From Geodermatophilus bullaregiensis (GTDB lineage Bacteria; Actinomycetota; Actinomycetes; Mycobacteriales; Geodermatophilaceae), in the NCBI RefSeq assembly GCF_016907675.1, contig NZ_JAFBCJ010000001.1, forward strand, positions 3,844,001-3,908,000: a stretch of DNA of 64,000 nt. The letters are read 5' to 3'. The notes under the pieces are model-generated. The model ran no database searches and was not told where the DNA came from. It worked only from the letters and a program-made list of their open reading frames with translations. Both the position numbers and the translations under genes were made by a program. Positions 1 through 64,000 of the stretch are shown in pieces; within the stretch, counting starts at the first letter, position 1, and each line of letters begins with the position of its first letter.

Positions 1-2
1 CC

Positions 3-1181
3 GAGCTCCACCCCGACCGCCTCTCCGACGGAGGGACCGCCCCGCGCACCGCCGCGGGCAGCCCCTCCCGCACGGCCGCAGCGACGACGCCCGCCCGGCG
101 ACGTCCCACGGCCGGGACGGCGGCCCAGCGGAAGGCCCCGCAGCGACGTCAGGGGGAGACGTCGTCGGCGGGGGAGGGCACGGCACCGCGTCCGGCCCGC
201 CGTCCCGGCCCGCGTCCGCGGCCGACGCCGCATCCCCGGTCGCGGCCCGGCACGGCTCCGGTGGCCGCCGTCGCCGACGCGGCCGAGCTGGTCGCGGCCG
301 CCGACGCCCAGGCGCTGGCCGTCGTCGCACCGGCGCCGGACGCCGAGGTCGTCGACGCCGGGACCGAGACCGCCGCAGAGGGCGACGCCGCCGCCGGGGA
401 CGCAGGTCTCCGCAGGGGCCGCCACGCGCCTCTCCGCCGGCTGCGCGCGCCGCGCCGCCGTCCCGGCCTCTACCTGGCCGTCGCCGTCGTGGGCGCGGTG
501 GGGCTGGGCACGGCCACCGCCGGGGACGGGGTCGCGCTGGCCGAGGGCCCCACCCCGGTGGGCGCGTCGGTGAGCGTGGCCGAGGAGCTCGGCATCCGTG
601 GCGAGGACCTGTCACCGGCCGCGCAGGCGGCGGTCATCGAGTCCGACGCCGAGGTGCTGCTCGGCGAGGTCACCGCCAGCCGCACCGCCCGCGAGGCCGA
701 GGAGGCCGCCGCGGCGCAGGCCCAGGCCGAGGCCGACCGGGTCGCCTCGGAGGCCGCCGCTGCCGCAGCGGCCGAGGCCGCCCGTCCGCGGGCGGTCCTG
801 CCGGTCGACGGCGCCCGGCTGACCAGCACGTTCGGCCCCCGGTGGGGCTCGCTGCACGCCGGCATCGACCTGGCCGCGCCGGTCGGCACGCCGGAGTACG
901 CGGCTGCCGACGGCGTCGTCCTGGAGGCCGGCCCGGCCGGCGGCTACGGCCTGGTCGTGTACGTCCGGCACGGGAACGGTGACGTCACCGTCTACGGGCA
1001 CATGGAGGAGATCCTCGTGGAGCCCGGCCAGGTGGTCCGCGCCGGCGACACCATCGCGCTGCTGGGCAACCGCGGGCAGTCCACCGGCCCGCACCTGCAC
1101 TTCGAGGTGCACGTGGGCGGCATCGACGGCGAGCGCGTCGACCCGCTGCCGTGGCTGCGGGAGCGCGGCGTCACCGTCTGA
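3..1181 (+). CDS. M23 family metallopeptidase, membrane-anchored (5' end probably outside window)
   Basis: A LytM-type zinc endopeptidase expected to cut peptidoglycan cross-bridges outside the membrane. Counting from the GTG at 261, residues 1-68 are Ala/Arg-rich and disordered, 69-88 form one membrane segment, about 140-176 is an Ala/Glu-rich helix, and 180-300 is the M23 domain. The zinc and catalytic residues are present: H199 and D203 (HAGID), H247 (YGHM) and HLH at 278-280. The frame stays open with high third-position GC from position 3 to 261 but holds no ATG, GTG or TTG, so the true start is either GTG 261 or, more likely, upstream of the window. Family assignment is firm; the N-terminus is not. 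Confidence 0.88.
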   Translation, partial: ELHPDRLSDGGTAPRTAAGSPSRTAAATTPARRRPTAGTAAQRKAPQRRQGETSSAGEGTAPRPARRPGPRPRPTPHPRSRPGTAPVAAVADAAELVAAADAQALAVVAPAPDAEVVDAGTETAAEGDAAAGDAGLRRGRHAPLRRLRAPRRRPGLYLAVAVVGAVGLGTATAGDGVALAEGPTPVGASVSVAEELGIRGEDLSPAAQAAVIESDAEVLLGEVTASRTAREAEEAAAAQAQAEADRVASEAAAAAAAEAARPRAVLPVDGARLTSTFGPRWGSLHAGIDLAAPVGTPEYAAADGVVLEAGPAGGYGLVVYVRHGNGDVTVYGHMEEILVEPGQVVRAGDTIALLGNRGQSTGPHLHFEVHVGGIDGERVDPLPWLRERGVTV

Positions 1182-1352
1182 GAAAGGACCCTGCTGCCCC
1201 CCACCCCTCGCAGGCTCGGGGCGGGACCCTGCAGCAGGGCCGCCGCTGCCCCCCACCCCTCGCAGGCTCGGGGCGGGACCCTGCAGCAGGGCCGCCGCTG
1301 CCCCCCACCCCTCGCAGGCTCGGGGCGGGACCCTGCAGCAGGGCCGCCGCTG
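1182..1352. repeat. GC-rich hairpin element with a perfect 3 x 52 bp tandem array
   Basis: The element begins directly after the M23 stop codon with GAAAGGACC. A 52-base unit (CCCCCCACCCCTCGC... to ...GGGCCGCCGCTG) is repeated three times without mismatch at 1197-1248, 1249-1300 and 1301-1352. Each unit holds an inner GC-rich hairpin core plus CTGCTGC/GCAGCAG outer arms. It is one of several related copies in this window. Confidence 0.9.
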
Positions 1353-1415
1353 TCCCGGCCCGGCCGGTCCGGGCAGGTGGGGCGGTCGGGGACACTGCCC
1401 TGCAGGAGGTGGGCG

Positions 1416-2327
1416 ATGGGTGCCGGGCACGACCACGGGACCGCCGCGGGGAGCTCCCGCGGACGGCTGGCCGTCGTCCTCGGGCTCACCGTCGCGGTGC
1501 TCGTGGCCGAGGTCGTCGGGGCGCTGGTGTCCGGGTCGCTGGCCCTGCTCGCCGACGCCGGGCACATGGCCACCGACGCGCTCGGGATCGGGCTGGCCCT
1601 CGGCGCGGTCACGCTGGCCCAGCGCCCGGCCCGCGGACGGCGCACCTTCGGCTGGCAGCGGGCGGAGATCCTCGCCGCCGTCGCCAACGGGCTGCTGCTC
1701 ACCGGCGTCGCGGTCGTGGTGGTCGTCGAGGCGGTGCGCCGCGTCGGGGACCCGCCCGAGATCGACTCCGGGGTGGTCCTGGGGGTCGCCGCCGCCGGGC
1801 TGGCCGCCAACCTCGCCGGCCTGGCGCTGCTGCACCGCGGCCGCCGCGGCTCGCTCGCCGTCCGCGGCGCCCACCTGGAGGTGCTCGGCGACGCGCTCGG
1901 CTCGGTGGCCGTCCTCGTCGCCGGTGGCGTCGTCGCCCTGACCGGGTGGACGCCGGTCGACACGCTCGCCGCGCTGCTGGTCGGCTGCCTGGTGCTCCCG
2001 CGCGCGTGGGCGCTGCTGCGCGACGCGCTCGACGTGCTGCTCGAGGCCGCGCCCCGCGACGTCGACCTGGACCGGGTGCGCGCGCACGTGCTCGGCGTCG
2101 AGGGCGTCGTCGGCGTCCACGACCTGCACGCCTGGACGATCACCTCGGGGCTGCCGGTGCTGTCCGCGCACGTCGTCGTCACCGACGAGGCGCTGGCCGC
2201 CGGTCACGGCGGGCGGGTGCTCGACGCGCTCGGGTCCTGCCTGGGCGAGCACTTCGACGTCGCCCACTGCACCTTCCAGATCGAGGCGGAGGCGCACGCC
2301 GGCCACGAGGCGCCCGTCCACGACTGA
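1416..2327 (+). CDS. Cation diffusion facilitator (CDF) family transporter
   Basis: A membrane antiporter that exports divalent metals (Zn, Co, Cd or similar) in exchange for protons. The protein has 303 residues, a short His-containing N-terminus (GHDHG), six hydrophobic segments and a soluble C-terminal ferredoxin-like domain. The metal-site motif in the second helix is ADAGHMATD (HxxxD), and the fifth helix carries AHLEVLGDALGS with a matching His and Asp. ATG 1416 is chosen because AGGAGGT at 1404-1410 precedes it by a few bases; an upstream GTG in frame would remove this spacing. Metal specificity cannot be read from the sequence. The hairpin element separates it from the peptidase gene. 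Confidence 0.92.
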   Translation: MGAGHDHGTAAGSSRGRLAVVLGLTVAVLVAEVVGALVSGSLALLADAGHMATDALGIGLALGAVTLAQRPARGRRTFGWQRAEILAAVANGLLLTGVAVVVVVEAVRRVGDPPEIDSGVVLGVAAAGLAANLAGLALLHRGRRGSLAVRGAHLEVLGDALGSVAVLVAGGVVALTGWTPVDTLAALLVGCLVLPRAWALLRDALDVLLEAAPRDVDLDRVRAHVLGVEGVVGVHDLHAWTITSGLPVLSAHVVVTDEALAAGHGGRVLDALGSCLGEHFDVAHCTFQIEAEAHAGHEAPVHD

Positions 2328-2390
2328 CGAAGGACCACCCTCCCCCCCACGCCTCGCACGCTCGGCGCGGGGCCCTGAAGGGTGGCCGTT
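2328..2390. repeat. GC-rich hairpin element, single copy
   Basis: Starts 1 base after the CDF stop with GAAGGACC. The core (CCCCACGCCTCGCACGCTCGG) matches the family, with outer arms CCACCCT and AGGGTGG that differ in sequence from other copies but still pair. Confidence 0.75.
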
Positions 2391-2448
2391 CCATCTCGTC
2401 ACCAGGTGGGACAGTGGGAGCGGACGACCGATCGGGCTGGAGGCGCAG

Positions 2449-3411
2449 GTGGAGCACGGGCACCACTCGGGCATGTGGGTGCCCGACGAGCCACCCACGT
2501 GGGGGCGGCTGTTCCTGCCGCACCTCGACGCCTGGTCGGTCCTGCCGGTGCTCGCCCTGCTCGGCCTGGCCGCCTACCTGGTCGGCACGGTCCGGCTGCG
2601 CCGCTCGGGCGTGGCCTGGCCGTGGTGGCGGGCGGCGTCGTGGGCCGCCGGGTGCCTCGCGCTGTTCGCCGTCACCGGCACCTGGCTGAACGGCTACAGC
2701 ATGGTGCTGTTCAGCGTGCACATGTCGCAGCACATGGTGCTGTCGATGGTGGCGCCGCTGCTGCTCCTGATGGGCCGGCCGGTGACGCTGGCGCTGCGGG
2801 CGCTGCCGCGGGGGAGGGGTGTGGCCGGGGTGCCGCGCGCGCTGCTGCTCGACGCGCTGCACAGCCGGGTCGCGCGCTTCGTCTCCCACCCGCTGTTCAC
2901 GCTGCCGCTGTTCCTGGTCAGCCTCTACGGCGTCTACTTCACGCCCGTCTTCGACGCCCTGATGGGCGACCCGGTCGGGCACCAGTTCATGCTCGCCCAC
3001 TTCACCGTCACCGGGCTGCTCTTCTTCGGGCCGATCCTCGCCCAGGACCCGTGGCCGCGGCAGGTGGGCCACGGCGGCCGGATGCTCGAGCTGCTGGTCC
3101 CGATGCCGTTCCACGCCTTCTTCGGCGTCGCGATCATGATGTCGTCGTCGCTGGTGGTGCGGACCTTCGCCGACCCGCCGGCCGCCTGGGGCGTCGACCC
3201 GCTGGCCGACCAGAACACCGCCGGCAGCATCGCCTGGTCCTTCGGCGAGCTGCCGACGGTGCTGGTCCTCGCCGTCGTGCTGTTCTCGTGGATGGGCTCG
3301 GAGGAGCGCCGCGGCCAGCGGATCACCCGCGTCGCCGAGCGCACCGACGACGCCGAGCTCGAGGCCTACAACGCCCGCCTCCGCGACATGGCGGGCCGCA
3401 CCGGGGGCTGA
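2449..3411 (+). CDS. CtaG-type cytochrome c oxidase assembly protein
   Basis: A polytopic membrane protein of the caa3-type CtaG family, thought to help deliver copper to cytochrome oxidase. It has 320 residues and about seven hydrophobic segments. His/Met-rich stretches typical of the family are visible: MEHGHHSGMW at the N-terminus, SVHMSQHMVLSM, GHQFMLAHF and PFHAFFGVAIMM. GTG 2449 is preceded by GGAGG at 2439-2443. Its role fits the presence of ctaD 5 kb downstream, although the two are not in one operon. It converges with an MFS gene after 22 bases. Confidence 0.85.
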   Translation: MEHGHHSGMWVPDEPPTWGRLFLPHLDAWSVLPVLALLGLAAYLVGTVRLRRSGVAWPWWRAASWAAGCLALFAVTGTWLNGYSMVLFSVHMSQHMVLSMVAPLLLLMGRPVTLALRALPRGRGVAGVPRALLLDALHSRVARFVSHPLFTLPLFLVSLYGVYFTPVFDALMGDPVGHQFMLAHFTVTGLLFFGPILAQDPWPRQVGHGGRMLELLVPMPFHAFFGVAIMMSSSLVVRTFADPPAAWGVDPLADQNTAGSIAWSFGELPTVLVLAVVLFSWMGSEERRGQRITRVAERTDDAELEAYNARLRDMAGRTGG

Positions 3412-3433
3412 CTCCCGGGTCGTCGCCCCCGGC

Positions 3434-5023
3434 TCACCCCACGTGGACGGGGGCGTCGCCCGCCGGCAGGTCCTGCTTGGTCGCCTTGACCAGCACCGCC
3501 GCCGCGACGGCGCCCAGGACCAGCAGGCCGGCCGCCCAGGTGAAGGCGGTGGTGTAGCCCTCGACCTGCGCGGCCAGGCCGACCGCCGGGTCCTGCGGGT
3601 CGGCCCCGGAGGTCAGGACGTCGGCGGTGTAGGTGCTGATGGCGCCCACCGACAGCGAGGCCAGGACCGCGGTGCCGATCGAGGCGCCGACCTGCTGGGT
3701 GGCGTTGAGCATCGCGCTGGCCGCACCGGCGTCGTGCTCCCCGGCGCCCACGAGCGCCAGGTTGGACAGCGGCACGAAGGTGAAGCCGAGGCCCAGGCCG
3801 AGCAGCAGCTGGCCCGGGAAGGGCAGCGCCCAGAAGCCGGTGTCGACGCCGACGAAGGACAACGTGAACAGCCCCGCGGCCGCCAGCAGCCCGCCGAGGA
3901 CCATGAGCGGCTTCGGGCCCACCCGCGGCACCAGCGCGCTGGCCGCACCGGCCGAGACGAAGACGCCCAGCGTCGTCGGCAGCGAGGCGAGGCCGGCCAC
4001 GACCGGCTCGTAGCCGAGCACCTGCTGGAAGTACAGGCTCAGGAAGAAGAACGCCCCGATCAGGCCGGCGCCGACCAGCGTCGAGGTCAGGTAGGCCCCG
4101 CCGCGGTTGCGGTCGAGGACGATCCGCATCGGCAGCAGCGGGTTGCGGGTGCGCAGCTCCAGCAGGACGAACAGCGCCACCAGCACCAGCCCGGCGACGA
4201 TGAACAGCCACGCCGCACCGTCGGTCCAGCCGCTGTCCGGCGTCACCAGGGTCGGGTCGCCCTGCGCCGCCGCCCGGGCGTTGGCCGCCGCGGCCTCCGC
4301 GGCGTTGGTCTGCGAGGCCTCGGCCACCCGGGTGAAGCCGTAGACGATCGAGGCCAGGCCGAGCGTGATCAGCACGGCGCCGGGGATGTCGTAGCGGGTG
4401 TCCCCGGGGGCCTTGCTCTCCGGGACGATCGGGATCGCCAGGACGACGGCGAGCAGCGCCACCGGCAGGTTGACCCAGAAGCACCAGCGCCAGTCGGCGT
4501 ACTCGGTGAGCACGCCGCCGAGCAGCAGGCCGACCGCCGAGCCGCCGCCGGCGATGGCGCCGTAGACGCCGAAGGCCTTGGCGCGCTCCCTCGGGTCGGT
4601 GAACAGCACGGTCAGCAGCGCCAGGGACGCCGGGGCCAGCAGGGCGCCGAAGACGCCCTGCAGGGCGCGGGCGGCGAACAGCATCGCCTCGTTCTGGGCG
4701 ATGCCGCCGAGCGCCGAGGCGACGGCGAAGCCGACCGCACCGACCAGGTAGGTCCGCTTGCGGCCCCAGTAGTCGGCGATGCGCCCGCCGAGCAGCAGGA
4801 AGCCGCCGAAGGTCAGCGTGTACGCGGTCACGATCCACTGCTGGGACGCCGCGGTGATCCCCAGGTCGGTCGACACGGCGGGCAGCGCGATGTTGACGAT
4901 CGTGGCGTCGAGGATGACCAGCAGCACGGTCATCGCGATGACGCCGAGCGCCAGCCAGCGCTTCTCGTAGGGCTCTGTCGCCGTGGTCTCCGGACCGGCG
5001 GCAGGGGTGGAGGCGTGGGTCAT
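3434..5023 (-). CDS. MFS drug exporter, DHA2 (EmrB/QacA) type
   Basis: A proton-driven multidrug or metabolite exporter of the 14-helix DHA2 group. The 529-residue protein starts with a hydrophilic tail of about 26 residues (MTHASTPAAGPETTATEPYEKR), followed by LGVIAMTVLLVILDATIVNIALP, the hallmark first helix with the D-x-T-I-V-N-V/I-A-L-P motif. The motif A region (LLLGGRIADYWGRKR) and motif C region are present. A long loop rich in Ala and Asn lies between helices 6 and 7. ATG 5023 is chosen because the protein family begins here and a GAGG box precedes it. Substrate unknown; no regulator gene is adjacent. Confidence 0.9.
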   Translation of the reverse strand: MTHASTPAAGPETTATEPYEKRWLALGVIAMTVLLVILDATIVNIALPAVSTDLGITAASQQWIVTAYTLTFGGFLLLGGRIADYWGRKRTYLVGAVGFAVASALGGIAQNEAMLFAARALQGVFGALLAPASLALLTVLFTDPRERAKAFGVYGAIAGGGSAVGLLLGGVLTEYADWRWCFWVNLPVALLAVVLAIPIVPESKAPGDTRYDIPGAVLITLGLASIVYGFTRVAEASQTNAAEAAAANARAAAQGDPTLVTPDSGWTDGAAWLFIVAGLVLVALFVLLELRTRNPLLPMRIVLDRNRGGAYLTSTLVGAGLIGAFFFLSLYFQQVLGYEPVVAGLASLPTTLGVFVSAGAASALVPRVGPKPLMVLGGLLAAAGLFTLSFVGVDTGFWALPFPGQLLLGLGLGFTFVPLSNLALVGAGEHDAGAASAMLNATQQVGASIGTAVLASLSVGAISTYTADVLTSGADPQDPAVGLAAQVEGYTTAFTWAAGLLVLGAVAAAVLVKATKQDLPAGDAPVHVG

Positions 5024-5070
5024 GAGGTCCTCAGGGTCGTGCGGGGGAGGGGACCGAGTTCGTCGGCCGA

Positions 5071-5096
5071 ACCTGCAAGGTAACCCTCTGCAACCA
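5071..5096. promoter_or_regulatory. CTGCAA direct repeats between MFS and phosphoesterase genes
   Basis: The 80-base gap between divergent genes contains two copies of CTGCAA (5073-5078 and 5088-5093), 15 bases apart and flanking GGTAACCC, in a patch of lower GC. This looks like a promoter or operator for the exporter, but I could not fit a clear -35/-10 pair. Confidence 0.35.
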
Positions 5097-5103
5097 TGAC
5101 CCC

Positions 5104-5619
5104 GTGCCCGTTTCGCTGGTCGTGATGGCCGACACGCACCTGCCCCGGCGCGCACGTGACCTACCTCATGCGCTGTGGGCGGCCGTCGACGCCGCCGACC
5201 TCGTGGTGCACGCCGGCGACTGGGTGGACGTCTCGCTGCTCGACGCGCTCGAGGCGCGGGCCCGCCGGCTGCTCGCCGTCCACGGCAACAACGACCACGG
5301 GGCGCTGCGCGAGCGGCTCCCCGAGGTGGCGCGGGCCGACGTCGAGGGGCTGCGGATCGCCGTCGTGCACGAGACCGGCGACGCGAAGGGGCGCGAGCGC
5401 CGCTGCGCCGCCCGCTTCCCCGACACCGACGTCCTCTTCTTCGGGCACAGCCACATCCCCTGGGACACCACCGCCGGGACCGGCCTGCGGTTGCTCAACC
5501 CCGGCTCGCCCACCGACCGCCGCCGTCAGCCGCACGGCACGTTCGTGACCGCCGTCGCCGCCGACGGCGCGCTGTTCGAGGTGACCTTCCACCCGGTGCC
5601 GCGCGGGCCCCGGCCGTGA
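5104..5619 (+). CDS. Metallophosphoesterase, YfcE/MJ0936 type
   Basis: A small cytoplasmic phosphodiesterase of the calcineurin-like fold, 171 residues. The metal-site motifs occur in order: MADTHLP (D-x-H), HAGDW (GD), HGNNDH (GNxD), VVHE (H) and FGHSHIP (GHxH). Proteins of this group hydrolyse phosphodiesters such as model substrates or cyclic nucleotides, but the natural substrate is not established. The start is the first GTG; TTG or later starts would cut the first metal motif. It is followed after 10 bases by an MFS gene, probably co-transcribed. Confidence 0.85.
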   Translation: MPVSLVVMADTHLPRRARDLPHALWAAVDAADLVVHAGDWVDVSLLDALEARARRLLAVHGNNDHGALRERLPEVARADVEGLRIAVVHETGDAKGRERRCAARFPDTDVLFFGHSHIPWDTTAGTGLRLLNPGSPTDRRRQPHGTFVTAVAADGALFEVTFHPVPRGPRP

Positions 5620-5629
5620 CGGCCGCGCG

Positions 5630-6868
5630 GTGACCGGGTCGCAGGCCCCACCGGCCGCCCGCTGGCGGTACCTCGCCGTCGGGCTCACCGGCCTGGTCGC
5701 CGCCTGCGCGGCCCAGAACGGCCTGCCGTTCCTCACCGTCGCGCTGCGCGAGGAGGGGCTGAGCCTGCCGCAGGCCGGGCTGCTGGTCAGCGCCCCCACC
5801 GCCGGCCTCGTGCTGACCCTGCTGCTCTGGGGCGCCCTGGCCGACCGCCACGGCGAGCGCCTCGTGCTCTCCTGCGGCCTGGCGATCGCCGCCGGCGGGC
5901 TCACCGGCGCCGCGCTCGCCGACGCCGCGCTGCCCACCGGTCTGTGGCTCCTGCTCGCGGGCGCGGGCAGCGGCTCGGTGCACGCGGCCAGCGGCCGGCT
6001 GGTGCTCGGCTGGTTCCCGCCGGCGCAGCGGGGGCTGGCGATGGGCATCCGGCAGGCGGGGCAGCCGCTGGGCGTCGGGCTCGCCGCCCTGCTCCTCCCG
6101 CGGCTGGCCGGCGACGGCCCGGGCGGGGCGTTCGCGCTGCTGGCGGCCGGCTGCGGGGCCACCGCCGTGCTCGTGGCGCTGCTCGTGCGCGACCCGGCGC
6201 GCCCGCTCCGTGCCGACGGCGCCCCGCGCCCCGCCTCGCCGTACCGCGGACCGGTGCTCTGGCGGGTGCACGCGGCCAGCACGCTGCTGGTGGTGCCGCA
6301 GTTCGCCGTCGCCGGGCTGGCCTTCGACTGGCTGGTGCACGACGCGGGCTGGGCGGTCGCGGCCGCCGGCACGCTGCTCGCGGTCACCCAGGTCGGCGGC
6401 GTGGCGGCGCGCCTCGGCGCGGGCGTGTGGTCCGACCGGGCGGGCAGCCGGCTGGGTCCCCTGCGCCGGGTCGCGGTCGCCGTGGCCGTCGCCGTCGGTG
6501 TCCTGGCGCTCGTCGCCGCCCTGACGCCGGACGTCCTGGGCCCCGCCGTGGCGGCCGCGGCGGTGGCGCTCGCCGCGGTGGCCACGGTCAGCCCCAACGG
6601 CGTGGCGTTCACCTCGGTGGCCGAGCAGGCCGGCAGCGCCTGGGCCGGGCGGGCGCTCGGCGCGCACAACACCGCGCAGAACCTGGCCGCCGCGCTGACC
6701 GTGCCGCTGGCCGCGCTGCTGGTCGAGGCCGGCCCGGGCTACCCGGCCGCCTTCGCCGTCGGGGCGGCCGCCGCGCTCGTCGCCGTGCCGGTCGTCCCGG
6801 GGCGCGCGGCCGAGGCCCCGCCCCCGCCGGCGCAGCCGCCGGTGGCCGCGCCCGCGGGCCGGCCGTGA
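5630..6868 (+). CDS. MFS transporter
   Basis: A 412-residue, 12-helix major facilitator protein. The first helix region reads YLAVGLTGLVAACAAQNGLPF and the loop after helix 2 carries the motif A-like LWGALADRHGERLVL. The second half begins near residue 205 and contains a weaker repeat of the loop (GVWSDRAGSRLGPL). The C-terminus ends in a Pro/Ala-rich tail. It lies between a phosphoesterase and an rRNA methyltransferase and likely forms one transcription unit with them. Substrate unknown. The end of the gene is part of a 17-base tandem duplication. Confidence 0.85.
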   Translation: MTGSQAPPAARWRYLAVGLTGLVAACAAQNGLPFLTVALREEGLSLPQAGLLVSAPTAGLVLTLLLWGALADRHGERLVLSCGLAIAAGGLTGAALADAALPTGLWLLLAGAGSGSVHAASGRLVLGWFPPAQRGLAMGIRQAGQPLGVGLAALLLPRLAGDGPGGAFALLAAGCGATAVLVALLVRDPARPLRADGAPRPASPYRGPVLWRVHAASTLLVVPQFAVAGLAFDWLVHDAGWAVAAAGTLLAVTQVGGVAARLGAGVWSDRAGSRLGPLRRVAVAVAVAVGVLALVAALTPDVLGPAVAAAAVALAAVATVSPNGVAFTSVAEQAGSAWAGRALGAHNTAQNLAAALTVPLAALLVEAGPGYPAAFAVGAAAALVAVPVVPGRAAEAPPPPAQPPVAAPAGRP

Positions 6869-6887
6869 GCGCGGGCCGGCCGTGAGC
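6854..6887. repeat. Perfect 17 bp tandem duplication across a stop/start junction
   Basis: GCGGGCCGGCCGTGAGC occurs at 6854-6870 and again at 6871-6887. The first copy holds the MFS stop codon (TGA 6866-6868) and the second the GTG start (6882) of the next gene. Confidence 0.95.
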
Positions 6888-7739
6888 GCCCGGCGCCCCT
6901 GGCCCGAGCGGGCGGTGGCGCTGCTCGCCTGCCCGGTGTGCCGGCAGCCCCTGGCAGCCCTGCCCGGCGACGCCGGCCTGCGCTGTGCCGCCGGGCACTC
7001 GTTCGACCGCGCCCGGCAGGGTCACGTCACACTGCTGCCGCCGGGGCACACGCCGCCGTCGGGCGACACCGCGGCGATGGTGGCCGACCGGGCCGAGGTG
7101 CTTGCCGCCGGCACCTACGCCGGGCTGACCCGGGTGCTGGCCGACGCGGTCGCCGCGGGAGAGGGGCCGGTGGACGGCGTCCTGGACCTCGGCGGCGGCA
7201 CCGGGCACCACCTGGCCGGTGTCCTCGACCGGTTGCCCGGCGCGGTCGGCGTGGTGCTGGACTCGTCGCGCTACGCGGCCCGGCGGGCGGCCGGGGCCTC
7301 GCCCCGGGCGCTGGCCGTCGTCGCCGACACCTGGGCCCGGCTGCCGGTCCGCGACGCCGCCGTCGACCGGGTGACGGTGGTCTTCGCCCCCCGCAACGGC
7401 CCCGAGACCGCGCGGGTGCTGCGCCCCGGCGGCCGGCTGGTGGTGGCCACCCCCGCGCCCGACCACCTCGCCGAGCTGGTCGGGCCGCTGGGCCTGCTGC
7501 GGGTCGACCCGGACAAGGCGGAGCGGCTGGCCGCGGCGCTCGAGCCGCACCTGGCACCGGCCGGGGGAGTGCGGCACCGCGAGACCCTGGTGCTCGACCG
7601 GCGCGCCGTCACCGCGGTCGTCGGGATGGGGCCGCACGCGCGGCACCTCGCGCCGGAGCAGCTGGCCGCCGCGGTGGCCCGGCTGCCGGCGCAGGTGCCG
7701 GTGACCCTCGCCGTGGACGTCACCACCTGGACGGTCTGA
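6882..7739 (+). CDS. rlmA: RlmA-like 23S rRNA (guanine-N1) methyltransferase
   Basis: An S-adenosylmethionine-dependent methyltransferase of the RlmA family, which modifies a guanine in hairpin 35 of 23S rRNA (G745 or G748 in E. coli numbering). The 285-residue protein has the family's N-terminal zinc ribbon: CPVCRQPL near residue 17 and CAAGHSFDRARQGHV near residue 37. The methyltransferase motif I reads LDLGGGTGHHLAG near residue 104, and a PRNGPE-type motif (FAPRNGPE) is at about 168. Members can affect macrolide or tylosin sensitivity; whether this one does is not shown. The start GTG sits in the second copy of the 17-base duplication. Confidence 0.82.
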   Translation: MSARRPWPERAVALLACPVCRQPLAALPGDAGLRCAAGHSFDRARQGHVTLLPPGHTPPSGDTAAMVADRAEVLAAGTYAGLTRVLADAVAAGEGPVDGVLDLGGGTGHHLAGVLDRLPGAVGVVLDSSRYAARRAAGASPRALAVVADTWARLPVRDAAVDRVTVVFAPRNGPETARVLRPGGRLVVATPAPDHLAELVGPLGLLRVDPDKAERLAAALEPHLAPAGGVRHRETLVLDRRAVTAVVGMGPHARHLAPEQLAAAVARLPAQVPVTLAVDVTTWTV

Positions 7740-7754
7740 CCCGGCCCGACACGC

Positions 7755-7790
7755 CAGGAGGGGCCCGGCCGGGTGGCCGGGCCCCTCCTG
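7755..7790. terminator. Perfect 16 bp stem hairpin, bidirectional terminator
   Basis: CAGGAGGGGCCCGGCC (7755-7770) is followed by loop GGGT and its exact reverse complement (7775-7790). There is no T run. It lies between convergent genes and can serve both. Confidence 0.8.
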
Positions 7791-7847
7791 GGACCGCTGT
7801 CGGGCTCCCCGCCGTCCCCCATGGCGCGGGGAGGGCCGGGTGCCGGG

Positions 7848-8129
7848 TCAGACGCGGGTGCCGCGGGACCGTCCACGGGTGGCGAAGACGTACACGAGCA
7901 GCACGACGATCGCGCCGATGATCGAGCCGATGATCCCGGCGGTGCCGAGCTCGAAGCCGCGTCCGCTGAGCAGGCTGCCGAGCAGGTTCCCGACGAGGGA
8001 ACCGATGATCCCGAGCACGATCGTCATGCCGACGCTCATGGACTGCTTGCCCGGGACGACGGCGCGTGCGATGAAGCCGGCGATCGCGCCGACGACGATC
8101 AGCACGATGATGTTCCAGAGGATCTCCAC
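7848..8129 (-). CDS. GlsB/YeaQ/YmgE family stress-response membrane protein
   Basis: A small integral membrane protein of the transglycosylase-associated (YeaQ/YmgE) family, 93 residues. Three hydrophobic segments with conserved glycines are visible: ILWNIIVLIVVGAIAGFIA, MTIVLGIIGSLVGNLLG and GIIGSIIGAIVVLLVYVF. The family is often induced by stress in other bacteria, but its molecular role is unknown. I chose GTG 8129 because AGGAGGT lies 5 bases before it; an ATG 6 codons upstream would overlap this ribosome site. Confidence 0.88.
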   Translation of the reverse strand: MEILWNIIVLIVVGAIAGFIARAVVPGKQSMSVGMTIVLGIIGSLVGNLLGSLLSGRGFELGTAGIIGSIIGAIVVLLVYVFATRGRSRGTRV

Positions 8130-8319
8130 GGTGGACCTCCTGAGCATGTGGCCGAGGTGGCCGGGGCCTGGGATCTCCAGCGCCGGACGGTCCTGTTCCC
8201 CTCCTGAGCAGGGCGGAAACCATCGTGATCATGATGTGACCTGCGGGCGCGCCAGGGTGCACGCTCCGTGTCGCGGCGTGCCCTCCCGGTCGGGCCGGAC
8301 GGCCCCGCCGGACACGGTC

Positions 8320-8325
8320 TAAGCT
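8320..8325 (+). promoter_or_regulatory. ctaD -10 box, leaderless arrangement
   Basis: TAAGCT lies 7 bases before the ctaD GTG start at 8333 and no ribosome binding site is seen, which predicts a transcript starting at or next to the start codon. Confidence 0.5.
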
Positions 8326-8332
8326 GCGGCTC

Positions 8333-10090
8333 GTGACGATCGCGCCTGCACCGATCGTGAGCCGGCCGAGCCCGGCTCGCGAGGTCCAGCGGGGCTCCCA
8401 GCTGTCGAACCTGCTGCGGACCACGGACCACAAGACCATCGGCCTGATGTACATGGCCACGTCGTTCGCCTACTTCGTCATCGGCGGCTTCATGGCCATG
8501 CTGATCCGCGGCGAACTGGGGCAGCCGGGGCTGCAGTTCCTCTCGCCGGAGCAGTACAACCAGCTGGTCACGATGCACGGCACCGTCATGCTGCTGATGT
8601 TCGCGACGCCGCTGTTCTTCGCGTTCTCGAACCTGATCATGCCGCTGCAGATCGGTGCGCCCGACGTCGCCTTCCCGCGGCTGAACGCCTTCTCGTTCTG
8701 GCTGTTCTTCTTCGGCAGCGCGATCGTCATCTCGAGCTTCCTCACCCCGGGCGGGGCCGCCGACTTCGGCTGGTACGCCTACGCCCCGCTCTCCGACGTC
8801 GTGCACACCCCCGGCGTCGGCGTCAACATGTGGTTCGCCGGTCTGGCGGTCAGCGGTCTGGGCACCATCCTCGGCGCGGTCAACTTCACCGCCACGATCG
8901 TCTGCCTGCGGGCGCCGGGCATGACCCTGTTCCGGATGCCGATCTTCACCTGGAACACGCTGGTCACCAGCCTGCTGGTGCTGCTCGCGTTCCCGATCCT
9001 CACCGCGGCGCTGCTGGGGATGCTGGCCGACCGCAACCTCGGCGCCCTCGTCTTCTCCGACGAGAACGGCGGGCCGATGCTGTGGCAGCACCTGTTCTGG
9101 TTCTTCGGCCACCCCGAGGTCTACATCATCGCGCTGCCGTTCTTCGGCATCATCACCGAGGTCATCCCGGTGTTCTCCCGCAAGCCGCTGTTCGGCTACA
9201 AGGGCATGGTCGCCGCGACGCTGCTCATCGGTGGCCTCTCGCTGACCGTGTGGGCGCACCACATGTACGCGACCGGCGCCGTGCTGCTGCCGTTCTTCGC
9301 CTTCCTGACCTACCTCATCGCCGTGCCGACCGGCATCAAGTTCTTCAACTGGATCGGCACGATGTGGCGCGGGCAGCTCACCTTCGAGACGCCGATGCTG
9401 TTCTCGATCGGCTTCCTGGTCACCTTCCTCCTGGGTGGGCTGACCGGTGTGCTGCTGGCCAGCCCGCCGCTGGACTGGCACGTCAACGACAGCTACTTCG
9501 TCGTCGCCCACTTCCACTACGTCGTCTTCGGCACCGTGGTGTTCGCCGCCTACGCCGGCATCTACTTCTGGTTCCCGAAGATGGCCGGCCGGATGATGGA
9601 CGAGCGGCTGGGCAAGCTGCACTTCTGGCTGACCTTCCTCGGCTTCCACGCGACGTTCCTGGTCCAGCACTGGCTGGGCACCCAGGGCATGCCGCGCCGG
9701 TACGTCGACTACCTGCCCACCGACGGCTTCACCACGCTGCACGTGGTCTCGACGATCGGGTCGTTCGTCCTCGGCGCCTCGACGATCCCGTTCCTCTACA
9801 ACGTGGCCAAGTCGTGGAAGTACGGCCGGCTCGCGCTGCGCGACGACCCCTGGGGTCACGGCAACTCGCTGGAGTGGGCGACGTCGTCCCCGCCGCCGCG
9901 GCACAACTTCACCGAGATCCCGCGGATCCGGTCGGAGCGCCCGGCCTTCGAGGCGCACTACCCCCACCTCATCGAGCGGCTCCAGCGCGAGGCGCACGTC
10001 GGCAAGCGGCACGAGCCCTACGGCGGTGTCAGCGAGCTGGCCGGCGACTCCGGTCCCCGTCAGGGTCCCAACGACCCCGATCCGTTCTGA
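8333..10090 (+). CDS. ctaD: Cytochrome c oxidase subunit I (aa3 type)
   Basis: The catalytic subunit of the aa3 terminal oxidase, which reduces oxygen to water and pumps protons in the cell membrane. The 585-residue protein has 12 hydrophobic segments. Metal ligands are all visible: MHGTVM (H82, low-spin heme a), FGHPEVYI (CuB His cross-linked to Tyr), WAHHMY (two CuB His) and VAHFHYV (heme a3 and heme a His). The hydrophilic C-terminal tail of about 60 residues is usual for actinobacteria. It stands alone here; subunits II and III are not in the window, which is common in this phylum. Confidence 0.97.
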
Positions 10091-10099
10091 TCGCACCAG

Positions 10100-10133
10100 C
10101 GACGCCCCGTCGGCCCCGGCCGGCGGGGCGTCG
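10100..10133 (+). terminator. Hairpin terminator after ctaD
   Basis: CGACGCCCCG (10100-10109) pairs with CGGGGCGTCG (10124-10133), and the loop itself can form an inner CGGCC/GGCCG stem. It begins 10 bases after the ctaD stop. Confidence 0.75.
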
Positions 10134-10178
10134 CCGCGTCCGGACCGCCCCGGGAGGCGGGCCGGACGGTGGGGCACG

Positions 10179-11456
10179 ATGACGGCCGTGCCGCTCGACC
10201 CCGCTCCCCGCACACCTCCCCAGTCCATGCTCGAGGGGCCCCGCGCGCTCCTGACGGTCACCGGCGCGGACCGGCCCGGCGTGACCGCCCGGCTCTTCGG
10301 TGCGCTGGCCGAGGGCGCCGAGGGCGCCGAGGGCCTGGCGCCGGTCGAGGTGGTCGACGTCGAGCAGGTCGTCGTGCACGGCCACCTGGTGCTCGGCGTC
10401 GTCCTGGCCGCCCTGCCGGCCGACGGGCCGGTCGACGAGGCCGTCTTCCTCTCCGGGCTGGCCCGCCTGGGAGCCGGGGTCGCCGAGGCCACCGGGGTCC
10501 GGGTGGAGGTCGAGTCGGCCTCCGGCCCGGGCCCGGACAGCGCCCGCACGGGCCGCCCGCACCACGTCATCCTGCTCGGCCGCCCCGTGCCGCCCGCGGC
10601 CGTCGCGGGAGCCGCCACGGCCATCGCGGGGGTCGGCGGCAACATCGACGCGATCCGCCGGCTGTCGGACTACCCGGTCACCAGCCTGGAGCTGACCGTC
10701 TCCGGTGCCGAGGCCACCGAGCTGCGCACCGCGCTGGCCGCCGTCGCCGCCGCCGGCGGAGCCGACATCGCCGTCGAGCAGGTGGGGCTGGCCCGGCGCA
10801 GCAAGCGGCTGATCGTCCTCGACGTCGACTCGACCCTCGTCCGCGGCGAGGTCATCGACGAACTGGCCGCCCGCGCCGGCCGCGCCGCCGAGGTCGCCCG
10901 CATCACCGCGGCCGCGATGAACGGCGAGCTGGACTTCGCCGAGTCGCTGCGCGCCCGGGTGCGCACCCTGGCGGGGCTGCCGGTCGAGGTCCTCGACGAG
11001 GTCCGCGAGCACCTGGAGCTGACCCCGGGCGCCCGCACGCTCATCCGGACGCTGCAGCGGCTGGGCTTCCGCTGCGGCATCGTCAGCGGCGGCTTCACCC
11101 AGATCACCGACCCGCTCGCCGTCTCCCTGGGCCTGGACTTCGCGGCGGCCAACACCCTCGAGGTGGCCGGCGGCCGGCTCACCGGCGGCCTGGTGGGCGA
11201 GATCGTCGACCGCGCCGGCAAGGCCCGGGCGCTGGCCCGCTTCGCCGCCGAGCACGGCATCCCGCTGGAGCAGACGGTGGCCGTCGGCGACGGCGCCAAC
11301 GACCTCGACATGCTCAACGCGGCCGGCCTGGGCATCGCCTTCAACGCCAAGCCGGTGGTGCGCGAGCAGGCCCACACCGCGCTCAACCAGCCCTACCTCG
11401 ACGCCGTCCTGCAGGTCCTCGGGTTCACGAGGGACGAGGTCCTCGACGCGCTGTGA
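10179..11456 (+). CDS. serB: Phosphoserine phosphatase, ACT-HAD type
   Basis: Catalyses the last step of serine synthesis, hydrolysis of L-phosphoserine. The 425-residue protein has an N-terminal ACT-like regulatory region (about 20-195, beginning LLTVTGADRPGV) and a C-terminal HAD domain with the nucleophile motif LDVDSTLV (D215, D217), the motif II SGGFTQ, a conserved Lys (RAGKARAL) and the metal motif VGDGANDLDM. ATG 10179 is used; a second ATG 16 codons later is possible. Serine and phosphoserine supply links it to the CysM-type cysteine route 5 kb downstream, which uses O-phosphoserine. Confidence 0.93.
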   Translation: MTAVPLDPAPRTPPQSMLEGPRALLTVTGADRPGVTARLFGALAEGAEGAEGLAPVEVVDVEQVVVHGHLVLGVVLAALPADGPVDEAVFLSGLARLGAGVAEATGVRVEVESASGPGPDSARTGRPHHVILLGRPVPPAAVAGAATAIAGVGGNIDAIRRLSDYPVTSLELTVSGAEATELRTALAAVAAAGGADIAVEQVGLARRSKRLIVLDVDSTLVRGEVIDELAARAGRAAEVARITAAAMNGELDFAESLRARVRTLAGLPVEVLDEVREHLELTPGARTLIRTLQRLGFRCGIVSGGFTQITDPLAVSLGLDFAAANTLEVAGGRLTGGLVGEIVDRAGKARALARFAAEHGIPLEQTVAVGDGANDLDMLNAAGLGIAFNAKPVVREQAHTALNQPYLDAVLQVLGFTRDEVLDAL

Positions 11457-11474
11457 CGCTGCGGCATCGGCAGG

Positions 11475-12050
11475 TCAGCCGGCGCGGTGCACCCGTCCCG
11501 CCAGCTCGACGCCGGCGGTGCGCAGCTGGTCGAGGGCGGCGTCGGTGGAGGCCTCCGCGACCCCGGCGGTGAGGTGCAGCAGCACGCGGGTCGCGAAACC
11601 CTCGGCGACGGCGTCGAGCGCGGTGGCCCGCACGCAGTGGTCGGTGGCGATGCCCACGACGTCGACGGCGTCCACCCCGCGCTCGCGCAGCCAGTCGGCC
11701 AGCGGCGTCCCGTCGGCGCGCCCCTCGAAGCCCGAGTAGGCCGCCGCGTACTCGCCCTTGTCGAAGACGGCCTCGAGCGGCTCGCGGTCCAGCGCGGGGT
11801 GCAGCTGCGCCCCGCCGGTGCCGACGACGCAGTGTGCCGGCCACGTCTCCAGGAAGTCCGGCTGCTCGGCGAAGTGGCCGCCGGGGTCGACGTGGTGGTC
11901 CCGGGTGGCGACGACGTGCGCGTACTCCCCGGCCGCGTCACGGACGTGCGCGCTGATCGCCGCCGCCACGGCCGCGCCGCCGGACACCGCCAGGCTGCCC
12001 CCCTCGCAGAAGTCGTTCTGGACGTCGACCACCAGCAGTGCGCGGGTCAT
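11475..12050 (-). CDS. pncA: Nicotinamidase
   Basis: Hydrolyses nicotinamide to nicotinate in NAD salvage; homologues also activate pyrazinamide. The 191-residue isochorismatase-fold protein carries the catalytic triad: D9 in VVDVQNDF, a Lys in VFDKGEY and the nucleophilic Cys in ATDHCVRATALDA. Metal ligands are in RDHHVDPGGHF. It starts 16 bases after the stop of pncB, so the two genes form an operon that converts nicotinamide to nicotinate mononucleotide. It converges with serB. Confidence 0.95.
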   Translation of the reverse strand: MTRALLVVDVQNDFCEGGSLAVSGGAAVAAAISAHVRDAAGEYAHVVATRDHHVDPGGHFAEQPDFLETWPAHCVVGTGGAQLHPALDREPLEAVFDKGEYAAAYSGFEGRADGTPLADWLRERGVDAVDVVGIATDHCVRATALDAVAEGFATRVLLHLTAGVAEASTDAALDQLRTAGVELAGRVHRAG

Positions 12051-12066
12051 CGCGGCCCTCCGGTCC

Positions 12067-13350
12067 TCACTCGGTCACCGTCTCCAGCACCGGTTCCCCG
12101 CGCGAGAGCGCCCATGCCTCGGGGGGCAGCGCCTCCCGCACCCGGCGGTGGTGCGCCGTCGCCGCGGCGAGCGCGTCGGCCGGGGAGGCGGGGTCGACCA
12201 CCCGCCCGCCGCGCACCAGGTCGACCAGCAGCGACCGGTCGCCGTCCCGCGGCTCGACCCGGCCGCTGGTGACCACCTCGGCGGTCGCCGTCCCGTCGGC
12301 GTCGTGCCGGCGGACGGCGGTCTTGCGGCCGCCGACGGAGTTCTTGCCCTCCGAGCGCTTGGCCACCGGCACCCCGTCGCGCTCGACCAGCTTGTAGACC
12401 ATCCCGGCGGTCGGGGCGCCCGAGCCGGTGACCAGCGAGGTGCCCACCCCGTAGCCGTCGACCGGGGCGGCCATGAGCCCGGAGATGGCGAACTCGTCGA
12501 GGTCGCTGGTCACGATGATCCGCGTGCCGGTCGCGCCGAGGGAGTCCAGCAGCTCGCGGGCGTGCGTGGCCAGCGTGGGCAGGTCCCCGGAGTCCAGCCG
12601 GATCGCGCCCAGCTCCGGCCCGGCCACCGCGACGGCGTTGCGGATCCCCTGGACGACGTCGTAGGTGTCGACCAGCAGGGTGGTGCCGGCGCCGAGCGCC
12701 TCGACCTGCGCGCGGAAGGCGGCGGTCTCGTCGTCGTGCAGCAGGGTGAACGCGTGCGCGCTGGTGCCCGTCGTCGGGACGCCGTAACGCCGTCCGGCCT
12801 CCAGGTTGGAGCTGGCCACGAACCCGACCAGGGAGGCGGCGCGGGCCGCGGCGACGGCGGCCTGCTCGTGGGTGCGCCGCGAGCCCATCTCGATGCACGG
12901 CCGCTCGCAGGCCGCGCCGACCATGCGCGCGGCGGCCGAGGCGATCGCGCTGTCGTGGTTGAGCACCGAGAGCACCAGGGTCTCCAGCAGCACGCCCTCG
13001 GCGAACGGCGCGCGCACCGTGAGCACGGGCGAGCCGGGGAAGAACAGCTCACCCTCGGCGTAGCCGTCGACGTCGCCGGAGAAGCGGAAGTCGGCCAGCC
13101 AGTCGAGCAGCCGGGGGTCGGTGAGCCCCTGGGCGCGCAGCGTCTCGAGCTCGTCGTCGCCGAAGCAGAAGTCCGGCAGCGCCTCGAGCAGGCGGCCGGT
13201 GCCGGCGACGACGCCGTAGCGGCGGCCGTGCGGCAGCCGCCGGGCGAAGACCTCGAACACGCAGTCGCGGTCGGCGGTGCCGTCGGCGAGGGCGGCGGCG
13301 ACCATCGTGAGCTCGTACCGGTCGGTGAGGAGGGCAGGACCCGTCGGCAT
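12067..13350 (-). CDS. pncB: Nicotinate phosphoribosyltransferase
   Basis: Joins nicotinate to PRPP to give nicotinate mononucleotide, the committed step of the Preiss-Handler NAD salvage route. The 427-residue protein begins ALLTDRYELTM, the family signature, and contains MGSRRTHE, SSNLEAGRRYG, the phosphate-binding region TSAHAF and LDSGDLPTLA. The ATG has no ribosome binding site; a TAGGCT box lies 6 bases upstream, pointing to a leaderless message. It is the promoter-proximal gene of pncB-pncA and diverges from clpS. Confidence 0.96.
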   Translation of the reverse strand: MPTGPALLTDRYELTMVAAALADGTADRDCVFEVFARRLPHGRRYGVVAGTGRLLEALPDFCFGDDELETLRAQGLTDPRLLDWLADFRFSGDVDGYAEGELFFPGSPVLTVRAPFAEGVLLETLVLSVLNHDSAIASAAARMVGAACERPCIEMGSRRTHEQAAVAAARAASLVGFVASSNLEAGRRYGVPTTGTSAHAFTLLHDDETAAFRAQVEALGAGTTLLVDTYDVVQGIRNAVAVAGPELGAIRLDSGDLPTLATHARELLDSLGATGTRIIVTSDLDEFAISGLMAAPVDGYGVGTSLVTGSGAPTAGMVYKLVERDGVPVAKRSEGKNSVGGRKTAVRRHDADGTATAEVVTSGRVEPRDGDRSLLVDLVRGGRVVDPASPADALAAATAHHRRVREALPPEAWALSRGEPVLETVTE

Positions 13351-13356
13351 GGCCGG

Positions 13357-13380
13357 AGCCTAGGTGGGCCGTCCTAGAGT
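13357..13380. promoter_or_regulatory. Back-to-back leaderless promoters of pncB and clpS
   Basis: Only 36 bases separate the two start codons. On the minus strand TAGGCT (13362-13357) lies 6 bases before the pncB ATG. On the plus strand TAGAGT (13375-13380) lies 6 bases before the clpS GTG. The two -10 boxes are 12 bases apart, so each promoter's upstream region must overlap the other. Confidence 0.6.
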
Positions 13381-13386
13381 GGTGAC

Positions 13387-13683
13387 GTGGCCGGACCCCT
13401 CGCGCCGACGCGGACACCCGAGACCACGGTCGAGGAGACCGCCGACCTCGACCGGCCGTGGGTCACCATCGTCTGGAACGACCCGGTGAACCTCATGACC
13501 TACGTGACCCACGTGCTGCGGGAGCTGTTCGGCTACGACGAGCCGACGGCCACCGAGCTGATGCTGCAGGTGCACCACGAGGGCAGGGCGATCGTCAGCT
13601 CGGGCCCGCGCGAGCGGATGGAGCACGACACCAGCCGGCTGCACGCCTACGGCCTGTGGGCCACCTACCAGCGGGACTCGTGA
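13387..13683 (+). CDS. clpS: ATP-dependent Clp protease adaptor ClpS
   Basis: A small adaptor that hands N-degron substrates to ClpAP/ClpCP. The 98-residue protein has a disordered N-terminal tail and the conserved core [21 protein letters not shown] (residues about 25-45), with the N-degron pocket Asn-Asp, followed by HHEGRA. GTG 13387 is the first start and sits 6 bases behind a TAGAGT box. Its stop overlaps the start of the DUF2017 gene by GTGA. Order pncB-clpS-DUF2017-mec matches mycobacteria. Confidence 0.95.
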
Positions 13684-14177
13684 AACCGTTCCGCCGCAGG
13701 GGCGACGACGTCGTCGCCCGCCTGGACCCCGCCGAGGCCGGCGTCCTCGGCCTCCTGCTCGACCAGCTCGAGCAGCTGCTGGCCGCCGACCCCGCCGACG
13801 TCGAGGGTGACCCGGTGCTCGACCGGCTGCTGCCGGCCGGGCACCGCAGCGACCCGCAGCTGGCCGCCGACTACCGCGAGCTGACCGAGGCGGCGCTGCG
13901 CAGCGGCAAGACCGACGACCTCGCCGCCGTCCGGGCCACGCTCGCGGCCGGGGGCGGCGTGGTGCGCCTGGACCGCGAGCAGGCCGGCGCCTGGCTGCGC
14001 ACCACCAACGACCTGCGGCTGGCGCTGGGGGAGCGGATCGGCGTCACCGAGGAGACCGAGCCGCCCGACGACCCGACGGGCGAGGAGGGCCAGCAGCTGG
14101 CCGTCTACTACTGGCTCACCGCACTGCAGGGGTCGCTCGTCGACGCGGTCGCCGCCGGTCGCGCCGGCCGAAGGTGA
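13680..14177 (+). CDS. DUF2017 domain protein
   Basis: A 165-residue acidic protein of the DUF2017 family, found next to clpS across actinobacteria; function unknown. Visible features are [23 protein letters not shown] at the start, a mostly helical body, and the C-terminal signature [15 protein letters not shown]. The start is a GTG that overlaps the clpS stop (GTGA), implying translational coupling; it needs no own ribosome site. Its last 62 bases overlap the 3' end of a membrane protein gene on the other strand. Confidence 0.88.
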
Positions 14178-14472
14178 GCACCACCAGCACCGCGAGCAGC
14201 AGGTCGAGGACGAAGAACACCGACACCAGGCTGGGCATCTCCAGGTCGCGCACCGCCGCCCCGACGGCGGAGACCAGCACGACCGCCGAGAGCACCAGCA
14301 CCAGCAGCAGCACGAGCGCGCGGACGGCGACGAGCAGGACCAGCGAGACCCGGTCGGCGGTGACGTCGCTGCTGTAGTGCCCGGTGCGCCGGGTCAGCCC
14401 CCGGACGCCGAGCCACAGCGACGGCAGGGCGAACAGGGCCACGCCGGCGACCATGAGCAGCTCGAGGACCAC
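14116..14472 (-). CDS. Small four-helix membrane protein, unknown function
   Basis: I do not recognise a family. The 118-residue protein has hydrophobic segments near residues 3-22 (ELLMVAGVALFALPSLWLG), 44-63 and 64-80 (LVLLVAVRALVLLLVLVLSAVVLVSAV, possibly two passes) and 92-108, and ends in an Arg-rich tail. GTG 14472 is favoured because TACGGT lies 8 bases upstream (14486-14481), suggesting a leaderless transcript; an ATG six codons later is the alternative. The tail overlaps DUF2017 coding sequence on the opposite strand. Confidence 0.6.
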   Translation of the reverse strand: MVLELLMVAGVALFALPSLWLGVRGLTRRTGHYSSDVTADRVSLVLLVAVRALVLLLVLVLSAVVLVSAVGAAVRDLEMPSLVSVFFVLDLLLAVLVVLTFGRRDRRRPRRRATPAVR

Positions 14473-14555
14473 GGTCCCGCACCGTATCCGGTGGGTGACC
14501 TGCCGGTGACCGGCCCGTGTGCGGACCGTCGTCCCGGCCGCCGCGCGGCGCCGCC

Positions 14556-14561
14556 TAGACT
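14556..14561 (+). promoter_or_regulatory. mec -10 box, leaderless arrangement
   Basis: TAGACT lies 7 bases before GTG 14569. No ribosome binding site is seen between. Confidence 0.55.
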
Positions 14562-14568
14562 GGGTGCC

Positions 14569-15042
14569 GTGCTGCGCATCGACCGCGCGACCTACGACGC
14601 CATCGTGGCCCACGCCCGGGAGGACCACCCGGACGAGGCCTGTGGCGTCGTCGCCGGCCCCGAGGGCAGCGACCGTCCCGAGCGGTTCATCCCGATGCTC
14701 AACGCCGCGCGGTCGCCGACGTTCTACGAGTTCGACTCGGCCGACCTGCTCAGGCTGTACCGGGACATGGACGACCGCGACGAGGAACCGGTCGTCGTCT
14801 ACCACTCGCACACCGCGACCGAGGCCCACCCCTCGCGGACGGACGTCGCGTACGCCTCCGAGCCGAACGCGCACTACGTCCTCGTCTCCACCCGGCACCA
14901 CGGCCGGCAGACCGGCCTGGCCCGCGACGAGGTCGAGTTCCGCAGCTTCCGGATCGTCGACGGCCAGGTGACCGAGGAGGACGTCGAGGTCGTCGAGTCC
15001 TACCTGTTCGGCCACTCGCCGACGACCGTCGTCTACGACTGA
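14569..15042 (+). CDS. mec: JAMM/Mov34 metallopeptidase, CysO-cysteine peptidase (Mec) type
   Basis: A zinc isopeptidase-like enzyme that, in M. tuberculosis, releases cysteine from the carrier CysO. The 157-residue protein carries the whole JAMM motif: catalytic E23 in PDEACGVV, H79 and H81 in VYHSH, and S89 and D92 in HPSRTD. The surrounding order mec-cysO-cysM is the same as in mycobacteria and supports this specific role. The GTG start sits 7 bases behind a TAGACT -10 box. A hairpin element separates it from cysO. Confidence 0.92.
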   Translation: MLRIDRATYDAIVAHAREDHPDEACGVVAGPEGSDRPERFIPMLNAARSPTFYEFDSADLLRLYRDMDDRDEEPVVVYHSHTATEAHPSRTDVAYASEPNAHYVLVSTRHHGRQTGLARDEVEFRSFRIVDGQVTEEDVEVVESYLFGHSPTTVVYD

Positions 15043-15105
15043 GCGAGGACCCCGTCCTCCCCACCCCGCGCAGGCTCGGGGCGGTGCCCTGGACGGGGCC
15101 GGCCG
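15043..15105. repeat. GC-rich hairpin element, single copy
   Basis: Begins directly after the mec stop with GCGAGGACC. Core CCCCACCCCGCGCAGGCTCG and GGGGCGGTGCCCT; outer arms CCCCGTCC and GGACGGGG pair exactly. Confidence 0.8.
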
Positions 15106-15214
15106 CGGAATGCGCCGCGGCGAGCGGGCGTTGCCCGCGACCGAGAGCACTCCCGCGCTGTCCTCCGCAGCGCTGACGCACGTCCCCGACCCCTCCCGAG
15201 GAGAACCGCACACC

Positions 15215-15493
15215 ATGGCCATCGAGGTCCGGATCCCGACCATCCTGCGCACCCACACCGGCGGCAGCAAGACCGTCGAGGGCAGCGGGGACACCCTCGG
15301 CGCGCTCGTCGACGACCTCGACGCCCAGCACCCGGGCCTCAAGGGCCGCCTGGTGACCGAGGAGGGCAAGCTGCACCGCTTCGTCAACGTCTACGTCAAC
15401 GACGAGGACGTGCGCTTCACCGGTGCGCTGGACACCCGGGTCAAGGACGGCGACTCGGTCACCATCCTCCCGGCGGTCGCCGGCGGCTGCTGA
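15215..15493 (+). CDS. cysO: MoaD/ThiS-like sulfur carrier protein CysO with C-terminal Gly-Gly-Cys
   Basis: A ubiquitin-fold sulfur carrier whose C-terminal thiocarboxylate donates sulfur to activated serine on CysM. The 92-residue protein starts MAIEVRIPTILR and ends ILPAVAGGC. The family normally ends in Gly-Gly; here codons GGC GGC TGC TGA add a genome-encoded Cys92. That extra residue is exactly what Mec removes, so trimming may be needed before activation. ATG 15215 is preceded by GAGGAGA; an in-frame ATG at 15110 lacks such a site. It lies 48 bases upstream of cysM. Confidence 0.92.
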   Translation: MAIEVRIPTILRTHTGGSKTVEGSGDTLGALVDDLDAQHPGLKGRLVTEEGKLHRFVNVYVNDEDVRFTGALDTRVKDGDSVTILPAVAGGC

Positions 15494-17253
<1,760 letters not shown>

Positions 17254-17263
17254 GGGCGGCAGC

Positions 17264-17269
17264 TAGCCT
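17264..17269 (+). promoter_or_regulatory. -10 box for the MBL gene and its leader ORF
   Basis: TAGCCT lies 10 bases before ATG 17280, the start of a 16-codon ORF that overlaps the MBL gene start. Confidence 0.4.
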
Positions 17270-17279
17270 GGCCCGCGGC

Positions 17280-17330
17280 ATGGTGAGCGAACGAGGCGTC
17301 GGCCAGGACCGGCGGAGGACGGCAGCGTGA
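17280..17330 (+). CDS. Possible 16-residue leader peptide
   Basis: ATG 17280 opens a 16-codon frame (MVSERGVGQDRRRTAA) whose TGA overlaps the GTG start of the MBL hydrolase (GTGA at 17327-17330). The position directly behind a TAGCCT box and the coupled stop/start suggest a short translated leader, but it may be chance. Confidence 0.3.
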   Translation: MVSERGVGQDRRRTAA

Positions 17331-18064
17331 GGCTCACGGTGGTCGGGTGCTCGGGCAGCGGCCCCGGCCCGACGTCGGCGGCTTCCTGCTACCTGGTGGA
17401 GCACGACGGCTTCCGGCTGCTGCTCGACCTCGGCAACGGCGCCTTCGGTGCCCTGCAGGCGCTGGCCGACCCCGACTCGATCGACGCGCTGTACCTCTCG
17501 CACCTGCACGCCGACCACTGCCTCGACGTCGCCCCGCTGGTCGTCTGGCACCGCTACTCCGGCCGCTCCTCGCGCCGCCGGCTGCCGCTGATCGCCCCGG
17601 CCGGCGCCGACCGGCGGCTGGCCGCGGCCTACGACGCCGACGCCGCCCCGCTGACCGACGTCTTCGACTTCGCGGTCACGCCGGTCTCGGCCCGGCTGGG
17701 TCCCTTCGCCGTGCGGACCGCCCGCACCGCGCACCCGGCCGAGTGCCACGCCATCCGGCTGACCGCGCACGGCAGCTCGCTGGTCTACACCGGCGACACG
17801 GGCCCGAGCCGCGCCGTCGTCGACCTGGCGTACGGGGCCGACGTGCTGCTGGCCGAGGCCGCCCACCCCGAGGTCGACGGCCTGCCGCCCGACCTGCACC
17901 TCACCGGCCGGCAGGCCGGCCAGGCCGCGGCGGAGGCCCGGGTGCGGCGGCTGCTGGTCACCCACGTGCCCGCCTGGGTCGACCCGGCCGCGCAGCTGGC
18001 CGCCGCCCGGGCGGTGTTCCCGGCCGCCGAGCTGGCCCGCCCGGGCGCGTCCTACGACGTCTGA
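17327..18064 (+). CDS. MBL-fold hydrolase, Rv1339-like
   Basis: A metallo-beta-lactamase-fold hydrolase of 245 residues. Metal motifs are visible: HLHADHCLD (HxHxDH) near residue 64, a His in ARTAHPAECHAI, the Asp in VYTGDTGPS and the terminal TH(V) in RLLVTHVPAW. The order cysM ... MBL ... rph-rdgB matches M. tuberculosis Rv1336-Rv1341, where the MBL protein Rv1339 is reported as an atypical cyclic-nucleotide phosphodiesterase; that activity is inferred here from position and family only. GTG 17327 is preceded by GGAGG and overlaps a short leader ORF. Confidence 0.85.
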   Translation: MRLTVVGCSGSGPGPTSAASCYLVEHDGFRLLLDLGNGAFGALQALADPDSIDALYLSHLHADHCLDVAPLVVWHRYSGRSSRRRLPLIAPAGADRRLAAAYDADAAPLTDVFDFAVTPVSARLGPFAVRTARTAHPAECHAIRLTAHGSSLVYTGDTGPSRAVVDLAYGADVLLAEAAHPEVDGLPPDLHLTGRQAGQAAAEARVRRLLVTHVPAWVDPAAQLAAARAVFPAAELARPGASYDV

Positions 18065-18074
18065 GGCGGGCGGC

Positions 18075-18139
18075 GCCAGGATCAGGTGACCTGATCGTGG
18101 CGCGTCCTCCCCGACGTCCCACGGTCAGGGAGGACGCGC
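18075..18139. terminator. Two consecutive hairpins after the MBL gene
   Basis: First, GCCAGGATCAGGT (18075-18087) and ACCTGATCGTGGC (18089-18101) pair at 12 of 13 positions around one base. Second, GCGCGTCCTCCC (18100-18111) pairs perfectly with GGGAGGACGCGC (18128-18139). The second is a good terminator; the first, with an AT-containing centre, could instead be an operator. Confidence 0.6.
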
Positions 18140-18214
18140 TGCGGTGAGGGAGGACGTCCCCCGGCGAGGGGCGTCGCGCTTGCCGGGCCCGCGGGGACAC
18201 GGCACGGTGGGCCG

Positions 18215-19168
18215 GTGGTCGACGACGAACGGGACGGCGTCCGGCTGACCAGCCTCGACCAGCCGCTCGGCGACGGGCTGGAGGTGACCAAGGGCGACCT
18301 GGTCGACCACCTCGACGCGTTCGCCGACCGCCTCGTGCCGCAGCTGGCCGGCCGGCCGCTGTCGGTCAAGCGCGTGCGGCCGGGCCAGGAGCCGTTCATG
18401 CAGCGCAACGTCGCCAAGGGCGCGCCGGAGTGGGTGCGCACCGTGCCGGTCTGGTCGTTCGGCGCGCACCGCGAGGTGCACCAGGTGCTCTGCGACGACC
18501 GCCGCACGCTGCTGTGGCTGGCCAACCAGCGGGCGGTGGAGTTCCACGTCCCCTTCTTCCGCGCCGGCGCCGAGACCGAGCCGACCGGCATCGTGCTCGA
18601 CCTCGACCCGCCGGAGGACGCCGACTTCGACGTGGTCGTGCGGGCCGCGGACCTGGTGCGGCGGGCGCTGGCGGACACCGGGCTGGCGGGGGCGGTGAAG
18701 ACCAGCGGGTCCAAGGGCGTGCACGTCGTCGTCCCGGTGCGCGGTCTGGGCCCCGAGGACGCCGCCGCGGCGACCCGTGCGCTGGCCGCCCGCGCCGCGG
18801 CGCTCGACCCGGACCTGGCCACGACCGCCTACATCAGGGAGGACCGGCACGGCCGGGTCTTCCTCGACTCCACCCGCTCGGGCTCCTCGACGATCGTGGC
18901 CGCCTACAGCCCGCGCATCCGCCCGGGCCTGCCCGTGTCGGCGCCGGTCGCGTGGGAGGACCTGGCCTCCGCGCGGCCGGGCGACGTCACCGTGCGGACG
19001 GCGCCGGAACGGCTGGGGGACGGCGACCCGTGGACGGCACTGCTGCCCGCGCCGCAGGACCTGCCCGCCGACCTCGTGGCCGAGGGGCACACCATCCCCG
19101 TTGCCCGGGTGGCCGCGATGCACGAGGGCAAGCGGCGGGCGCGGGCCAAGCGGACCGCCGGGGACTGA
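18215..19168 (+). CDS. Stand-alone LigD-type polymerase domain protein
   Basis: An archaeo-eukaryotic primase-fold polymerase of the LigD PolDom type, which adds ribonucleotides or deoxynucleotides during non-homologous end joining. The 317-residue protein shows VKRVRPG, FMQRN, the metal motif IVLDLDPPE (DxD), TSGSKGVHV and the later Asp region VFLDSTRS. No ligase or nuclease domain is attached and no Ku or ligase gene is adjacent, unlike classical LigD. GTG 18215 is the first usable start. Such free-standing PolDom proteins are common in actinobacteria and may act in repair synthesis. Confidence 0.88.
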   Translation: MVDDERDGVRLTSLDQPLGDGLEVTKGDLVDHLDAFADRLVPQLAGRPLSVKRVRPGQEPFMQRNVAKGAPEWVRTVPVWSFGAHREVHQVLCDDRRTLLWLANQRAVEFHVPFFRAGAETEPTGIVLDLDPPEDADFDVVVRAADLVRRALADTGLAGAVKTSGSKGVHVVVPVRGLGPEDAAAATRALAARAAALDPDLATTAYIREDRHGRVFLDSTRSGSSTIVAAYSPRIRPGLPVSAPVAWEDLASARPGDVTVRTAPERLGDGDPWTALLPAPQDLPADLVAEGHTIPVARVAAMHEGKRRARAKRTAGD

Positions 19169-19272
19169 CGCCGGACGACGATCCGGCCGCCGTCGTCCAC
19201 AGCCGGACCCGCCGTCCACGACCGCGTGTGCGCGGGCGCGTCCTGTCGGTGCCGACGCGCAGGCTGCACCGC

Positions 19273-19752
19273 ATGACGCCCGATCCGCAGACGACCGCCT
19301 GGCTGGACCAGGAGGACGCCCACCTCGCCGCGGTCATCCGCCGCGCCCGCTACGCCGTGCAGTACGTCGGCCCCGGCGACCGGCCCGACGAGCCGGCCTT
19401 CGGCTACACCATCGGCCTGTTCGGGCTCGGCCACCCCGAGCTGGTGGTCGTCGGCCGCGGCGCGCAGGCCACGCACGCCCTGCTCGACGCGGTCGCCACC
19501 GAGGTCGTCGCCGGCCGGTCGCTGGTGCCCGGCGAGCTGCTGGAGGCGGCGCGGGAGGAGCTGGTCGTCGAGGAGTGCCCCGACCCCGGCGCGGTGCTGC
19601 TCGGCGCCAACCGCTGGTACCAGCGGCCGGCGGAGCACTCGGTGCCGGCCTACCAGCTGGCCTGGGCCTCACCGGCCGGTTGCTTCCCGTGGGACGCCGG
19701 CTGGGACGGCGGGCCGCACGGGCAGCCGCGGCCGGGGACGTGGACGGCGTGA
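19273..19752 (+). CDS. DUF4262 domain protein
   Basis: A 159-residue cytoplasmic protein of the DUF4262 family, function unknown. The family pattern is visible: FGYTIGLFGLGHPELVVVG near residues 43-61, then a helix, and a C-terminal Trp-rich end (WASPAGCFPWDAGWDGGP). The coding signal starts at ATG 19273; an open frame continues upstream antisense to nothing recognisable. A CAGGCT hexamer 7 bases before the ATG resembles the leaderless -10 boxes seen elsewhere here. It converges with gnd. Confidence 0.85.
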   Translation: MTPDPQTTAWLDQEDAHLAAVIRRARYAVQYVGPGDRPDEPAFGYTIGLFGLGHPELVVVGRGAQATHALLDAVATEVVAGRSLVPGELLEAAREELVVEECPDPGAVLLGANRWYQRPAEHSVPAYQLAWASPAGCFPWDAGWDGGPHGQPRPGTWTA

Positions 19753-19776
19753 GGTCCGGCCGGGGCGCGGCGCCGC

Positions 19777-21213
19777 TCAGCCGGTGGTCACCTCGCGGCG
19801 GTCCTCCGACCAGAGGGTGTGGAACGCACCGTCGCGGTCGACCCGCCGGTAGGTGTGCGCGCCGAACAGGTCGCGCAGGCCCTGGATCAGCGCGGCCGGC
19901 AGCCGCTCGGCGCGCAGGCCGTCGTAGTAGGCCAGCGCGCTGGCGAAGCCGGGTGCCGGGATGCCGGCGCGGGCCGCCTCGACCACCACCGTGCGCCAGC
20001 CGTCCTGGCACTCGGCCACGGCGTCGCGGAAGTACGGGTGCACGAGCAGCGTGGCCAGCTCCGGCTCGTCGGTGTACGCCTGCCGGATCCGGTCGAGGAA
20101 GCGCGCCCGGATGATGCAGCCGCCGCGCCAGATGGTGGCCAGCGCCGCCCGGTCGACGTCCCAGCCGTGGGCCTGCGCACCTGCGGTGATCTGGTCGAAG
20201 CCCTGCGCGTAGGCCACCACCTTCGAGGCGTACAGCGCCTGCCGGACCGCCTCGACGAAGCCGTCCCGGTCGGCCACCGGCTCCGGCTGCGACGACGGGC
20301 CGGGCAGTGCCTCCCGCGCCGGGGCCCGCTGCTCGGCGTGCCCGGACAGCGCGCGGGCGAACACCGCCTCGGCGATGCCGCTCACCGGCACCCCGAGGTC
20401 GAGCGCCGACTGCACCGTCCAGCGCCCGGTGCCCTTCTGCTCGGCCTGGTCGAGCACCACGTCGACGAAGGGCCGGCCGGTGTCACCGTCGACGTGCCGC
20501 AGCACCTCGGCGGTGATCTCGATGAGGTAGGAGTCCAGGTCGCCCTCGTTCCAGCCGGCGAACACCTCGCCGATCTCCGCGGGGGACATGCCCAGCCGGG
20601 TGCGCAGCAGGTCGTAGGCCTCGGCGATGAGCTGCATGTCGGCGTACTCGATGCCGTTGTGCACCATCTTCACGAAGTGGCCGGCGCCGTCGCCGCCGAC
20701 GTGGGTGCAGCACGGCGTCCCGTCCACCACGGCCGCGATGCTCTCCAGGAGCGGGCCGATCAGCCGGTAGGCCTCGGCCGAGCCCCCGGGCATGATGCTC
20801 GGCCCGAGCAGCGCGCCCTCCTCACCGCCGCTGATCCCTGAGCCGACGAAGTGCACGCCCTTCTCGGCAAGGGCCGCCGTCCGCCGGATGGTGTCGGTGT
20901 AGCGGGCGTTCCCGCCGTCGACGAGCACGTCGCCCTCGTCGAGGAGTTCCATCAGCTCCTGGACGACGGCGTCGGTCGAGGCGCCGGCCTGGACCATGAC
21001 GATGACCCGGCGTGGTCGCTGCAGCGCGGCGACGAACTCCTGCACCGAACCGGTGGGGACGAACTCGCCCTCGTTGCCGTGCGCCGCCAGCAGCGCGTCG
21101 GTGCGCGCCCGCGTGCGGTTGTGGACGACGACCCGGCAGCCGTGACGCGCCAGGTTGCGGGCGAGGTTGGCCCCCATGACAGCCAGCCCGGTGACGCCGA
21201 TCTCTTCGCTCAT
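19777..21213 (-). CDS. gnd: 6-phosphogluconate dehydrogenase, decarboxylating
   Basis: Oxidises 6-phosphogluconate to ribulose 5-phosphate with NADP, in the pentose phosphate pathway. The 478-residue length is that of the long, homodimeric form. Visible are the nucleotide-binding GLAVMGANLARNLA, the binding of NADP phosphate by NRT, the substrate motif GSGISGGEEGA, the catalytic Lys in GHFVKMVHNGIEY and the C-terminal signature DGAFHTLWSED. It stands alone, convergent with the DUF4262 gene and divergent from a TetR regulator. Confidence 0.96.
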   Translation of the reverse strand: MSEEIGVTGLAVMGANLARNLARHGCRVVVHNRTRARTDALLAAHGNEGEFVPTGSVQEFVAALQRPRRVIVMVQAGASTDAVVQELMELLDEGDVLVDGGNARYTDTIRRTAALAEKGVHFVGSGISGGEEGALLGPSIMPGGSAEAYRLIGPLLESIAAVVDGTPCCTHVGGDGAGHFVKMVHNGIEYADMQLIAEAYDLLRTRLGMSPAEIGEVFAGWNEGDLDSYLIEITAEVLRHVDGDTGRPFVDVVLDQAEQKGTGRWTVQSALDLGVPVSGIAEAVFARALSGHAEQRAPAREALPGPSSQPEPVADRDGFVEAVRQALYASKVVAYAQGFDQITAGAQAHGWDVDRAALATIWRGGCIIRARFLDRIRQAYTDEPELATLLVHPYFRDAVAECQDGWRTVVVEAARAGIPAPGFASALAYYDGLRAERLPAALIQGLRDLFGAHTYRRVDRDGAFHTLWSEDRREVTTG

Positions 21214-21351
21214 GCCCGGCCATGCTGCCGCACCCGGTGGGGCTCTGGCGATGCCGGCGGCGCGGGCCCGAGCGACCCGAGGCCGGCCGGCCCCCGGCTC
21301 GTCCGGGACGGACCGCTGCTCCGACGGTGTACCCGCAGGTCACCGCGGCCC

Positions 21352-21357
21352 TAGGCT
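21352..21357 (+). promoter_or_regulatory. -10 box of the QsdR-like regulator, leaderless
   Basis: TAGGCT lies 6 bases before GTG 21364. Confidence 0.5.
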
Positions 21358-21363
21358 CGCCGT

Positions 21364-21951
21364 GTGATCGCGCCCCCCGACGAGGTCGTGCGGCGGGCCG
21401 CGCACACGCTGCTCCGCGAGGAGCGTCTCGACACCACCGTCCTCGCCGCCGAGCTCGGCATCTCCCGGGTCACGCTGTTCCGCCGCGTCGGCAACCGCGA
21501 CGCCCTCCTCGGGGAGGCGCTGTGGTGGCTCGCCGAGCGCACGCTCCGGCAGGCGGCCGAGGCCCACGACTCCCGGCCGGAGGGCGAGGGGGAGCCGGGC
21601 CGGCTGCGCAGCCTGGCGGTCATCGAGGACTTCCGCTCGGTGCTCGGGACGGCGCCGTCGCTGCGCCACCTCATCGACGAGGAGCCGGCCACCGCGCTGC
21701 GGATCCTCACCGACCCGCGCGGGCGGGTGCAGCCGCGGATGATCGAGGCCTACACCGCCCTGTTCGAGCGCGACGTCGAGACGCTCGGGCTGACGTCGGA
21801 GGTGCCGCTGCCGCTGCTGTCCTACGCCGTCGTGCGGCTGGGGGAGTCGTTCCTGTACTCCGACGTCATGGTCTCGCGCGAGCCCGACCTCAAGGCCGCC
21901 GCGACGGTCTGCGACGCGCTGGTCACCGGGGTCCTGGGGCTGCGGGCCTGA
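21364..21951 (+). CDS. TetR-fold transcriptional regulator, QsdR type
   Basis: A 195-residue DNA-binding regulator. The N-terminal helix-turn-helix reads DTTVLAAELGISRVTLFRRVGNRDALLGEALWWL (residues about 23-56) and the rest is the helical ligand and dimer domain. In Rhodococcus, QsdR controls a lactonase, but no such gene is adjacent, so the target here is unknown. It starts 150 bases from gnd in the opposite direction, so gnd regulation is possible but unproven. GTG 21364 sits 6 bases behind a TAGGCT box. Confidence 0.8.
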   Translation: MIAPPDEVVRRAAHTLLREERLDTTVLAAELGISRVTLFRRVGNRDALLGEALWWLAERTLRQAAEAHDSRPEGEGEPGRLRSLAVIEDFRSVLGTAPSLRHLIDEEPATALRILTDPRGRVQPRMIEAYTALFERDVETLGLTSEVPLPLLSYAVVRLGESFLYSDVMVSREPDLKAAATVCDALVTGVLGLRA

Positions 21952-21961
21952 CCGACGCGGG

Positions 21962-22450
21962 TCAGTCCAGGCCGAGGTCGCGGCGCAGCTTCGCGACGTG
22001 CCCGGTGGCCTTGACGTTGTAGGCGGCCCGCTCGACGCGGCCCTCGGCGTCGACCACGAACGTCGACCGGATGACGCCCTGCACCTCCTTGCCGTACAGC
22101 TTCTTGGTGCCGTACGCGCCGTAGGCGGCCAGCACCTGCTTGTCCGGGTCGGAGACGAGGGTGATGCCCAGGCCCTCCTGCTCGCGGAAGCGCTGCAGCT
22201 TCTCCGGCGGGTCGGGCGAGATGCCGATGATGTCCAGCCCCGCCTCGGCCAGCTCGCCGGCCGCGGCGGTGAAGTCGACCGCCTGGGTCGTGCACCCCGG
22301 GGTGAGGGCGGCGGGGTAGCAGTAGACGATCACCCGGCGGCCGCGGTGGTCGGCGAGCGAGACCGGGGTGCCGTCGGCGTCGGGCAGCGTGAAGTCGGGG
22401 GCCGGGTCGCCGGGCACGAGACGGACGGGAGCGGGCACGGTCTCGGTCAT
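21962..22450 (-). CDS. bcp: Thioredoxin-dependent thiol peroxidase, BCP/PrxQ family
   Basis: Reduces peroxides in the cytoplasm using thioredoxin or similar thiols. The 162-residue protein has the peroxidatic Cys in TPGCTTQAVDF and the usual GDPAPDFTLPDADG start and STFVVDAEGRV end. The resolving Cys that often lies five residues after the first one is Val here, so it appears to be a 1-Cys form or one using another partner. ATG 22450 is used; an ATG three codons earlier (22459) is equally possible. Confidence 0.9.
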   Translation of the reverse strand: MTETVPAPVRLVPGDPAPDFTLPDADGTPVSLADHRGRRVIVYCYPAALTPGCTTQAVDFTAAAGELAEAGLDIIGISPDPPEKLQRFREQEGLGITLVSDPDKQVLAAYGAYGTKKLYGKEVQGVIRSTFVVDAEGRVERAAYNVKATGHVAKLRRDLGLD

Positions 22451-22524
22451 GCCCGGCATGATGCCGTGCCCCGGGGACGGGACGGCAGCGGGGCGGAACG
22501 GCCCGTGGCCGTCCCGGAGGAGGG

Positions 22525-22956
22525 CTACCCCGCCAGGAAGGAGAGCCGCACCTGCCGCTCCGGGTTGTCACCGTTGGGGTCGACCAGGCAGATCGACTGC
22601 CAGGTGCCCAGCTGCAGCCGCCCCTCGAGCACCGGGACGCTGGTGGACGGCGGCACGAACGCCGGCAGCACGTGGTCGCGGCCGTGCCCCGGGCTGCCGT
22701 GCCGGTGCCGCCACCGGTCGTCGCGGGGCAGCAGCTCGTCGAGCTGGGCGAGCAGGTCGTCGTCGCTGCCGGAGCCGGTCTCGATGATCGCGACGCCGGC
22801 CGTGGCGTGCGGCACGAAGACGTGCAGCAGCCCGTCGCCCTGGGCCCGGACGAACTCCGCGCACTCCCCGGTCAGGTCGACCACCGCCGGCACCCCCCCG
22901 GTCCGCACCGTCCGCAGCTCCGATCGCACGACGCCGATCCTGACGGGTGCCGGCAC
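22525..22956 (-). CDS. YjbQ family protein (UPF0047)
   Basis: A 143-residue protein of the YjbQ family; some members show weak thiamine-phosphate synthase activity, but the true role is unclear. Conserved residues are in [28 protein letters not shown] (metal-like His pair) and the terminal [12 protein letters not shown]. The start is GTG 22956, 59 bases from the divergent rph start. Confidence 0.85.
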
Positions 22957-23001
22957 TCCCCGCGCGGCAACGTCCGGAAGGAGGCGGTGGCACGGCGTGG
23001 A

Positions 23002-23007
23002 TAGGCT
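23002..23007 (+). promoter_or_regulatory. rph -10 box, leaderless arrangement
   Basis: TAGGCT lies 8 bases before GTG 23016. Confidence 0.5.
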
Positions 23008-23015
23008 CGGCGTCC

Positions 23016-23765
23016 GTGACCCGCCCCGACGGCCGCTCGGCCGACCAGCTCCGCCCGGTGACCATCACCCGCAACTGGCTCGACCACGCCGAGGGCTCCG
23101 TGCTCGTCGAGTTCGGCCGCACCCGGGTGCTCTGCGCGGCCAGCGTCACCGAGGGCGTGCCGCGCTGGCGCAAGGGCTCGGGCCTGGGCTGGGTCACCGC
23201 CGAGTACGCGATGCTGCCCCGCGCCACGCACACCCGCGGCGACCGCGAGTCGGTCAAGGGCCGCATCGGCGGGCGCACCCACGAGATCAGCCGGCTCATC
23301 GGCCGCTCGCTGCGGGCCTCGATCGACCTGGCGGCGCTGGGGGAGAACAGCGTCGCGATCGACTGCGACGTCCTCCAGGCCGACGGCGGCACCCGGACGG
23401 CGGCCATCACCGGCGCGTACGTGGCCCTCGCCGACGCCGTCTCCTGGCTGGGGGCCCGGAAGAAGCTCGCGAGGAAGGCCGCGATCGTGCAGTCCGTGGC
23501 GGCGGTGAGCGTGGGCGTCGTCGACGGTGAGCCGCGGCTCGACCTCGCCTACGAGGAGGACGTGCGCGCCGGCACCGACATGAACGTCGTCTGCACCGGT
23601 GACGGCGGGTTCGTGGAGGTTCAGGGCACCGCCGAGGGGGCGGTGTTCGACCGGGCCACCCTCGACCGCCTGCTCGACCTCGCCGTCGCCGGGTGCGCCG
23701 AGCTCACCCGCGTGCAGCAGGAGGCGCTGCAGCAGGAGGCGCTGCAGCAGGCGCGGCAGCGATGA
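23016..23765 (+). CDS. rph: Ribonuclease PH
   Basis: A phosphorolytic 3'-5' exoribonuclease that trims tRNA precursor ends. The 249-residue protein starts [19 protein letters not shown] and contains the active-site arginines in the [23 protein letters not shown] region, [20 protein letters not shown] and the catalytic Asp pair in AGTDMNVV. The extreme C-terminus is a QQEAL repeat made by a 15-base tandem repeat at 23714-23743. Its stop overlaps rdgB by ATGA. Confidence 0.96.
23714..23743 (+). repeat. 15 bp tandem repeat at the rph 3' end
   Basis: GCAGCAGGAGGCGCT occurs twice in tandem, followed by a partial third copy, extending the RNase PH tail by repeats of QQEAL without breaking the frame. 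Confidence 0.9.
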
Positions 23766-24370
23766 CCCGGCTGCTCTTGGCCACCCGGAACGCCGGCAAG
23801 CTCGCCGAGCTGCAGCGGCTGCTGGCCACCGCCGTCCCCGGCGTCGACGTGGTGGGCCTGCGCGACGTCGACGAGTACCCGGAGGCGCCCGAGACCGGCG
23901 CGACCTTCGCCGAGAACGCGCTGCTCAAGGCCCGCGAGGCGGTCCGGTACACCGGGCTGCCCGCCGTGGCCGACGACTCGGGCATCACCGTCGACGCGCT
24001 CAACGGGATGCCCGGCGTCCTCTCGGCGCGCTGGTCGGGGCGGCACGGCGACGACCCGGCCAACACCGCGCTGCTGCTCGGCCAGCTCGCCGACGTGCCC
24101 GACGAGCGGCGCGGCGCGGCCTTCGTCTGCGCCGCCGCGCTGGTCACCCCCGACGGCAGCGAGCACGTCATCGAGCGGCAGTGGCGCGGGCAGGTGGTCC
24201 GCGAGCCGCGCGGCAGCAACGGCTTCGGCTACGACCCGGTGTTCCTGCCCGACGGCCTGGAGTCCACCGCGGCGGAACTCGGGCCGGCGGAGAAGGACGC
24301 GCGCAGCCACCGTGGGCAGGCCTTCGCCGCGCTGGTCCCGGTGGTCGCCCAGGAGCTCGGCGCCCGCTGA
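23762..24370 (+). CDS. rdgB: Non-canonical purine NTP pyrophosphatase, RdgB/HAM1 family
   Basis: Removes ITP, dITP and XTP from the nucleotide pool by hydrolysis to the monophosphate. The 202-residue protein has the family signatures [14 protein letters not shown] (substrate Lys), [27 protein letters not shown] and the C-terminal [14 protein letters not shown] and [14 protein letters not shown] 23762 overlaps the rph stop (ATGA), and rph-rdgB pairs are widespread in actinobacteria. Confidence 0.96.
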
Positions 24371-24479
24371 GCCGAGGGTGCCGGCGGGGGCCGGGGTGTG
24401 GCCGTCCGGCCCGGACGCGCTCGGCGGCCGGCCGGACGCAGGGGCGGTCGGACCCCTCCTGAGCGGGCTCCGCGGCGCG

Positions 24480-24485
24480 TAGGGT
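24480..24485 (+). promoter_or_regulatory. Promoter of the HPP-CBS gene
   Basis: TAGGGT followed by a 40-base leader with a CCGCCGCC/GGCGGCGG hairpin and GGGGGAGG before GTG 24526. Unlike most single genes here, this one has a leader and a ribosome site. Confidence 0.45.
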
Positions 24486-24525
24486 CCGCCGCCGACGGGC
24501 GGCGGCGCCCGAGGGGGAGGACCGG

Positions 24526-25614
24526 GTGCACGGGGACCTCAGGGCGTGGGTCGGGGCGCTGCGCCCGGGGCCGGTCGGCTACCGGCGCACCGAGGTGCTC
24601 CGCGGTGGGCTCGGTGCCCTGGCCGGGATCGCGCTGGCCGGGCTGACCGCGTCGGCGGTGCCGGGCGGTCCGGCCGGGCTGCCCTGGATCGTCGCGCCGA
24701 TGGGCGCCACCGCCGTCCTGCTCTTCGCCGCCCCGGCCAGCCCGCTGGCCCAGCCGTGGCCGGTGCTGGCCGGCAACACCGTCTCGACGCTGGTCGGCGT
24801 GGCCGCCGGCAAGCTGGTCGACGACGTCACGCTGGCCGCCGCGGTCGCCGTCGGCGTGGCGATCCCGCTGATGATGGTGCTGCGCTGCGTGCACCCGCCG
24901 GGCGGTGCGTGCGCGCTGTTCACCGCCGTCGGCGGGGCGGCGGTGCACGACCACGGCTGGGCGTTCGTGCTCTGGCCGGTCGGCGTCGACACCCTGGTCC
25001 TGCTGCTCGTCGCGGCGCTGGTCAACAACCTGACCGGCCGGCCCTACCCGCACGTGCCCGAGCCACCGCCGCCGGCGGGCGCGGACGCGCCGCCCACCGA
25101 GCGGGTCGGGCTGCGCACCGAGGACGTGCGGGCGGCGATGGACCGGCTCGACCGGGGTCTCGACGTCATGCCGGGCGACGTCCTGGCGCTGGTCCGCGAG
25201 GCCGAGGCGCACGCCCTCGACCGCCGGCTCGGGCAGCTGCGCGTCGGCGCGCTCATGGCCCGCGACGTCCGCACCGTGCAGCCGCAGGAGACGCTCTACC
25301 GGGCGCGGATGCTCATGAACCAGCACGCGGTCAAGGCGCTGCCGGTGGTGACCGAGGACCGCCGGGTCGTCGGCATCGTCACCGTGCACGACCTGTTCAA
25401 CCTCGACGTCGCCGCGCTCGACCCGGTGTCGAAGGTGATGAGCAGCCCCGTCACCACCGTCGGCGTCGACACCCCCGTCTCCGAGCTGGTCGGCCTCATG
25501 GCCGACCGGGGTCTGCGGCACCTGCCGGTGCTCGACGACGACGGGCGGCTGGCCGGGATCGTCACCCGCGCCGAGCTGGTCGCCGTCCTGCACCGGGCGC
25601 TGGTCGGCTCCTGA
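24526..25614 (+). CDS. HPP family membrane protein with two CBS domains
   Basis: A 362-residue protein: an HPP-type membrane domain (about residues 20-165, four or five helices, with the signature CVHPPGGACALF) followed by a pair of CBS domains (about 240-355; RDVRTVQPQETLYRARMLM and SSPVTTVGVDTPVSELVGLM). HPP proteins are linked to nitrite transport in plastids and cyanobacteria; CBS pairs bind adenosine nucleotides. A regulated small-anion transporter is a fair guess, not established. GTG 24526 follows GGGGGAGG. Confidence 0.85.
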   Translation: MHGDLRAWVGALRPGPVGYRRTEVLRGGLGALAGIALAGLTASAVPGGPAGLPWIVAPMGATAVLLFAAPASPLAQPWPVLAGNTVSTLVGVAAGKLVDDVTLAAAVAVGVAIPLMMVLRCVHPPGGACALFTAVGGAAVHDHGWAFVLWPVGVDTLVLLLVAALVNNLTGRPYPHVPEPPPPAGADAPPTERVGLRTEDVRAAMDRLDRGLDVMPGDVLALVREAEAHALDRRLGQLRVGALMARDVRTVQPQETLYRARMLMNQHAVKALPVVTEDRRVVGIVTVHDLFNLDVAALDPVSKVMSSPVTTVGVDTPVSELVGLMADRGLRHLPVLDDDGRLAGIVTRAELVAVLHRALVGS

Positions 25615-25623
25615 CTGCCCGGG

Positions 25624-26508
25624 TCAGGACGTGGGCTCGGCCCCCGTCCCGGAGCCGGTCCCGGAGTCGGTGCCCGGGTCCGTACCGGTGTCGCCGTCGG
25701 TCCCGGAGTCGGTGCCCGAGTCGGTGCCGCTGTCGGTGCCCGGGTCCGTACCGGTGTCGCCGTCGGTCCCGGAGTCGGTGCCGGAGTCGGTGCCGTCGTC
25801 CGTCGTCGGGGAGGACTCCGAGGTGGAGGTGGCCGGTGTCGAGGAGTCGCTCTCCTCCGAGCCGGGCTCCTCGGCGCCGCTCTCCGGAGCCGTGGACGCC
25901 GGGGCCTCGGTCGTCCCGTCGGCCGGTGTCGTCGTGGCGGGGGAGGTCGGCGTGGTGTCCCGCGAGGACGACACGGTGGCGAGCTCGCCGAGGGTGGTGG
26001 ACGAGGACGAGCTGTCGGACCCGACCAGCGCGGACACCGGCTTCTGCCCGATGAGCTCGATGCCGGTGACGACGCCCATCGCGAGGACGAAGACGGTCAC
26101 GGCGTAGACGGCCACCCGTGGCCAGCGCACCCGCGCGAGCAGCGGCCGCGAGACGGGCGCGGCGCGGCGGGGGTCCAGGTAGGCGGGCAGCACACGGGTG
26201 GCGGTGTCGTCGCCGGCGGGGTCCGCGGTCGCGGGGGGCCGGCCGCCGACCCGGGTGCGCACCCTGCGCAGCCGCTCGGTGGTGCGGCTGAGGGAGGCGC
26301 TGTAGACGGCGGAGCCCGTGGTGCTGACCACGCTGACCAGGGCTGCGCCGATGACGGTGCCGGCCACGCCGAAGAAGGAGGCGAGGACCGCCGCGGACAC
26401 CGCGGCCATGGCCCCGGCCACCACCTGGGTGGCGCTGAGCTGGGTCCGCGGGGCCTTCTCGGCGGTCTCGTCGGGTCGGTCGCTGGTCTCGGTGCGTGGG
26501 GAGGTCAT
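25624..26508 (-). CDS. Membrane protein with Ser/Thr/Gly/Asp repeat tail, unknown function
   Basis: A 294-residue protein of no family I can name. Residues about 25-52 form a hydrophobic hairpin (VVAGAMAAVSAAVLASFFGVAG... TVIGAALVSVVSTTG), about 125-150 a third membrane segment (WPRVAVYAVTVFVLAMGVVTGI), and the remaining 140 residues are a low-complexity extracellular-type tail ending in SGTD/TGTDPGTD repeats. The tail is coded by a 66-base repeat (22 residues) present twice. The architecture suggests an anchored surface or signalling protein. Confidence 0.7.
   Translation of the reverse strand: MTSPRTETSDRPDETAEKAPRTQLSATQVVAGAMAAVSAAVLASFFGVAGTVIGAALVSVVSTTGSAVYSASLSRTTERLRRVRTRVGGRPPATADPAGDDTATRVLPAYLDPRRAAPVSRPLLARVRWPRVAVYAVTVFVLAMGVVTGIELIGQKPVSALVGSDSSSSSTTLGELATVSSSRDTTPTSPATTTPADGTTEAPASTAPESGAEEPGSEESDSSTPATSTSESSPTTDDGTDSGTDSGTDGDTGTDPGTDSGTDSGTDSGTDGDTGTDPGTDSGTGSGTGAEPTS
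25666..25797 (-). repeat. 66 bp coding tandem repeat, two copies
   Basis: Unit 25666-25731 recurs at 25732-25797 with only a few changes, encoding 22-residue blocks of the form SGTDSGTDGDTGTDPGTD plus SGTD. Copy number is likely to vary between strains. Confidence 0.85.
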
Positions 26509-26839
26509 GGGCTCCGACGGGTCGGGTCCGGAGGACGCGCGGACGGGGCGGGGCCCGGCACAGGCACGTCGGCGTGCGGCCAGGCAGACACCGCGAGCCT
26601 ACGACGGCCCGCGACGTGCTGGAGCCGGTGCGCCCCGGGGTGCACCGGTTGACCTGCGCAGACACCCCGGGTGTGATCCTGCTCGCGGCCGGGGCACACG
26701 GCGCGGCCCCGCGCGACGCGCCGGGCCCGGTCTCACCCCGTGGGAGCAGCGCCCGGCCACCGGCTCAAGCCGTGGCCGCCCTCCTCCGTTGCTGGGACGC
26801 AGGCTCCGTACGGAGCACCACCGAGACCGACGAGGGGCC
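26509..26839. other. 331-base gene-free region before the GGDEF-EAL gene
   Basis: No convincing gene. TTGACC at 26649-26654 followed after 19 bases by TGATCC could be a weak promoter toward the GGDEF-EAL gene, and CTCCGTACGGAG at 26806-26817 is a perfect 12-base palindrome close to its start, a possible operator. Confidence 0.3.
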
Positions 26840-28876
26840 ATGGACACCGACGACCGCCGGCCGGGGGCTGCCACCTCGGTGGGACCCTGGTCCGAGACCC
26901 GCGACGAGCGGCGCAGGGCCCTGCGGCTGCCCACCCACACCGCAGCCGTCGGGCTGGTCGCGGTCCTGCTCACGCTCACCGCCTTCTCGGTGGCCGCCAC
27001 GGTGACCAACGCCCACGTGGCCGCACAGAGCCAGGAGAGCGCCAGGGTGTCGGAGGCCTCCATGGCGGCGGAGCGGTCGCTCGTGCTCCAGGAGGAGCTG
27101 TTCGAGCAGATGGAGACCGAGCCGGATCCCGATCCCGAGCTGCGCGCGGCGTACGACGCCGCCGGCGCCGCCACCCGCGTGGCGATCGAGGAGCTGGCCG
27201 GCGTCGACGGCGCCGGACACGACGCGGAGGTCGACGAGTGGCTGCGGCTGCACGAGAGCTACCGCTCGGCCGTGGACGAACTGCTCGTCGTCGCCGCCGA
27301 GGACCCCGAGCACGCCGAGGAGTTCGAGGAGGCCCACGTCGACCCCTCCTTCGAGGCCCTCGAGTCGCTGTTGCGCCAGGAGGCCGAGGAGCACTTCGAG
27401 GAGGCCCGCGCGTCCCTGGCCTCGCTGGGCGACGTGCAGGACCTGATGATCGTCGCCACGCCGGCGGGGTTCGGCGTCGGGCTGGTCCTGGTCGCCTGGT
27501 TCACCGCGGTCCTCACGCACAGCCGCCGCGAGGTCGCGGCGCAGGCGGAGCGCAACCGGCAGCAGGCGCTGCACGACGCGCTGACCGGCCTGCCCAACCG
27601 CACGCTGCTGCGCCAGCGCGTGACGGAGGCACTGGCCGGCGCCGACGGGGCGGCGTTGATGCTCATCGACCTCGACCGCTTCAAGGACATCAACGACACG
27701 CTGGGCCACGCCTACGGCGACGTCGTCCTCCAGGTGGTGTCCACGCGGCTGCAGAAGGCGGTCCGGGCGACGGACACCGTGGCGCGGCTCGGCGGCGACG
27801 AGTTCGCCATCCTGCTCCCGTCCACCGCCGACCCCGACGACGCGCGGGAGCTCGCCACCCGGGCCCTGGCCGCGATGGAGGCGCCCATCGAGGTCGACGG
27901 CGTCTCCCTCGACGTCGACGCCAGCATCGGCATCGCGCTCTCCGGCGTCCACGGGGACGACGTCGAGTCGCTCCTGCGCGGTGCCGACATCGCCATGTAC
28001 ACGGCCAAGGACCGCGGCCTCGGGGTGTGCGTCTTCGACGCGGACCTCGACGACCACAGCGTGGAGCGGCTCGGCCTGCTCGGTCAGCTGCGGCGCGCCA
28101 TCGACAACCGCGAGCTGGTCCTGCACTTCCAGCCCAAGGTGGCGCTCCCCGGCGGACGGCTGTGCGGCGTGGAGGCGCTGGTGCGCTGGCAGCACCCGGA
28201 GCGCGGGCTGCTCCCGCCCGGTGAGTTCATCCCGCTCGCCGAGCGCACGCCGCTGATCCGTCCGCTGACCCGCTACGTCATCGACGCGGCGCTGGAGCAG
28301 GGCGCCCGGTGGCGGGACGCCGGCCTCTCCCTGGGTGTCGCGGTCAACGTCTCGGTCCCGAACCTGGTCGACGAGCGCTTCGTCGACGAGGTGCGCGAGC
28401 TGCTCGACCGCTGGCGGCTCCCGGCGTCCGCGCTGGAGCTGGAGGTCACCGAGAGCGCGATCATGGCCGACCCGGACCGGGCCCGGCGGGTGCTCGGTCG
28501 CCTGGCCGAGTGCGACGTCACCCTCTCGATCGACGACTTCGGCGCCGGCTTCACCTCACTGGCCCACCTCAAGGACCTGCCGGTGCACCAGCTGAAGATC
28601 GACCGGTCCTTCGTCGCCCGGATGGCCGTCGACCCGCGCAGCGCGCTGATCGTGCGCTCGGTCGTGGAGCTCGGGCACAACCTCGGGCTGACCACGGTGG
28701 CCGAGGGCGTCGAGGACCAGCGGACCTGGGACCGGCTGGAGGAGCTGGGCTGTGACGTGGCACAGGGCTGGCTGGTCTGCCGGGCACTGCCGGCCGACGG
28801 ACTGGAGGCCTGGCTCGACGCGTCCGGCCACTCGGTCGTGCCCGAGCTGGCGGCGGCCGGCACCGCGACGGCGTAG
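26840..28876 (+). CDS. Membrane GGDEF-EAL protein (cyclic di-GMP turnover)
   Basis: A 678-residue signalling protein. Residues about 38-58 and 210-232 are membrane segments enclosing an acidic, helical extracellular sensor (rich in Glu, about 150 residues). The GGDEF domain (about 245-410) has an intact LGGDEFAIL active site and an upstream RATD that fits the inhibitory I-site. The EAL domain (about 425-660) keeps VEALVRWQHP, NVSVPN, LEVTES, IDDFGAGFTSL and AEGVED, so both synthesis and hydrolysis of cyclic di-GMP look possible. ATG 26840 is preceded by GAGGGG. Confidence 0.92.
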   Translation: MDTDDRRPGAATSVGPWSETRDERRRALRLPTHTAAVGLVAVLLTLTAFSVAATVTNAHVAAQSQESARVSEASMAAERSLVLQEELFEQMETEPDPDPELRAAYDAAGAATRVAIEELAGVDGAGHDAEVDEWLRLHESYRSAVDELLVVAAEDPEHAEEFEEAHVDPSFEALESLLRQEAEEHFEEARASLASLGDVQDLMIVATPAGFGVGLVLVAWFTAVLTHSRREVAAQAERNRQQALHDALTGLPNRTLLRQRVTEALAGADGAALMLIDLDRFKDINDTLGHAYGDVVLQVVSTRLQKAVRATDTVARLGGDEFAILLPSTADPDDARELATRALAAMEAPIEVDGVSLDVDASIGIALSGVHGDDVESLLRGADIAMYTAKDRGLGVCVFDADLDDHSVERLGLLGQLRRAIDNRELVLHFQPKVALPGGRLCGVEALVRWQHPERGLLPPGEFIPLAERTPLIRPLTRYVIDAALEQGARWRDAGLSLGVAVNVSVPNLVDERFVDEVRELLDRWRLPASALELEVTESAIMADPDRARRVLGRLAECDVTLSIDDFGAGFTSLAHLKDLPVHQLKIDRSFVARMAVDPRSALIVRSVVELGHNLGLTTVAEGVEDQRTWDRLEELGCDVAQGWLVCRALPADGLEAWLDASGHSVVPELAAAGTATA

Positions 28877-28886
28877 GCGGCGCCGC

Positions 28887-29840
28887 ATGCGTGGCGGACC
28901 GGGCGGGCACAGCAGGCCGGTGCGGGTACTCGTGGACGAGGTCAGGACGCTGCGGTTCGACGACGGGACGCCGGTGCGCGCCGCCTCCGGGATCGCGCCG
29001 CTGGGGGACGGGTGGCTGGTCGTGCAGGACGACGCCACGTCGGCGGCCTGGCGCCGTGCCGGCTCGGTGACGCCGGTGCGGGTCCTGCCGCCGGTGGAGG
29101 GCCACGACGTGTTCGCCGAGGCGGCGGGGACCAAGCACCTCAAGCCGGACCTGGAGGTGGCCTGCCCGGCCGAGGTGGACGGCGAGCCGGCCGTGCTGCT
29201 GCTCGGTTCCGGCTCCTCGCCGCGGCGGACGCGCGGGGTGCTGGTGCGGTTCGAGGACGGGCGGCCGGTCGCGCGGGCGACGGAGCTGGGCCCGCTGTAC
29301 GAGCGGGTCGTCGCCGTCCTCGGCCTGCCGCGGGACCAGCTGAACCTGGAGGGCGGCAGCCGGTCCGGCGGCACGGTGCGCTGGTACCAGCGCGGCAACC
29401 TGGCCGCCGGTGTGTCCTCGGCCAGCGTGGAGGTGCCGCTGGCCGACCTGGTGGCCGCCGTCCTCGGCCGGACCGCTCCCGCGTCGGTCCCGGTGGCGCG
29501 GCCGCGCCGCTACGGGCTCGGCGAGGTCGACGGCGTGGGCCTGGCGGTCACCGACGCCGTGGCGCTGCCCGACGGGCGCGAGCTGCTCAGCGCGGCCGCG
29601 GAGGACACCCCCAACGCCGTCGACGACGGCCCGGTGGTCGCCACCGCGCTGGCGCTGGTCGACGGCGAGGACGTGCTGGCCGTCGCCCGGATCCCCGAGG
29701 TCGGTGGCCGGGTGCACAAGGTGGAGGGCCTGGCGCTGCGCGACGTCCGCGGCGGGGAGGCGCACCTGCTGGCCGTCGTGGACGCCGACGACCCGGGGGC
29801 GCCGTCGGTGGAGCTGGAGCTGCGCGCCGTCCTGGACTGA
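28887..29840 (+). CDS. Conserved protein of unknown function
   Basis: I do not recognise a named domain with confidence. The 317-residue soluble protein is built of short beta-like stretches with repeated patterns (GIAPLGDGWLVVQDD, EVDGEPAVLLLGSGSSPRRTRGVLV, VEGLALRDVRGGEAHLLAVVDADDP), reminiscent of beta-propeller or NHL-like proteins that read out a running value. It lies 10 bases after the GGDEF-EAL gene and may share its transcript. ATG 28887 or GTG 28920 could be the start. Confidence 0.65.
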   Translation: MRGGPGGHSRPVRVLVDEVRTLRFDDGTPVRAASGIAPLGDGWLVVQDDATSAAWRRAGSVTPVRVLPPVEGHDVFAEAAGTKHLKPDLEVACPAEVDGEPAVLLLGSGSSPRRTRGVLVRFEDGRPVARATELGPLYERVVAVLGLPRDQLNLEGGSRSGGTVRWYQRGNLAAGVSSASVEVPLADLVAAVLGRTAPASVPVARPRRYGLGEVDGVGLAVTDAVALPDGRELLSAAAEDTPNAVDDGPVVATALALVDGEDVLAVARIPEVGGRVHKVEGLALRDVRGGEAHLLAVVDADDPGAPSVELELRAVLD

Positions 29841-29844
29841 CGAC

Positions 29845-29865
29845 CCGGCCGGGCTCGCCGGCCGG
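29845..29865. terminator. Short hairpin between convergent genes
   Basis: CCGGCC (29845-29850) pairs with GGCCGG (29860-29865) in the 26-base gap between two convergent genes. Confidence 0.4.
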
Positions 29866-29866
29866 C

Positions 29867-31969
29867 TCAGTCGTCGGGCGCCGCGGAGTACAGCGCCCGG
29901 CGGTGCCGCCGCCAGGCGAACAGGCCCACGGCGAACGCCCACGCACCCGTGCCGACGACTCCCAGGCCGAGCCCCCAGGTGAGTCCGAACCGGCCGATCT
30001 GTCCCAGCGCCCACGCGGTGCCCTCGGCGCGGCAGCCGTCGTCGGCGTAGACGCTGCAGTCCGCCGCTCCGGCGACCTCCTGACTGGCTTCCTCCATCGT
30101 CGGCGCGCTCGGGTCGTTCGGAGCGTCGACCTCGAGGTCCGGGTTCTCCGCCCGCCAGATCTGGAAGGTGCGCAGCATGGCCGCGTGACCCCGCTCGTTG
30201 GGGTGCAGACTGTTGTGCGACCAGTTCAACGGGTTGAAGCGCTGCTCCGGAGCGCCCTTGACCGAGCGCAGGCCGATGAAGTTGATCCCCGGGCGTTCCT
30301 CGTTCAGCGGATCGCACAGCTGCAGGTGGGCGTCCCGCAGCGAGTTCCGCATCTCCGCCAGGTAGTGGAAGCCGGCCTCGTTCGCGGCCGCGTGGATGCG
30401 CCCGTTGAGGGCGTTGAGGAACTGGGTGACGAAGGTGCGCTCGGCGCGGTCCAGCGAGATCTGGTCGCACTGCACGCTGGTGCCCGTCGCGTCCAGCGCC
30501 GCGATGGGTGAGGGGTAGGGGACGACGACCACAGGGACCCCTGCGAACGCCGCCCGCACCTCGGCATAGGTCCGCCGCAGCTCGCGCTCGACCTCGTCCA
30601 GCCCGGCGAGCCAGGTGTCCCGCTCCGTGCTGCAGTCGCCCGGGGCCACGCACATCTGGCCGATGGTCGCGAACCCGGCGTCGTTCCCGCCGATGCTGAT
30701 GACGACCAGGCCCGGCTCGTAGTCGCCCTCGTGCCTGGCGTACTGGGCCAGTTGGGTGTCCAGTCCGTCGGTGAGGTGCTCCTGCTCTGCCAGCGGTGGC
30801 GCCGGGACCGCCGCCACCTCCGGCGGTGTCATCGGGACCGCTCCCTCGTGGGCGCGGACGTCGTAGGTGCGCGCGCCCGAGCAGGCGAGGAAGTCCAGCC
30901 CGCCGAACTGCGGCTCCTGCCCGGCCAGCGCTGCCCAGGCGGTCGGCGCCCGGCGGCAGGCGTTGCCCCCGCCCTCGTCGGTCTGCTCGAAGTAGATCGC
31001 CGCACCCTCCCCGGACATGTAGGAGTCACCGAGCGCGACGAGGACCTCGTCCTCGTCCGCCGGGTACACCGGTGGTCGCGCTTGCTGCGGGGTGACACCC
31101 ATGAGCGCGATCACTGCGAGCACCACCACGATGTCGGCCTGGGTCGAGGAGGCGAGTGCGACCACCAGTCCGGCCAAGGCCGCGATCCCCACCAGCGCCC
31201 ACATGGACTCGGTGATCACGACCGCGACCAGTGCCGCGACGACGACCGCTGCTCCCGACCCCATGGCGAGCAGGCGAGGGATGCGCTTCTCGTGCTCCCG
31301 GAGGATCTCGATGGCCGCCTCGGACGCCAGGGACACCCCGGCCGGCAGCGTGAGCAGCGCGACGAGCGCGAGGCCGGCCGCGATCCCCCTGGTCCAGGCC
31401 GGTCCCCCGAGGGCGAGGACGGCGCTGGTCCCCAGCGCCGCCACGACCCCCACACCGATCAGGACGCCCACACCTACCAGGACCCGCGTGCGCCGGGGCT
31501 CCTCACGAGGCATGGTGACGTCGCGGAGGGCGGCGGCGACCTGCTGACGCCGCGAGGAGATCACAGCTCCCGCGACGAGGTAGAGGCCCACCGCGCCGAC
31601 GACGAGGAGGGTCCCCCCGGGCAGGGCCGGGGACCACAGCAGTCCGATGCCGCCGACGACCACGCAGACCGCCGCGACGGCGGCGAGCCCCGCCAGCCAG
31701 AACGGGTGCGGTGTCCACGCCTCCCCGTCCAGCGAGTCGGCGTACTGACCGCGGACCCACACGGTGGCCAGGACCGCGAACAGCACGAACGCGATGACCA
31801 CCAGGGGCCTCGCCACCTCGGCCCGGGCGCTCACCAGCAGGAGCCCCAGGCCGATCAGGAAGGCGATCGTCCGCCGCCACTGCAGTCGCGTGGTGCGGCG
31901 TTCCGCCGTGGCACCACCGCTCGGGGACGACGACGTTCCCGGCACCCCCGCGCTGCCCCCGACGGACAC
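29867..31969 (-). CDS. Membrane-anchored SGNH/GDSL hydrolase
   Basis: A 700-residue protein with a rare layout: an N-terminal half of about ten membrane segments (residues about 32-300), an SGNH esterase domain (about 308-600) and one more C-terminal membrane segment (about 660-683) with an Arg-rich end. Catalytic blocks are visible: ALGDSYMSGEG (block I Ser), ISIGGNDAG (block III) and HNSLHPNERGH (block V His). At least nine Cys lie in the hydrolase part (for example NACRRAP, FLACSGA, CVAPGDCST), which fits disulfides outside the cell. Substrate unknown; cell-envelope acyl esters are a reasonable guess. GTG 31969 follows GAGGGGG. Confidence 0.85.
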   Translation of the reverse strand: MSVGGSAGVPGTSSSPSGGATAERRTTRLQWRRTIAFLIGLGLLLVSARAEVARPLVVIAFVLFAVLATVWVRGQYADSLDGEAWTPHPFWLAGLAAVAAVCVVVGGIGLLWSPALPGGTLLVVGAVGLYLVAGAVISSRRQQVAAALRDVTMPREEPRRTRVLVGVGVLIGVGVVAALGTSAVLALGGPAWTRGIAAGLALVALLTLPAGVSLASEAAIEILREHEKRIPRLLAMGSGAAVVVAALVAVVITESMWALVGIAALAGLVVALASSTQADIVVVLAVIALMGVTPQQARPPVYPADEDEVLVALGDSYMSGEGAAIYFEQTDEGGGNACRRAPTAWAALAGQEPQFGGLDFLACSGARTYDVRAHEGAVPMTPPEVAAVPAPPLAEQEHLTDGLDTQLAQYARHEGDYEPGLVVISIGGNDAGFATIGQMCVAPGDCSTERDTWLAGLDEVERELRRTYAEVRAAFAGVPVVVVPYPSPIAALDATGTSVQCDQISLDRAERTFVTQFLNALNGRIHAAANEAGFHYLAEMRNSLRDAHLQLCDPLNEERPGINFIGLRSVKGAPEQRFNPLNWSHNSLHPNERGHAAMLRTFQIWRAENPDLEVDAPNDPSAPTMEEASQEVAGAADCSVYADDGCRAEGTAWALGQIGRFGLTWGLGLGVVGTGAWAFAVGLFAWRRHRRALYSAAPDD

Positions 31970-32107
31970 GGTTCCCCCTCGGCCCGGTGCCCGCCGCGCT
32001 GCGGGCGGAGCGCAGGCTAGGAGTGGTCAGACACCGCCGACAAGACGATCGGCTGCCGTGGTGACCGCGGACGGCGCGTCCCGGCGCGGCGCCCGGCCGG
32101 CCGGCCG

Positions 32108-32188
32108 CGTGCGGGAGGCGGGAGTCGAACCCGCACGCCCGAAGGCACCAGATCCTAAGTCTGGCGTGGCTGCCGTTACACCACTCCC
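32108..32188 (-). tRNA. tRNA-Leu (anticodon UAG)
   Basis: An 81-base class II tRNA with a 7-bp acceptor stem (GCGGGAG/CTCCCGC), an anticodon arm CCAGA-CTTAGGA-TCTGG giving anticodon TAG (complement of 32153-32155), a long variable arm (GTGCCTTCGGGCGT) and the T arm GCGGGTTCGACTCCCGC. The discriminator base is A and CCA is not encoded. It decodes CUA leucine codons, which are rare in this genome. Confidence 0.95.
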
Positions 32189-32280
32189 GCGTGGCCGGGA
32201 TTCTAGGTCGCCGGGCCCGGCCGGGTGTCCGGCCCCGGCGGGAACGGGCCGGTCGGCGCCGCGTCTGGCAGGCTGTCGCC

Positions 32281-32571
32281 GTGCCTCGCGACCCTCGAGA
32301 GATCCAGCTGGAGATCGACGCCGCCCGGGAGTCCCTGGCGGCGACCCTGGACCACCTGGCCCACCGGGGCAGCCCCACGCGGCTCAAGGCCCAGGGGCAG
32401 GCCGCCGTCCAGCGCTTCCTGGTGTCCCCGGCGGGCAAGGCGACGGTGGGCGGCCTCGGCGTGCTGGTGACCCTGGTCGCCGTCCGGAAGGTCCGGCAGC
32501 GGAGGGCCCCGAAGCGCAGGGTCGCCACCCGCAGGGTCCAGCCCCGCAAGGTCCAGCGCCGCAGGCGCTGA
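32281..32571 (+). CDS. DUF3618 domain protein
   Basis: A 96-residue protein of the actinobacterial DUF3618 family, function unknown. It starts PRDPREIQLEIDAARESLAATLDHLAHRGSP, the family signature, followed by one hydrophobic stretch (VGGLGVLVTLVAV) and a very basic tail rich in Arg, Lys and Val (KRRVATRRVQPRKVQRRRR) that could touch membrane lipids or nucleic acid. GTG 32281 lies 6 bases after a CAGGCT hexamer like other leaderless starts. Confidence 0.82.
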   Translation: MPRDPREIQLEIDAARESLAATLDHLAHRGSPTRLKAQGQAAVQRFLVSPAGKATVGGLGVLVTLVAVRKVRQRRAPKRRVATRRVQPRKVQRRRR

Positions 32572-32579
32572 CCGCCGCC

Positions 32580-33077
32580 GTGCGCACCCCGCGTCGCGAC
32601 CCGGTCGGCCCCGGCCAGGAGTCGGTCTGGGACTACCCCCGCCCGCCGTCGGCGGAGGTGACGCCCCGCCGCGTCGTCGTCGAGCTGGGGGGCCGCGTCG
32701 TCGCGCGGACGGGACGGGCGGTGCGGGTCTGCGAGACCAGTCACCCGCCGGTCTACTACGTGCCCCGCGAGGACGTCGTCCCCGGCGTGCTCGAGCGGGC
32801 GGCCGGGTCGTCGTGGTGCGAGTGGAAGGGGGCGGCGACCTACTGGGACGCCGTCGTCGACGGTCGCCGGCACCCCGCCGTCGGCTGGTCCTACGAGCAG
32901 CCCACCGCCGGGTACGAGCACCTGCGCGGCGCGGTGGCGTTCTACCCGAGCAAGGTCGACCGCGCGCTGGTCGACGGCGAGCAGGTGCGCGCGCAGGCCG
33001 GGGACTTCTACGGCGGCTGGATCACCGCCGACGTCGTCGGCCCCTTCAAGGGGGAGCCGGGCACGCGGGGGTGGTGA
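32580..33077 (+). CDS. DUF427 domain protein
   Basis: A 165-residue cytoplasmic protein of the DUF427 family, function unknown. Conserved patterns are visible: VVVELGGRVVARTGRAVRVCETSHPPVYYVPREDV, CEWKGAATYWDAVV, the AVGWSYEQPT stretch and VAFYPSKVDRALVDGE. It starts 8 bases after the DUF3618 stop and is probably co-transcribed. Convergent with a TetR gene three bases downstream. Confidence 0.88.
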   Translation: MRTPRRDPVGPGQESVWDYPRPPSAEVTPRRVVVELGGRVVARTGRAVRVCETSHPPVYYVPREDVVPGVLERAAGSSWCEWKGAATYWDAVVDGRRHPAVGWSYEQPTAGYEHLRGAVAFYPSKVDRALVDGEQVRAQAGDFYGGWITADVVGPFKGEPGTRGW

Positions 33078-33080
33078 CGC

Positions 33081-33698
33081 TCAGCGCCCGCGGTGCACCA
33101 GCGGGAGCACGACCGTCTCGAGCACCGCGTCGGCGTAGGCGGCGTCCACCGGCTCGCGGGTGACCAGCCACCGCTGCACGAACAGCGCGGTGCTCGCCTC
33201 GGCCGGGATCGACCCCGGCAGTCCCGGACCCACCTCGCCGCGGGCCTGCGCCCGGGCCCAGGTCTCGTCGTAGGCCCGCCGCCACACCGCCAGCGGCCCC
33301 TCCCGGAACGCCTCGGCCAGGGCCGGCTCGTGCTGCATGGCCGCCAGCAGCGAGCGGGTGGCCGCGCCGACCGGGCTGGCCATCATCTCCACCATCCGGT
33401 GCACCAGCGAGCGCAGGTCGCCCTCCAGCGACCCGGTGTCGGCGGTGACCGTCCACGCCCGGTTGACCTCGGAGACGGTGTCGACGACGAGGTCCTGCTT
33501 GGTGCGCCAGCGGCGGTAGATCGTGGCCTTGCCGACGCCGGCCTCCGTGGCCACGGCGTCCATCGTCAGCGCGCCGTAACCGACCTCCCCGAGCAGCCGC
33601 AGGATGGCCGCGCGGATGACGTCGTCGCGGCTCGGATCGCGCGGTCGACCTCCCCGGCCGGCGCGGGGCGGCTGGTCGGCGAGCACTGCGGAGGTCAT
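33081..33698 (-). CDS. TetR/AcrR family transcriptional regulator
   Basis: A 205-residue regulator. The N-terminal DNA-binding domain reads RDDVIRAAILRLLGEVGYGALTMDAVATEAGVGKATIYRRWRTKQDLV (about residues 24-71). The C-terminal helical domain resembles the TetR_C_11 type. Its ATG sits 6 bases behind TAGGGT (33710-33705). It diverges from the EAL-like gene, which is the nearest candidate target; no transporter is adjacent. Confidence 0.88.
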   Translation of the reverse strand: MTSAVLADQPPRAGRGGRPRDPSRDDVIRAAILRLLGEVGYGALTMDAVATEAGVGKATIYRRWRTKQDLVVDTVSEVNRAWTVTADTGSLEGDLRSLVHRMVEMMASPVGAATRSLLAAMQHEPALAEAFREGPLAVWRRAYDETWARAQARGEVGPGLPGSIPAEASTALFVQRWLVTREPVDAAYADAVLETVVLPLVHRGR

Positions 33699-33704
33699 GC
33701 GCGC

Positions 33705-33710
33705 ACCCTA
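33705..33710 (-). promoter_or_regulatory. -10 box of the TetR gene, leaderless
   Basis: Minus-strand TAGGGT, 6 bases before the ATG at 33698. Confidence 0.5.
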
Positions 33711-33840
33711 GGGCCTCCGGCGGCCGTGGGAGGCGGTCCGCGTCGCGGGAGGAGTACCGGTCCGTCCCGATCCGCGGGGGGCGCCGCACCGCGCCGCGCG
33801 CCTGCCCGCGCCGGCCGGCGGGGTCGGCCATCCTGCTGGT

Positions 33841-34971
33841 GTGGGCAGTCCGATCGGCGCGGCACGGCGGCGCGAGGAGTGGCACCTCCCGGACGTCGCC
33901 ACCCGGGTCCTGCTGGCGACGGAGCAGGAGCACGTGCTGCCGGCCGTGGCCGCCACCGCCCGCTCGGTCGGGCTGTCGGTGTTCGCCGCCCCCGGCCTGC
34001 TCGACCTGCTCGACGAGCGCGACGGCCTGGGGGTGGAGCGGCTGTTCGACCGGCTCTCCCGCGAGCTGACCGGCGCTGAGGCCGAGGCGGTGCGGGTGGC
34101 CACCGACCCCGCCGGCGAGTACACCGCGCTGGCCACCGGACTGCTCACCGCCCCGACGCTGGCCGCCGAGCTGGCCCGGCGGGGGATCACCGCCGAGGTG
34201 GGCGTCCTCGCCGAGGCGGAGCTGTGGTCGGCCTACCAGCCGATCGTCGACCTGACCGGCCGCGCCGTCGTCGCGCACGAGGCCCTGCTGCGCGGCGACT
34301 CCGACGGCCGCACGATCGACGGCGGCGACCTGTTCTTCGTCGCGGACTCCGCCGGCTGGCTGCCGCGGCTGGACCGGGTGGGCCGCGAGTGCGCCATCGC
34401 CGGGGCCGCCGGCTGGATCGGCGACGCCGACCTGTTCGTCAACACCCACCCCACCTCGGTGCTGCGGCCCGACGCCGACCTCGCCAGCACCGCCGAGGCC
34501 CTGGAGCTGGCCGGGCTGGGACCGCGGCAGCTGGTGCTCGAGGTGGGGGAGCGGGCCGCCGTCACCGACCGCGGGCACCTGCTGGCCGTGCTCGAGTCCT
34601 ACCGCGCCCACGGCTGGCGGGTGGCCCTCGACGAGGTCGCCGCCGGGTGGTCGAGCCGGTCGCTGCTCGACGTCGTCCGGCCCGACGTCGTCAAGCTCGG
34701 GCGGGCGCTGGTGTCGGCGCTGCCCGACGACGGCGCCCGGGCGGTGGTGCGCACGGTGGCCGGGCACGCGCACCGCCTCGGCGCGGTGGTCGTGGCCGAG
34801 GGCGTGGAGACCGAGCAGGCCGCCGAGGAGGTGGCCGCGCTCGGCGCCGACCTCGCCCAGGGCTGGCTGTTCGGCAGGCCGGTGGCCCCGCCGGCCGGCG
34901 ACGCGCCCGCCACCGCCGAGACCGACGCCGCGCCCGGTGCCGAGGAGCTCAGTCCAGCCCCCACCCGGTGA
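33841..34971 (+). CDS. Degenerate EAL domain protein
   Basis: A 376-residue cytoplasmic protein. Residues about 20-105 resemble a DICT/sensory-type region, and about 125-350 is an EAL fold. EAL itself is kept (HEALLRG) and so are VNTHP and VVAEGVE, but the metal pair DDFG is changed to LDEVAAG and the KID motif to VKLGR. Catalytic phosphodiesterase activity is therefore doubtful; it may bind cyclic di-GMP or act through protein contacts. GTG 33841 is the first start. Its last 23 bases overlap a convergent gene. Confidence 0.8.
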
Positions 34972-35530
34972 GCACCGGCCGCGCGTGCTCGTGCCCGAGC
35001 ACGCCGTAGGCGCCGGCCGGCAGCGCGAACAGCGCCCCGGCCTCCGGGCCGAGCCCCAGCCAGCGGGCGGTGAGCACCCGCAGCACGTGCCCGTGGGCGA
35101 CCAGGGCGACGTCCCCGTCGTCCAGGCGGGACCGGGCCCGGTCCAGGACCCGGTCCACCCGCCGGCCGACGTCGGCCACCGACTCGCCGGGGGACTCCCC
35201 GGGGACGACGGGGTCGCGCCACACCGACCACCGGCGGCCGAGCTCCTCGCTGATCTCGGCGGTGGTGCGGCCCTCGTAGCCGCCGTAGTCGAACTCGACG
35301 AGGTCCTCGTCGACGCCGGTGGCGGTCAGCCCGGCCAGCTCCGCGGTGCGTCGCGCCCGCTGGCGGGGGCTGACCCACACCTCCGCGAACGAGCGCCGCC
35401 CGAGCGTGGGGGCCAGGTCGCGGGCCCGCTGCTCGCCCTCGGGGAGCAGCGGCACGTCGGTCACGCTCGTGTGCTGGCCGCTGCGGCTCCACTCCGTCTG
35501 CCCGTGCCGCAGCACCACGATCTCGCCCAC
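34949..35530 (-). CDS. Histidine phosphatase family protein
   Basis: A phosphoglycerate-mutase-like phosphatase of 193 residues. The phosphohistidine motif [16 protein letters not shown] is at the N-terminus, the second catalytic His in [11 protein letters not shown] near residue 143, and the phosphate-binding arginine in [10 protein letters not shown]. Substrate unknown. It overlaps the 3' end of the EAL-like gene by 23 bases. Confidence 0.9.
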
Positions 35531-35656
35531 CGCAGCCTCCCTCGCCCGTGTCGCCGGTCACATCGCGGATCGCGGGGAAGCATCCCCCAAGGGGCGGTGC
35601 TGGCCCGGACGAGACCCCGGAGCAGCCGGCTCCGGGCCGCACACCCGGGAGGGTCC

Positions 35657-36511
35657 ATGACCACGGCCGCACAGACCGACACCTTCGCCATCGGCGGGGA
35701 CCTGCCCGTCCACCGGCTCGGCTACGGCGCCATGCAGCTGCCCGGACCCGGCGTCTGGGGCGAGCCCGCCGACCGCGACGCCGCGCTGCGCGTCGTCCGC
35801 GCCGCCGTCGACCAGGGTGTCGACCTCATCGACACCGCCGACTCCTACGGTCCGTTCGTCAGCGAGCAGGTCATCGCCGAGGCGCTGCACCCGTACCCGG
35901 AGGGCCTGGTCATCGCGACCAAGGCCGGCCTGACCCGCCAGGGCCCGGGCGTCTGGACGCCGGTCGGCCGCCCCGCCTACCTCAAGCAGCAGGTCGAGCT
36001 CTCGCTGCGCCACCTGCGCGTGGAGCGGATCGATCTGATCCAGCTGCACCGCATCGACCCCGACGTCCCGCTCGCCGACCAGCTCGGCGCCTTCGCGGAG
36101 CTGCAGGCCGAGGGCAAGGTGCGCCACATCGGCGTCTCCGAGGTCTCGGTCGAGGAGCTGCAGGCCGCGCGCGAGATCGTCGACGTCGTCAGCGTGCAGA
36201 ACCTCTACAACCTGACCAACCGGCAGTCGCAGGACGTCCTCGACTTCGCGACGGCGAACGGCATCGCGTTCATCCCGTGGTTCCCCATCGCCACCGGTGA
36301 CCTGGCCGCGCCGCACAGTCCCGTCGCCGACGTCGCCCGCGAGCTCGACGCCACCCCGGCGCAGGTCGCGCTGGCCTGGCTGCTGCAGAAGTCGCCGGTG
36401 GTCCTGCCCATCCCCGGCACCAAGTCGGCCGACCACCTGATCGAGAACACGGCCGCGGCCCGGCTGACCCTCTCCGACGAGGACATGAGCCGCCTCGACG
36501 CCCTCGCCTGA
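35657..36511 (+). CDS. Aldo/keto reductase
   Basis: A NADPH-dependent oxidoreductase of 284 residues with the TIM-barrel family motifs: catalytic Asp and Tyr in [11 protein letters not shown], Lys in VIATKAGL, His in LIQLHRIDP, and the cofactor region [12 protein letters not shown] near the end. ATG 35657 follows GGGAGGG. It reads as a single-gene unit and converges with the STAS gene. Natural substrate cannot be told. Confidence 0.92.
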
Positions 36512-36522
36512 ACCGGGTCCTG

Positions 36523-36548
36523 CCCTCGGGCGGCCCGCCGCGGGAGGG
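36523..36548. terminator. Hairpin between convergent genes
   Basis: CCCTC (36523-36527) pairs with GAGGG (36544-36548) around an inner GGC/GCC stem, 12 bases after the reductase stop and before the STAS gene end. Confidence 0.45.
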
Positions 36549-36556
36549 GCCTCCCG

Positions 36557-37069
36557 TCAGCGCCAGCGGTCCCGCGGGACCGTCGCCCCCGGGCGGGTCG
36601 CGCCGTGCACTCCGGACAGGTCGTCGGGGACCGGCCGGGGGCGCGCGGGCGGGATCTCGTCCCACGGGGGCGTCAGCCAGGTCGGCGTCGGCGCCGCCAC
36701 CGCCGGCTGCCCGGCGCCCGGGCGCGGCCTGGGGCGCACGGGGTCCTGGCCGGTGAGCGGCCCGTCGAGCTCGAGGTGCTCGGCCAGCCCCTCCTCGCGG
36801 ACCAGCCGCCGGGTCACGGCCGGGGCCCCGACCACGCGGCAGCACCGGCCGGCCGCGGCCATGGCGTCGCTGAACCCGGCCAGGGCCTGCAGCGCGGTCC
36901 CGTCCTGGAAGCGCGCGCCGGCCACGTCGACGACGACGCTGGTCGTCCCGTGCCCCGCGGCCCGGGTCAGGGCCGGGACGAGCCGGGTCAGCGTGGGGCG
37001 GCCGGCGTCCCCGGTGAGGCGGACGACCACCTGGTCGGGAGCGGGCACGACAGCGACGTGGAGGTGCAC
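36557..37069 (-). CDS. STAS domain protein (anti-sigma factor antagonist-like)
   Basis: A 170-residue protein. Residues 1-95 form a STAS fold (VVVRLTGDAGRPTLTRLVPAL; VVVDVAGARFQDGTALQALAGFSDAM), with QDGT where antagonist proteins usually have a phosphorylated Ser in DSSG; the Thr in DGT could take that role. Residues about 105-170 are a Pro/Arg-rich disordered tail. It could take part in partner-switching with sigma or anti-sigma factors; the SpoIIE-type phosphatase at 58.5-60.9 kb is a conceivable partner, but this is only inference. GTG 37069 is the first start. Confidence 0.75.
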   Translation of the reverse strand: MHLHVAVVPAPDQVVVRLTGDAGRPTLTRLVPALTRAAGHGTTSVVVDVAGARFQDGTALQALAGFSDAMAAAGRCCRVVGAPAVTRRLVREEGLAEHLELDGPLTGQDPVRPRPRPGAGQPAVAAPTPTWLTPPWDEIPPARPRPVPDDLSGVHGATRPGATVPRDRWR

Positions 37070-37248
37070 GGGGACTCCGTGGTGTCTGCGGCATCACGGG
37101 TTCGGACGCCGGGACCGACGCTAGTGCCGATCCCGGATCCCAGCAACGGGGCGTGTTCGGTTGGTTGCGGATTGCTCCCGTCAGACGGTGCCCGAGGTGC
37201 ACGCGACCCGCGTCCCGGCTGCGGTGCGACAGGCGTCACCATGGGGGC

Positions 37249-38403
37249 GTGGACGCCGAGGACTTCACGCAGATCCGGAACGCGGTGCGCGAGCTGGTCC
37301 GGGAGGTGGTGGTCCCGCGCGAGGAGGAGATCGACCTCGACGACCGCATCCCCGAGGAGCTGCGCGGCGCCGCCGCCCAGATGGGCCTGTTCGGCTACGC
37401 CCTCCCGGAGGAGTACGGGGGCCTGGGCGTGGACATGCGCGAGGACGTCGAGCTCGCCTTCGAGTTCGGCTACACGACACCGGCCTTCCGCTCGCTGTTC
37501 GGCACCAACAACGGCATCGCCGGGCAGGTGATCGCCCGCTTCGGCAGCGAGGAGCAGAAGAAGGCGTACCTGCCGCGGCTGGCCGCCGGTGAGCTGATCG
37601 GCTCCTTCGCGCTCACCGAGGCCGAGGCCGGGTCCGACCCCGCCGGCCTGCGCACCAGCGCCCGCCGCGACGGCGAGGGCTGGGTGATCGGCGGCGCGAA
37701 GCGCTACATCACCAACGCCCCGCTGGCCGACCTGTTCGTCGTCTTCGCCCGCACCGACCCGGCCGAGAAGGGCGGGCGCGGCATCTCCAGCTTCGTCGTC
37801 GACGCGAGGGCGCCCGGCGTCTCGCTCGGGGCCAAGGACGTGAAGATGGGGCAGTCGGGCGCCTGGACGTCGGAGGTCTTCTTTGACGACGTGCACGTGC
37901 CCGGCGACGCGCTGGTCGGCGAGGAGGGCCGCGGCTACGCCAAGGCGCTCACCGTGCTGTCCCGCGGCCGGCTGCACATCGCCGCCCTGTGCGTCGGGAT
38001 GGCGCAGCGGGTGCTCGACGAGTCGGTCGCCTACGCCGCCACCGCCAAGCAGGGCGGTGCGCCGATCGGGCGCTTCCAGCTGGTGCAGGCGCTGATCGCC
38101 GACATGCACGCCGAGCTGCTCGCCGGGAGGGCGATGGTCCGCGAGGTCGCCGCCCGCTACGACAGCGGCGAGGACACCTCGATCGGTCCCTCGTCGGCGA
38201 AGCTCTGGTGCAGCGAGATGGTCGGCCGCGCCACCGACCGGGCGGTGCAGGTGCACGGCGGCCTGGGCTACCTGCGCACCACGCCGGTGGAGCGCTTCTA
38301 CCGCGACGCCCGGCTCTACCGGCTCTACGAGGGCACCAGCGAGGTGCAGCGGGTCATCGTCGGCAGCGGCCTGCTGCGCGCGGCCGGCATGCCGCGTGGC
38401 TGA
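37249..38403 (+). CDS. Acyl-CoA dehydrogenase
   Basis: An FAD enzyme that makes the alpha-beta double bond in acyl-CoA. The 384-residue protein has the N-terminal helical domain, FALTEAEAGSDPAGLRTSA and WVIGGAKRYITNAP, and the C-terminal domain with the catalytic Glu in RLYEGTSEVQRVIVG. Chain-length preference is unknown. It is followed at once by a hairpin element and a thioesterase gene. Confidence 0.93.
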   Translation: MDAEDFTQIRNAVRELVREVVVPREEEIDLDDRIPEELRGAAAQMGLFGYALPEEYGGLGVDMREDVELAFEFGYTTPAFRSLFGTNNGIAGQVIARFGSEEQKKAYLPRLAAGELIGSFALTEAEAGSDPAGLRTSARRDGEGWVIGGAKRYITNAPLADLFVVFARTDPAEKGGRGISSFVVDARAPGVSLGAKDVKMGQSGAWTSEVFFDDVHVPGDALVGEEGRGYAKALTVLSRGRLHIAALCVGMAQRVLDESVAYAATAKQGGAPIGRFQLVQALIADMHAELLAGRAMVREVAARYDSGEDTSIGPSSAKLWCSEMVGRATDRAVQVHGGLGYLRTTPVERFYRDARLYRLYEGTSEVQRVIVGSGLLRAAGMPRG

Positions 38404-38463
38404 GGAAGGACCCTCCTGCCCCCACCGCTCGCGAGCTCGCGGCGGGACCCTGCAGGAGGGCCG
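38404..38463. repeat. GC-rich hairpin element, single copy
   Basis: Begins directly after the dehydrogenase stop with GGAAGGACC. Core CCCCACCGCTCGCGAGCTCG and CGGCGGGACCCT; outer arms CCTCCTGC and GCAGGAGG pair exactly. It runs into the thioesterase coding frame. Confidence 0.85.
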
Positions 38464-39129
38464 GCGGGGGAGCGGGCCGCGCGCCGGGAGGCGGTCGGCG
38501 AGCTGGGGGAGGCGCTGCGCGAGCTGGCCGACGCCGCCGTCCGCACCGAGGTCCCCGAGGACGAGCTCGCGGACGTCGCGGCCGCGGCCCGCGGGCTCGC
38601 CGCCCGGCTGCGGGCCCGCGGCCGGGGGCTGCACGAGGTCGCCCGCGTCGACGACCCCGAGACGGGTGAGCGCTGGTACAGCCCGGTCTACGGCCCGGGC
38701 AGCCCGGTGGCGCCGTCGCTGGTGGCCGCCGACACCCCCGACGGGCGGGCGACCGGCCGGGTCACCGTCGGCAAGCCGCACGAGGGTCCGCCGGGACTGG
38801 TGCACGGCGGGGTGGTGGCCACCCTGCTCGACCACGTCCTGGCCCGCGCCGTCCGCGCGGCCGGCCGCGGTGGGCTCACCGCCACGCTGACGGTCCACTA
38901 CCGCCGGCCGGTGCGGCTGGGCGTGCCGCTGCTGCTGTCGGCGCAGATGGGTGAGACGCACGGCCGCCGCACCTCCGCGACCGCCCGGCTGGTCGCCGAG
39001 GACGACCCCGGCACCGTGCTCGCCGAGGCGGAGGGCCTGTTCGTCTCGCTGCGCCCCGAACGGGCGGCCAGCGTCTTCGCGCACATGGACCGGCCGGCCG
39101 GCGCCTGGACGTCGTCCTCGGACGGCTGA
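38464..39129 (+). CDS. PaaI-type acyl-CoA thioesterase, 5' end lost or displaced
   Basis: A hot-dog-fold thioesterase. The conserved part is PHEGPPGLVHGGVVATLLDHVLARAV (catalytic region) and HYRRPVRLGVPLLL. Clear coding sequence (EAVGELGEALRELADAAVRTEVPEDELADVAAAARGLAARL in shortened form) extends back to the hairpin element, but no ATG, GTG or TTG lies in frame between there and the preceding stop; the first in-frame GTG is 38707, inside the conserved part. The element seems to have replaced the start region. The remaining gene may still be read from a rare codon, or be a pseudogene. Confidence 0.65.
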   Translation, partial: AGERAARREAVGELGEALRELADAAVRTEVPEDELADVAAAARGLAARLRARGRGLHEVARVDDPETGERWYSPVYGPGSPVAPSLVAADTPDGRATGRVTVGKPHEGPPGLVHGGVVATLLDHVLARAVRAAGRGGLTATLTVHYRRPVRLGVPLLLSAQMGETHGRRTSATARLVAEDDPGTVLAEAEGLFVSLRPERAASVFAHMDRPAGAWTSSSDG

Positions 39130-39249
39130 CCGTCGCTGTACCGCAGTGAGCACCTGCCCTGCGCCGAGCGCTGCGGACGGGCGGGATGCGCGCAGGCCCG
39201 CGCGACCGGCCGCTGGCTCAGCGGGCGGTCGCGCGGGTGCGTCGGCGGA

Positions 39250-40424
39250 TCACGCTGCGGGTTGCAGGAGTGGTGGCCTGGTGAGGATCTCGGTGCCGTC
39301 GGGTCGCCAGGTGTGCCATCGCCCGTCGGGTCGTCGCTCGACGCGGAAGCCGTGGTGGACCTTGGTGTGGTGCCGTTCGCACAGCAGGGCGGAGTTGGCC
39401 AGTGAGGTCTCGCCGCCGTCGAGCCAGTGCACGAGGTGGTGCACCTCGGCCCACCAGTGAAAGGACCCCCCCGCCCCCCCGCCACTCGCGAGCTCGCGGC
39501 GGGCCCCTGCGGAGGGGCCGGCCGGTCGGCCAGGCGCTGCTCGCGGCCCAGGTCCAGCGGTGCGCCGTCGGGGCCCATCACGACGCGGGAGACGGTGGCG
39601 TCGCAGGCCAGCCAGCGGGCGCGGGCGGCGGAGATGACCGCACCGAACCCCATCCGGACGGCACCGGGCCTCGTGCCGGGGTCGACCAGGTCCGCCAGGT
39701 CGATCACCACGGCGACGTGCGGCTTGACCGTCCGCAGGGTGGGCAGCGACCCGGACGCCAGGGCGTTGTCGGCCAGCTGCACCAGCGCGTCGCCCAGGCG
39801 CTGGGCGCGGCTGCGGTCGTCGCCGGCGGGGCGGTCGGCCTGCACGACGGACTCCAGGACGGCCTGCAGCTTCTCCCCGCCGGCGGCGTCGAGCTGCCCG
39901 CGGATGCTCAGGGCGCCGTCGGCGTGCTTGGACAGGGTGAGCGACCGGCCCTCGGTCGGATCGGGCTCCGGACCATCGGGGTCGAGGTCGTCGAGGTAGC
40001 GCTGCACGACCGGCCCGAGCGCGGCGTGCTCCTGCTCGATCGCCACGCCGGTGAACACCGCGTCGATGACGGCCAGGTCCACGCCCTGGGCGGCGGCCGC
40101 GGCCAGCCGCTCGGGCGTCACCGCCCGCGCCGCCACGGCCACCTGCTCGGCGCTGACCAGCCCGGTGTCGTGCGCCTCGGCCAGCGCGGGCAGGTGCTCG
40201 AGCACCCGCCCGGCGGTGACCAGCCGGCCGGCTGCGGCCGCCGACAGCCGGCAGTGCCCGCGCAGCCATGACGCCACGCTCTTCAGCCCGTCGCGCTCGG
40301 GCGCCTGCGTCAGCTCCGCGGTCCGCACCCGCCGGGCCAGCGCGGCGTCGATCCGGTTGCGCTCGGCGACCAGCGCGGCGACGTCGTCCAGGACGTCACC
40401 ACTCGCCAGATGACCCGAACACAT
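39250..40424 (-). pseudogene. DUF222-HNH endonuclease gene broken by a hairpin element
   Basis: The 5' part (40424 to about 39525) is a normal DUF222 region of about 300 residues (MCSGHLASGDVLDD..., ending LDLGREQRLAD). At the point where the family continues with a stretch holding a CxFPGC zinc motif, a hairpin element (39459-39524) stands instead. After it the HNH part resumes in another frame: HWWAEVHHLVHWLDGG, then LANSALLCERHH and the end at 39250. About 25 codons are gone and the frame is shifted, so the nuclease is not intact. Such genes are present in many copies in actinobacteria, and loss of one is unlikely to matter. Confidence 0.85.
39459..39524. repeat. GC-rich hairpin element inside the HNH gene
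   Basis: GAAAGGACCCCCCC, core CCCGCCACTCGCGAGCTCG, CGGCGGGCCCCTGCGGAGGGGCC. It replaces about 75 bases of the expected coding sequence. Confidence 0.88.
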
Positions 40425-40431
40425 GTACGAA

Positions 40432-40437
40432 ACACTA
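40432..40437 (-). promoter_or_regulatory. -10 box of the HNH gene, leaderless
   Basis: Minus-strand TAGTGT, 7 bases before ATG 40424, in a patch of lower GC. Confidence 0.5.
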
Positions 40438-40580
40438 GCCGGTCATGAGTGCTCGATCAAGACGAAACCGCAGCTCAACGCGGTGATGAGGGCGGTTGGC
40501 GTCACCGCAGCGCTCGGGGCGGCGAGCCCGCCTCCCACCCGTGGTACGCCCGGCGGGTGCGGTGCGGTCACCCGGCCGGG

Positions 40581-41699
40581 CTAGTCCGGGCGGCGGTTCG
40601 GGACGTTGGCCGGGTCGCCGCCCGGGTCGTGCTCCTTGCCGCCGGTGGGGGACAGCAGCGGCCCGGGGGCGCCGTCGCCCCGGCCAAGGGCGGCGACGAA
40701 CTGGCGCAGGACGTCGTCGCCGCGGTGGGCCGGGTGCCAGTCGAGCTGCGTGCGGGCGCGGGCGGTCTCGAGCACCGGCGACTGCAGGCCGAGGTCGAGC
40801 CACCCCGGCTCGGTGGGCACCAGGTGGGCGTGGAAGGCCGCCGACAGGCCGGTCCGCAGCGCCACCGCCGGCACCGGGATCCGCGTCGTGCCCAGGGTGC
40901 GGGCGATGCCGTCGGCGTCGAGCGCCGGGTCGGCGGAGAGGTTGAACGGGCCGGGGGCGCGGCGGTCGAGCATCCGGGTGATCGCGTCGGCGACGTCGTC
41001 GGCGTGCACGAAGCCCACCTGCAGCGAGGGCAGCGGCAGGGGCAGCAGCGCGGCGACCTGGCCCGGCACGAGGCGGACCGCGCCGAGCAGCAGCGGTCCG
41101 AGGAAGTAGCGGCCGATCTCGCTGGCGGCCTCGGGCTGCAGCACCAGCGTGGGCCGGACGACGGTCAGCGTGATCTCCGGCTTGCGTCGCACGACCTCGC
41201 GGACCACCCGCTCGGCCTCGGACTTCTGCCGGCTGTACTGCGAGGACGGGATGCCGGTGGTGGGCCAGTCCTCCGTGACCGGCCGTGCGCCGGCGCCCGG
41301 GGCGTAGGCGCCCAGCGAGGACATGTGCACCACGTGCTGCACGCCCGCGGCGACCGCGGCGCGCATGACCCGGCGGGTGCCGTCGACGTTGGCCTTGTAC
41401 AGCTCGTCGGGCCGGCGTCCCGGCTGCAGCGCCCAGGCCAGGTGCACGACGGCGTCGGCGCCCTCGAGCAGGTTGGTCAGCGCCTGCTCGCTGGCGGTCT
41501 CCCCGAGGTCGGCGTGGTACCAGGTCACCCGGTCGTAGGGGGCGGTGTCCGGCGGCTCACGCCGGGCCAGCCCGCGGACCTCGGCCACGCCACTCCCCGG
41601 GGCGGCCAGTCGCCGCAGCAGGGCGGTGCCGACGTTGCCGCTGGCGCCGGTGACGGCGACCGTGAGGCCCTTCAGGTGGTCGCGGGGGAGATCAGCCAT
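40581..41699 (-). CDS. NAD-dependent epimerase/dehydratase family protein
   Basis: An extended short-chain dehydrogenase of 372 residues with a Rossmann NAD site TVAVTGASGNVGTALLRRL and the catalytic region HMSSLGAYAPG and SSQYSRQKSEAE (YxxxK). The C-terminal 40 residues are Gly/Pro-rich. Sugar-nucleotide or other substrates cannot be told apart. It starts 45 bases from the end of the MFS gene upstream and reads the same way, so co-transcription with ArsR-MFS is possible. Confidence 0.88.
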   Translation of the reverse strand: MADLPRDHLKGLTVAVTGASGNVGTALLRRLAAPGSGVAEVRGLARREPPDTAPYDRVTWYHADLGETASEQALTNLLEGADAVVHLAWALQPGRRPDELYKANVDGTRRVMRAAVAAGVQHVVHMSSLGAYAPGAGARPVTEDWPTTGIPSSQYSRQKSEAERVVREVVRRKPEITLTVVRPTLVLQPEAASEIGRYFLGPLLLGAVRLVPGQVAALLPLPLPSLQVGFVHADDVADAITRMLDRRAPGPFNLSADPALDADGIARTLGTTRIPVPAVALRTGLSAAFHAHLVPTEPGWLDLGLQSPVLETARARTQLDWHPAHRGDDVLRQFVAALGRGDGAPGPLLSPTGGKEHDPGGDPANVPNRRPD

Positions 41700-41744
41700 G
41701 TCCTCGCGCTACCCGCAGCGCCGGGCGGCAACCGGCGAGGTCGG

Positions 41745-43007
41745 TCACCGCACCACGGCACCGGCGGGCGCACGGGCTCCTCGGCGCAGCCCCAGGGAGG
41801 TCACCGCGACCAGCACCAGTGCCGCCCCGGCGGCCTGGAGGGCGGCCCCGGTGCCCGCCGCCTCGGCCAGTCGCGCCAGTCCGAGGGTGCCGCCGAGCGC
41901 GCCGACCTGCAGCGCCAGCGACGACGCCGACAGCGCGGTGGCGCGCCGCCCCTCGCCCACCTGCCCGTGCATGACCTGCTTCCACAGCGGCCAGGCCGCC
42001 GCGTTGGTGACGTAGAAGACCGCGAACAGGCAGCCGAGCACGACCGGCCCGCCCAGCGGGACGGCCGCGACCGCCAGCGCGCCGACGACGGCGAGCCCGG
42101 CGGTCCCCACCGCCGCGGAGCCGCGGGCGGCACGGCGCACCGCCGGTGCCAGGAGCGCGCCCACGCCCGCAGCCGCGAACGACACCGCCATGACGACGCC
42201 GAAGACCGCCGAGCCCTCGGTGCGGCTGCCGGTGAGCTCGGCCACGTGCAGCGGGCCGACCAGCTCCAGGGTGGACAGCACCGCACCGACCAGCAGCGAC
42301 ACGGCGAGCAGCCGCCGCAGCAGCCGGTCGCGGCCGACCATCCGGGCGGTCTCGCGGACGACGGCGGGCACCTCGCGGACGCCGGCCCGCAGGGCGGCGG
42401 GACCGGAGCCGCGGACGGCGCCCACCGGGACCACGAGCAGCGCGACGGCGACCACCGAGCACAGCGCCAGCGCCGCGGCCGCCAGCACGGGCAGCACGAG
42501 CACGCCGTCGCCGGCGTCGTCGGTCAGGAGCGGCAGCAGCCCGCCGACCACGGCGCCCAGGCACAGGCCCGCACCGTCGGCCGCGCCGGCCCGGGACAGG
42601 CCGGGGGTCACGTCGGCCTCGGGGTCGGCGGCGCGGACGGCGTCGACGTACCAGGCCTCCAGCGGCCCGGAGCTCAGCGCCCGGGCGACGCCCCGGAGCC
42701 CCTCGGCGAGCGCGAAGGCGACGACGTCGTCGGCGGCCGCCACGGCCAGCAGACCGGCCGTGGACAGCAGCGCGGAGAGGACGAGGACCGGCCGGGTGCC
42801 GATGGCGTCGGCCAGCCCGCCGGTGGGCAGCTCCAGGACCAGGACCACCGCGGAGTAGACGGCGAACACGACCCCGACGTCGGCGGGCGACAGGCCCCGC
42901 GACGAGGCCAGCAGCACGGTGACCGGCGCGCTCAGGCCCACCGGCAGCCAGTGCAGCGCCGTCAGCCCGACGTAGCGGCGGGTGGCGGAGCGGACGCCGA
43001 GGCTCAC
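41745..43007 (-). CDS. MFS transporter, coupled to an ArsR-type regulator
   Basis: A 420-residue, 12-helix exporter-like MFS protein. Helix 1 region YVGLTALHWLPVGLSAPVTVLLASSRGLSP and the loop TGGLADAIGTRPVLVL (motif A-like) are visible, with a second half starting near residue 210. The start GTG 43007 overlaps the ArsR stop (GTGA), so regulator and transporter are translated together. This pairing suggests the regulator senses the exported compound. A closely related family of such pairs occurs in actinobacteria, mostly without known ligand. Confidence 0.85.
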   Translation of the reverse strand: MSLGVRSATRRYVGLTALHWLPVGLSAPVTVLLASSRGLSPADVGVVFAVYSAVVLVLELPTGGLADAIGTRPVLVLSALLSTAGLLAVAAADDVVAFALAEGLRGVARALSSGPLEAWYVDAVRAADPEADVTPGLSRAGAADGAGLCLGAVVGGLLPLLTDDAGDGVLVLPVLAAAALALCSVVAVALLVVPVGAVRGSGPAALRAGVREVPAVVRETARMVGRDRLLRRLLAVSLLVGAVLSTLELVGPLHVAELTGSRTEGSAVFGVVMAVSFAAAGVGALLAPAVRRAARGSAAVGTAGLAVVGALAVAAVPLGGPVVLGCLFAVFYVTNAAAWPLWKQVMHGQVGEGRRATALSASSLALQVGALGGTLGLARLAEAAGTGAALQAAGAALVLVAVTSLGLRRGARAPAGAVVR

Positions 43008-43588
43008 GACGGGTACTCCGCGAGCCGGAAGAGGTCGACGAGCACGTGCACCAGCGGCTGGCCGGGCTCCTCCCGCTCGGTCCGCCACCGCTCGACGACG
43101 CCGTTGAGCTCGTCGAGCAGCGCCCGGGCGCCCTCGGGGGACAGGTGCAGCGCCCAGTCGTTGAGCGAGGTCGCGTCGCGCCAGACCTCCTCGAGCCCCT
43201 CGCGCTGCTCGGCGTGCGCGGCGAGCAGCCGGCGCTGCGTGGCCAGGCTCTGGTGGGTCAGCTCCTCGACGACCTCCCGCCCGCCCGGCTGGGTGACCAC
43301 CTCCTCGGTCTGCCACCGGGTGCTGCGGTGCAGGGCCCGCCACCACCGCTCGCGCCCGGTGCCCTCGCCGGGCACCTCCTCGACGAGGCCGAAGCCGGCC
43401 AGCTGCCGCAGGTGGTAGCTGGTGCTGCCGCTGCTCTCACCGAGCCGCTGGCCCAGCTTCGAGGCGGTCGAGGGCCCCTCGGCGCGCAGCAGGCCGAGCA
43501 GCGTCGCCCGCAGCGGGTGGGCGAGCGCGCGCAGCGTGCGGGCGTCGTGGACGTCGACGGCGGGCGTCGGCGGGACCTCCTCGTGCAC
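43004..43588 (-). CDS. ArsR-type winged-helix regulator
   Basis: A 194-residue regulator with a winged-helix domain at residues about 18-95: DARTLRALAHPLRATLLGLLRAEGPSTASKLGQRLGESSGSTSYHLRQLAGFGLVEEV. It lacks the metal-binding CxC motif, so it is not a classical arsenic or zinc sensor; the C-terminal 95 residues form a helical, acidic ligand or dimer region. GTG 43588 sits 7 bases behind TAGCCT, and an 18-base inverted repeat overlaps the -35 region, which predicts autorepression. Confidence 0.88.
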   Translation of the reverse strand: MHEEVPPTPAVDVHDARTLRALAHPLRATLLGLLRAEGPSTASKLGQRLGESSGSTSYHLRQLAGFGLVEEVPGEGTGRERWWRALHRSTRWQTEEVVTQPGGREVVEELTHQSLATQRRLLAAHAEQREGLEEVWRDATSLNDWALHLSPEGARALLDELNGVVERWRTEREEPGQPLVHVLVDLFRLAEYPS

Positions 43589-43595
43589 GCCGCCG

Positions 43596-43637
43596 AGGCT
43601 AGGGGTGCAGAGACAGCTTTGCAAAGACCTCTTTGCA
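43596..43637 (-). promoter_or_regulatory. Promoter and operator of the ArsR-MFS operon
   Basis: Reading the minus strand: -35 TTGCAA (43624-43619), 17 bases, -10 TAGCCT (43601-43596), 7 bases, GTG 43588. The perfect inverted repeat TGCAAAG-ACCT-CTTTGCA (43620-43637) covers the -35 box. The patch is strikingly AT-rich for this genome. Confidence 0.7.
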
Positions 43638-44975
43638 TCAGGCCGTGTCGAGCGACTCGCCGCGGCGCTCGGGCAGCGCCCAGGACCCGGCCGCCGCGAC
43701 GACGAAGGAGGCGGCGAAGACACCGAAGACCAGCCCGCTGCCGCCGGCGCCCAGCAGCGGCGGGACGCACAGCGGAGCGGCGATCGAGGCGATCCGGCCG
43801 AACCCCGCGGCGGCACCGGCGCCCGTGCCGCGCAGCGCGGTCGGGTAGACCTCCGGCGTCACCGCGTAGACCGCGCCCCAGGCGCCGAGGTTGAAGAAGG
43901 ACAGCACCATCCCGGAGACCAGGACGGCGGTGTCACCGGCGGCCAGGGCGAACAGCGCGGCGCCGAGCGCCGACCCGAGGAGAAAGACGACCAGCGTCGG
44001 CCGCCGTCCCCACCGCTCGACCAGCACGGCCGCCGCCGCGTACCCGGGCAGCTGGGCCAGCGTGATGAGCAGCGTGAAGCCGAACGAGCGGACCAGCGAG
44101 AAGCCGGAGGCCACCAGCAGGGTGGGCAGCCAGATGAAGGCGCCGTAGTAGGCGAAGTTGATGCCGAACCAGACCGTCCACAGCGCCGCCGTCCGCCCGC
44201 GGGTGCCGGGAGCCCACAGGCCGGACGGGCGCGTCGCCGGGACCGGGCCGGCCGGGGGTGCCACCGCCGGCCCCGGGGGGACGCCGGCGGCCGTCTCGAA
44301 GCGCCGCACCGCCGCCTCCGCCTCGCCGTGGCGCCCGCGCAGCTCGAGGAAGCGCACCGACTCGGGGAGGCCGCGGCGCACCACCACGGCGTAGACCGCC
44401 GGGACGGCGCCCAGCGCCAGCGCCCACCGCCAGCCGGCGTCGCCGCGGGGGACGACGAGGTAGCCGATCAGCGCGGCGAGCAGCCAGCCGACCGCCCAGA
44501 ACGCCTCGAGCGCCACCACCACCCGGCCGCGCAGCCGGGCCGGCGCGTACTCGCTGACCAGCGTGGAGGCGACCGGCAGCTCGGCGCCCAGGCCCAGGCC
44601 GATGAGGAACCGGAAGACCAGCAGCGACGCGACCGACCAGGCCAGCGCCGCGGCACCGGTGGCCGCGCCGAAGACCAGCAGGGTCAGCGCGAAGACCTGG
44701 CGCCGGCCGACGCGGTCGGCGAGCAGGCCGCCGAGCGTGGCGCCCAGGGCCATGCCCACGAAGCCGATCGAGCCGATCCAGGACAGCTCGGTCGGCGTCA
44801 GCGACCACTGGACGGCGAGCGCGGCCATGACGAAGGAGATGAGGCCGACGTCCATGGCGTCCAGCGCCCAGCCCACGCCGGAGCCGACCACGAGGCGGCC
44901 GTGCTCGCGGGTGAACGGCAGCCGGTCGAGCCGCTGGGCCCGGGTCAGCGTGGGGGACGCCGCGTCGGTGCTCAC
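43638..44975 (-). CDS. MFS transporter
   Basis: A 445-residue, 12-helix MFS protein of the metabolite:proton symporter/sugar-porter-like group. Visible motifs: WALDAMDVGLISFVMAALA in helix 1, GGLLADRVGRRQVFAL (motif A), a long central loop (about 200-250) and VERWGRRPTLVVF in the second half. Such proteins often take up aromatic acids or sugars, but the substrate here is unknown. It ends just before the ArsR operator and belongs to a separate upstream unit on the same strand. Confidence 0.85.
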   Translation of the reverse strand: MSTDAASPTLTRAQRLDRLPFTREHGRLVVGSGVGWALDAMDVGLISFVMAALAVQWSLTPTELSWIGSIGFVGMALGATLGGLLADRVGRRQVFALTLLVFGAATGAAALAWSVASLLVFRFLIGLGLGAELPVASTLVSEYAPARLRGRVVVALEAFWAVGWLLAALIGYLVVPRGDAGWRWALALGAVPAVYAVVVRRGLPESVRFLELRGRHGEAEAAVRRFETAAGVPPGPAVAPPAGPVPATRPSGLWAPGTRGRTAALWTVWFGINFAYYGAFIWLPTLLVASGFSLVRSFGFTLLITLAQLPGYAAAAVLVERWGRRPTLVVFLLGSALGAALFALAAGDTAVLVSGMVLSFFNLGAWGAVYAVTPEVYPTALRGTGAGAAAGFGRIASIAAPLCVPPLLGAGGSGLVFGVFAASFVVAAAGSWALPERRGESLDTA

Positions 44976-45128
44976 GGCGGCGGGCGATACCCCGCGCGGG
45001 GACCGGTCACGCGGGAGCGTCAGCGGGCGGGCACCCCGGCGTCCACGGGCAGGGCACGTGCCCGTCCGGCGTCGCCACCCCGGCGGTGCCCGACGTGGTG
45101 CTGCAGCAGCCCCGTCGGTGCCGGCGGG

Positions 45129-45320
45129 TCAGCCGTCGTCGTCCTCGCCGTCGGTGGCGTCCTCGACCTCCTGCTCGGCGTCGTCGACGCCCTCCTCGAC
45201 CTCCTGCTGGACGCCGTCGTCGACGACGTCGCCCCCGCAGGCGGCGGTGCCGAACGAGGCGGCGACGGCGAGGCCGGCGGCCGCAAGCCGCCAGCGGCGG
45301 GTGATGGTGGCTGTGGACAC
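45129..45320 (-). CDS. Small acidic lipoprotein
   Basis: A 63-residue protein of unknown function. Residues 1-24 form a signal peptide (TRRWRLAAAGLAVAASFGTAAC) with a lipobox-like TAAC and Gly-Gly after it; the mature part is almost entirely Glu, Asp, Val and Gln in a helical pattern (VVDDGVQQEVEEGVDDAEQEVEDATDGEDDDG in shortened form). GTG 45320 follows GGGAGC. It is too short for most gene finders but has clear lipoprotein design. Confidence 0.7.
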   Translation of the reverse strand: MSTATITRRWRLAAAGLAVAASFGTAACGGDVVDDGVQQEVEEGVDDAEQEVEDATDGEDDDG

Positions 45321-45413
45321 GGTCGCTCCCGGGGTCTCGGAGGGGATCCGGGGATGCCCACCCTGCCTGCCGCCCATGCCCCGATCGACCCGCCGCCCAC
45401 CTGCAGGGCGGGC

Positions 45414-45419
45414 TACGGT
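45414..45419 (+). promoter_or_regulatory. -10 box of the SnoaL-like gene, leaderless
   Basis: TACGGT lies 7 bases before GTG 45427. Confidence 0.5.
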
Positions 45420-45426
45420 CGCCGGC

Positions 45427-45849
45427 GTGACGGGACGGCTGGCCGTGGTCGAGGCGTGGCTGGACGCGGTGGACCGGGCCGACGCGGACGCTGCGACGGC
45501 ACTGTCCGCGCCGGACCTGGAGGTGGTCGGGCCGCGCGGCAGCGTGCGCGGCCGCGAGGTGCTGGGGCCGTGGATGGCGCGGGCCGGGTTCACCGCCCGC
45601 CCGCTGCGCTGGTTCTGCGGCGCCGGCGGCGCCGTCGTCGTCGAGCAGGACGCCACCTGGGCCGACCCGGACACCGGCGCCGAGCGCGGCCGCGCCGTCG
45701 TCGCCTCGCGGTTCACCGTCGCCGGCGGCGTCGTGACCGCCTACCAGCGGCACGACGACGGCCTGGGCGCCGCCCTCGCCGCCGCCGGGCTGGGCGAGTC
45801 CGACGAGGTCCCCGCGCGCGGCTCCGGCCCGGTAGGAACGAGCGCATGA
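45427..45849 (+). CDS. SnoaL-like/nuclear transport factor 2-fold protein
   Basis: A 140-residue protein of the NTF2-like superfamily, which holds small isomerases, cyclases and binding proteins. It begins VVEAWLDAVDRADADAATALSAPDLEVVGPRGSVRGREVLGPWM and ends with the sheet strands VVVEQDATWADPDTG and VVASRFTVAGGVVTAY. Function unknown. GTG 45427 sits 7 bases behind TACGGT. It overlaps the EthD gene by ATGA. Confidence 0.75.
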   Translation: MTGRLAVVEAWLDAVDRADADAATALSAPDLEVVGPRGSVRGREVLGPWMARAGFTARPLRWFCGAGGAVVVEQDATWADPDTGAERGRAVVASRFTVAGGVVTAYQRHDDGLGAALAAAGLGESDEVPARGSGPVGTSA

Positions 45850-46172
45850 CCGTCAGCTACTTCGCCCTGTACCGGACCCCCGACGACCCGGCCGCCTTCG
45901 AGCAGCACTACTTCGGCACGCACGTGCCGCTGATCGAGAAGACGCCGGGGCTGCTCGAGAACCGGGTGCACCGGGTCACCCGCCAGTTCGTCGGCGAGCC
46001 CGCGTACTCCCTCCTCGCCGAGCTGGTCTTCGAGTCGGCGGAGGCGATGAAGGCGGCCTTCCGGACGCCGGAGTGGGCCGCGGGTGGCGAGGACCTGCAG
46101 TCCTGGGGCGGCACGGACCTGGTCACCATGTTCGCCACCGAGCCGCACCCCTCCGCCGGGCAGCGGTCCTGA
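45846..46172 (+). CDS. EthD domain protein
   Basis: A 108-residue ferredoxin-like (dimeric alpha-beta barrel) protein of the EthD family. Conserved pattern: YFALYRTPDDPAAFEQHYFGTHVPLIEKTPGL at the start and VFESAEAMKAAFRTPEWAA. EthD-like proteins often act in degradation of ethers or aromatic compounds, but most have unknown roles. It is translated together with the SnoaL-like gene by ATGA overlap, a pairing that may mean joint action on one substrate. Confidence 0.85.
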   Translation: MTVSYFALYRTPDDPAAFEQHYFGTHVPLIEKTPGLLENRVHRVTRQFVGEPAYSLLAELVFESAEAMKAAFRTPEWAAGGEDLQSWGGTDLVTMFATEPHPSAGQRS

Positions 46173-46190
46173 CGGTGCCGGCCGGCCGCG

Positions 46191-46595
46191 TCAGCCCGGC
46201 GCGGCCGGGCGGGCCAGGCGGGCTGCGACGACGTCCGCCGGCAGCACCGCCTGCCCCGTCGTCCCCCGGCCGAGCAGCCGGCCGGACGCGTCGACGGCCT
46301 CCAGGGCGCAGGTGAGCCGGCCCGCGTGGACCTCGGTGCAGCGGGCGGTCACCCGGATGCGGTCGCCCACCCAGGCCGGGGCGAGGTGCTCGACGCAGAC
46401 CGCCGTCCCGATGCCCTCCTCGCCCGGCTCCAGGTACCGCAGCAGCAGCTTCCGGCCGGCCTCCTCGAAGTGCCGGGCCATCGAGTAGGTGGCGTAGACG
46501 GGGTGCACGCGGCCCAGCTCGTCGAAGTCGACGGTCATCGCCTCGGTGACGACGACGTCGAGGACGGCGGCCTCCCCGACGGCGACCGGCCGCAC
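46191..46595 (-). CDS. Hot-dog thioesterase at the end of the paa operon
   Basis: A 134-residue hot-dog-fold protein of the thioesterase/FlK-like type (VDFDELGRVHPVYATYSMARHFEEAGRKLLLRYLEPGEEGIGT). Such enzymes in paa operons release CoA from dead-end or blocked thioesters. GTG 46595 lies 4 bases after the paaE stop. The actual substrate is inferred from context. Confidence 0.75.
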   Translation of the reverse strand: MRPVAVGEAAVLDVVVTEAMTVDFDELGRVHPVYATYSMARHFEEAGRKLLLRYLEPGEEGIGTAVCVEHLAPAWVGDRIRVTARCTEVHAGRLTCALEAVDASGRLLGRGTTGQAVLPADVVAARLARPAAPG

Positions 46596-46599
46596 CGGC

Positions 46600-47679
46600 T
46601 CAGGCGTCGAAGTCGACGGTGACGGCGTCCGACAGCGGCAGGGTCTGGCAGGTCAGCACGTAGCCGGCCTCGACCTCCTCCGCCTCGAGCGCGTAGTTGC
46701 GCCGCATCTCCACGTCGCCGTCGGTGGCCCGCGCCCGGCAGGTGCCGCAGACGCCGCCCTTGCAGGCGAAGGGCAGGTCGGACCGGATCTTCTGGGCGGA
46801 GTCCAGGACCGGCACGTCGCGGGGGAGGGCCAGCGTGGTCGAGCGGCCGTCGAGGACGACGGTGACCTGGCTGCTCGGCCCCTCGACGGTCTCGTCGTCG
46901 CCGCGGACCGGCTCCGGCGGGACGTCGTCGACGTAGAACAGCTCCTGGTGCACCCGCCCGGCCGGGACGCCGAGCTCGGCGAGCAGCTCGCGCGCGTCGG
47001 TGACCATCCCGTGCGGCCCGCACAGCCACCAGTGGTCGACGTGCGGGGCGTCGGTGAAGGCCTCGACCAGCGTGCGCAGCCGCTCGCCGTCGAGCCGGCC
47101 GCTGGTCAGCTCGGCGTCCCGGGGCTCGCGGGAGAGCACGTGCACCAGCTGCAGCCGGGTGCCGTAGCGGTCCTTCAGGTCGGCCAGCTCGTCGGCGAAC
47201 ATGACCGTGTTGGTGCGCCGGTTGCCGTAGAAGACGGTGACGGTCGACTCGCCGTCGCGCAGCACGCTGGCGGCCAGCGACAGCGCCGGGGTGATGCCGG
47301 AACCGGCGACGACGAAGACGTGGTCGGCCGGGGTCGAGAGGTCGGCGGTGAAGGTCCCCGACGGGGGGAGCACCTCGATCTCGTCGCCGGGGCGCACCTG
47401 GTGGACCAGCCAGGAGGAGAAGAAGCCGCCGGGGACCTCGCGGACGCCGACCCGCGGCGCCGTGCCCACCGGCGCGCAGATGGAGTAGGAGCGGCGCTCG
47501 TCCCGCTCGCCGTCGACCCGGCGCAGGGTGAGCGCCTGCCCGGGCCGGAACGCGTAGTCCTCGGCCAGCTCGGGCGGCACGTCGAAGGTCACCGCGACGG
47601 CGTCGTCGGTGAGCGGCTCGACCCTCGCCACCCGGAGCGGGTGGAACCGCGGCCGGCGGCGGGCAGGCGCGCTGGTCAT
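46600..47679 (-). CDS. paaE: Phenylacetyl-CoA epoxidase reductase subunit
   Basis: The electron-transfer subunit of the PaaABCE monooxygenase, which makes an epoxide from phenylacetyl-CoA. The 359-residue protein has an FAD domain (RSYSICAPVG), an NAD(P) domain (VAGSGITPALSLA and LCGPHGMV) and a C-terminal plant-type 2Fe-2S domain with CKGGVCGTCRA and the fourth Cys in VLTCQT. ATG 47679 overlaps the paaD stop by one base (TGATG). Confidence 0.95.
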   Translation of the reverse strand: MTSAPARRRPRFHPLRVARVEPLTDDAVAVTFDVPPELAEDYAFRPGQALTLRRVDGERDERRSYSICAPVGTAPRVGVREVPGGFFSSWLVHQVRPGDEIEVLPPSGTFTADLSTPADHVFVVAGSGITPALSLAASVLRDGESTVTVFYGNRRTNTVMFADELADLKDRYGTRLQLVHVLSREPRDAELTSGRLDGERLRTLVEAFTDAPHVDHWWLCGPHGMVTDARELLAELGVPAGRVHQELFYVDDVPPEPVRGDDETVEGPSSQVTVVLDGRSTTLALPRDVPVLDSAQKIRSDLPFACKGGVCGTCRARATDGDVEMRRNYALEAEEVEAGYVLTCQTLPLSDAVTVDFDA

Positions 47680-48191
47680 CAGATCTCCTTGACGTGCTCG
47701 AAGGGCTCGCGGCAGCTGCGGCAGCGGCGCAGGGCCTTGCACGCGGTGGCGCTGAACTCGCTGAGCTCCTCGGTGTCGGGCGAGCCGCACAGCGGGCAGG
47801 TCGCCGTCCGCCGGGTCGGGCCCAGCTGCAGGGGAACGGGCCCGGCGGCCCGCACCGGCGCCCTCCCCGGTGGTGCGATGCCGGCCGCGGCGAGCTTGCG
47901 GCGGCCCTCGGCGCTGATCCAGTCGGTGGACCACGCGGGGGAGAGCACGGTGCGCACCTCGACGTCGTCGAAGCCGGCGCTGTGCAGGGCGTGCAGCAGG
48001 TCGGCGCGCATGACGCCCATCGCCGGGCAGCCGCTGTAGGTGGGGGTGATGTCGACGACGACCGTGCCGTCGTGCACCCGCACGTCACGCAGCACGCCGA
48101 GGTCGGCGAGGGTGAGCGCGGGCAGCTCGGGGTCGGTGACGGTCTCGGCGACCGCGCGGGGGTCGGTGCAGACGTCCATCCCCGTCGTCAC
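47679..48191 (-). CDS. paaD: Phenylacetyl-CoA epoxidase assembly protein PaaD
   Basis: A 170-residue protein of the MIP18/DUF59 type needed for maturation of the epoxidase, probably iron-sulfur insertion. The DUF59 part is VVDITPTYSGCPAMGVM and a C-terminal zinc ribbon reads TCPLCGSPD and CRSCREPFEHV. The chosen start is GTG 48191, which overlaps the paaC stop by GTGA; ATG 48179 is a possible later start. Confidence 0.92.
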   Translation of the reverse strand: MTTGMDVCTDPRAVAETVTDPELPALTLADLGVLRDVRVHDGTVVVDITPTYSGCPAMGVMRADLLHALHSAGFDDVEVRTVLSPAWSTDWISAEGRRKLAAAGIAPPGRAPVRAAGPVPLQLGPTRRTATCPLCGSPDTEELSEFSATACKALRRCRSCREPFEHVKEI

Positions 48192-49099
48192 CAGGTCGCC
48201 GCCGGGTGCTGCCGCGCCAGGCCCTGCAGGTCGGCCAGCAGCGCGGTCAGCTCCGGGCCGTGCTCGCCGGTGCGGCCGCGCGGGGGCGTGTCGGCCGGCC
48301 ACCCGGGCACCCGCAGCGTCGCCTGCTCCAGCACGGTCGTGAGCACCCCGTGCACCTCCTCGCGGACGTGGGCCGGGTCGACGGCGACGCCGGCGTCGAC
48401 CAGGCGCCGCTCGACGTCGGTGGCGGTGAACAGGTCGGCCAGCAGCGGCCAGACGGCGTCGGCGCCGGCCTGGGCGCGGCGGTGCGACTCCGCGGTGCCG
48501 TCGCCGAGGCGCAGCACCCAGCGGGCGGCGTGGTCGCGGTGGTAGGCCAGCTCGTTGACGCCCTTGGCGGCGATGGCGGCGAGCACCGGGTCGCGGGAGT
48601 CCCGCAGCCGCGCGAAGACCGCGAGCCGGACCGTCGAGGCCACCAGCAGGCGGACCATCGTCTGCCCGAAGTCGCCGTTCCCCGCCTCGACCAGCCCGGT
48701 GTTGGCGAACTCGTCGGGGTCCCGGAAGTAGGCCAGCGCGTCCTCGTCCGGGATGGAGTCCGTGGCCAGCGACCGGGAGCGGCCGAGCACGCCGACCGAG
48801 CCGGCGCGGGCCAGCAGCAGCCGCGCCTGCCCGAGCAGGTCGAGCGCGACGTTGGCCACGGCCACCTCCTCCTCGAGCTCGGGGGCGGCGGTGACCCACT
48901 GGGTCAGCCGCTGGGCGAGCACCAGGGCGTCGTCGCCGAGCATCAGGCAGTAGGCGCCCAGGTCGGCCGGGTCGACGCCGTCGGAGACGGTGGTGTCGAC
49001 GCCGGCCAGCGGCTCGTCGAAGCCGGTGCCGAACGCCCAGTGCCCCTCACCCCCGTGGGCGTGGTCCAGCGCCTCGTACACGGTCTCCTCGTGTGCCAT
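48188..49099 (-). CDS. paaC: Phenylacetyl-CoA epoxidase structural subunit PaaC
   Basis: The scaffold subunit that forms a complex with the catalytic PaaA. The 303-residue all-helical protein keeps the family pattern (YCLMLGDDALVLAQRLTQWV; LDLLGQARLLL; LAYFRDPDEFAN; KGVNELAYHRDHAARWVLRLGDGT) but not the full set of di-iron ligands of PaaA. Follows paaB after 85 bases that hold a hairpin. Confidence 0.95.
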   Translation of the reverse strand: MAHEETVYEALDHAHGGEGHWAFGTGFDEPLAGVDTTVSDGVDPADLGAYCLMLGDDALVLAQRLTQWVTAAPELEEEVAVANVALDLLGQARLLLARAGSVGVLGRSRSLATDSIPDEDALAYFRDPDEFANTGLVEAGNGDFGQTMVRLLVASTVRLAVFARLRDSRDPVLAAIAAKGVNELAYHRDHAARWVLRLGDGTAESHRRAQAGADAVWPLLADLFTATDVERRLVDAGVAVDPAHVREEVHGVLTTVLEQATLRVPGWPADTPPRGRTGEHGPELTALLADLQGLARQHPAATW

Positions 49100-49116
49100 G
49101 CCTCTCCTGGTGACGT

Positions 49117-49182
49117 GCTGGAACGGCCCTCGCCCCTCCCTCCTCGCGCCGAGGTGCGAGGTGCGGGGGAGGGAGGGGGCCC
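49117..49182. repeat. GC-rich hairpin between paaB and paaC, diverged element
   Basis: GGCCCTCGCCCCTCCCTC and its near complement GGGGGAGGGAGGGGGCCC enclose CCTCGCGCCGAGGTGCGAGG. Outline and position resemble the hairpin family, but the conserved core is not clear. Within the operon it may separate or stabilise mRNA segments. Confidence 0.5.
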
Positions 49183-49184
49183 GC

Positions 49185-49553
49185 TCACATGTGCGGGACG
49201 TCCTCGGGGATCTCGTAGAACGTCGGGTGGCGGTAGACCTTGTCGCCGCTGGGGGCGAACATCGGGTCCTTCTCGTCGGGGCTCGAGGCGGTGATGTCGG
49301 CGGCCCTGACCACCCAGATGCTCACGCCCTCGTTGCGCCGGGTGAACACGTCGCGGGCGGCGTGCACGGCCATCTCGTCGTCCGGCGCGTGCAGCGAGCC
49401 GACGTGCACGTGGTTGAGGCCGCGCTTGCCGCGGACGAACACCTCGTACAGCGGCCAGTCGCGCCGGCTCACCGACGGCGACGGCGCGGTCGGCACCTCG
49501 GGCCCGGTGGGGACGGCGCCGTGCCCGCCCTCGGCGGTGACGTCGGCGCTCAT
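49185..49553 (-). CDS. paaB: Phenylacetyl-CoA epoxidase subunit PaaB
   Basis: A small structural subunit, 122 residues, that bridges PaaAC units. The family core is [50 protein letters not shown]; the N-terminal 28 residues are an extra Thr/Pro-rich tail. ATG 49553 overlaps the paaA stop (ATGA). Confidence 0.95.
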
Positions 49554-50515
49554 GCCACGGACCGGGCGTGCTTCTGCGCGTAGGCGGTGGCGGCCTCGGT
49601 GACCCACGCGTTGTCGTCGCGGGCCGCCCGGCGGCGGTCGATCCGCTCGGCGTTGCACGGGCCCTGGCCGCTGATGACCCGCTTGAGCTCCGACCAGTCG
49701 ATCGGGCCGAAGCGGTACCGCCCGGTCTCCGGGTCGGGCGCGAGCTCCGGGTCGGGCAGCGTGACGCCGAGGAACTGCGCCTGCGGCACGGTCATGTCGA
49801 CGAACCGCTGGCGCAGCTCGTCGTTGCTGTGCCGCTTGATGCCCCACGCCATCGACTGCGCCGAGTTGGGGCTCTCGTCGTCCGGCGGCCCGAACATCAT
49901 CAGCGAGGGCCACCACCAGCGGTCGACGGCGTCCTGCACCATGGCCCGCTGCGCGTCGGTGCCGCGCATCATCGTCATCAGCAGCTCGTAGCCCTGCCGC
50001 TGGTGGAAGGACTCCTCCTTGCAGACGCGGATCATCGCCCGGGCGTAGGGCCCGTAGGAGGAGCGGCACAGCGGCACCTGGTTGCAGATCGCCGCGCCGT
50101 CGACCAGCCAGCCGATCACGCCGACGTCGGCGTAGGTCAGCGTCGGGTAGTTGAAGATCGAGCTGTACTTCTGCCGGCCCTCGATCAGCTTGTCGGTCAG
50201 GTCGGCCCGGTCGGCGCCGAGGGTCTCGGCCGCGGAGTAGAGGTACATGCCGTGCCCGGCCTCGTCCTGGACCTTGGCCAGCAGGATCGCCTTGCGCCGC
50301 AGGCTGGGGGCGGCCAGCAGCCAGTCACCCTCCGGCTGCATGCCGATGATCTCCGAGTGCGCGTGCTGCGCGATCTGCCGGATCAACGTCCTGCGGTAGC
50401 CCTCGGGCATCCAGTCGCGCGGCTCCACCCGGCGCTCGGCGGCGATCGTGGCGTCGAAGTGCTCCTGCAGCGCGGTCTCGTCGGTCGCAGGCCGGTCCAG
50501 CGTGGGCGCGGACAT
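49550..50515 (-). CDS. paaA: Phenylacetyl-CoA epoxidase catalytic subunit PaaA
   Basis: The di-iron monooxygenase subunit that epoxidises the ring of phenylacetyl-CoA. The 321-residue protein carries the iron ligand motifs in [17 protein letters not shown] and [18 protein letters not shown], each an ExxH pair, and [12 protein letters not shown] near the N-terminus. First gene of paaABCDE; GGGAGA precedes ATG 50515. A TetR-type operator lies 25-47 bases upstream. Confidence 0.97.
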
Positions 50516-50537
50516 CGGGTCTCCCTCGGTCGCGAGG

Positions 50538-50565
50538 TATTTACTGACCAGGCGGTCGGTAATAG
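50538..50565. promoter_or_regulatory. PaaR-type operator between paaA and paaK
   Basis: TTACTGACC (50541-50549) and GGTCGGTAA (50554-50562) form an inverted repeat around AGGC, mismatched at one position. It overlaps a minus-strand TAAATA -10-like box for paaA and a plus-strand TAATAG box for paaK, so one repressor could close both promoters. The TetR gene behind paaK is the expected binder. Confidence 0.7.
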
Positions 50566-50621
50566 TGTGCCGCAGGAGGACGCGCGGCACAAGGAGCGGC
50601 GCGGACGAGAAGGAGGCACCG

Positions 50622-51959
50622 ATGACGGCGACCGGCGACACCACCCGGCGGCTGGGGACGGCGCCCGACCCGGCGATCCTCGACCCGGCGGAGCGCACGT
50701 CCGTCGACGAGCTCCGCGCACTGCAGCTGCAGCGGCTCCGGTGGTCGCTGCGGCACGCCTACGACAACGTGCCGCACCACCGGCGGGCCTTCGACGCCGC
50801 CGGCGTCCACCCCGACGACTGCCGGGAGCTCGCCGACCTGGCGCGCTTCCCCACGACGGGCAAGGCCGACCTGCGGGAGAACTACCCGTTCGGCATGTTC
50901 GCCGTCCCCCAGGACCAGGTGCGGCGGGTGCACGCGTCGTCCGGCACGACCGGGCGGCCGACCGTCGTCGGCTACACGGAGGGCGACATCCGCACCTGGG
51001 CCACGGTCATGGCCCGCTCGATCCGCGCGGCCGGCGGACGCCGCGGCGACCGGCTGCACAACGCCTACGGCTATGGCCTGTTCACCGGCGGACTGGGCGC
51101 CCACTACGGCGCGGAGGAGCTGGGCTGCACCGTCATCCCGGTGTCCGGCGGCATGACCCCGCGGCAGGTGCAGCTGATCACCGACTTCGAGCCGCGGGTG
51201 ATCATGGTGACGCCGAGCTACATGCTCACGATCATCGACGAGTTCGAGAAGCAGGGCCTCGACGCCCGGGGGTCGAGCCTGGAGATCGGCGTCTTCGGCG
51301 CCGAGCCCTGGACCGAGCAGATGCGCCGCGAGATGGAGGAGCGCCTCGACATCCAGGCCGTCGACATCTACGGCCTGTCCGAGGTGATGGGCCCCGGCGT
51401 CGCCCAGGAGTGCGTCGAGACCAAGGACGGCCTGCACGTGTGGGAGGACCACTTCTACCCGGAGGTGATCGACCCGATCACCGAGGAGGTGCTCCCGGAG
51501 GGCGAGGTCGGGGAGCTGGTGTTCACCTCGCTGACCAAGGAGGCCATGCCGGTCGTCCGGTACCGCACCCGCGACCTCACCCGGCTGCTCCCGGGTACCG
51601 CGCGACCGGCCGTGCGCCGCATCGAGAAGATCACCGGGCGCACCGACGACATGATCATCCTGCGCGGGGTGAACCTCTTCCCGACGCAGATCGAGGAGGT
51701 CGTGCTGCGCACCCCCGGGCTCTCGCCGCACTTCGCCCTGGAGCTGACCAGGCGCGGCCGGATGGACCACCTCACCTGCCGGATCGAGGCCCGCCCGGAC
51801 TGCCCGCCGGCGCGCCGGGCCGTCGCCGCGCAGGAGGTGGCCCAGGCCGTCAAGGACACGGTGGGGACCAGCATCGAGGTGCAGGTGGTCGATCCCGAGA
51901 CGCTGGCCCGCTCGGTCGGCAAGCTGCAGCGGCTGCACGACCTGCGCGACCGGGCATGA
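50622..51959 (+). CDS. paaK: Phenylacetate-CoA ligase
   Basis: Activates phenylacetate with ATP and CoA, the entry step of the pathway. The 445-residue adenylate-forming enzyme has the phosphate-binding loop [39 protein letters not shown] and the domain hinge [24 protein letters not shown]-like stretch (here [12 protein letters not shown]). AGGAGG precedes ATG 50622. It is divergent from paaABCDE and coupled to the regulator gene by ATGA. Confidence 0.97.
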
Positions 51960-52564
51960 CGACGTCGGGCACCGCGACCGGGCGGCGGGGGCGGCCCGGG
52001 CACTCGCTGGACTCCCTGCTGGACGTCGCCGTCGCGGTCTTCAACGAGCGCGGCTACGACGCCACGAGCATGGAGGAGCTCGCCGCGCGGCTGGGGGTCA
52101 CCAAGTCGGCGATCTACCACCACGTGCCGAGCAAGGTCGAGCTGCTGCGCATGGCCCTCGACCGGGCGCTGGACGCGCTGTTCGCCGTCACCGAGGAGCC
52201 CGCGGCGGTCACCGGCCGCGCGATCGACCGCCTCGAGCACGTCGTCCGCGGGTCGGTGCGGGTGCTGGCGGCGGAGCTGCCGTTCGTCACGCTGCTGCTC
52301 CGGGTGCGGGGCAACTCCCCGGTGGAGGAGGCCGCGCTCGGGCGGCGCCGCGAGTTCGACCGCATCGTCACCGACCTCGTGCGCGCCGCCGAGGACGAGG
52401 GCGACGTCCGGCCCGACGTCGACCCGGCCGTCACCAGCCGGCTGCTGTTCGGCACGGTCAACTCGCTCACCGAGTGGTACCGCCCCGGCGGCAGCCTGTC
52501 GGCCGACGCCCTGGCCGACGCGCTCGTCACCACCACGTTCTGCGGCCTGCGCGCCCGCGCCTGA
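51956..52564 (+). CDS. TetR family regulator, PaaR-like
   Basis: A 202-residue repressor-type regulator. The helix-turn-helix region is LLDVAVAVFNERGYDATSMEELAARLGVTKSAIYHHVPSKVELL (residues about 21-64). Position behind paaK with an ATGA overlap and the TetR-type operator in front of paaK make it the likely paa repressor, as in other actinobacteria and Thermus, where phenylacetyl-CoA is the inducer. Ligand binding is inferred, not visible. Confidence 0.9.
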   Translation: MTTSGTATGRRGRPGHSLDSLLDVAVAVFNERGYDATSMEELAARLGVTKSAIYHHVPSKVELLRMALDRALDALFAVTEEPAAVTGRAIDRLEHVVRGSVRVLAAELPFVTLLLRVRGNSPVEEAALGRRREFDRIVTDLVRAAEDEGDVRPDVDPAVTSRLLFGTVNSLTEWYRPGGSLSADALADALVTTTFCGLRARA

Positions 52565-52580
52565 CCCGGTCGCCCCCCGC

Positions 52581-53915
52581 TCAGGCGGCGGCCCAGCGGA
52601 TCGGCAGCCGCTTGACCCCTCGCTGGAAGTTCGAGCGCAGGAGGGCCGGAGGTCCGTCGGGCTCGACGGCGCCGGTCCGGCGCAGCAGCTCGGCGAACAG
52701 CGCGCGCATCTGCACGCGGGCCAGCTGCGCGCCGAGGCAGAAGTGCGGACCGTGGCCGAAGGCCAGGTGCGGGTTGGGGGAGCGGCGGACGTCGAACCGG
52801 TCCGGGTCGGCGAACACCGACTCGTCCCGGTTGGCCGAGGTGAACGAGACGACGACCTTGTCCCCGGCGCGGACGCGGACGCCGGCGAGGTCGACGTCGG
52901 TCGCCGCGGTGCGGCGGAACACCATGACCGGGGTCCACCAGCGCAGCATCTCCTCCACCGCGCCGGGCAGCAGCGAGGGGTCGGCGCGCAGCGCGGCCAG
53001 CTGGTCCGGGTGCTCGAGCAGCGCGATCAGCCCGCCGGGCAGGCCGTTGCGCAGCGTCTCGTTGCCGGCGACGGCGAACAGCCAGAAGAGGTTCTCGAAC
53101 TCCTCGGCGCTCACCTGCCCGCCGTCCTCGTCGACCTGGGCCAGCAGGATCGACATGACGTCGGAGCCGGGGGAGCGGCGCTTCTCCTCGGCCAGCAGGC
53201 GGGCGTAGGCGTAGAGGTCGGGCATGCCGGCGCGGGTGCGCGGGTCCGGCATCCGCCCGTCGGGGTCCGGCGCCGGGCGCAGCGCGAGCGCCTCCCGGGC
53301 CATCGCCGTGCCGCCGGTGCCGTCGAAGGCCGCGGAGGTGGCGTAGTCGGGGTCCTGCCAGCCGATCACCCGGTTCGACCAGTCGAACAGCAGCCAGCGG
53401 TCCTCGGCCGGCACCCCCAGGACGTCGGCGAGGGTGAGCAGCGGCAGGTCCGCGGCCACGTCCTTCGCGAAGTCGCAGCGACCCCCGGCGGCCCCGCCGA
53501 CCACGCGGTCGACCAGTCCGGCGGCGGTCGCCTCGATCGACGCGGTGAGTGCGGCCACCGCGCGCGGGGTGAACGACCGGGACAGCAGGCGCCGGAGCCG
53601 CGAGTGGTCGGGCGGGTCGGTGTTGAGCATCATCCGGCGCACCCACGCCAGGTCCGCGGCGTCGCGGACCTGGGTCGCGCCCAGCCACGAGGAGAACGTC
53701 GCCGGGTCGCGCAGCACCCGCTCCACGTCGGCGTGCCGGAGGACCAGCCAGAACCCCGGCCCGGCGGCCTGCCCGTGCAACGCCGGCTCCTCGACCCAGG
53801 TCACCGGCGCCTCGGCCCGCAGCCGGCGCAGCAGCCCGAACGGCGGCCCCTCCTCGTAGGTCGCCGGGTCGACGAGGCCGGCGGTGCCCGCGAGCGGGCG
53901 TCGGTCCGGGGTCAC
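52581..53915 (-). CDS. Cytochrome P450
   Basis: A heme monooxygenase of 444 residues. The heme-binding signature FGHGPHFCLGAQLAR with the axial Cys is near residue 385, the ExxR motif in EEMLRW near 312 and the oxygen-binding I-helix LFAVAGNETLRN near 270. The sequence resembles the CYP125/CYP142/CYP124 group of actinobacterial P450s that act on steroid or lipid side chains, but this is a weak guess. GTG 53915 overlaps the hydrolase stop by GTGA; no ferredoxin is adjacent. Confidence 0.92.
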   Translation of the reverse strand: MTPDRRPLAGTAGLVDPATYEEGPPFGLLRRLRAEAPVTWVEEPALHGQAAGPGFWLVLRHADVERVLRDPATFSSWLGATQVRDAADLAWVRRMMLNTDPPDHSRLRRLLSRSFTPRAVAALTASIEATAAGLVDRVVGGAAGGRCDFAKDVAADLPLLTLADVLGVPAEDRWLLFDWSNRVIGWQDPDYATSAAFDGTGGTAMAREALALRPAPDPDGRMPDPRTRAGMPDLYAYARLLAEEKRRSPGSDVMSILLAQVDEDGGQVSAEEFENLFWLFAVAGNETLRNGLPGGLIALLEHPDQLAALRADPSLLPGAVEEMLRWWTPVMVFRRTAATDVDLAGVRVRAGDKVVVSFTSANRDESVFADPDRFDVRRSPNPHLAFGHGPHFCLGAQLARVQMRALFAELLRRTGAVEPDGPPALLRSNFQRGVKRLPIRWAAA

Positions 53916-54670
53916 AGCCCGTCGAGGAAGCGCTCGACGACGGTCAGCAGGGCGACCGGCGTCTCGAACACCGCGTAGTGACCGGCGTTGGCCAGCACCT
54001 CGAGGGACACGTCGGGGTAGAGCTGCAGGAACGTCTGCTCCATCACCGCGGCGCTCAGCGCCGGGTCGTGCTCCCCGACGACCAGCCGGACCGGCACCTG
54101 CCGGCCGCGCACCTCGTCGGCGAAGTCGGTCCCCGCCCACGCGTCCAGGTAGGCCCGGAAGGCGGCCGGGTCGGAGGTGTCGAGCGAGGACTGCACCATG
54201 CGGTCGATCCAGGTGCGGCTCAGCCGCCCGCCGGTCGTCAGGTCGATGATCGCGTGACGGTGCTCCCGTTCCCCGGCCGCGCCGCTGAACAGCTGCCAGG
54301 ACTGCTCGTCGAACGGCACGCCCGTGGCCGGGACGGGACTGGTGCCCAGCAGGCCGGTCACGCGGTCACCCCCGTCGAGGGCGACCCGCTGCATCACGCT
54401 GCCGCCCATCGAGTGGCCCAGCACGGCGAACGCCGACCAGCCGAGGGCGTCGGCCGCGGCCAGGGCGTCGGCGGCCATCTCGGCGATCGTGTGCTCGCCG
54501 GTCTCCGAGCGCCGCGCGCCGTAGCCGCGGAAGTCAACGAAGGCGTAGCTGTACCGGTCGCCGTCGACCAGGTCGGCGAACGGTCCCCACCCCCTCGCGG
54601 ACCCGAACCAGCCGTGCAGGGCGAGGACGCGGCGCGGGCCGGAGCCGATCACGAGGGGCTCGGTGCTCAT
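53912..54670 (-). CDS. Alpha/beta hydrolase
   Basis: A 252-residue serine hydrolase of the alpha/beta fold: oxyanion region LALHGWFGSARGWGPF, nucleophile elbow VLGHSMGGSVMQ, acid Asp in VVGEHDPAL and His in LANAGHYAVFETP. Esterases and C-C hydrolases share this layout, so substrate is open. It is the upstream, coupled partner of the P450, suggesting a two-step degradation of one compound. Confidence 0.88.
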   Translation of the reverse strand: MSTEPLVIGSGPRRVLALHGWFGSARGWGPFADLVDGDRYSYAFVDFRGYGARRSETGEHTIAEMAADALAAADALGWSAFAVLGHSMGGSVMQRVALDGGDRVTGLLGTSPVPATGVPFDEQSWQLFSGAAGEREHRHAIIDLTTGGRLSRTWIDRMVQSSLDTSDPAAFRAYLDAWAGTDFADEVRGRQVPVRLVVGEHDPALSAAVMEQTFLQLYPDVSLEVLANAGHYAVFETPVALLTVVERFLDGL

Positions 54671-54777
54671 GGCCGGGAGTCTCGTGTCGGCCCCGCCGGC
54701 CGGACAAGGGTGTCCGTGCCGGCGGGGACGGCGCACGGGGTGCGCGCCCGCGCGGACCCTCCTCGGTCCCGCGGGGG

Positions 54778-54922
54778 TCAGCCGGTGACGGCGATCCGGC
54801 GGGGGCGGACCCGCTCGGTCCCGGGAACGCGGACGGTCAGCACGCCCTCGGCCAGCGAGGCGGTGACGCCGTCGGCGCCGACGTCGCCGGGCAGGGTCAC
54901 GGTGTAGGAGAACCGGCCCGCG
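54778..54922 (-). pseudogene. Hsp20 small heat shock protein, 3' remnant
   Basis: A 47-codon piece reading RGRFSYTVTLPGDVGADG, then VTASLAEGVLTVRVP and a terminal RPRRIAVTG stop, is the C-terminal end of an alpha-crystallin domain. The rest of the gene is missing: seven bases upstream lies the stop codon of the next hydrolase gene. The reading frame runs into that gene without a start, so this is a fragment. Confidence 0.75.
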
Positions 54923-54928
54923 GGTGGA

Positions 54929-55762
54929 TCAGGGTGCGCCGCGCACGTGCGCGGTGACCAGCTCGGCGGTGCGCTCGGCGGCCAGCTCCGGGATCCAGTG
55001 CGGCACGCCCTCGAGCACCTCGAGCCGGTAGGGCGCCTCGACGTGGTCGCGCGTCCGCTCGGTGGCGGCGCGGCCGAGCGCGACGTCGCCGGTGCTCCAC
55101 ACGTGCAGGGTCGGCACGGTGATCCGCCCGACGGTGTCGCGGACGGCGAGGGGGATCGCGCGGTACCAGGCGAGCGCTGCCGACAGCGCCCCCGGCTCGC
55201 GCATGCGCGCGACGTAGCGGGCGGCGGCGTCCCCGGGCACCCCGCTGCTCTCCAGCAGCCGTCGCAGCAGCTCGCCGTCGCGGGCCAGCAGCAGCCGCTC
55301 GGGCAGCACCGGCACCTGGAAGGCGGCGACGTAGGTCGAGCGCAGCCCCTGGTCGCTGATCAGCACCGCCCGCCCGATGGCGGCCGGGTGCGGCACCGAC
55401 AGCGCGGTCAGGGTGCGCACGCGCTCCGGGTGCCAGGCGCCGAGTGCCCAGCCGACCAGCCCGCCCCAGTCGTGGCCGACGACGTGCGCGCTCCCCAGCC
55501 CGGCCGCGTCCAGCAGCGCCAGGACGTCGCCCACCACCTCGCGCATCCGGTAGGCCGACCGCCCGCGCGGTCGGGCGCCGGGGCTGTAGCCGCGCTGGTC
55601 GGGGGCGAGCGTGCGCAGCCCCGCGTCGTGCAGCAGCGGCGCCACGCGGTCGAAGGCCGAGGAGTCCTGCGGGAAGCCGTGCAGCAGCACCACCGGCTCG
55701 CCGTCCGGGGGACCGCCGTCGCGGACGTCGAAGGTCAGGCCGTCACGCCGGAACTGTCGCAT
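54929..55762 (-). CDS. Alpha/beta hydrolase, epoxide hydrolase/haloalkane dehalogenase type
   Basis: A 277-residue hydrolase whose nucleophile is Asp: VVGHDWGGLVGW. The oxyanion region VVLLHGFPQDSSAF, and the catalytic His in VPHWIPEL, fit epoxide hydrolases and dehalogenases; the acid Asp probably lies in WSTGDVALG. ATG 55762 is the first start. Convergent and divergent neighbours do not share its strand except for the Hsp20 remnant directly behind it. Confidence 0.88.
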   Translation of the reverse strand: MRQFRRDGLTFDVRDGGPPDGEPVVLLHGFPQDSSAFDRVAPLLHDAGLRTLAPDQRGYSPGARPRGRSAYRMREVVGDVLALLDAAGLGSAHVVGHDWGGLVGWALGAWHPERVRTLTALSVPHPAAIGRAVLISDQGLRSTYVAAFQVPVLPERLLLARDGELLRRLLESSGVPGDAAARYVARMREPGALSAALAWYRAIPLAVRDTVGRITVPTLHVWSTGDVALGRAATERTRDHVEAPYRLEVLEGVPHWIPELAAERTAELVTAHVRGAP

Positions 55763-55822
55763 GCGCAGCCCTTGCCCGGCCGGACGCGTGCCGGAACACC
55801 GGTCGTCGGGGAGGATGGGGCG

Positions 55823-56365
55823 GTGACGGTGACCGCGGCGGAGCTGATCGTGCTGGTCGACGACGACGGGACGCCCATCGGCACGATGCCCAAGCCCCTG
55901 GTGCACCACGGCGAGACCCCGCTGCACCGCGCCTTCTCGGCCTACCTCTTCGACGACGCCGGCCGGCTGCTGGTCACCCGCCGCGCCCCGGACAAGCAGA
56001 CCTTCCCCGGCATGTGGACCAACACCGTCTGCGGCCACCCCGGTCCCGACGAGGACGACGACGCCGCGATCGCCCGCCGCGCCTCCTTCGAGCTGGGCCT
56101 GCGGGTGGCCGACCTGCGCCCGGCGCTGCCCGGCTACCGGTACCGCGCGGAGTTCCGCGGCGTCGTGGAGAACGAGGTCTGCCCGGTCTACCTCGGCCGC
56201 TTCAGCGGTGAGCCCGCCCCCGACCCCGGCGAGGTGGGGGAGTGGGAGCTGCTCGACTGGGCGGCCTTCCGCCGTCGCCAGGAGGTCGAGGGCGACGCGT
56301 GGTCGCCCTGGTGCCGCGAGCAGGCCCGCCTCATCGAGCGGGCCGGCCTCGTCCCGTCGTCCTGA
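55823..56365 (+). CDS. idi: Isopentenyl-diphosphate delta-isomerase, type 1
   Basis: Interconverts isopentenyl and dimethylallyl diphosphate for isoprenoid synthesis. The 180-residue Nudix-fold protein has the catalytic Cys in TNTVCGHP (C70) and the catalytic Glu in VVENEVCPVY (E116), with His/Glu metal ligands in LVHHGETPLHRAF. GGGGAGG precedes GTG 55823. Carotenoid pigments, common in the presumed host group, would draw on this step, though no crt genes are in the window. Confidence 0.95.
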   Translation: MTVTAAELIVLVDDDGTPIGTMPKPLVHHGETPLHRAFSAYLFDDAGRLLVTRRAPDKQTFPGMWTNTVCGHPGPDEDDDAAIARRASFELGLRVADLRPALPGYRYRAEFRGVVENEVCPVYLGRFSGEPAPDPGEVGEWELLDWAAFRRRQEVEGDAWSPWCREQARLIERAGLVPSS

Positions 56366-56457
56366 GGGCCCGAGGTCGGGTAGCCGAGGCGACACGGACA
56401 GTGGCGGGCACGCGCGCCGCGTGGTGTCGCTGCCGGGAGCCCGCCGGGGTGCCGACC

Positions 56458-56463
56458 TAGCGT
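56458..56463 (+). promoter_or_regulatory. -10 box of the polysaccharide deacetylase gene, leaderless
   Basis: TAGCGT lies 7 bases before GTG 56471. Confidence 0.5.
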
Positions 56464-56470
56464 CCGCGGC

Positions 56471-57253
56471 GTGGACCGACGGGGCTTCCTCCTGCTGCTC
56501 GCCGCCGGGCTGACGGGCGCCGCCGTGGGGCGCGGCGCCGCTGAGGTGGACCTTGCCGCCCCCGGCACCCCCGTGGTCCGGCCGCCGGCCCCGGCCACGC
56601 CCACCGGGCCCGGCGGGATCGTCGCCGTCCCGGCCCCGACCGGCGTCGTCGACCGGCTGGCCGGCACCGGCCCGCAGCTGGCGCTGACCATCGACGACGG
56701 CAGCAACGGCGAGGTCGTCGCCGCGCTGGTCACCCTGGTGCGGGAGACCGGCACCCGGCTGACCTTCTTCCCCAACGGGTCCTACCGGACCTGGGGCGAC
56801 AACGCCGGCGACCTCTGGCCGCTGATCGAGTCCGGTCAGGTGGCCTTCGGCAACCACACCTGGTCGCACCCGGACGTGACGACGCTGTCCGACGCCGAGG
56901 TCGTCGACGAGCTCCGCCGCAACCAGGACTTCATGCGCCGCACGCTCGGCGTCCCCGCCACCCCGTTCTGGCGGCCGCCGTTCGGGTCGCACGACGCGCG
57001 CACCGACGCGATCGCCGCCGACCTGGGCCACCCGACCACGGTGATGTGGAACGGCACCTTCGACGACGGCCGCGTGGTCGGCGCCGAGGGCCTCCTGTCC
57101 GCCGCGCACCAGTGGTTCGCCGCCCAGGGGATCGTCGTCGGGCACGCCAACCAGCCGGCCCTGTCCACCGTCCTCGACCAGCTGCTCGAGCTCATCGACA
57201 CCCGGCAGCTCGTGACGGTCACCCTCGCCGACGTCTGGTCGTCCCCGGCCTGA
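56471..57253 (+). CDS. Polysaccharide deacetylase (NodB homology), exported
   Basis: A 260-residue secreted carbohydrate esterase family 4-type enzyme that removes acetyl groups from peptidoglycan or other glycans. The N-terminus DRRGFLLLLAAGLTGAAVG has a twin-arginine pattern, pointing to Tat export. The NodB motifs are TIDDGSN (catalytic base and metal Asp), GNHTWSHPDV (two metal His) and RPPFGSHD. GTG 56471 sits 7 bases behind a TAGCGT box. Confidence 0.9.
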   Translation: MDRRGFLLLLAAGLTGAAVGRGAAEVDLAAPGTPVVRPPAPATPTGPGGIVAVPAPTGVVDRLAGTGPQLALTIDDGSNGEVVAALVTLVRETGTRLTFFPNGSYRTWGDNAGDLWPLIESGQVAFGNHTWSHPDVTTLSDAEVVDELRRNQDFMRRTLGVPATPFWRPPFGSHDARTDAIAADLGHPTTVMWNGTFDDGRVVGAEGLLSAAHQWFAAQGIVVGHANQPALSTVLDQLLELIDTRQLVTVTLADVWSSPA

Positions 57254-57384
57254 CCGCGGTGGTGCCCCCGTGTCGCCGCCGGCACCCGGGTCCCACGACC
57301 TGCGGGCGGGGGCGACGTCGGCGAGGCTGGGCGGGACGCATCGTGATCGACGGCCCGGGCCGGGCCGGTGGACGGAGGTAGCAG

Positions 57385-58158
57385 GTGGCAGGGGAGCTGA
57401 AGGGCCGCGTGGCGCTGGTCACGGGCGGGGCCAGCGGGCTGGGCCGGGCGACGTGCGTGTCGCTGGCCGAGGCCGGCGCGCACGTCGTCGTCGCCGACAT
57501 CGACGCCGACGGCAGCACGCGGACCCGAGACCTGGTGACCGACGCCGGGGGCAGCGCCGACGTCGTCGCGCTCGACGTGACCGACGACGGCAGCCGCCGC
57601 GCGGTCGTCGCCTCGCTCTTCGAGCGGCACGGCGACGCCTTCGACGTCCTGGTCAACGTGGCCGGCATCGACCGCCCGGGCTACGTCACCGACATCGACC
57701 TCGACGACTACCGCCGCGTCATGGCGGTCAACTGCGAGGGGCCGGTCTTCCTCACCAGCGAGTTCGTGAAGCGGGTGCAGCACCTGCCCGAGGGGCGCAC
57801 GGCCGACGTCGTGCACGTCGTGTCGCTCTCGGCGATCACCTCGGGCAGCGGCGCGATCGCCTACAACGGGTCCAAGGCCGGCTTCCTCAACGCCACCCGG
57901 TGCATCCAGCGGGAGCTGCGGGAGAAGGCCGTGACGCTCCCCGACGGCTCCGAGCGACCCTTCCCGTGCCGGGTGCAGAGCGTCATCCCGGCGGCCATGG
58001 ACACCCCGATGATGGAGCAGTGGGGCATCCCCTCCCACCTGATGATGCCCCCGTCGGCGGTGGCCGACACCGTGCGCACGCTGCTGCTGCTGCACCCGGC
58101 GGCGTTCGTGCCCGAGATGCAGATCGTGCCGCGTCTGGAACCGAACTTCCCCCGATGA
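57385..58158 (+). CDS. Short-chain dehydrogenase/reductase
   Basis: A classical SDR of 257 residues: cofactor site LVTGGASGLGRATC, NVAGI, the catalytic Ser in VHVVSLSAITSG and YNGSKAGFLNATR (YxxxK). Asp in VVVADIDADG suggests NAD rather than NADP. Substrate unknown. GTG 57385 follows GGAGG. Confidence 0.9.
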   Translation: MAGELKGRVALVTGGASGLGRATCVSLAEAGAHVVVADIDADGSTRTRDLVTDAGGSADVVALDVTDDGSRRAVVASLFERHGDAFDVLVNVAGIDRPGYVTDIDLDDYRRVMAVNCEGPVFLTSEFVKRVQHLPEGRTADVVHVVSLSAITSGSGAIAYNGSKAGFLNATRCIQRELREKAVTLPDGSERPFPCRVQSVIPAAMDTPMMEQWGIPSHLMMPPSAVADTVRTLLLLHPAAFVPEMQIVPRLEPNFPR

Positions 58159-58197
58159 CCGGCCCCCGGCCGGACTCCCCCCGCTGAGGAGCCTCCC

Positions 58198-58464
58198 GTG
58201 ACCGACCCCGACCTGCCCGACAGCGGCATGGCCTCCGGCTCCGACGCCGGCGAGCCGGGCGAGCACCTCGGCGGCGGGGACCTGCGCCCCGACGAGGAGC
58301 GCCTGCTCGCCGAGCTCGAACGGGGAGCGGACGACGGCGCGCCCGAGACCGGTGACGCGGAGCTCCGGGCGGCCGAGGACGAGGTGCCCCTGCCCGGCGA
58401 GGGAGGGCCCCAGGGCGACGGCCTGGAGGCCCGTTTCTCCGACGCCGACCCGACCGAGGGCTGA
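58198..58464 (+). CDS. Small acidic protein, unknown function
   Basis: An 88-residue disordered, strongly acidic protein (many Asp, Glu, Gly and Pro) without a recognisable domain. GAGGAGCC precedes GTG 58198. It follows the SDR gene by 39 bases and may be co-transcribed with it. Confidence 0.6.
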   Translation: MTDPDLPDSGMASGSDAGEPGEHLGGGDLRPDEERLLAELERGADDGAPETGDAELRAAEDEVPLPGEGGPQGDGLEARFSDADPTEG

Positions 58465-58467
58465 AGG

Positions 58468-58502
58468 AGGCCCCTCCTGCAGGGAGGCCGCCGGGAGGGG
58501 CG
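58468..58502 (+). terminator. Hairpins after the small acidic protein gene
   Basis: GGCCCCTCCTGCAGGGAGGCCGCCGGGAGGGGC contains several paired runs (CCCCTCC/GGGAGGGG, and CCTGCAGG), directly after the stop codon and between convergent genes. Confidence 0.5.
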
Positions 58503-58506
58503 CTGG

Positions 58507-60885
58507 TCAGTCGTGCGGCAGCAGGCGGACGGCGACGAGCGCGACGTCGTCCTCCGCGCCGTCGGGGACCATCCGCTCGAGGACCTCGTCGCACACCTCC
58601 TCGACCGGGCGGTCGTGCAGCTCGCCCAGCGCCTGCCCCAGCCGGGCGACGCCGTCGTCGAAGCCGGACCGCCGGCGCTCGACCAACCCGTCGGTGTAGA
58701 GCAGCAGGGTCGAGCCGGAGCGCAGCACCGCCTCCTGGTCGGTGCGCACCGCGTGCGGGTCCGCCCCGAGCAGCATCCCCGGTCGCGGTGCGGTGAGCGC
58801 CTGCAGCGCGCCGTCCGGGCCCACGACCAGGGGCGGCAGGTGCCCGGCGCTGGCCCAGCGCAACCGGGTCACCCCGGCGGCCCGCTCCTCCGGCGTCTGC
58901 TCCAGGCGGCCGACCAGCACGGTGGCCATCGCCCGCAGCCCCAACCCCTCGATCGCGCCGTCGAGGCGGGCGAGCACCCGGGCGGGACCCTCGGCGTTGG
59001 CGAAGGCGATGCCGCGCAGCAGCCCGCGCAGCTGGGCCATGCACGCGGCGGCCTCGGTGTCGTGGCCGACGACGTCGCCGATGACGAGCACCGTCGAGCC
59101 GTCGGGCTGGACGAAGACGTCGTACCAGTCGCCGCCCACCTGGGCCTCGCGCGTGGCCGGCACGTAGCGCACCGCCAACTGGAGGTGGTCGGGCTGCGGG
59201 GGGTCGGACAGCAGGCTGCGCTGCAGGGTCTCCGCCGCGCGCACGATGCGGCGCGAGCGGGCGTAGAGCGCCTCGAGCAGGTGGTTGCGCAGCTGGGCGA
59301 CCTCGGAGCGCTCCTGCGGCGTCCACGGCTGGGAGCGGTGGCGGACCGTCTCGCGCCACCGGTCGAAGCTCTTGCGCGGGCTGAGCCGGACGCCGTCGCC
59401 CTCGCGCTCGGCGATCGCCTTGTTGTGCGGGTCGCCGCCCCAGTCGACGGCGTGCACCGTCTCGCGGCGGTGCCACAGCACGTGCTGGCCCTCCGGCAGC
59501 GGCAGCACGAGGACGCCGCAGGCGACCTCGACCGGCACGTCGAGCTCCGGGGCGTCGCGGCGCAGCGAGTCGGTGGCCACGACCTCGCCGCCCTGCGCGG
59601 CGGCCCAGCCGACCAGCGCCTCGACCAGGTCCGCCGGCAGCGTGTCGCCCCTGCTGCCGGTGCTGCCCTGCAGGCACACGGTCACACCGTCGGCGGGCAG
59701 GACGTCGAGCAGGCTGGTGCTGTCGAGCAGCGTGTCGGCCAGCGGGCGGTCCTCGTCGAGCGTGGCCGACGTCAGCCAGGCCAGCGTCGAGCGCACCTGC
59801 AGCGCCCGGTGCACCTCGTCCTCCGCGGTGCGGTCGACCAGCCGCAGCGACAGCGTGGAGCCGAGGAACTCCGCGGCCGCCCGGGTGGCGAACGGCGGGG
59901 CGTGCGGGCCCGAGTAGTGGTGGCAGGCGATGAGCCCCCACAGCCGGTCGTCGCGCAGCAGCGAGATCGACATCGAGGCCCGCACGCCCATGTTGTGCAG
60001 GTACTCGACGTGCACCGGCGAGACGCTGCGCAGCGTGGCGTAGGTCAGGTCCAGCGGGCGGCCGGTGGCCGGGTGGGCGGCCGGGTGGATCGGGCTCGGG
60101 ACGTAGTCGACGTCGGAGATCAGTCGCAGCCAGTTCTTCTCGTACAGCGCCCGGGCCTGCGCCGGGATGTCCGAGGCCGGGTAGTGCAGGCCGAGGAAGG
60201 AGTTGAGGTGCCCGGCCCTGGCCTCGGCCACGACCTCGCCGTTGTAGTCGGCGTCGTAGCGGTAGACCATCACGCGGTCGAAGCCGGTGAGGCTGCGCAC
60301 GGCCCGGGCGGTGACGTCGTAGAGGTCCTGCAGGGTCGCGGCGCGGTTGAGCTCGGTGACCGTGCTGCGCACCGCCTGGTAGGTGTTCGGGAAGGAGAAC
60401 GGCCGCGGCCCACGCGCCGGCTCCAGCTCCACCACGAGGTTGGTCACCGGCGGCGCCCCCGGCTCCGGCTGCCCGTGCTCGTCGCCGGCGCCGGTCAGCA
60501 CCGCGCGGTGCAGGATCGCGTCGACCGGCACCGGGTCCCCGCCGACGTCGAGGGTGATCTCCACCGGGTTGCGCTCGCGCAGGTCGCCGAAGGCGCTGGC
60601 CGAGCGGACGACGGCGCCGGTCTGCGCCACGCCCAGCACGTCGATGAGCGGGCGGCCCAGCGCGTCGGACCAGCCGACGCCGGTCAGCTCGGCGAGGTTC
60701 TCCGACGCCTGGACGACGACCAGGTCGGGCTCGCTGACGGCGAGCAGCACGCCCCGGGGCTGGATGCTGCCCGGGACGTGGATCGGCTCGCGCGCGCAGT
60801 TGTCGAGGTCGACCGGCGTCCCCGGCGCGAGCCAGGCGACGTCGGGCGCGAGGTCGGCCGTGACGTCCGGCTCGACGTCGGTCAC
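58507..60885 (-). CDS. Bacteriophytochrome with SpoIIE-type phosphatase output
   Basis: A 792-residue red/far-red light receptor. The N-terminal PAS domain has the biliverdin Cys (C30) in DLDNCAREPIHVPGSIQPRG, the GAF domain carries LHYPASDIPAQARALY and SPVHVEYLHNMG, and a PHY domain follows (about 330-500). The output is a PP2C/SpoIIE phosphatase (about 565-785; GGDWYDVF, VIGDVVGHDTEAAA, LYTDGLVERR) rather than a histidine kinase, so light would control dephosphorylation of a STAS-type antagonist and thus a stress sigma factor. GTG 60885 overlaps the heme oxygenase stop. Confidence 0.93.
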   Translation of the reverse strand: MTDVEPDVTADLAPDVAWLAPGTPVDLDNCAREPIHVPGSIQPRGVLLAVSEPDLVVVQASENLAELTGVGWSDALGRPLIDVLGVAQTGAVVRSASAFGDLRERNPVEITLDVGGDPVPVDAILHRAVLTGAGDEHGQPEPGAPPVTNLVVELEPARGPRPFSFPNTYQAVRSTVTELNRAATLQDLYDVTARAVRSLTGFDRVMVYRYDADYNGEVVAEARAGHLNSFLGLHYPASDIPAQARALYEKNWLRLISDVDYVPSPIHPAAHPATGRPLDLTYATLRSVSPVHVEYLHNMGVRASMSISLLRDDRLWGLIACHHYSGPHAPPFATRAAAEFLGSTLSLRLVDRTAEDEVHRALQVRSTLAWLTSATLDEDRPLADTLLDSTSLLDVLPADGVTVCLQGSTGSRGDTLPADLVEALVGWAAAQGGEVVATDSLRRDAPELDVPVEVACGVLVLPLPEGQHVLWHRRETVHAVDWGGDPHNKAIAEREGDGVRLSPRKSFDRWRETVRHRSQPWTPQERSEVAQLRNHLLEALYARSRRIVRAAETLQRSLLSDPPQPDHLQLAVRYVPATREAQVGGDWYDVFVQPDGSTVLVIGDVVGHDTEAAACMAQLRGLLRGIAFANAEGPARVLARLDGAIEGLGLRAMATVLVGRLEQTPEERAAGVTRLRWASAGHLPPLVVGPDGALQALTAPRPGMLLGADPHAVRTDQEAVLRSGSTLLLYTDGLVERRRSGFDDGVARLGQALGELHDRPVEEVCDEVLERMVPDGAEDDVALVAVRLLPHD

Positions 60886-61523
60886 GGACCGACGCCCTGC
60901 GGCCGGGCGGCCGGGCGGCACCAGTCGGCGAGGACGGTGAAGGTGGTGCGCGCCGCGGCGACGACCCGCCCGGCGTCCCCAGGGCCGGCCACGTGCTCGC
61001 GGGTGACCCGCCGGAAGGCGTGCCACATCGCGCCGGTGTCGGTGCCGTAGGGGCTGAAGCAGCGCAGCCGCGGGCCGCCGGCCAGCCCGGGCAGCGTGGC
61101 GAGGTGGCGGTCGATGACCGTGCCGCCGAGGGTCGAGCCCTCCATCACGTAGAGCCGCCCGAGCGCCTCGTCGGTGTCGTGCACGCCGGGGAGGTCGGGT
61201 CGCCCGGCCGGCTCGGGGTCGGCGCCGAGGGCGCGCAGGTCGGCGGCGTAGAGCGCCGCGCGGCGGCGCCGGTCCCAGTCGAGGGCGGCGGCGTCCTCCG
61301 GGCGCCGCCGGGCCCAGGCGTCCAGGCCGGCCTCCGCCGCCAGCCAGAAGGCGTGCAGCCGCCGCAGGACGCCGACCAGCCGGTCGCGGTCGAGGTGGGG
61401 GTCCATCAGGTCGAGCATGGACTCGACCCGGTCGTGCTCCTCGGCGGTGGCCGTGCGCAGGTCCCGGAGGACGTCGCCGGCTCCGCCCGCGTCTCGAGGC
61501 AACGCCTCTCCTCCCGCAGCCAT
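60882..61523 (-). CDS. bphO: Heme oxygenase for phytochrome chromophore
   Basis: Cleaves heme to biliverdin, the chromophore of the coupled phytochrome. The 213-residue helical protein has the proximal His in ATAEEHDRVESML and the distal glycine stretch MEGSTLGGTVIDRHL. The gene overlaps the phytochrome gene by GTGA, so light receptor and chromophore supply are made together. Start is uncertain: ATG 61523, GTG 61529 or TTG 61502, the last with GGAGGAGAGG close upstream. Confidence 0.9.
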   Translation of the reverse strand: MAAGGEALPRDAGGAGDVLRDLRTATAEEHDRVESMLDLMDPHLDRDRLVGVLRRLHAFWLAAEAGLDAWARRRPEDAAALDWDRRRRAALYAADLRALGADPEPAGRPDLPGVHDTDEALGRLYVMEGSTLGGTVIDRHLATLPGLAGGPRLRCFSPYGTDTGAMWHAFRRVTREHVAGPGDAGRVVAAARTTFTVLADWCRPAARPQGVGP

Positions 61524-61600
61524 CAGCACCTGCGAGGGTAGGTCACCCCCCGGACGGCGTCGCGCCCGAGCGGACTGCCCGGTTCCGTGTGGTGCGCGGG

Positions 61601-62740
61601 TCACGGCAGCCGCGCGCGGCGCAGCGAGGCGTGCACCAGCAGCCGCGTGTCGCCGTCGGCGAGGTCGAGGCCGGTGAGCGCGGCGACCCGGCCCAGGCGG
61701 TAGTAGAGCGTCTGACGGTGGATGCCCAGCGCGGCCGCCGTCCGCGCCACGCTCCCGGCCGCGTCGAGGTAGGCCTCCGCGGTGGCGGCGAGCAGCGGCT
61801 CGGCCAGCAGCGGGGCCACCGCGGGGTCCGGCGCGGGCAGCGCGGCCGCCGTCCGCCAGCCCCCGAGCTCGGCCCACTGCGCGACCGGCGCCAGCCGCGG
61901 CACCACGGCCGCGACGGCCGCGGCCGCCCGTGCCTGGGCCCAGCGGCCGGGCAGGTCGGCGACGTCGGTCGTGGCCGCCGACACCCCGGCGCTGGCCCCG
62001 GCGGGCAGCCGGACGAGAGCGGCCGCCGCGGCGGCCGCGGCCGGGCGCAGGTCCGCCGCGCGGGCCAGCCGCACCAGCACCGCGACCCCGTCCCCGCCGG
62101 AACCGTCGGGTCCGGGCAGGACCGCGGCCGCCGGCGGGGGGCGCCACCCCTCCGGCGGCGCGCCGCCGGGCGGGTGCAGGGCGACCAGCGCCAGCGGTGC
62201 GCCGTCCCCGAGCCGGTCGGACAGCGCACGCACGGCCCGGTCGCGGGCAGGGCCGGCAGCGGTCAGGACGGCGGCCAGCGCCGCACCGAGGTCGCGGTCG
62301 TCGTCCCGGTCGGCCAGCAGCCGACCCGCCCGTGCCGCGAGGGCGACCGCCGCGGCCAGCGCCGGGTCGGCCGCGTCGGCCGGGTCGGTGCGGCCGCCGT
62401 CGAGCAGCCAGAGGTAGCCGCGGGTGCGGCCGTCGGCGCGCGCGGGCAGCAGCAGCCGGGTGAGGACACCGGCCGCCGGGTCGGCCGGGGTGCGCAGCGG
62501 TCCCTCGGCGCGGGCGATGCCGAGGCCCTCGAACCAGCGGCGGGTGGCCGGCGTGGAGCCGCGGCCGAGGATCGAGCGGGCCCGGACGGCGTCCATGGCG
62601 GTGGCGGCGTCCCCCTCCTCGTCGCCGTCGGTGGGGTGGGCGCAGAAGGCCAGCAGCGTGAAGTCGACGTCCTCCAGCGTCGCCGGTGCCCCGAGCAGCC
62701 GGGACACCTCGTCGACCACGTCCTGCAGGTCGTCGCGCAC
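61601..62740 (-). CDS. PucR/CdaR-type regulator, probable proline-catabolism activator
   Basis: A 379-residue regulator with a GAF-like N-terminal half and the C-terminal PucR helix-turn-helix VARTAAALGIHRQTLYYRLGRVAALTGLDL (about 330-360). It is divergent from proline dehydrogenase, the same arrangement as the mycobacterial PruC activator of pruAB, which responds to proline. GTG 62740 sits 7 bases behind TACAGT (62753-62748), a leaderless start. Confidence 0.85.
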   Translation of the reverse strand: MRDDLQDVVDEVSRLLGAPATLEDVDFTLLAFCAHPTDGDEEGDAATAMDAVRARSILGRGSTPATRRWFEGLGIARAEGPLRTPADPAAGVLTRLLLPARADGRTRGYLWLLDGGRTDPADAADPALAAAVALAARAGRLLADRDDDRDLGAALAAVLTAAGPARDRAVRALSDRLGDGAPLALVALHPPGGAPPEGWRPPPAAAVLPGPDGSGGDGVAVLVRLARAADLRPAAAAAAAALVRLPAGASAGVSAATTDVADLPGRWAQARAAAAVAAVVPRLAPVAQWAELGGWRTAAALPAPDPAVAPLLAEPLLAATAEAYLDAAGSVARTAAALGIHRQTLYYRLGRVAALTGLDLADGDTRLLVHASLRRARLP

Positions 62741-62747
62741 TCGTACG

Positions 62748-62753
62748 ACTGTA
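62748..62753 (-). promoter_or_regulatory. -10 box of the PucR-type gene, leaderless
   Basis: Minus-strand TACAGT, 7 bases before GTG 62740. Confidence 0.55.
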
Positions 62754-62811
62754 TGAGACCGGACGGGTGGAGTCCGTACGTCTGTCCCTGGTGGCCGGAC
62801 TGCGGCGGACC

Positions 62812-62817
62812 TAGCGT
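62812..62817 (+). promoter_or_regulatory. -10 box of the proline catabolic operon
   Basis: TAGCGT 54 bases before the preferred GTG 62871, giving a short leader that contains GGAGG at 62861-62865. The 60 bases between the two -10 boxes are the likely site for the PucR-type activator. Confidence 0.5.
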
Positions 62818-62870
62818 TCTCCTCGAGCGTGCACCCCCGCGGAGGCGCACGACGACCCACGGAGGTGCCC

Positions 62871-63803
62871 GTGCTCTCGCAGAAGGCCCTGCTCCTCGGC
62901 GCGTCCCGGCGGCCGGCCCTGCGCCGCGCGCTGGTCGGGACACCGGTCACCCGGCACGTCGTCGACCGGTTCGTCGCCGGCGAGACGCTGCCCGAGGCGC
63001 TCGACGTCGTCCGCCGGCTGACCGGGGAGGGTCTCGCGGTCACCCTCGACCACCTCGGCGAGGACGTCACCGACCGGGCCGAGGCCCGCCGCTCCCGTGA
63101 CGCCTACCTGGCCGCCCTCGACGGGCTGGCCCCGCTCGGGCTCGGCCGGGCCGCCGAGGTGTCGGTCAAGCTCTCCGCCTTCGGCCAGGCCCTGCCCGGC
63201 GGCGAGGACGTGGCGCTGGAGCTGGTCCGGCCGGTGGTCGAGGCGGCCGCGGCGATCGGCACGACGGTCACCCTCGACATGGAGGACTCCTCGACCGTCG
63301 ACGCCACCCTCGGCACCCTCGCCGAGCTGCGCCGCGCCCACCCCGAGACCGGCGCCGTCCTGCAGGCCGCGCTGCACCGCACCGAGGACGACGCCCGGGC
63401 GCTGGCGGTACCCGGCTCGCGGGTGCGGCTGGTCAAGGGCGCCTACGACGAGCCGCCGTCGGTCGCCCACCAGGGCCGCGACGACGTCGACGCCGCCTAC
63501 GCCCGCTGCCTCGGCGTGCTCATGCGCGGGCCGGGGTACCCCATGGTCGGCAGCCACGACCCGCGGCTGGTCTCGCTGGCCCAGCGGCTGGCGGCCGAGT
63601 ACGACCGTGCGGCGGACTCGTGGGAGGTGCAGATGCTCTACGGCATCCGCCCCGCCGAGCAGCACCGGCTGGCCGCCGAGGGCGTGACCGTGCGCGCCTA
63701 CGTCCCCTACGGCGTCGACTGGTACGGCTACTTCGTCCGCCGGCTGGCCGAGCGCCCCGCGAACCTGCGCTTCTTCCTGCGCTCCCTCGTCACCACGTCC
63801 TGA
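62871..63803 (+). CDS. Proline dehydrogenase
   Basis: Oxidises proline to pyrroline-5-carboxylate with FAD, passing electrons to quinone. The 310-residue TIM-barrel enzyme contains VSVKLSAFGQ, TLDMEDSSTVD, RLVKGAYDE and the C-terminal signature AYVPYGVDWYGYFVRRLAERPANL. GTG 62871 is favoured because GGAGG lies 5 bases before it; GTG 62829 and 62865 are in frame upstream. The dehydrogenase for the next step follows after 13 bases. Confidence 0.93.
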   Translation: MLSQKALLLGASRRPALRRALVGTPVTRHVVDRFVAGETLPEALDVVRRLTGEGLAVTLDHLGEDVTDRAEARRSRDAYLAALDGLAPLGLGRAAEVSVKLSAFGQALPGGEDVALELVRPVVEAAAAIGTTVTLDMEDSSTVDATLGTLAELRRAHPETGAVLQAALHRTEDDARALAVPGSRVRLVKGAYDEPPSVAHQGRDDVDAAYARCLGVLMRGPGYPMVGSHDPRLVSLAQRLAAEYDRAADSWEVQMLYGIRPAEQHRLAAEGVTVRAYVPYGVDWYGYFVRRLAERPANLRFFLRSLVTTS

Positions 63804-63816
63804 TCTGGAGGCCCCC

Positions 63817-64000
63817 GTGGACGCCGTCACCAACGTCCCCCCGCCGACCAACGAGCCGGTGCTGAGCTACGCCCCCGGCTCGCCGGAGCGCGCGGCCCTG
63901 CAGCAGCGGCTGACCGAGCTGGCCGCCGAGCCGCTCGAGCTGACCATGACCCTCGGCGACAAGCAGCGGATGGGCGGCGGCGAGCGCTTCGACGTCGTCC
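63817..64000 (+). CDS. pruA: L-glutamate gamma-semialdehyde (P5C) dehydrogenase, 5' part
   Basis: The first 61 codons of an aldehyde dehydrogenase-type gene cut by the window end: MDAVTNVPPPTNEPVLSYAP, then SPERAALQQRLTELA, and LTMTLGDKQRMGGGERFDVV, a start typical of actinobacterial P5C dehydrogenase. Together with the preceding gene it turns proline into glutamate. Confidence 0.85.
   Translation, partial: MDAVTNVPPPTNEPVLSYAPGSPERAALQQRLTELAAEPLELTMTLGDKQRMGGGERFDVV

Follow-up and report, generated by a model that had tools for sequence, protein, structure and literature searches.

MIRUs insert at DTGA sites. The review PMC12548453 describes them as inserting at start codons and as carrying an internal reading frame that is coupled to the next gene. 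The REPs of Pseudomonas, Enterobacteria, and Stenotrophomonas are characterized as short imperfect extragenic palindromes that number in the hundreds per genome, have a fixed head, and form tandem arrays (PMC3116915, PMC2817692), and REP doublets are reported to be randomly distributed in extragenic space (PMC3116915). A family of hairpin elements in Geodermatophilus bullaregiensis is compared here with these systems. With a probability of roughly 0.6, it is a new family of short non-autonomous REP/MITE-like mobile hairpins that are put 3′ of stop codons by a trans-acting mover. In its main form the family is confined to a single bacterial family, and its members are directed to, or retained at, stops. 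The sequence-only reading that first pointed to the elements knew of no description of them, and none was found in Rfam or in the literature on Geodermatophilaceae repeats, Actinobacteria REPs, stop-codon repeats, and MIRU, a search that took in few subscription papers. Passages from a paper on Geodermatophilaceae genomes (PMC9686282) deal with CRISPR and isoprene units or give a reference.

The window, meaning the whole stretch of 64,000 nucleotides that was analyzed, covers positions 3,844,001–3,908,000 of a genome that consists of a single contig of 5.2 Mb. Six elements had been picked out in it by the sequence-only reading, and all six are present, with matches to a covariance model (R1) that start at 1181, 2327, 15042, 16499, 38403, and 39458. 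The copy first reported lies on the plus strand at 38403–38463, after the TGA (38401–38403) of an acyl-CoA dehydrogenase gene (37249–38403); it scores 83.6 bits and has arms CCTCCTGC/GCAGGAGG. A full copy at 1181–1242 (plus strand, 88.6 bits, arms CCTGCTGC/GCAGCAGG) follows the TGA (1179–1181) of a Peptidase_M23 gene (261–1181). It opens a tandem array spanning 1193–1356, with a 52-bp period and about three units, in which the plus-strand repeats at 1243–1356 reproduce the hairpin without its GGACC/GGCC foot and give partial R1 matches at 1243–1289 and 1295–1341. Another full plus-strand copy, at 2327–2403, follows the TGA of a cation efflux gene (1416–2327), scores 81.2 bits at 2327–2388, and ends in a 3′ tail, TTCCATCTCGTCACC. 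The plus-strand copy at 15042–15101 is likewise full and follows the TGA of a JAB domain gene (14569–15042), with 53.6 bits and arms CCCGTCC/GGACGGG.

These four copies abut their stops, which bears out the original description of the elements as always lying right after a stop codon for 1181, 2327, 15042, and 38403, and for 108 of 141 copies genome-wide. It does not hold for the other two. The copy at 16499–16560 (plus strand, 70.4 bits) has its GAAGGA starting 8 nt past the stop of a PALP enzyme gene (15542–16492), and is adjoined by a second partial core at 16564–16595 on the same strand (31.4 bits, model positions 19–50). The copy at 39458–39520 (plus strand, 66.3 bits) lies antisense inside a minus-strand gene (38898–40424) assigned to DUF222 by Pfam, and in the part of the protein past the DUF222 domain, which is where the element sits, Pfam gives no family match. 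A copy elsewhere in the genome (G000 2663910, locus L106) has flanks similar to those of the 39458 copy and is also inside a predicted opposite-strand gene. A seventh, diverged copy is found on the minus strand at about 49103–49185, after the stop of a minus-strand gene (49185–49553); it scores 24.5 bits at 49131–49185 and has a different hairpin but the common tail, GTTCCAGCACGTCACC. Rfam 15 at gathering score finds only a tRNA in the window and nothing at the elements. A permissive Rfam scan of 38350–38520 returns only the DnaX frameshift element (RF00382) upstream of the hairpin, at 38359–38392 in the end of the acyl-CoA dehydrogenase gene, a match that is probably due to chance (21.9 bits, gathering score 35). 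A terminator scan of 37000–40500 detects no terminator-like site at the elements. Tandem repeats with periods of 12–66 bp at 25646–25795, within a minus-strand gene (25624–26508), are unrelated to the elements.

Model R1 was built from 14 equal-length copies with the structure specified by hand. It leads from a foot, GG(A)CC / GGCC, through an outer arm that varies and an internal loop (CC versus nCCCT) to an inner stem and a 10-nt apical loop, TCGCRRGCTC. An element is ~60 nt long, or ~77 nt with its 3′ tail, and its head and foot are GAAGGACC/GGCC with one extra unpaired A. The stems vary, and the invariant bases (TCGC..GCTC, nCCCT, and the foot GAAGGACC with the extra A) are mostly unpaired, as would be expected of a handle that a protein holds; the core is therefore probably recognized by a protein. 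The common 3′ tail is near TTCCAGCACGTCACC and, judged by eye, pairs partly with the foot. TTCC continues 26 of the 141 copies placed in the genome, and GTCACC or CTCACC occurs within 24 nt beyond 22 of them.

The arms were said to differ between copies and yet to change together, and they do. Among the 14 model copies, changes are two-sided in 7 of 18 pairs, and one-sided cell changes number zero. Paired cells reach 96.8%, against 88.4% in shuffles, and the covariation score is 0.231 against 0.081, with 0 of 500 shuffles as high in either case; the structure was derived from the same 14 copies, so that the comparison is biased in its favor. Shifting the partner by 1–3 columns reduces paired cells in these copies from 97% to 44–56%. 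Across the genome, 5 of the 141 copies have no unambiguous foot, which leaves 136 for counting arms. Over the first 8 bp of the outer arm, 87% of their cells are Watson–Crick versus 64% when arms are exchanged between copies; 71 of the 136 have perfect arms, and 20 distinct arm sequences occur. When the six window elements are folded singly and compared with dinucleotide shuffles, their z values are −2.5, −1.6, −1.6, −0.5, +0.2, and −1.0. Single copies thus fold little or no better than shuffled sequence, and the signal resides in the comparison of copies. A shuffle test of arm pairing had been suggested at the outset; it is passed clearly by the family, for which alone it is decisive, and little or not at all by individual copies.

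Copies with exactly one arm mismatch have G–T in 8 cases, A–C in 10, and another mismatch in 15 (136 copies, counted without a known-RNA control), and over all cells G–T and A–C number 31 and 33. Since G–T is not preferred over A–C, there is no sign of an RNA stem that is maintained after insertion, and the arms therefore decay regardless of RNA wobble. Arm co-variation looks to arise when a hairpin is made or exchanged, through subfamilies or the exchange of whole hairpins. The compensatory changes had been attributed to selection for a folded structure or to generation by one; these counts favor generation and speak against selection on an RNA stem. Arms that change as perfect pairs without G–T intermediates bear on the origin of compensatory changes.

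The host genome holds at least 152 R1 matches, tandem part-units included, and the exact core CTCGCRRGCTCGnGGCGGG occurs in it 55 times (reversed control, 0). In a set of 41 relatives, R1 matches 25, which are all of the 25 Geodermatophilus genomes there, its own included, and it matches 0 of 16 genomes in other families of the order. A covariance-model scan of the Geodermatophilaceae, as had been proposed, finds not a few copies but hits in 102 of the family's 112 genomes and in 9 of 12 genera, the counts being as low as 0, 1, 2, 4, and 5 in some species and reaching the scoring limit in others; Geodermatophilus, Blastococcus, Modestobacter, Klenkia, Trujillonella, and Goekera are taken here to be Geodermatophilaceae. 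Five genomes (G042, G048, G058, G070, and G091) have 0 to 5 matches amid match-rich relatives in the family. Across the class, R1 matches 3 of 296 genomes, its own included, and the other two, with weak matches (1 and 4), belong to one genus (g33) of another family. The exact core pattern TCGCRRGCTC-N4-CGGG-N-CCCT is found in 5 of 394 class genomes, with 57 occurrences in its own genome, 2 in another member of the family, 4 and 7 in the g33 genomes, and one stray, and the reversed control has no match in any class genome listed. Copies in g33 have the same core layout with other arms, such as CCATTGGC/GCCAATGG. They make up a second repeat family there, noted at L352, L354, L357, L358, L366, L370, L372, and L374, and 2 of 5 loci examined begin 1–2 nt past a predicted stop. 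A phage origin was considered and rejected, the core pattern having 0 matches in viral contigs.

The 178 R1 matches of the host, which come from overlapping loci, reduce to 141 distinct copies once part-units, duplicate hits to one copy, and matches scoring less than ~43 bits are set aside; ten regions (4.56–5.14 Mb), with about a dozen matches, fall outside this set. Genes were called by a simple codon-usage caller trained on the window. Most of the 141 copies lie between genes, and 108 start −3 to +2 nt from the stop of an upstream same-strand gene, where ~3% would be expected by chance (from 350 stops and 37,065 noncoding bases). Only two start at 3 to 10 nt. The commonest arrangement, stop-N-GAAGGACC, accounts for 65 copies, 64 of them with TGA. 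The stops adjoined are TGA in 93 cases, TAG in 12, and TAA in 3, proportions like those of other genes (108 versus 368 genes). Copies from ten related species abut a stop in 32 of 40 cases (41 R1 matches, one part-unit excluded). A check of 34 single loci in relatives left one not located and 11 scored as other, including L145, a stop copy missed by the gene caller, and the nested L144, L155, and L167. More than 100 genes in this genome thus carry a hairpin at the stop codon, and related species carry the same family.

The elements probably spread by transposition. In the proposed mechanism, an imperfect hairpin would form on one strand, and the constant unpaired set (apical loop TCGCRRGCTC, internal loop nCCCT, and foot GAAGGACC/GGCC) would provide the handle for a trans-acting enzyme, with outer arms that need merely pair. 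The hairpin would enter immediately 3′ of the stop in gene-sense orientation, often with the loss of some adjacent bases. Insertion at this place would leave the protein end intact and so would be tolerated. The minor targets would be the loops of copies already in place and positions next to promoter −10 boxes. The stop codon itself may direct insertion, rather than selection retaining the copies there. Against direction by stops are the 33 of 141 copies elsewhere, a TGA made at the junction of one clean insertion site, and the 11 of 37 3′ ends that fill a gap between genes. If insertion is stop-directed, this would be a kind of safe-harbor targeting new for mobile DNA, and it could help to find a novel enzyme that acts on hairpins. 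A bolder and rather doubtful version supposes that the insertion machinery homes on functional stops as such, coupled to translation or transcription, that a non-Y1 enzyme reads the core, and that the arms are rewritten in each copying round; a need for single-stranded DNA would then also explain −10 boxes and hairpin loops as minor targets. The g33 repeats, from another actinobacterial family, are on this view a distant version of the core that has arms of its own.

Insertion might instead be directed by a short sequence alone, CTG or T(GA/AG), with stops dominating since a genome of 76% GC offers few such triplets elsewhere and insertion after a stop is harmless. This is rather unlikely. Among the 33 copies away from stops, 17 have TGA, TAG, or TAA at the equal distance, some of which may arise at the junction. 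Where the upstream neighbor is on the opposite strand, 11 of 19 copies abut A-N3-TA, presumably the reverse of a TANNNT −10 box. A C before TGA is enriched at occupied stops (51 of 58 versus 156 of 249, p = 1.5e-4), and an extended target motif upstream of the stop appears only as weak deviations, the strongest being A at −5 (p = 0.001, 18 positions tested). However, the noncoding DNA of the same stretches contains 651 non-stop TGA, TAG, or TAA triplets versus 350 stops, and no stop codon is favored. Elements occupy 74 of 239 CTGA stops versus 1 of 138 non-stop noncoding CTGA (p = 6e-16), counts that come from stretches selected because they contain elements, a choice that raises the rates but not obviously their ratio. 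Even between convergent genes, where insertions should do no damage at any position, non-stop CTGA is hardly occupied (0 of 22, versus 25 of 103 stops, p = 0.007).

An unlikely reading is a cis-acting 3′ RNA element, such as a terminator, an mRNA stabilizer, or a termination-coupled hairpin, which selection keeps at the stop while copies elsewhere are lost. The position is precise whichever stop codon is used, non-stop CTGA in convergent gaps is unoccupied, and the arms are well paired in most copies. Against it are the absence of an Rfam family, the lack of wobble preference, and the copies found beside promoters, inside the DUF222 gene, and inside other copies. A terminator would further be expected to show a T-run, but TTTT lies within 20 nt downstream of 0 of 141 copies. 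The comparison between species also weighs against an RNA role. The window-syntenic region was compared in ten other Geodermatophilus species, 11 with the host and one genome per species, the region being partial for some and shorter than the window in G020 and G004. The 46 copies in these 11 regions fall into 17 sites, each of which was inspected, and six sites hold 31 of the 46. A site counts as unoccupied if it has no R1 match at E <= 0.001, so that remnants and diverged copies (such as window 49103–49185) count as absent. At 10 of the 17 sites, a copy is present in 2 to 9 species with no R1 match in the others, and most orthologous stops have no R1 match. Near the stop at window 10090, a GC-rich terminator-like hairpin lies downstream in 11 of 11 species, with the element or without it, and the downstream terminator-like hairpin of gene 261–1181 is likewise kept in several species. 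In view of these two sites and the missing T-run, the suggestion that the elements are decorated terminators is not supported.

Sites differ in how widely they are occupied. The stop at 15042 has a copy in 9 of 11 species, with two arm types whose distribution is at odds with the tree, and at 49103–49185 there are R1 matches in 2 of 4 alignable species. The stop at 38403 is occupied in 4 of 11 species, all with arms CCTCCTGC and with quite different loops. In one of these copies (L200, G007, at the stop of the orthologue of 37249–38403) an additional palindrome, CCCCCGCGAGCGGGGG, enlarges the loop, as though other palindromes could insert there. At the inspected stop sites, protein ends are unchanged with or without the element, with one exception, the unoccupied G004, in which the gene corresponding to 261–1181 is one codon longer. 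Many unoccupied sites hold remnants, and several retain the tail GTCACC, so some are losses. One clean insertion away from a recognized stop is seen in G004, where six species are uninterrupted and have 5 more bases, and where the TGA of the occupied species is created at the junction CTG|A. On visual inspection of the orthologous sites, no target duplication was noticed. Two ideas were set aside. One, suggested by sites A and B, was that CT^AG is the target and that the element supplies GA to remake TGA; other orthologous stops are TGA either way, and stop usage is equal. The comparison at site A covered 25 loci, of which one had no match and two, L190 and L193, represent site B or a position that is uncertain. 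The other, that the element supplies its own stop codon, is unsupported at stops, where protein ends are nearly equal in occupied and unoccupied orthologues, although at one non-stop site the TGA is created at the junction.

The 3′ ends raise the question of whether DNA is lost on insertion. A convergent neighbor is present for 57 of the 141 copies, and in 13 of the 57 the 3′ end comes within 3 nt of the stop of this neighbor. Among stop copies with a convergent neighbor, 11 of 37 also end within 3 nt of its stop and thus occupy the gap from end to end; of 43 convergent gaps that hold an element, 13 are 60–64 nt long. Element-free convergent gaps measure 0–3 nt in 3 of 42 cases (6 more are overlaps), against the 11 of 37 (p = 0.016). 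Such filled gaps suggest that spare DNA disappears as far as the next essential base, and they weaken the case for recognition of the stop itself. At the stop at 38403, the seven unoccupied species have 8–17 more bases after the stop than the window sequence has outside the element. At 39458, three alignable relatives hold another segment of similar length (92 versus 91 nt), which looks like replacement rather than plain insertion. Copies also lie nested in the loop of another copy, between its halves (L183, L187, L186, L144, L155, and L167, and 293527 and 2600892 in G000), and in five of these (L144, L187, L183, 293527, and L167) the host loop lacks ~9–12 bases relative to the consensus, as counted by eye. 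Taken with the proposed mechanism, these observations point to a small target loss on insertion. They are also what would be seen if insertion were loose and accompanied by loss of neighboring DNA, with selection keeping those products that end at essential bases such as a stop or a −10 box. That explanation is nonetheless quite improbable: 108 of 141 copies have their 5′ end at the stop and just two have it at 3–10 nt, which is sharper than gradual loss predicts, and 3′ ends touch stops much less often than 5′ ends.

A further alternative dispenses largely or wholly with transposition and lets the arms co-vary through template switching during replication or in-place conversion between copies. 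Template switching has been reported to create and mend stems (PMC8794818), and both arms here change jointly without intermediates. One stop can hold different arms in related species: four arm types occur in four species near the stop at 10090, with a loop-deleted copy in a fifth (G007), and arm types that differ at one stop in related species have similar outer ends. Yet such exchange cannot alone place similar hairpins at more than 100 unlinked stops, and at 38403 the arms stayed constant in four species while the loop changed, which makes it very unlikely as the whole explanation. The reading of the family as mobile, REP-like DNA, which the sequence-only reading had raised, draws support from the copy number, the presence and absence at orthologous stops, the nesting, and the tandem arrays. 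Arrays with a 50–52 bp period occur; at L105, positions 1801–2055 hold one full copy and four tandem part-units of 50 bp with equal score. Among 71 copies of 62 nt, none are identical, and even the four closest pairs have one difference in 60 bases, so the family has not been active very recently in this genome.

A trans-acting mover of the hairpins was sought with the PF01797 profile (RAYT / IS200-type transposase), and neither a mobilizing gene nor a longer autonomous form was found: at E <= 0.001, PF01797 is matched in 0 of 26 genomes of the genus and 0 of 112 of the family, with 5 of 14 control genomes positive. The tyrosine (Y1) transposase acting in trans that had first been proposed is thereby disfavored, and movement may depend on an enzyme that is unrelated or has diverged, or on one now lost in many species. 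That these are REPs moved by a RAYT, an IS200/IS605-like Y1 transposase, is accordingly highly improbable despite the high copy number, short imperfect palindrome, fixed 5′ head, extra unpaired base, mostly intergenic position, and tandem copies, given the family-wide want of PF01797, a head other than GTAG/GTGG, and no inverted doublets at fixed spacing.

Compared with known systems, the elements work most like REPs but fail three testable REP/RAYT features, namely the head, the RAYT, and the inverted doublets. Like REPs, they are short, palindromic, extragenic, and present in high copy, with a fixed head by the hairpin and with tandem arrays. Their head is GAAGGACC instead of GTAG/GTGG, the 112 family genomes have no PF01797 match, and, unlike REPs, they have variable arms around a constant core and sit mostly at stops. 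They differ from REPINs in being single oriented hairpins, the nearest opposite-strand neighbors among the 141 copies being 533, 583, and 849 bp apart. With MITEs and IS-derived miniatures they share a non-autonomous, palindromic, high-copy nature that varies between genomes, whereas a parental IS (transposase search with PF01797 only), a target duplication, and a simple terminal inverted repeat were not noticed. With intrinsic terminators they share a GC-rich hairpin just past the stop codon, but they have no T-run and at two sites sit between the stop and another terminator-like hairpin. MIRUs are similar in that an apparently mobile actinobacterial repeat settles at a translation signal and disturbs the host gene little; judged by description alone (PMC12548453), the two are set apart by start codons and a reading frame there and stop codons here.
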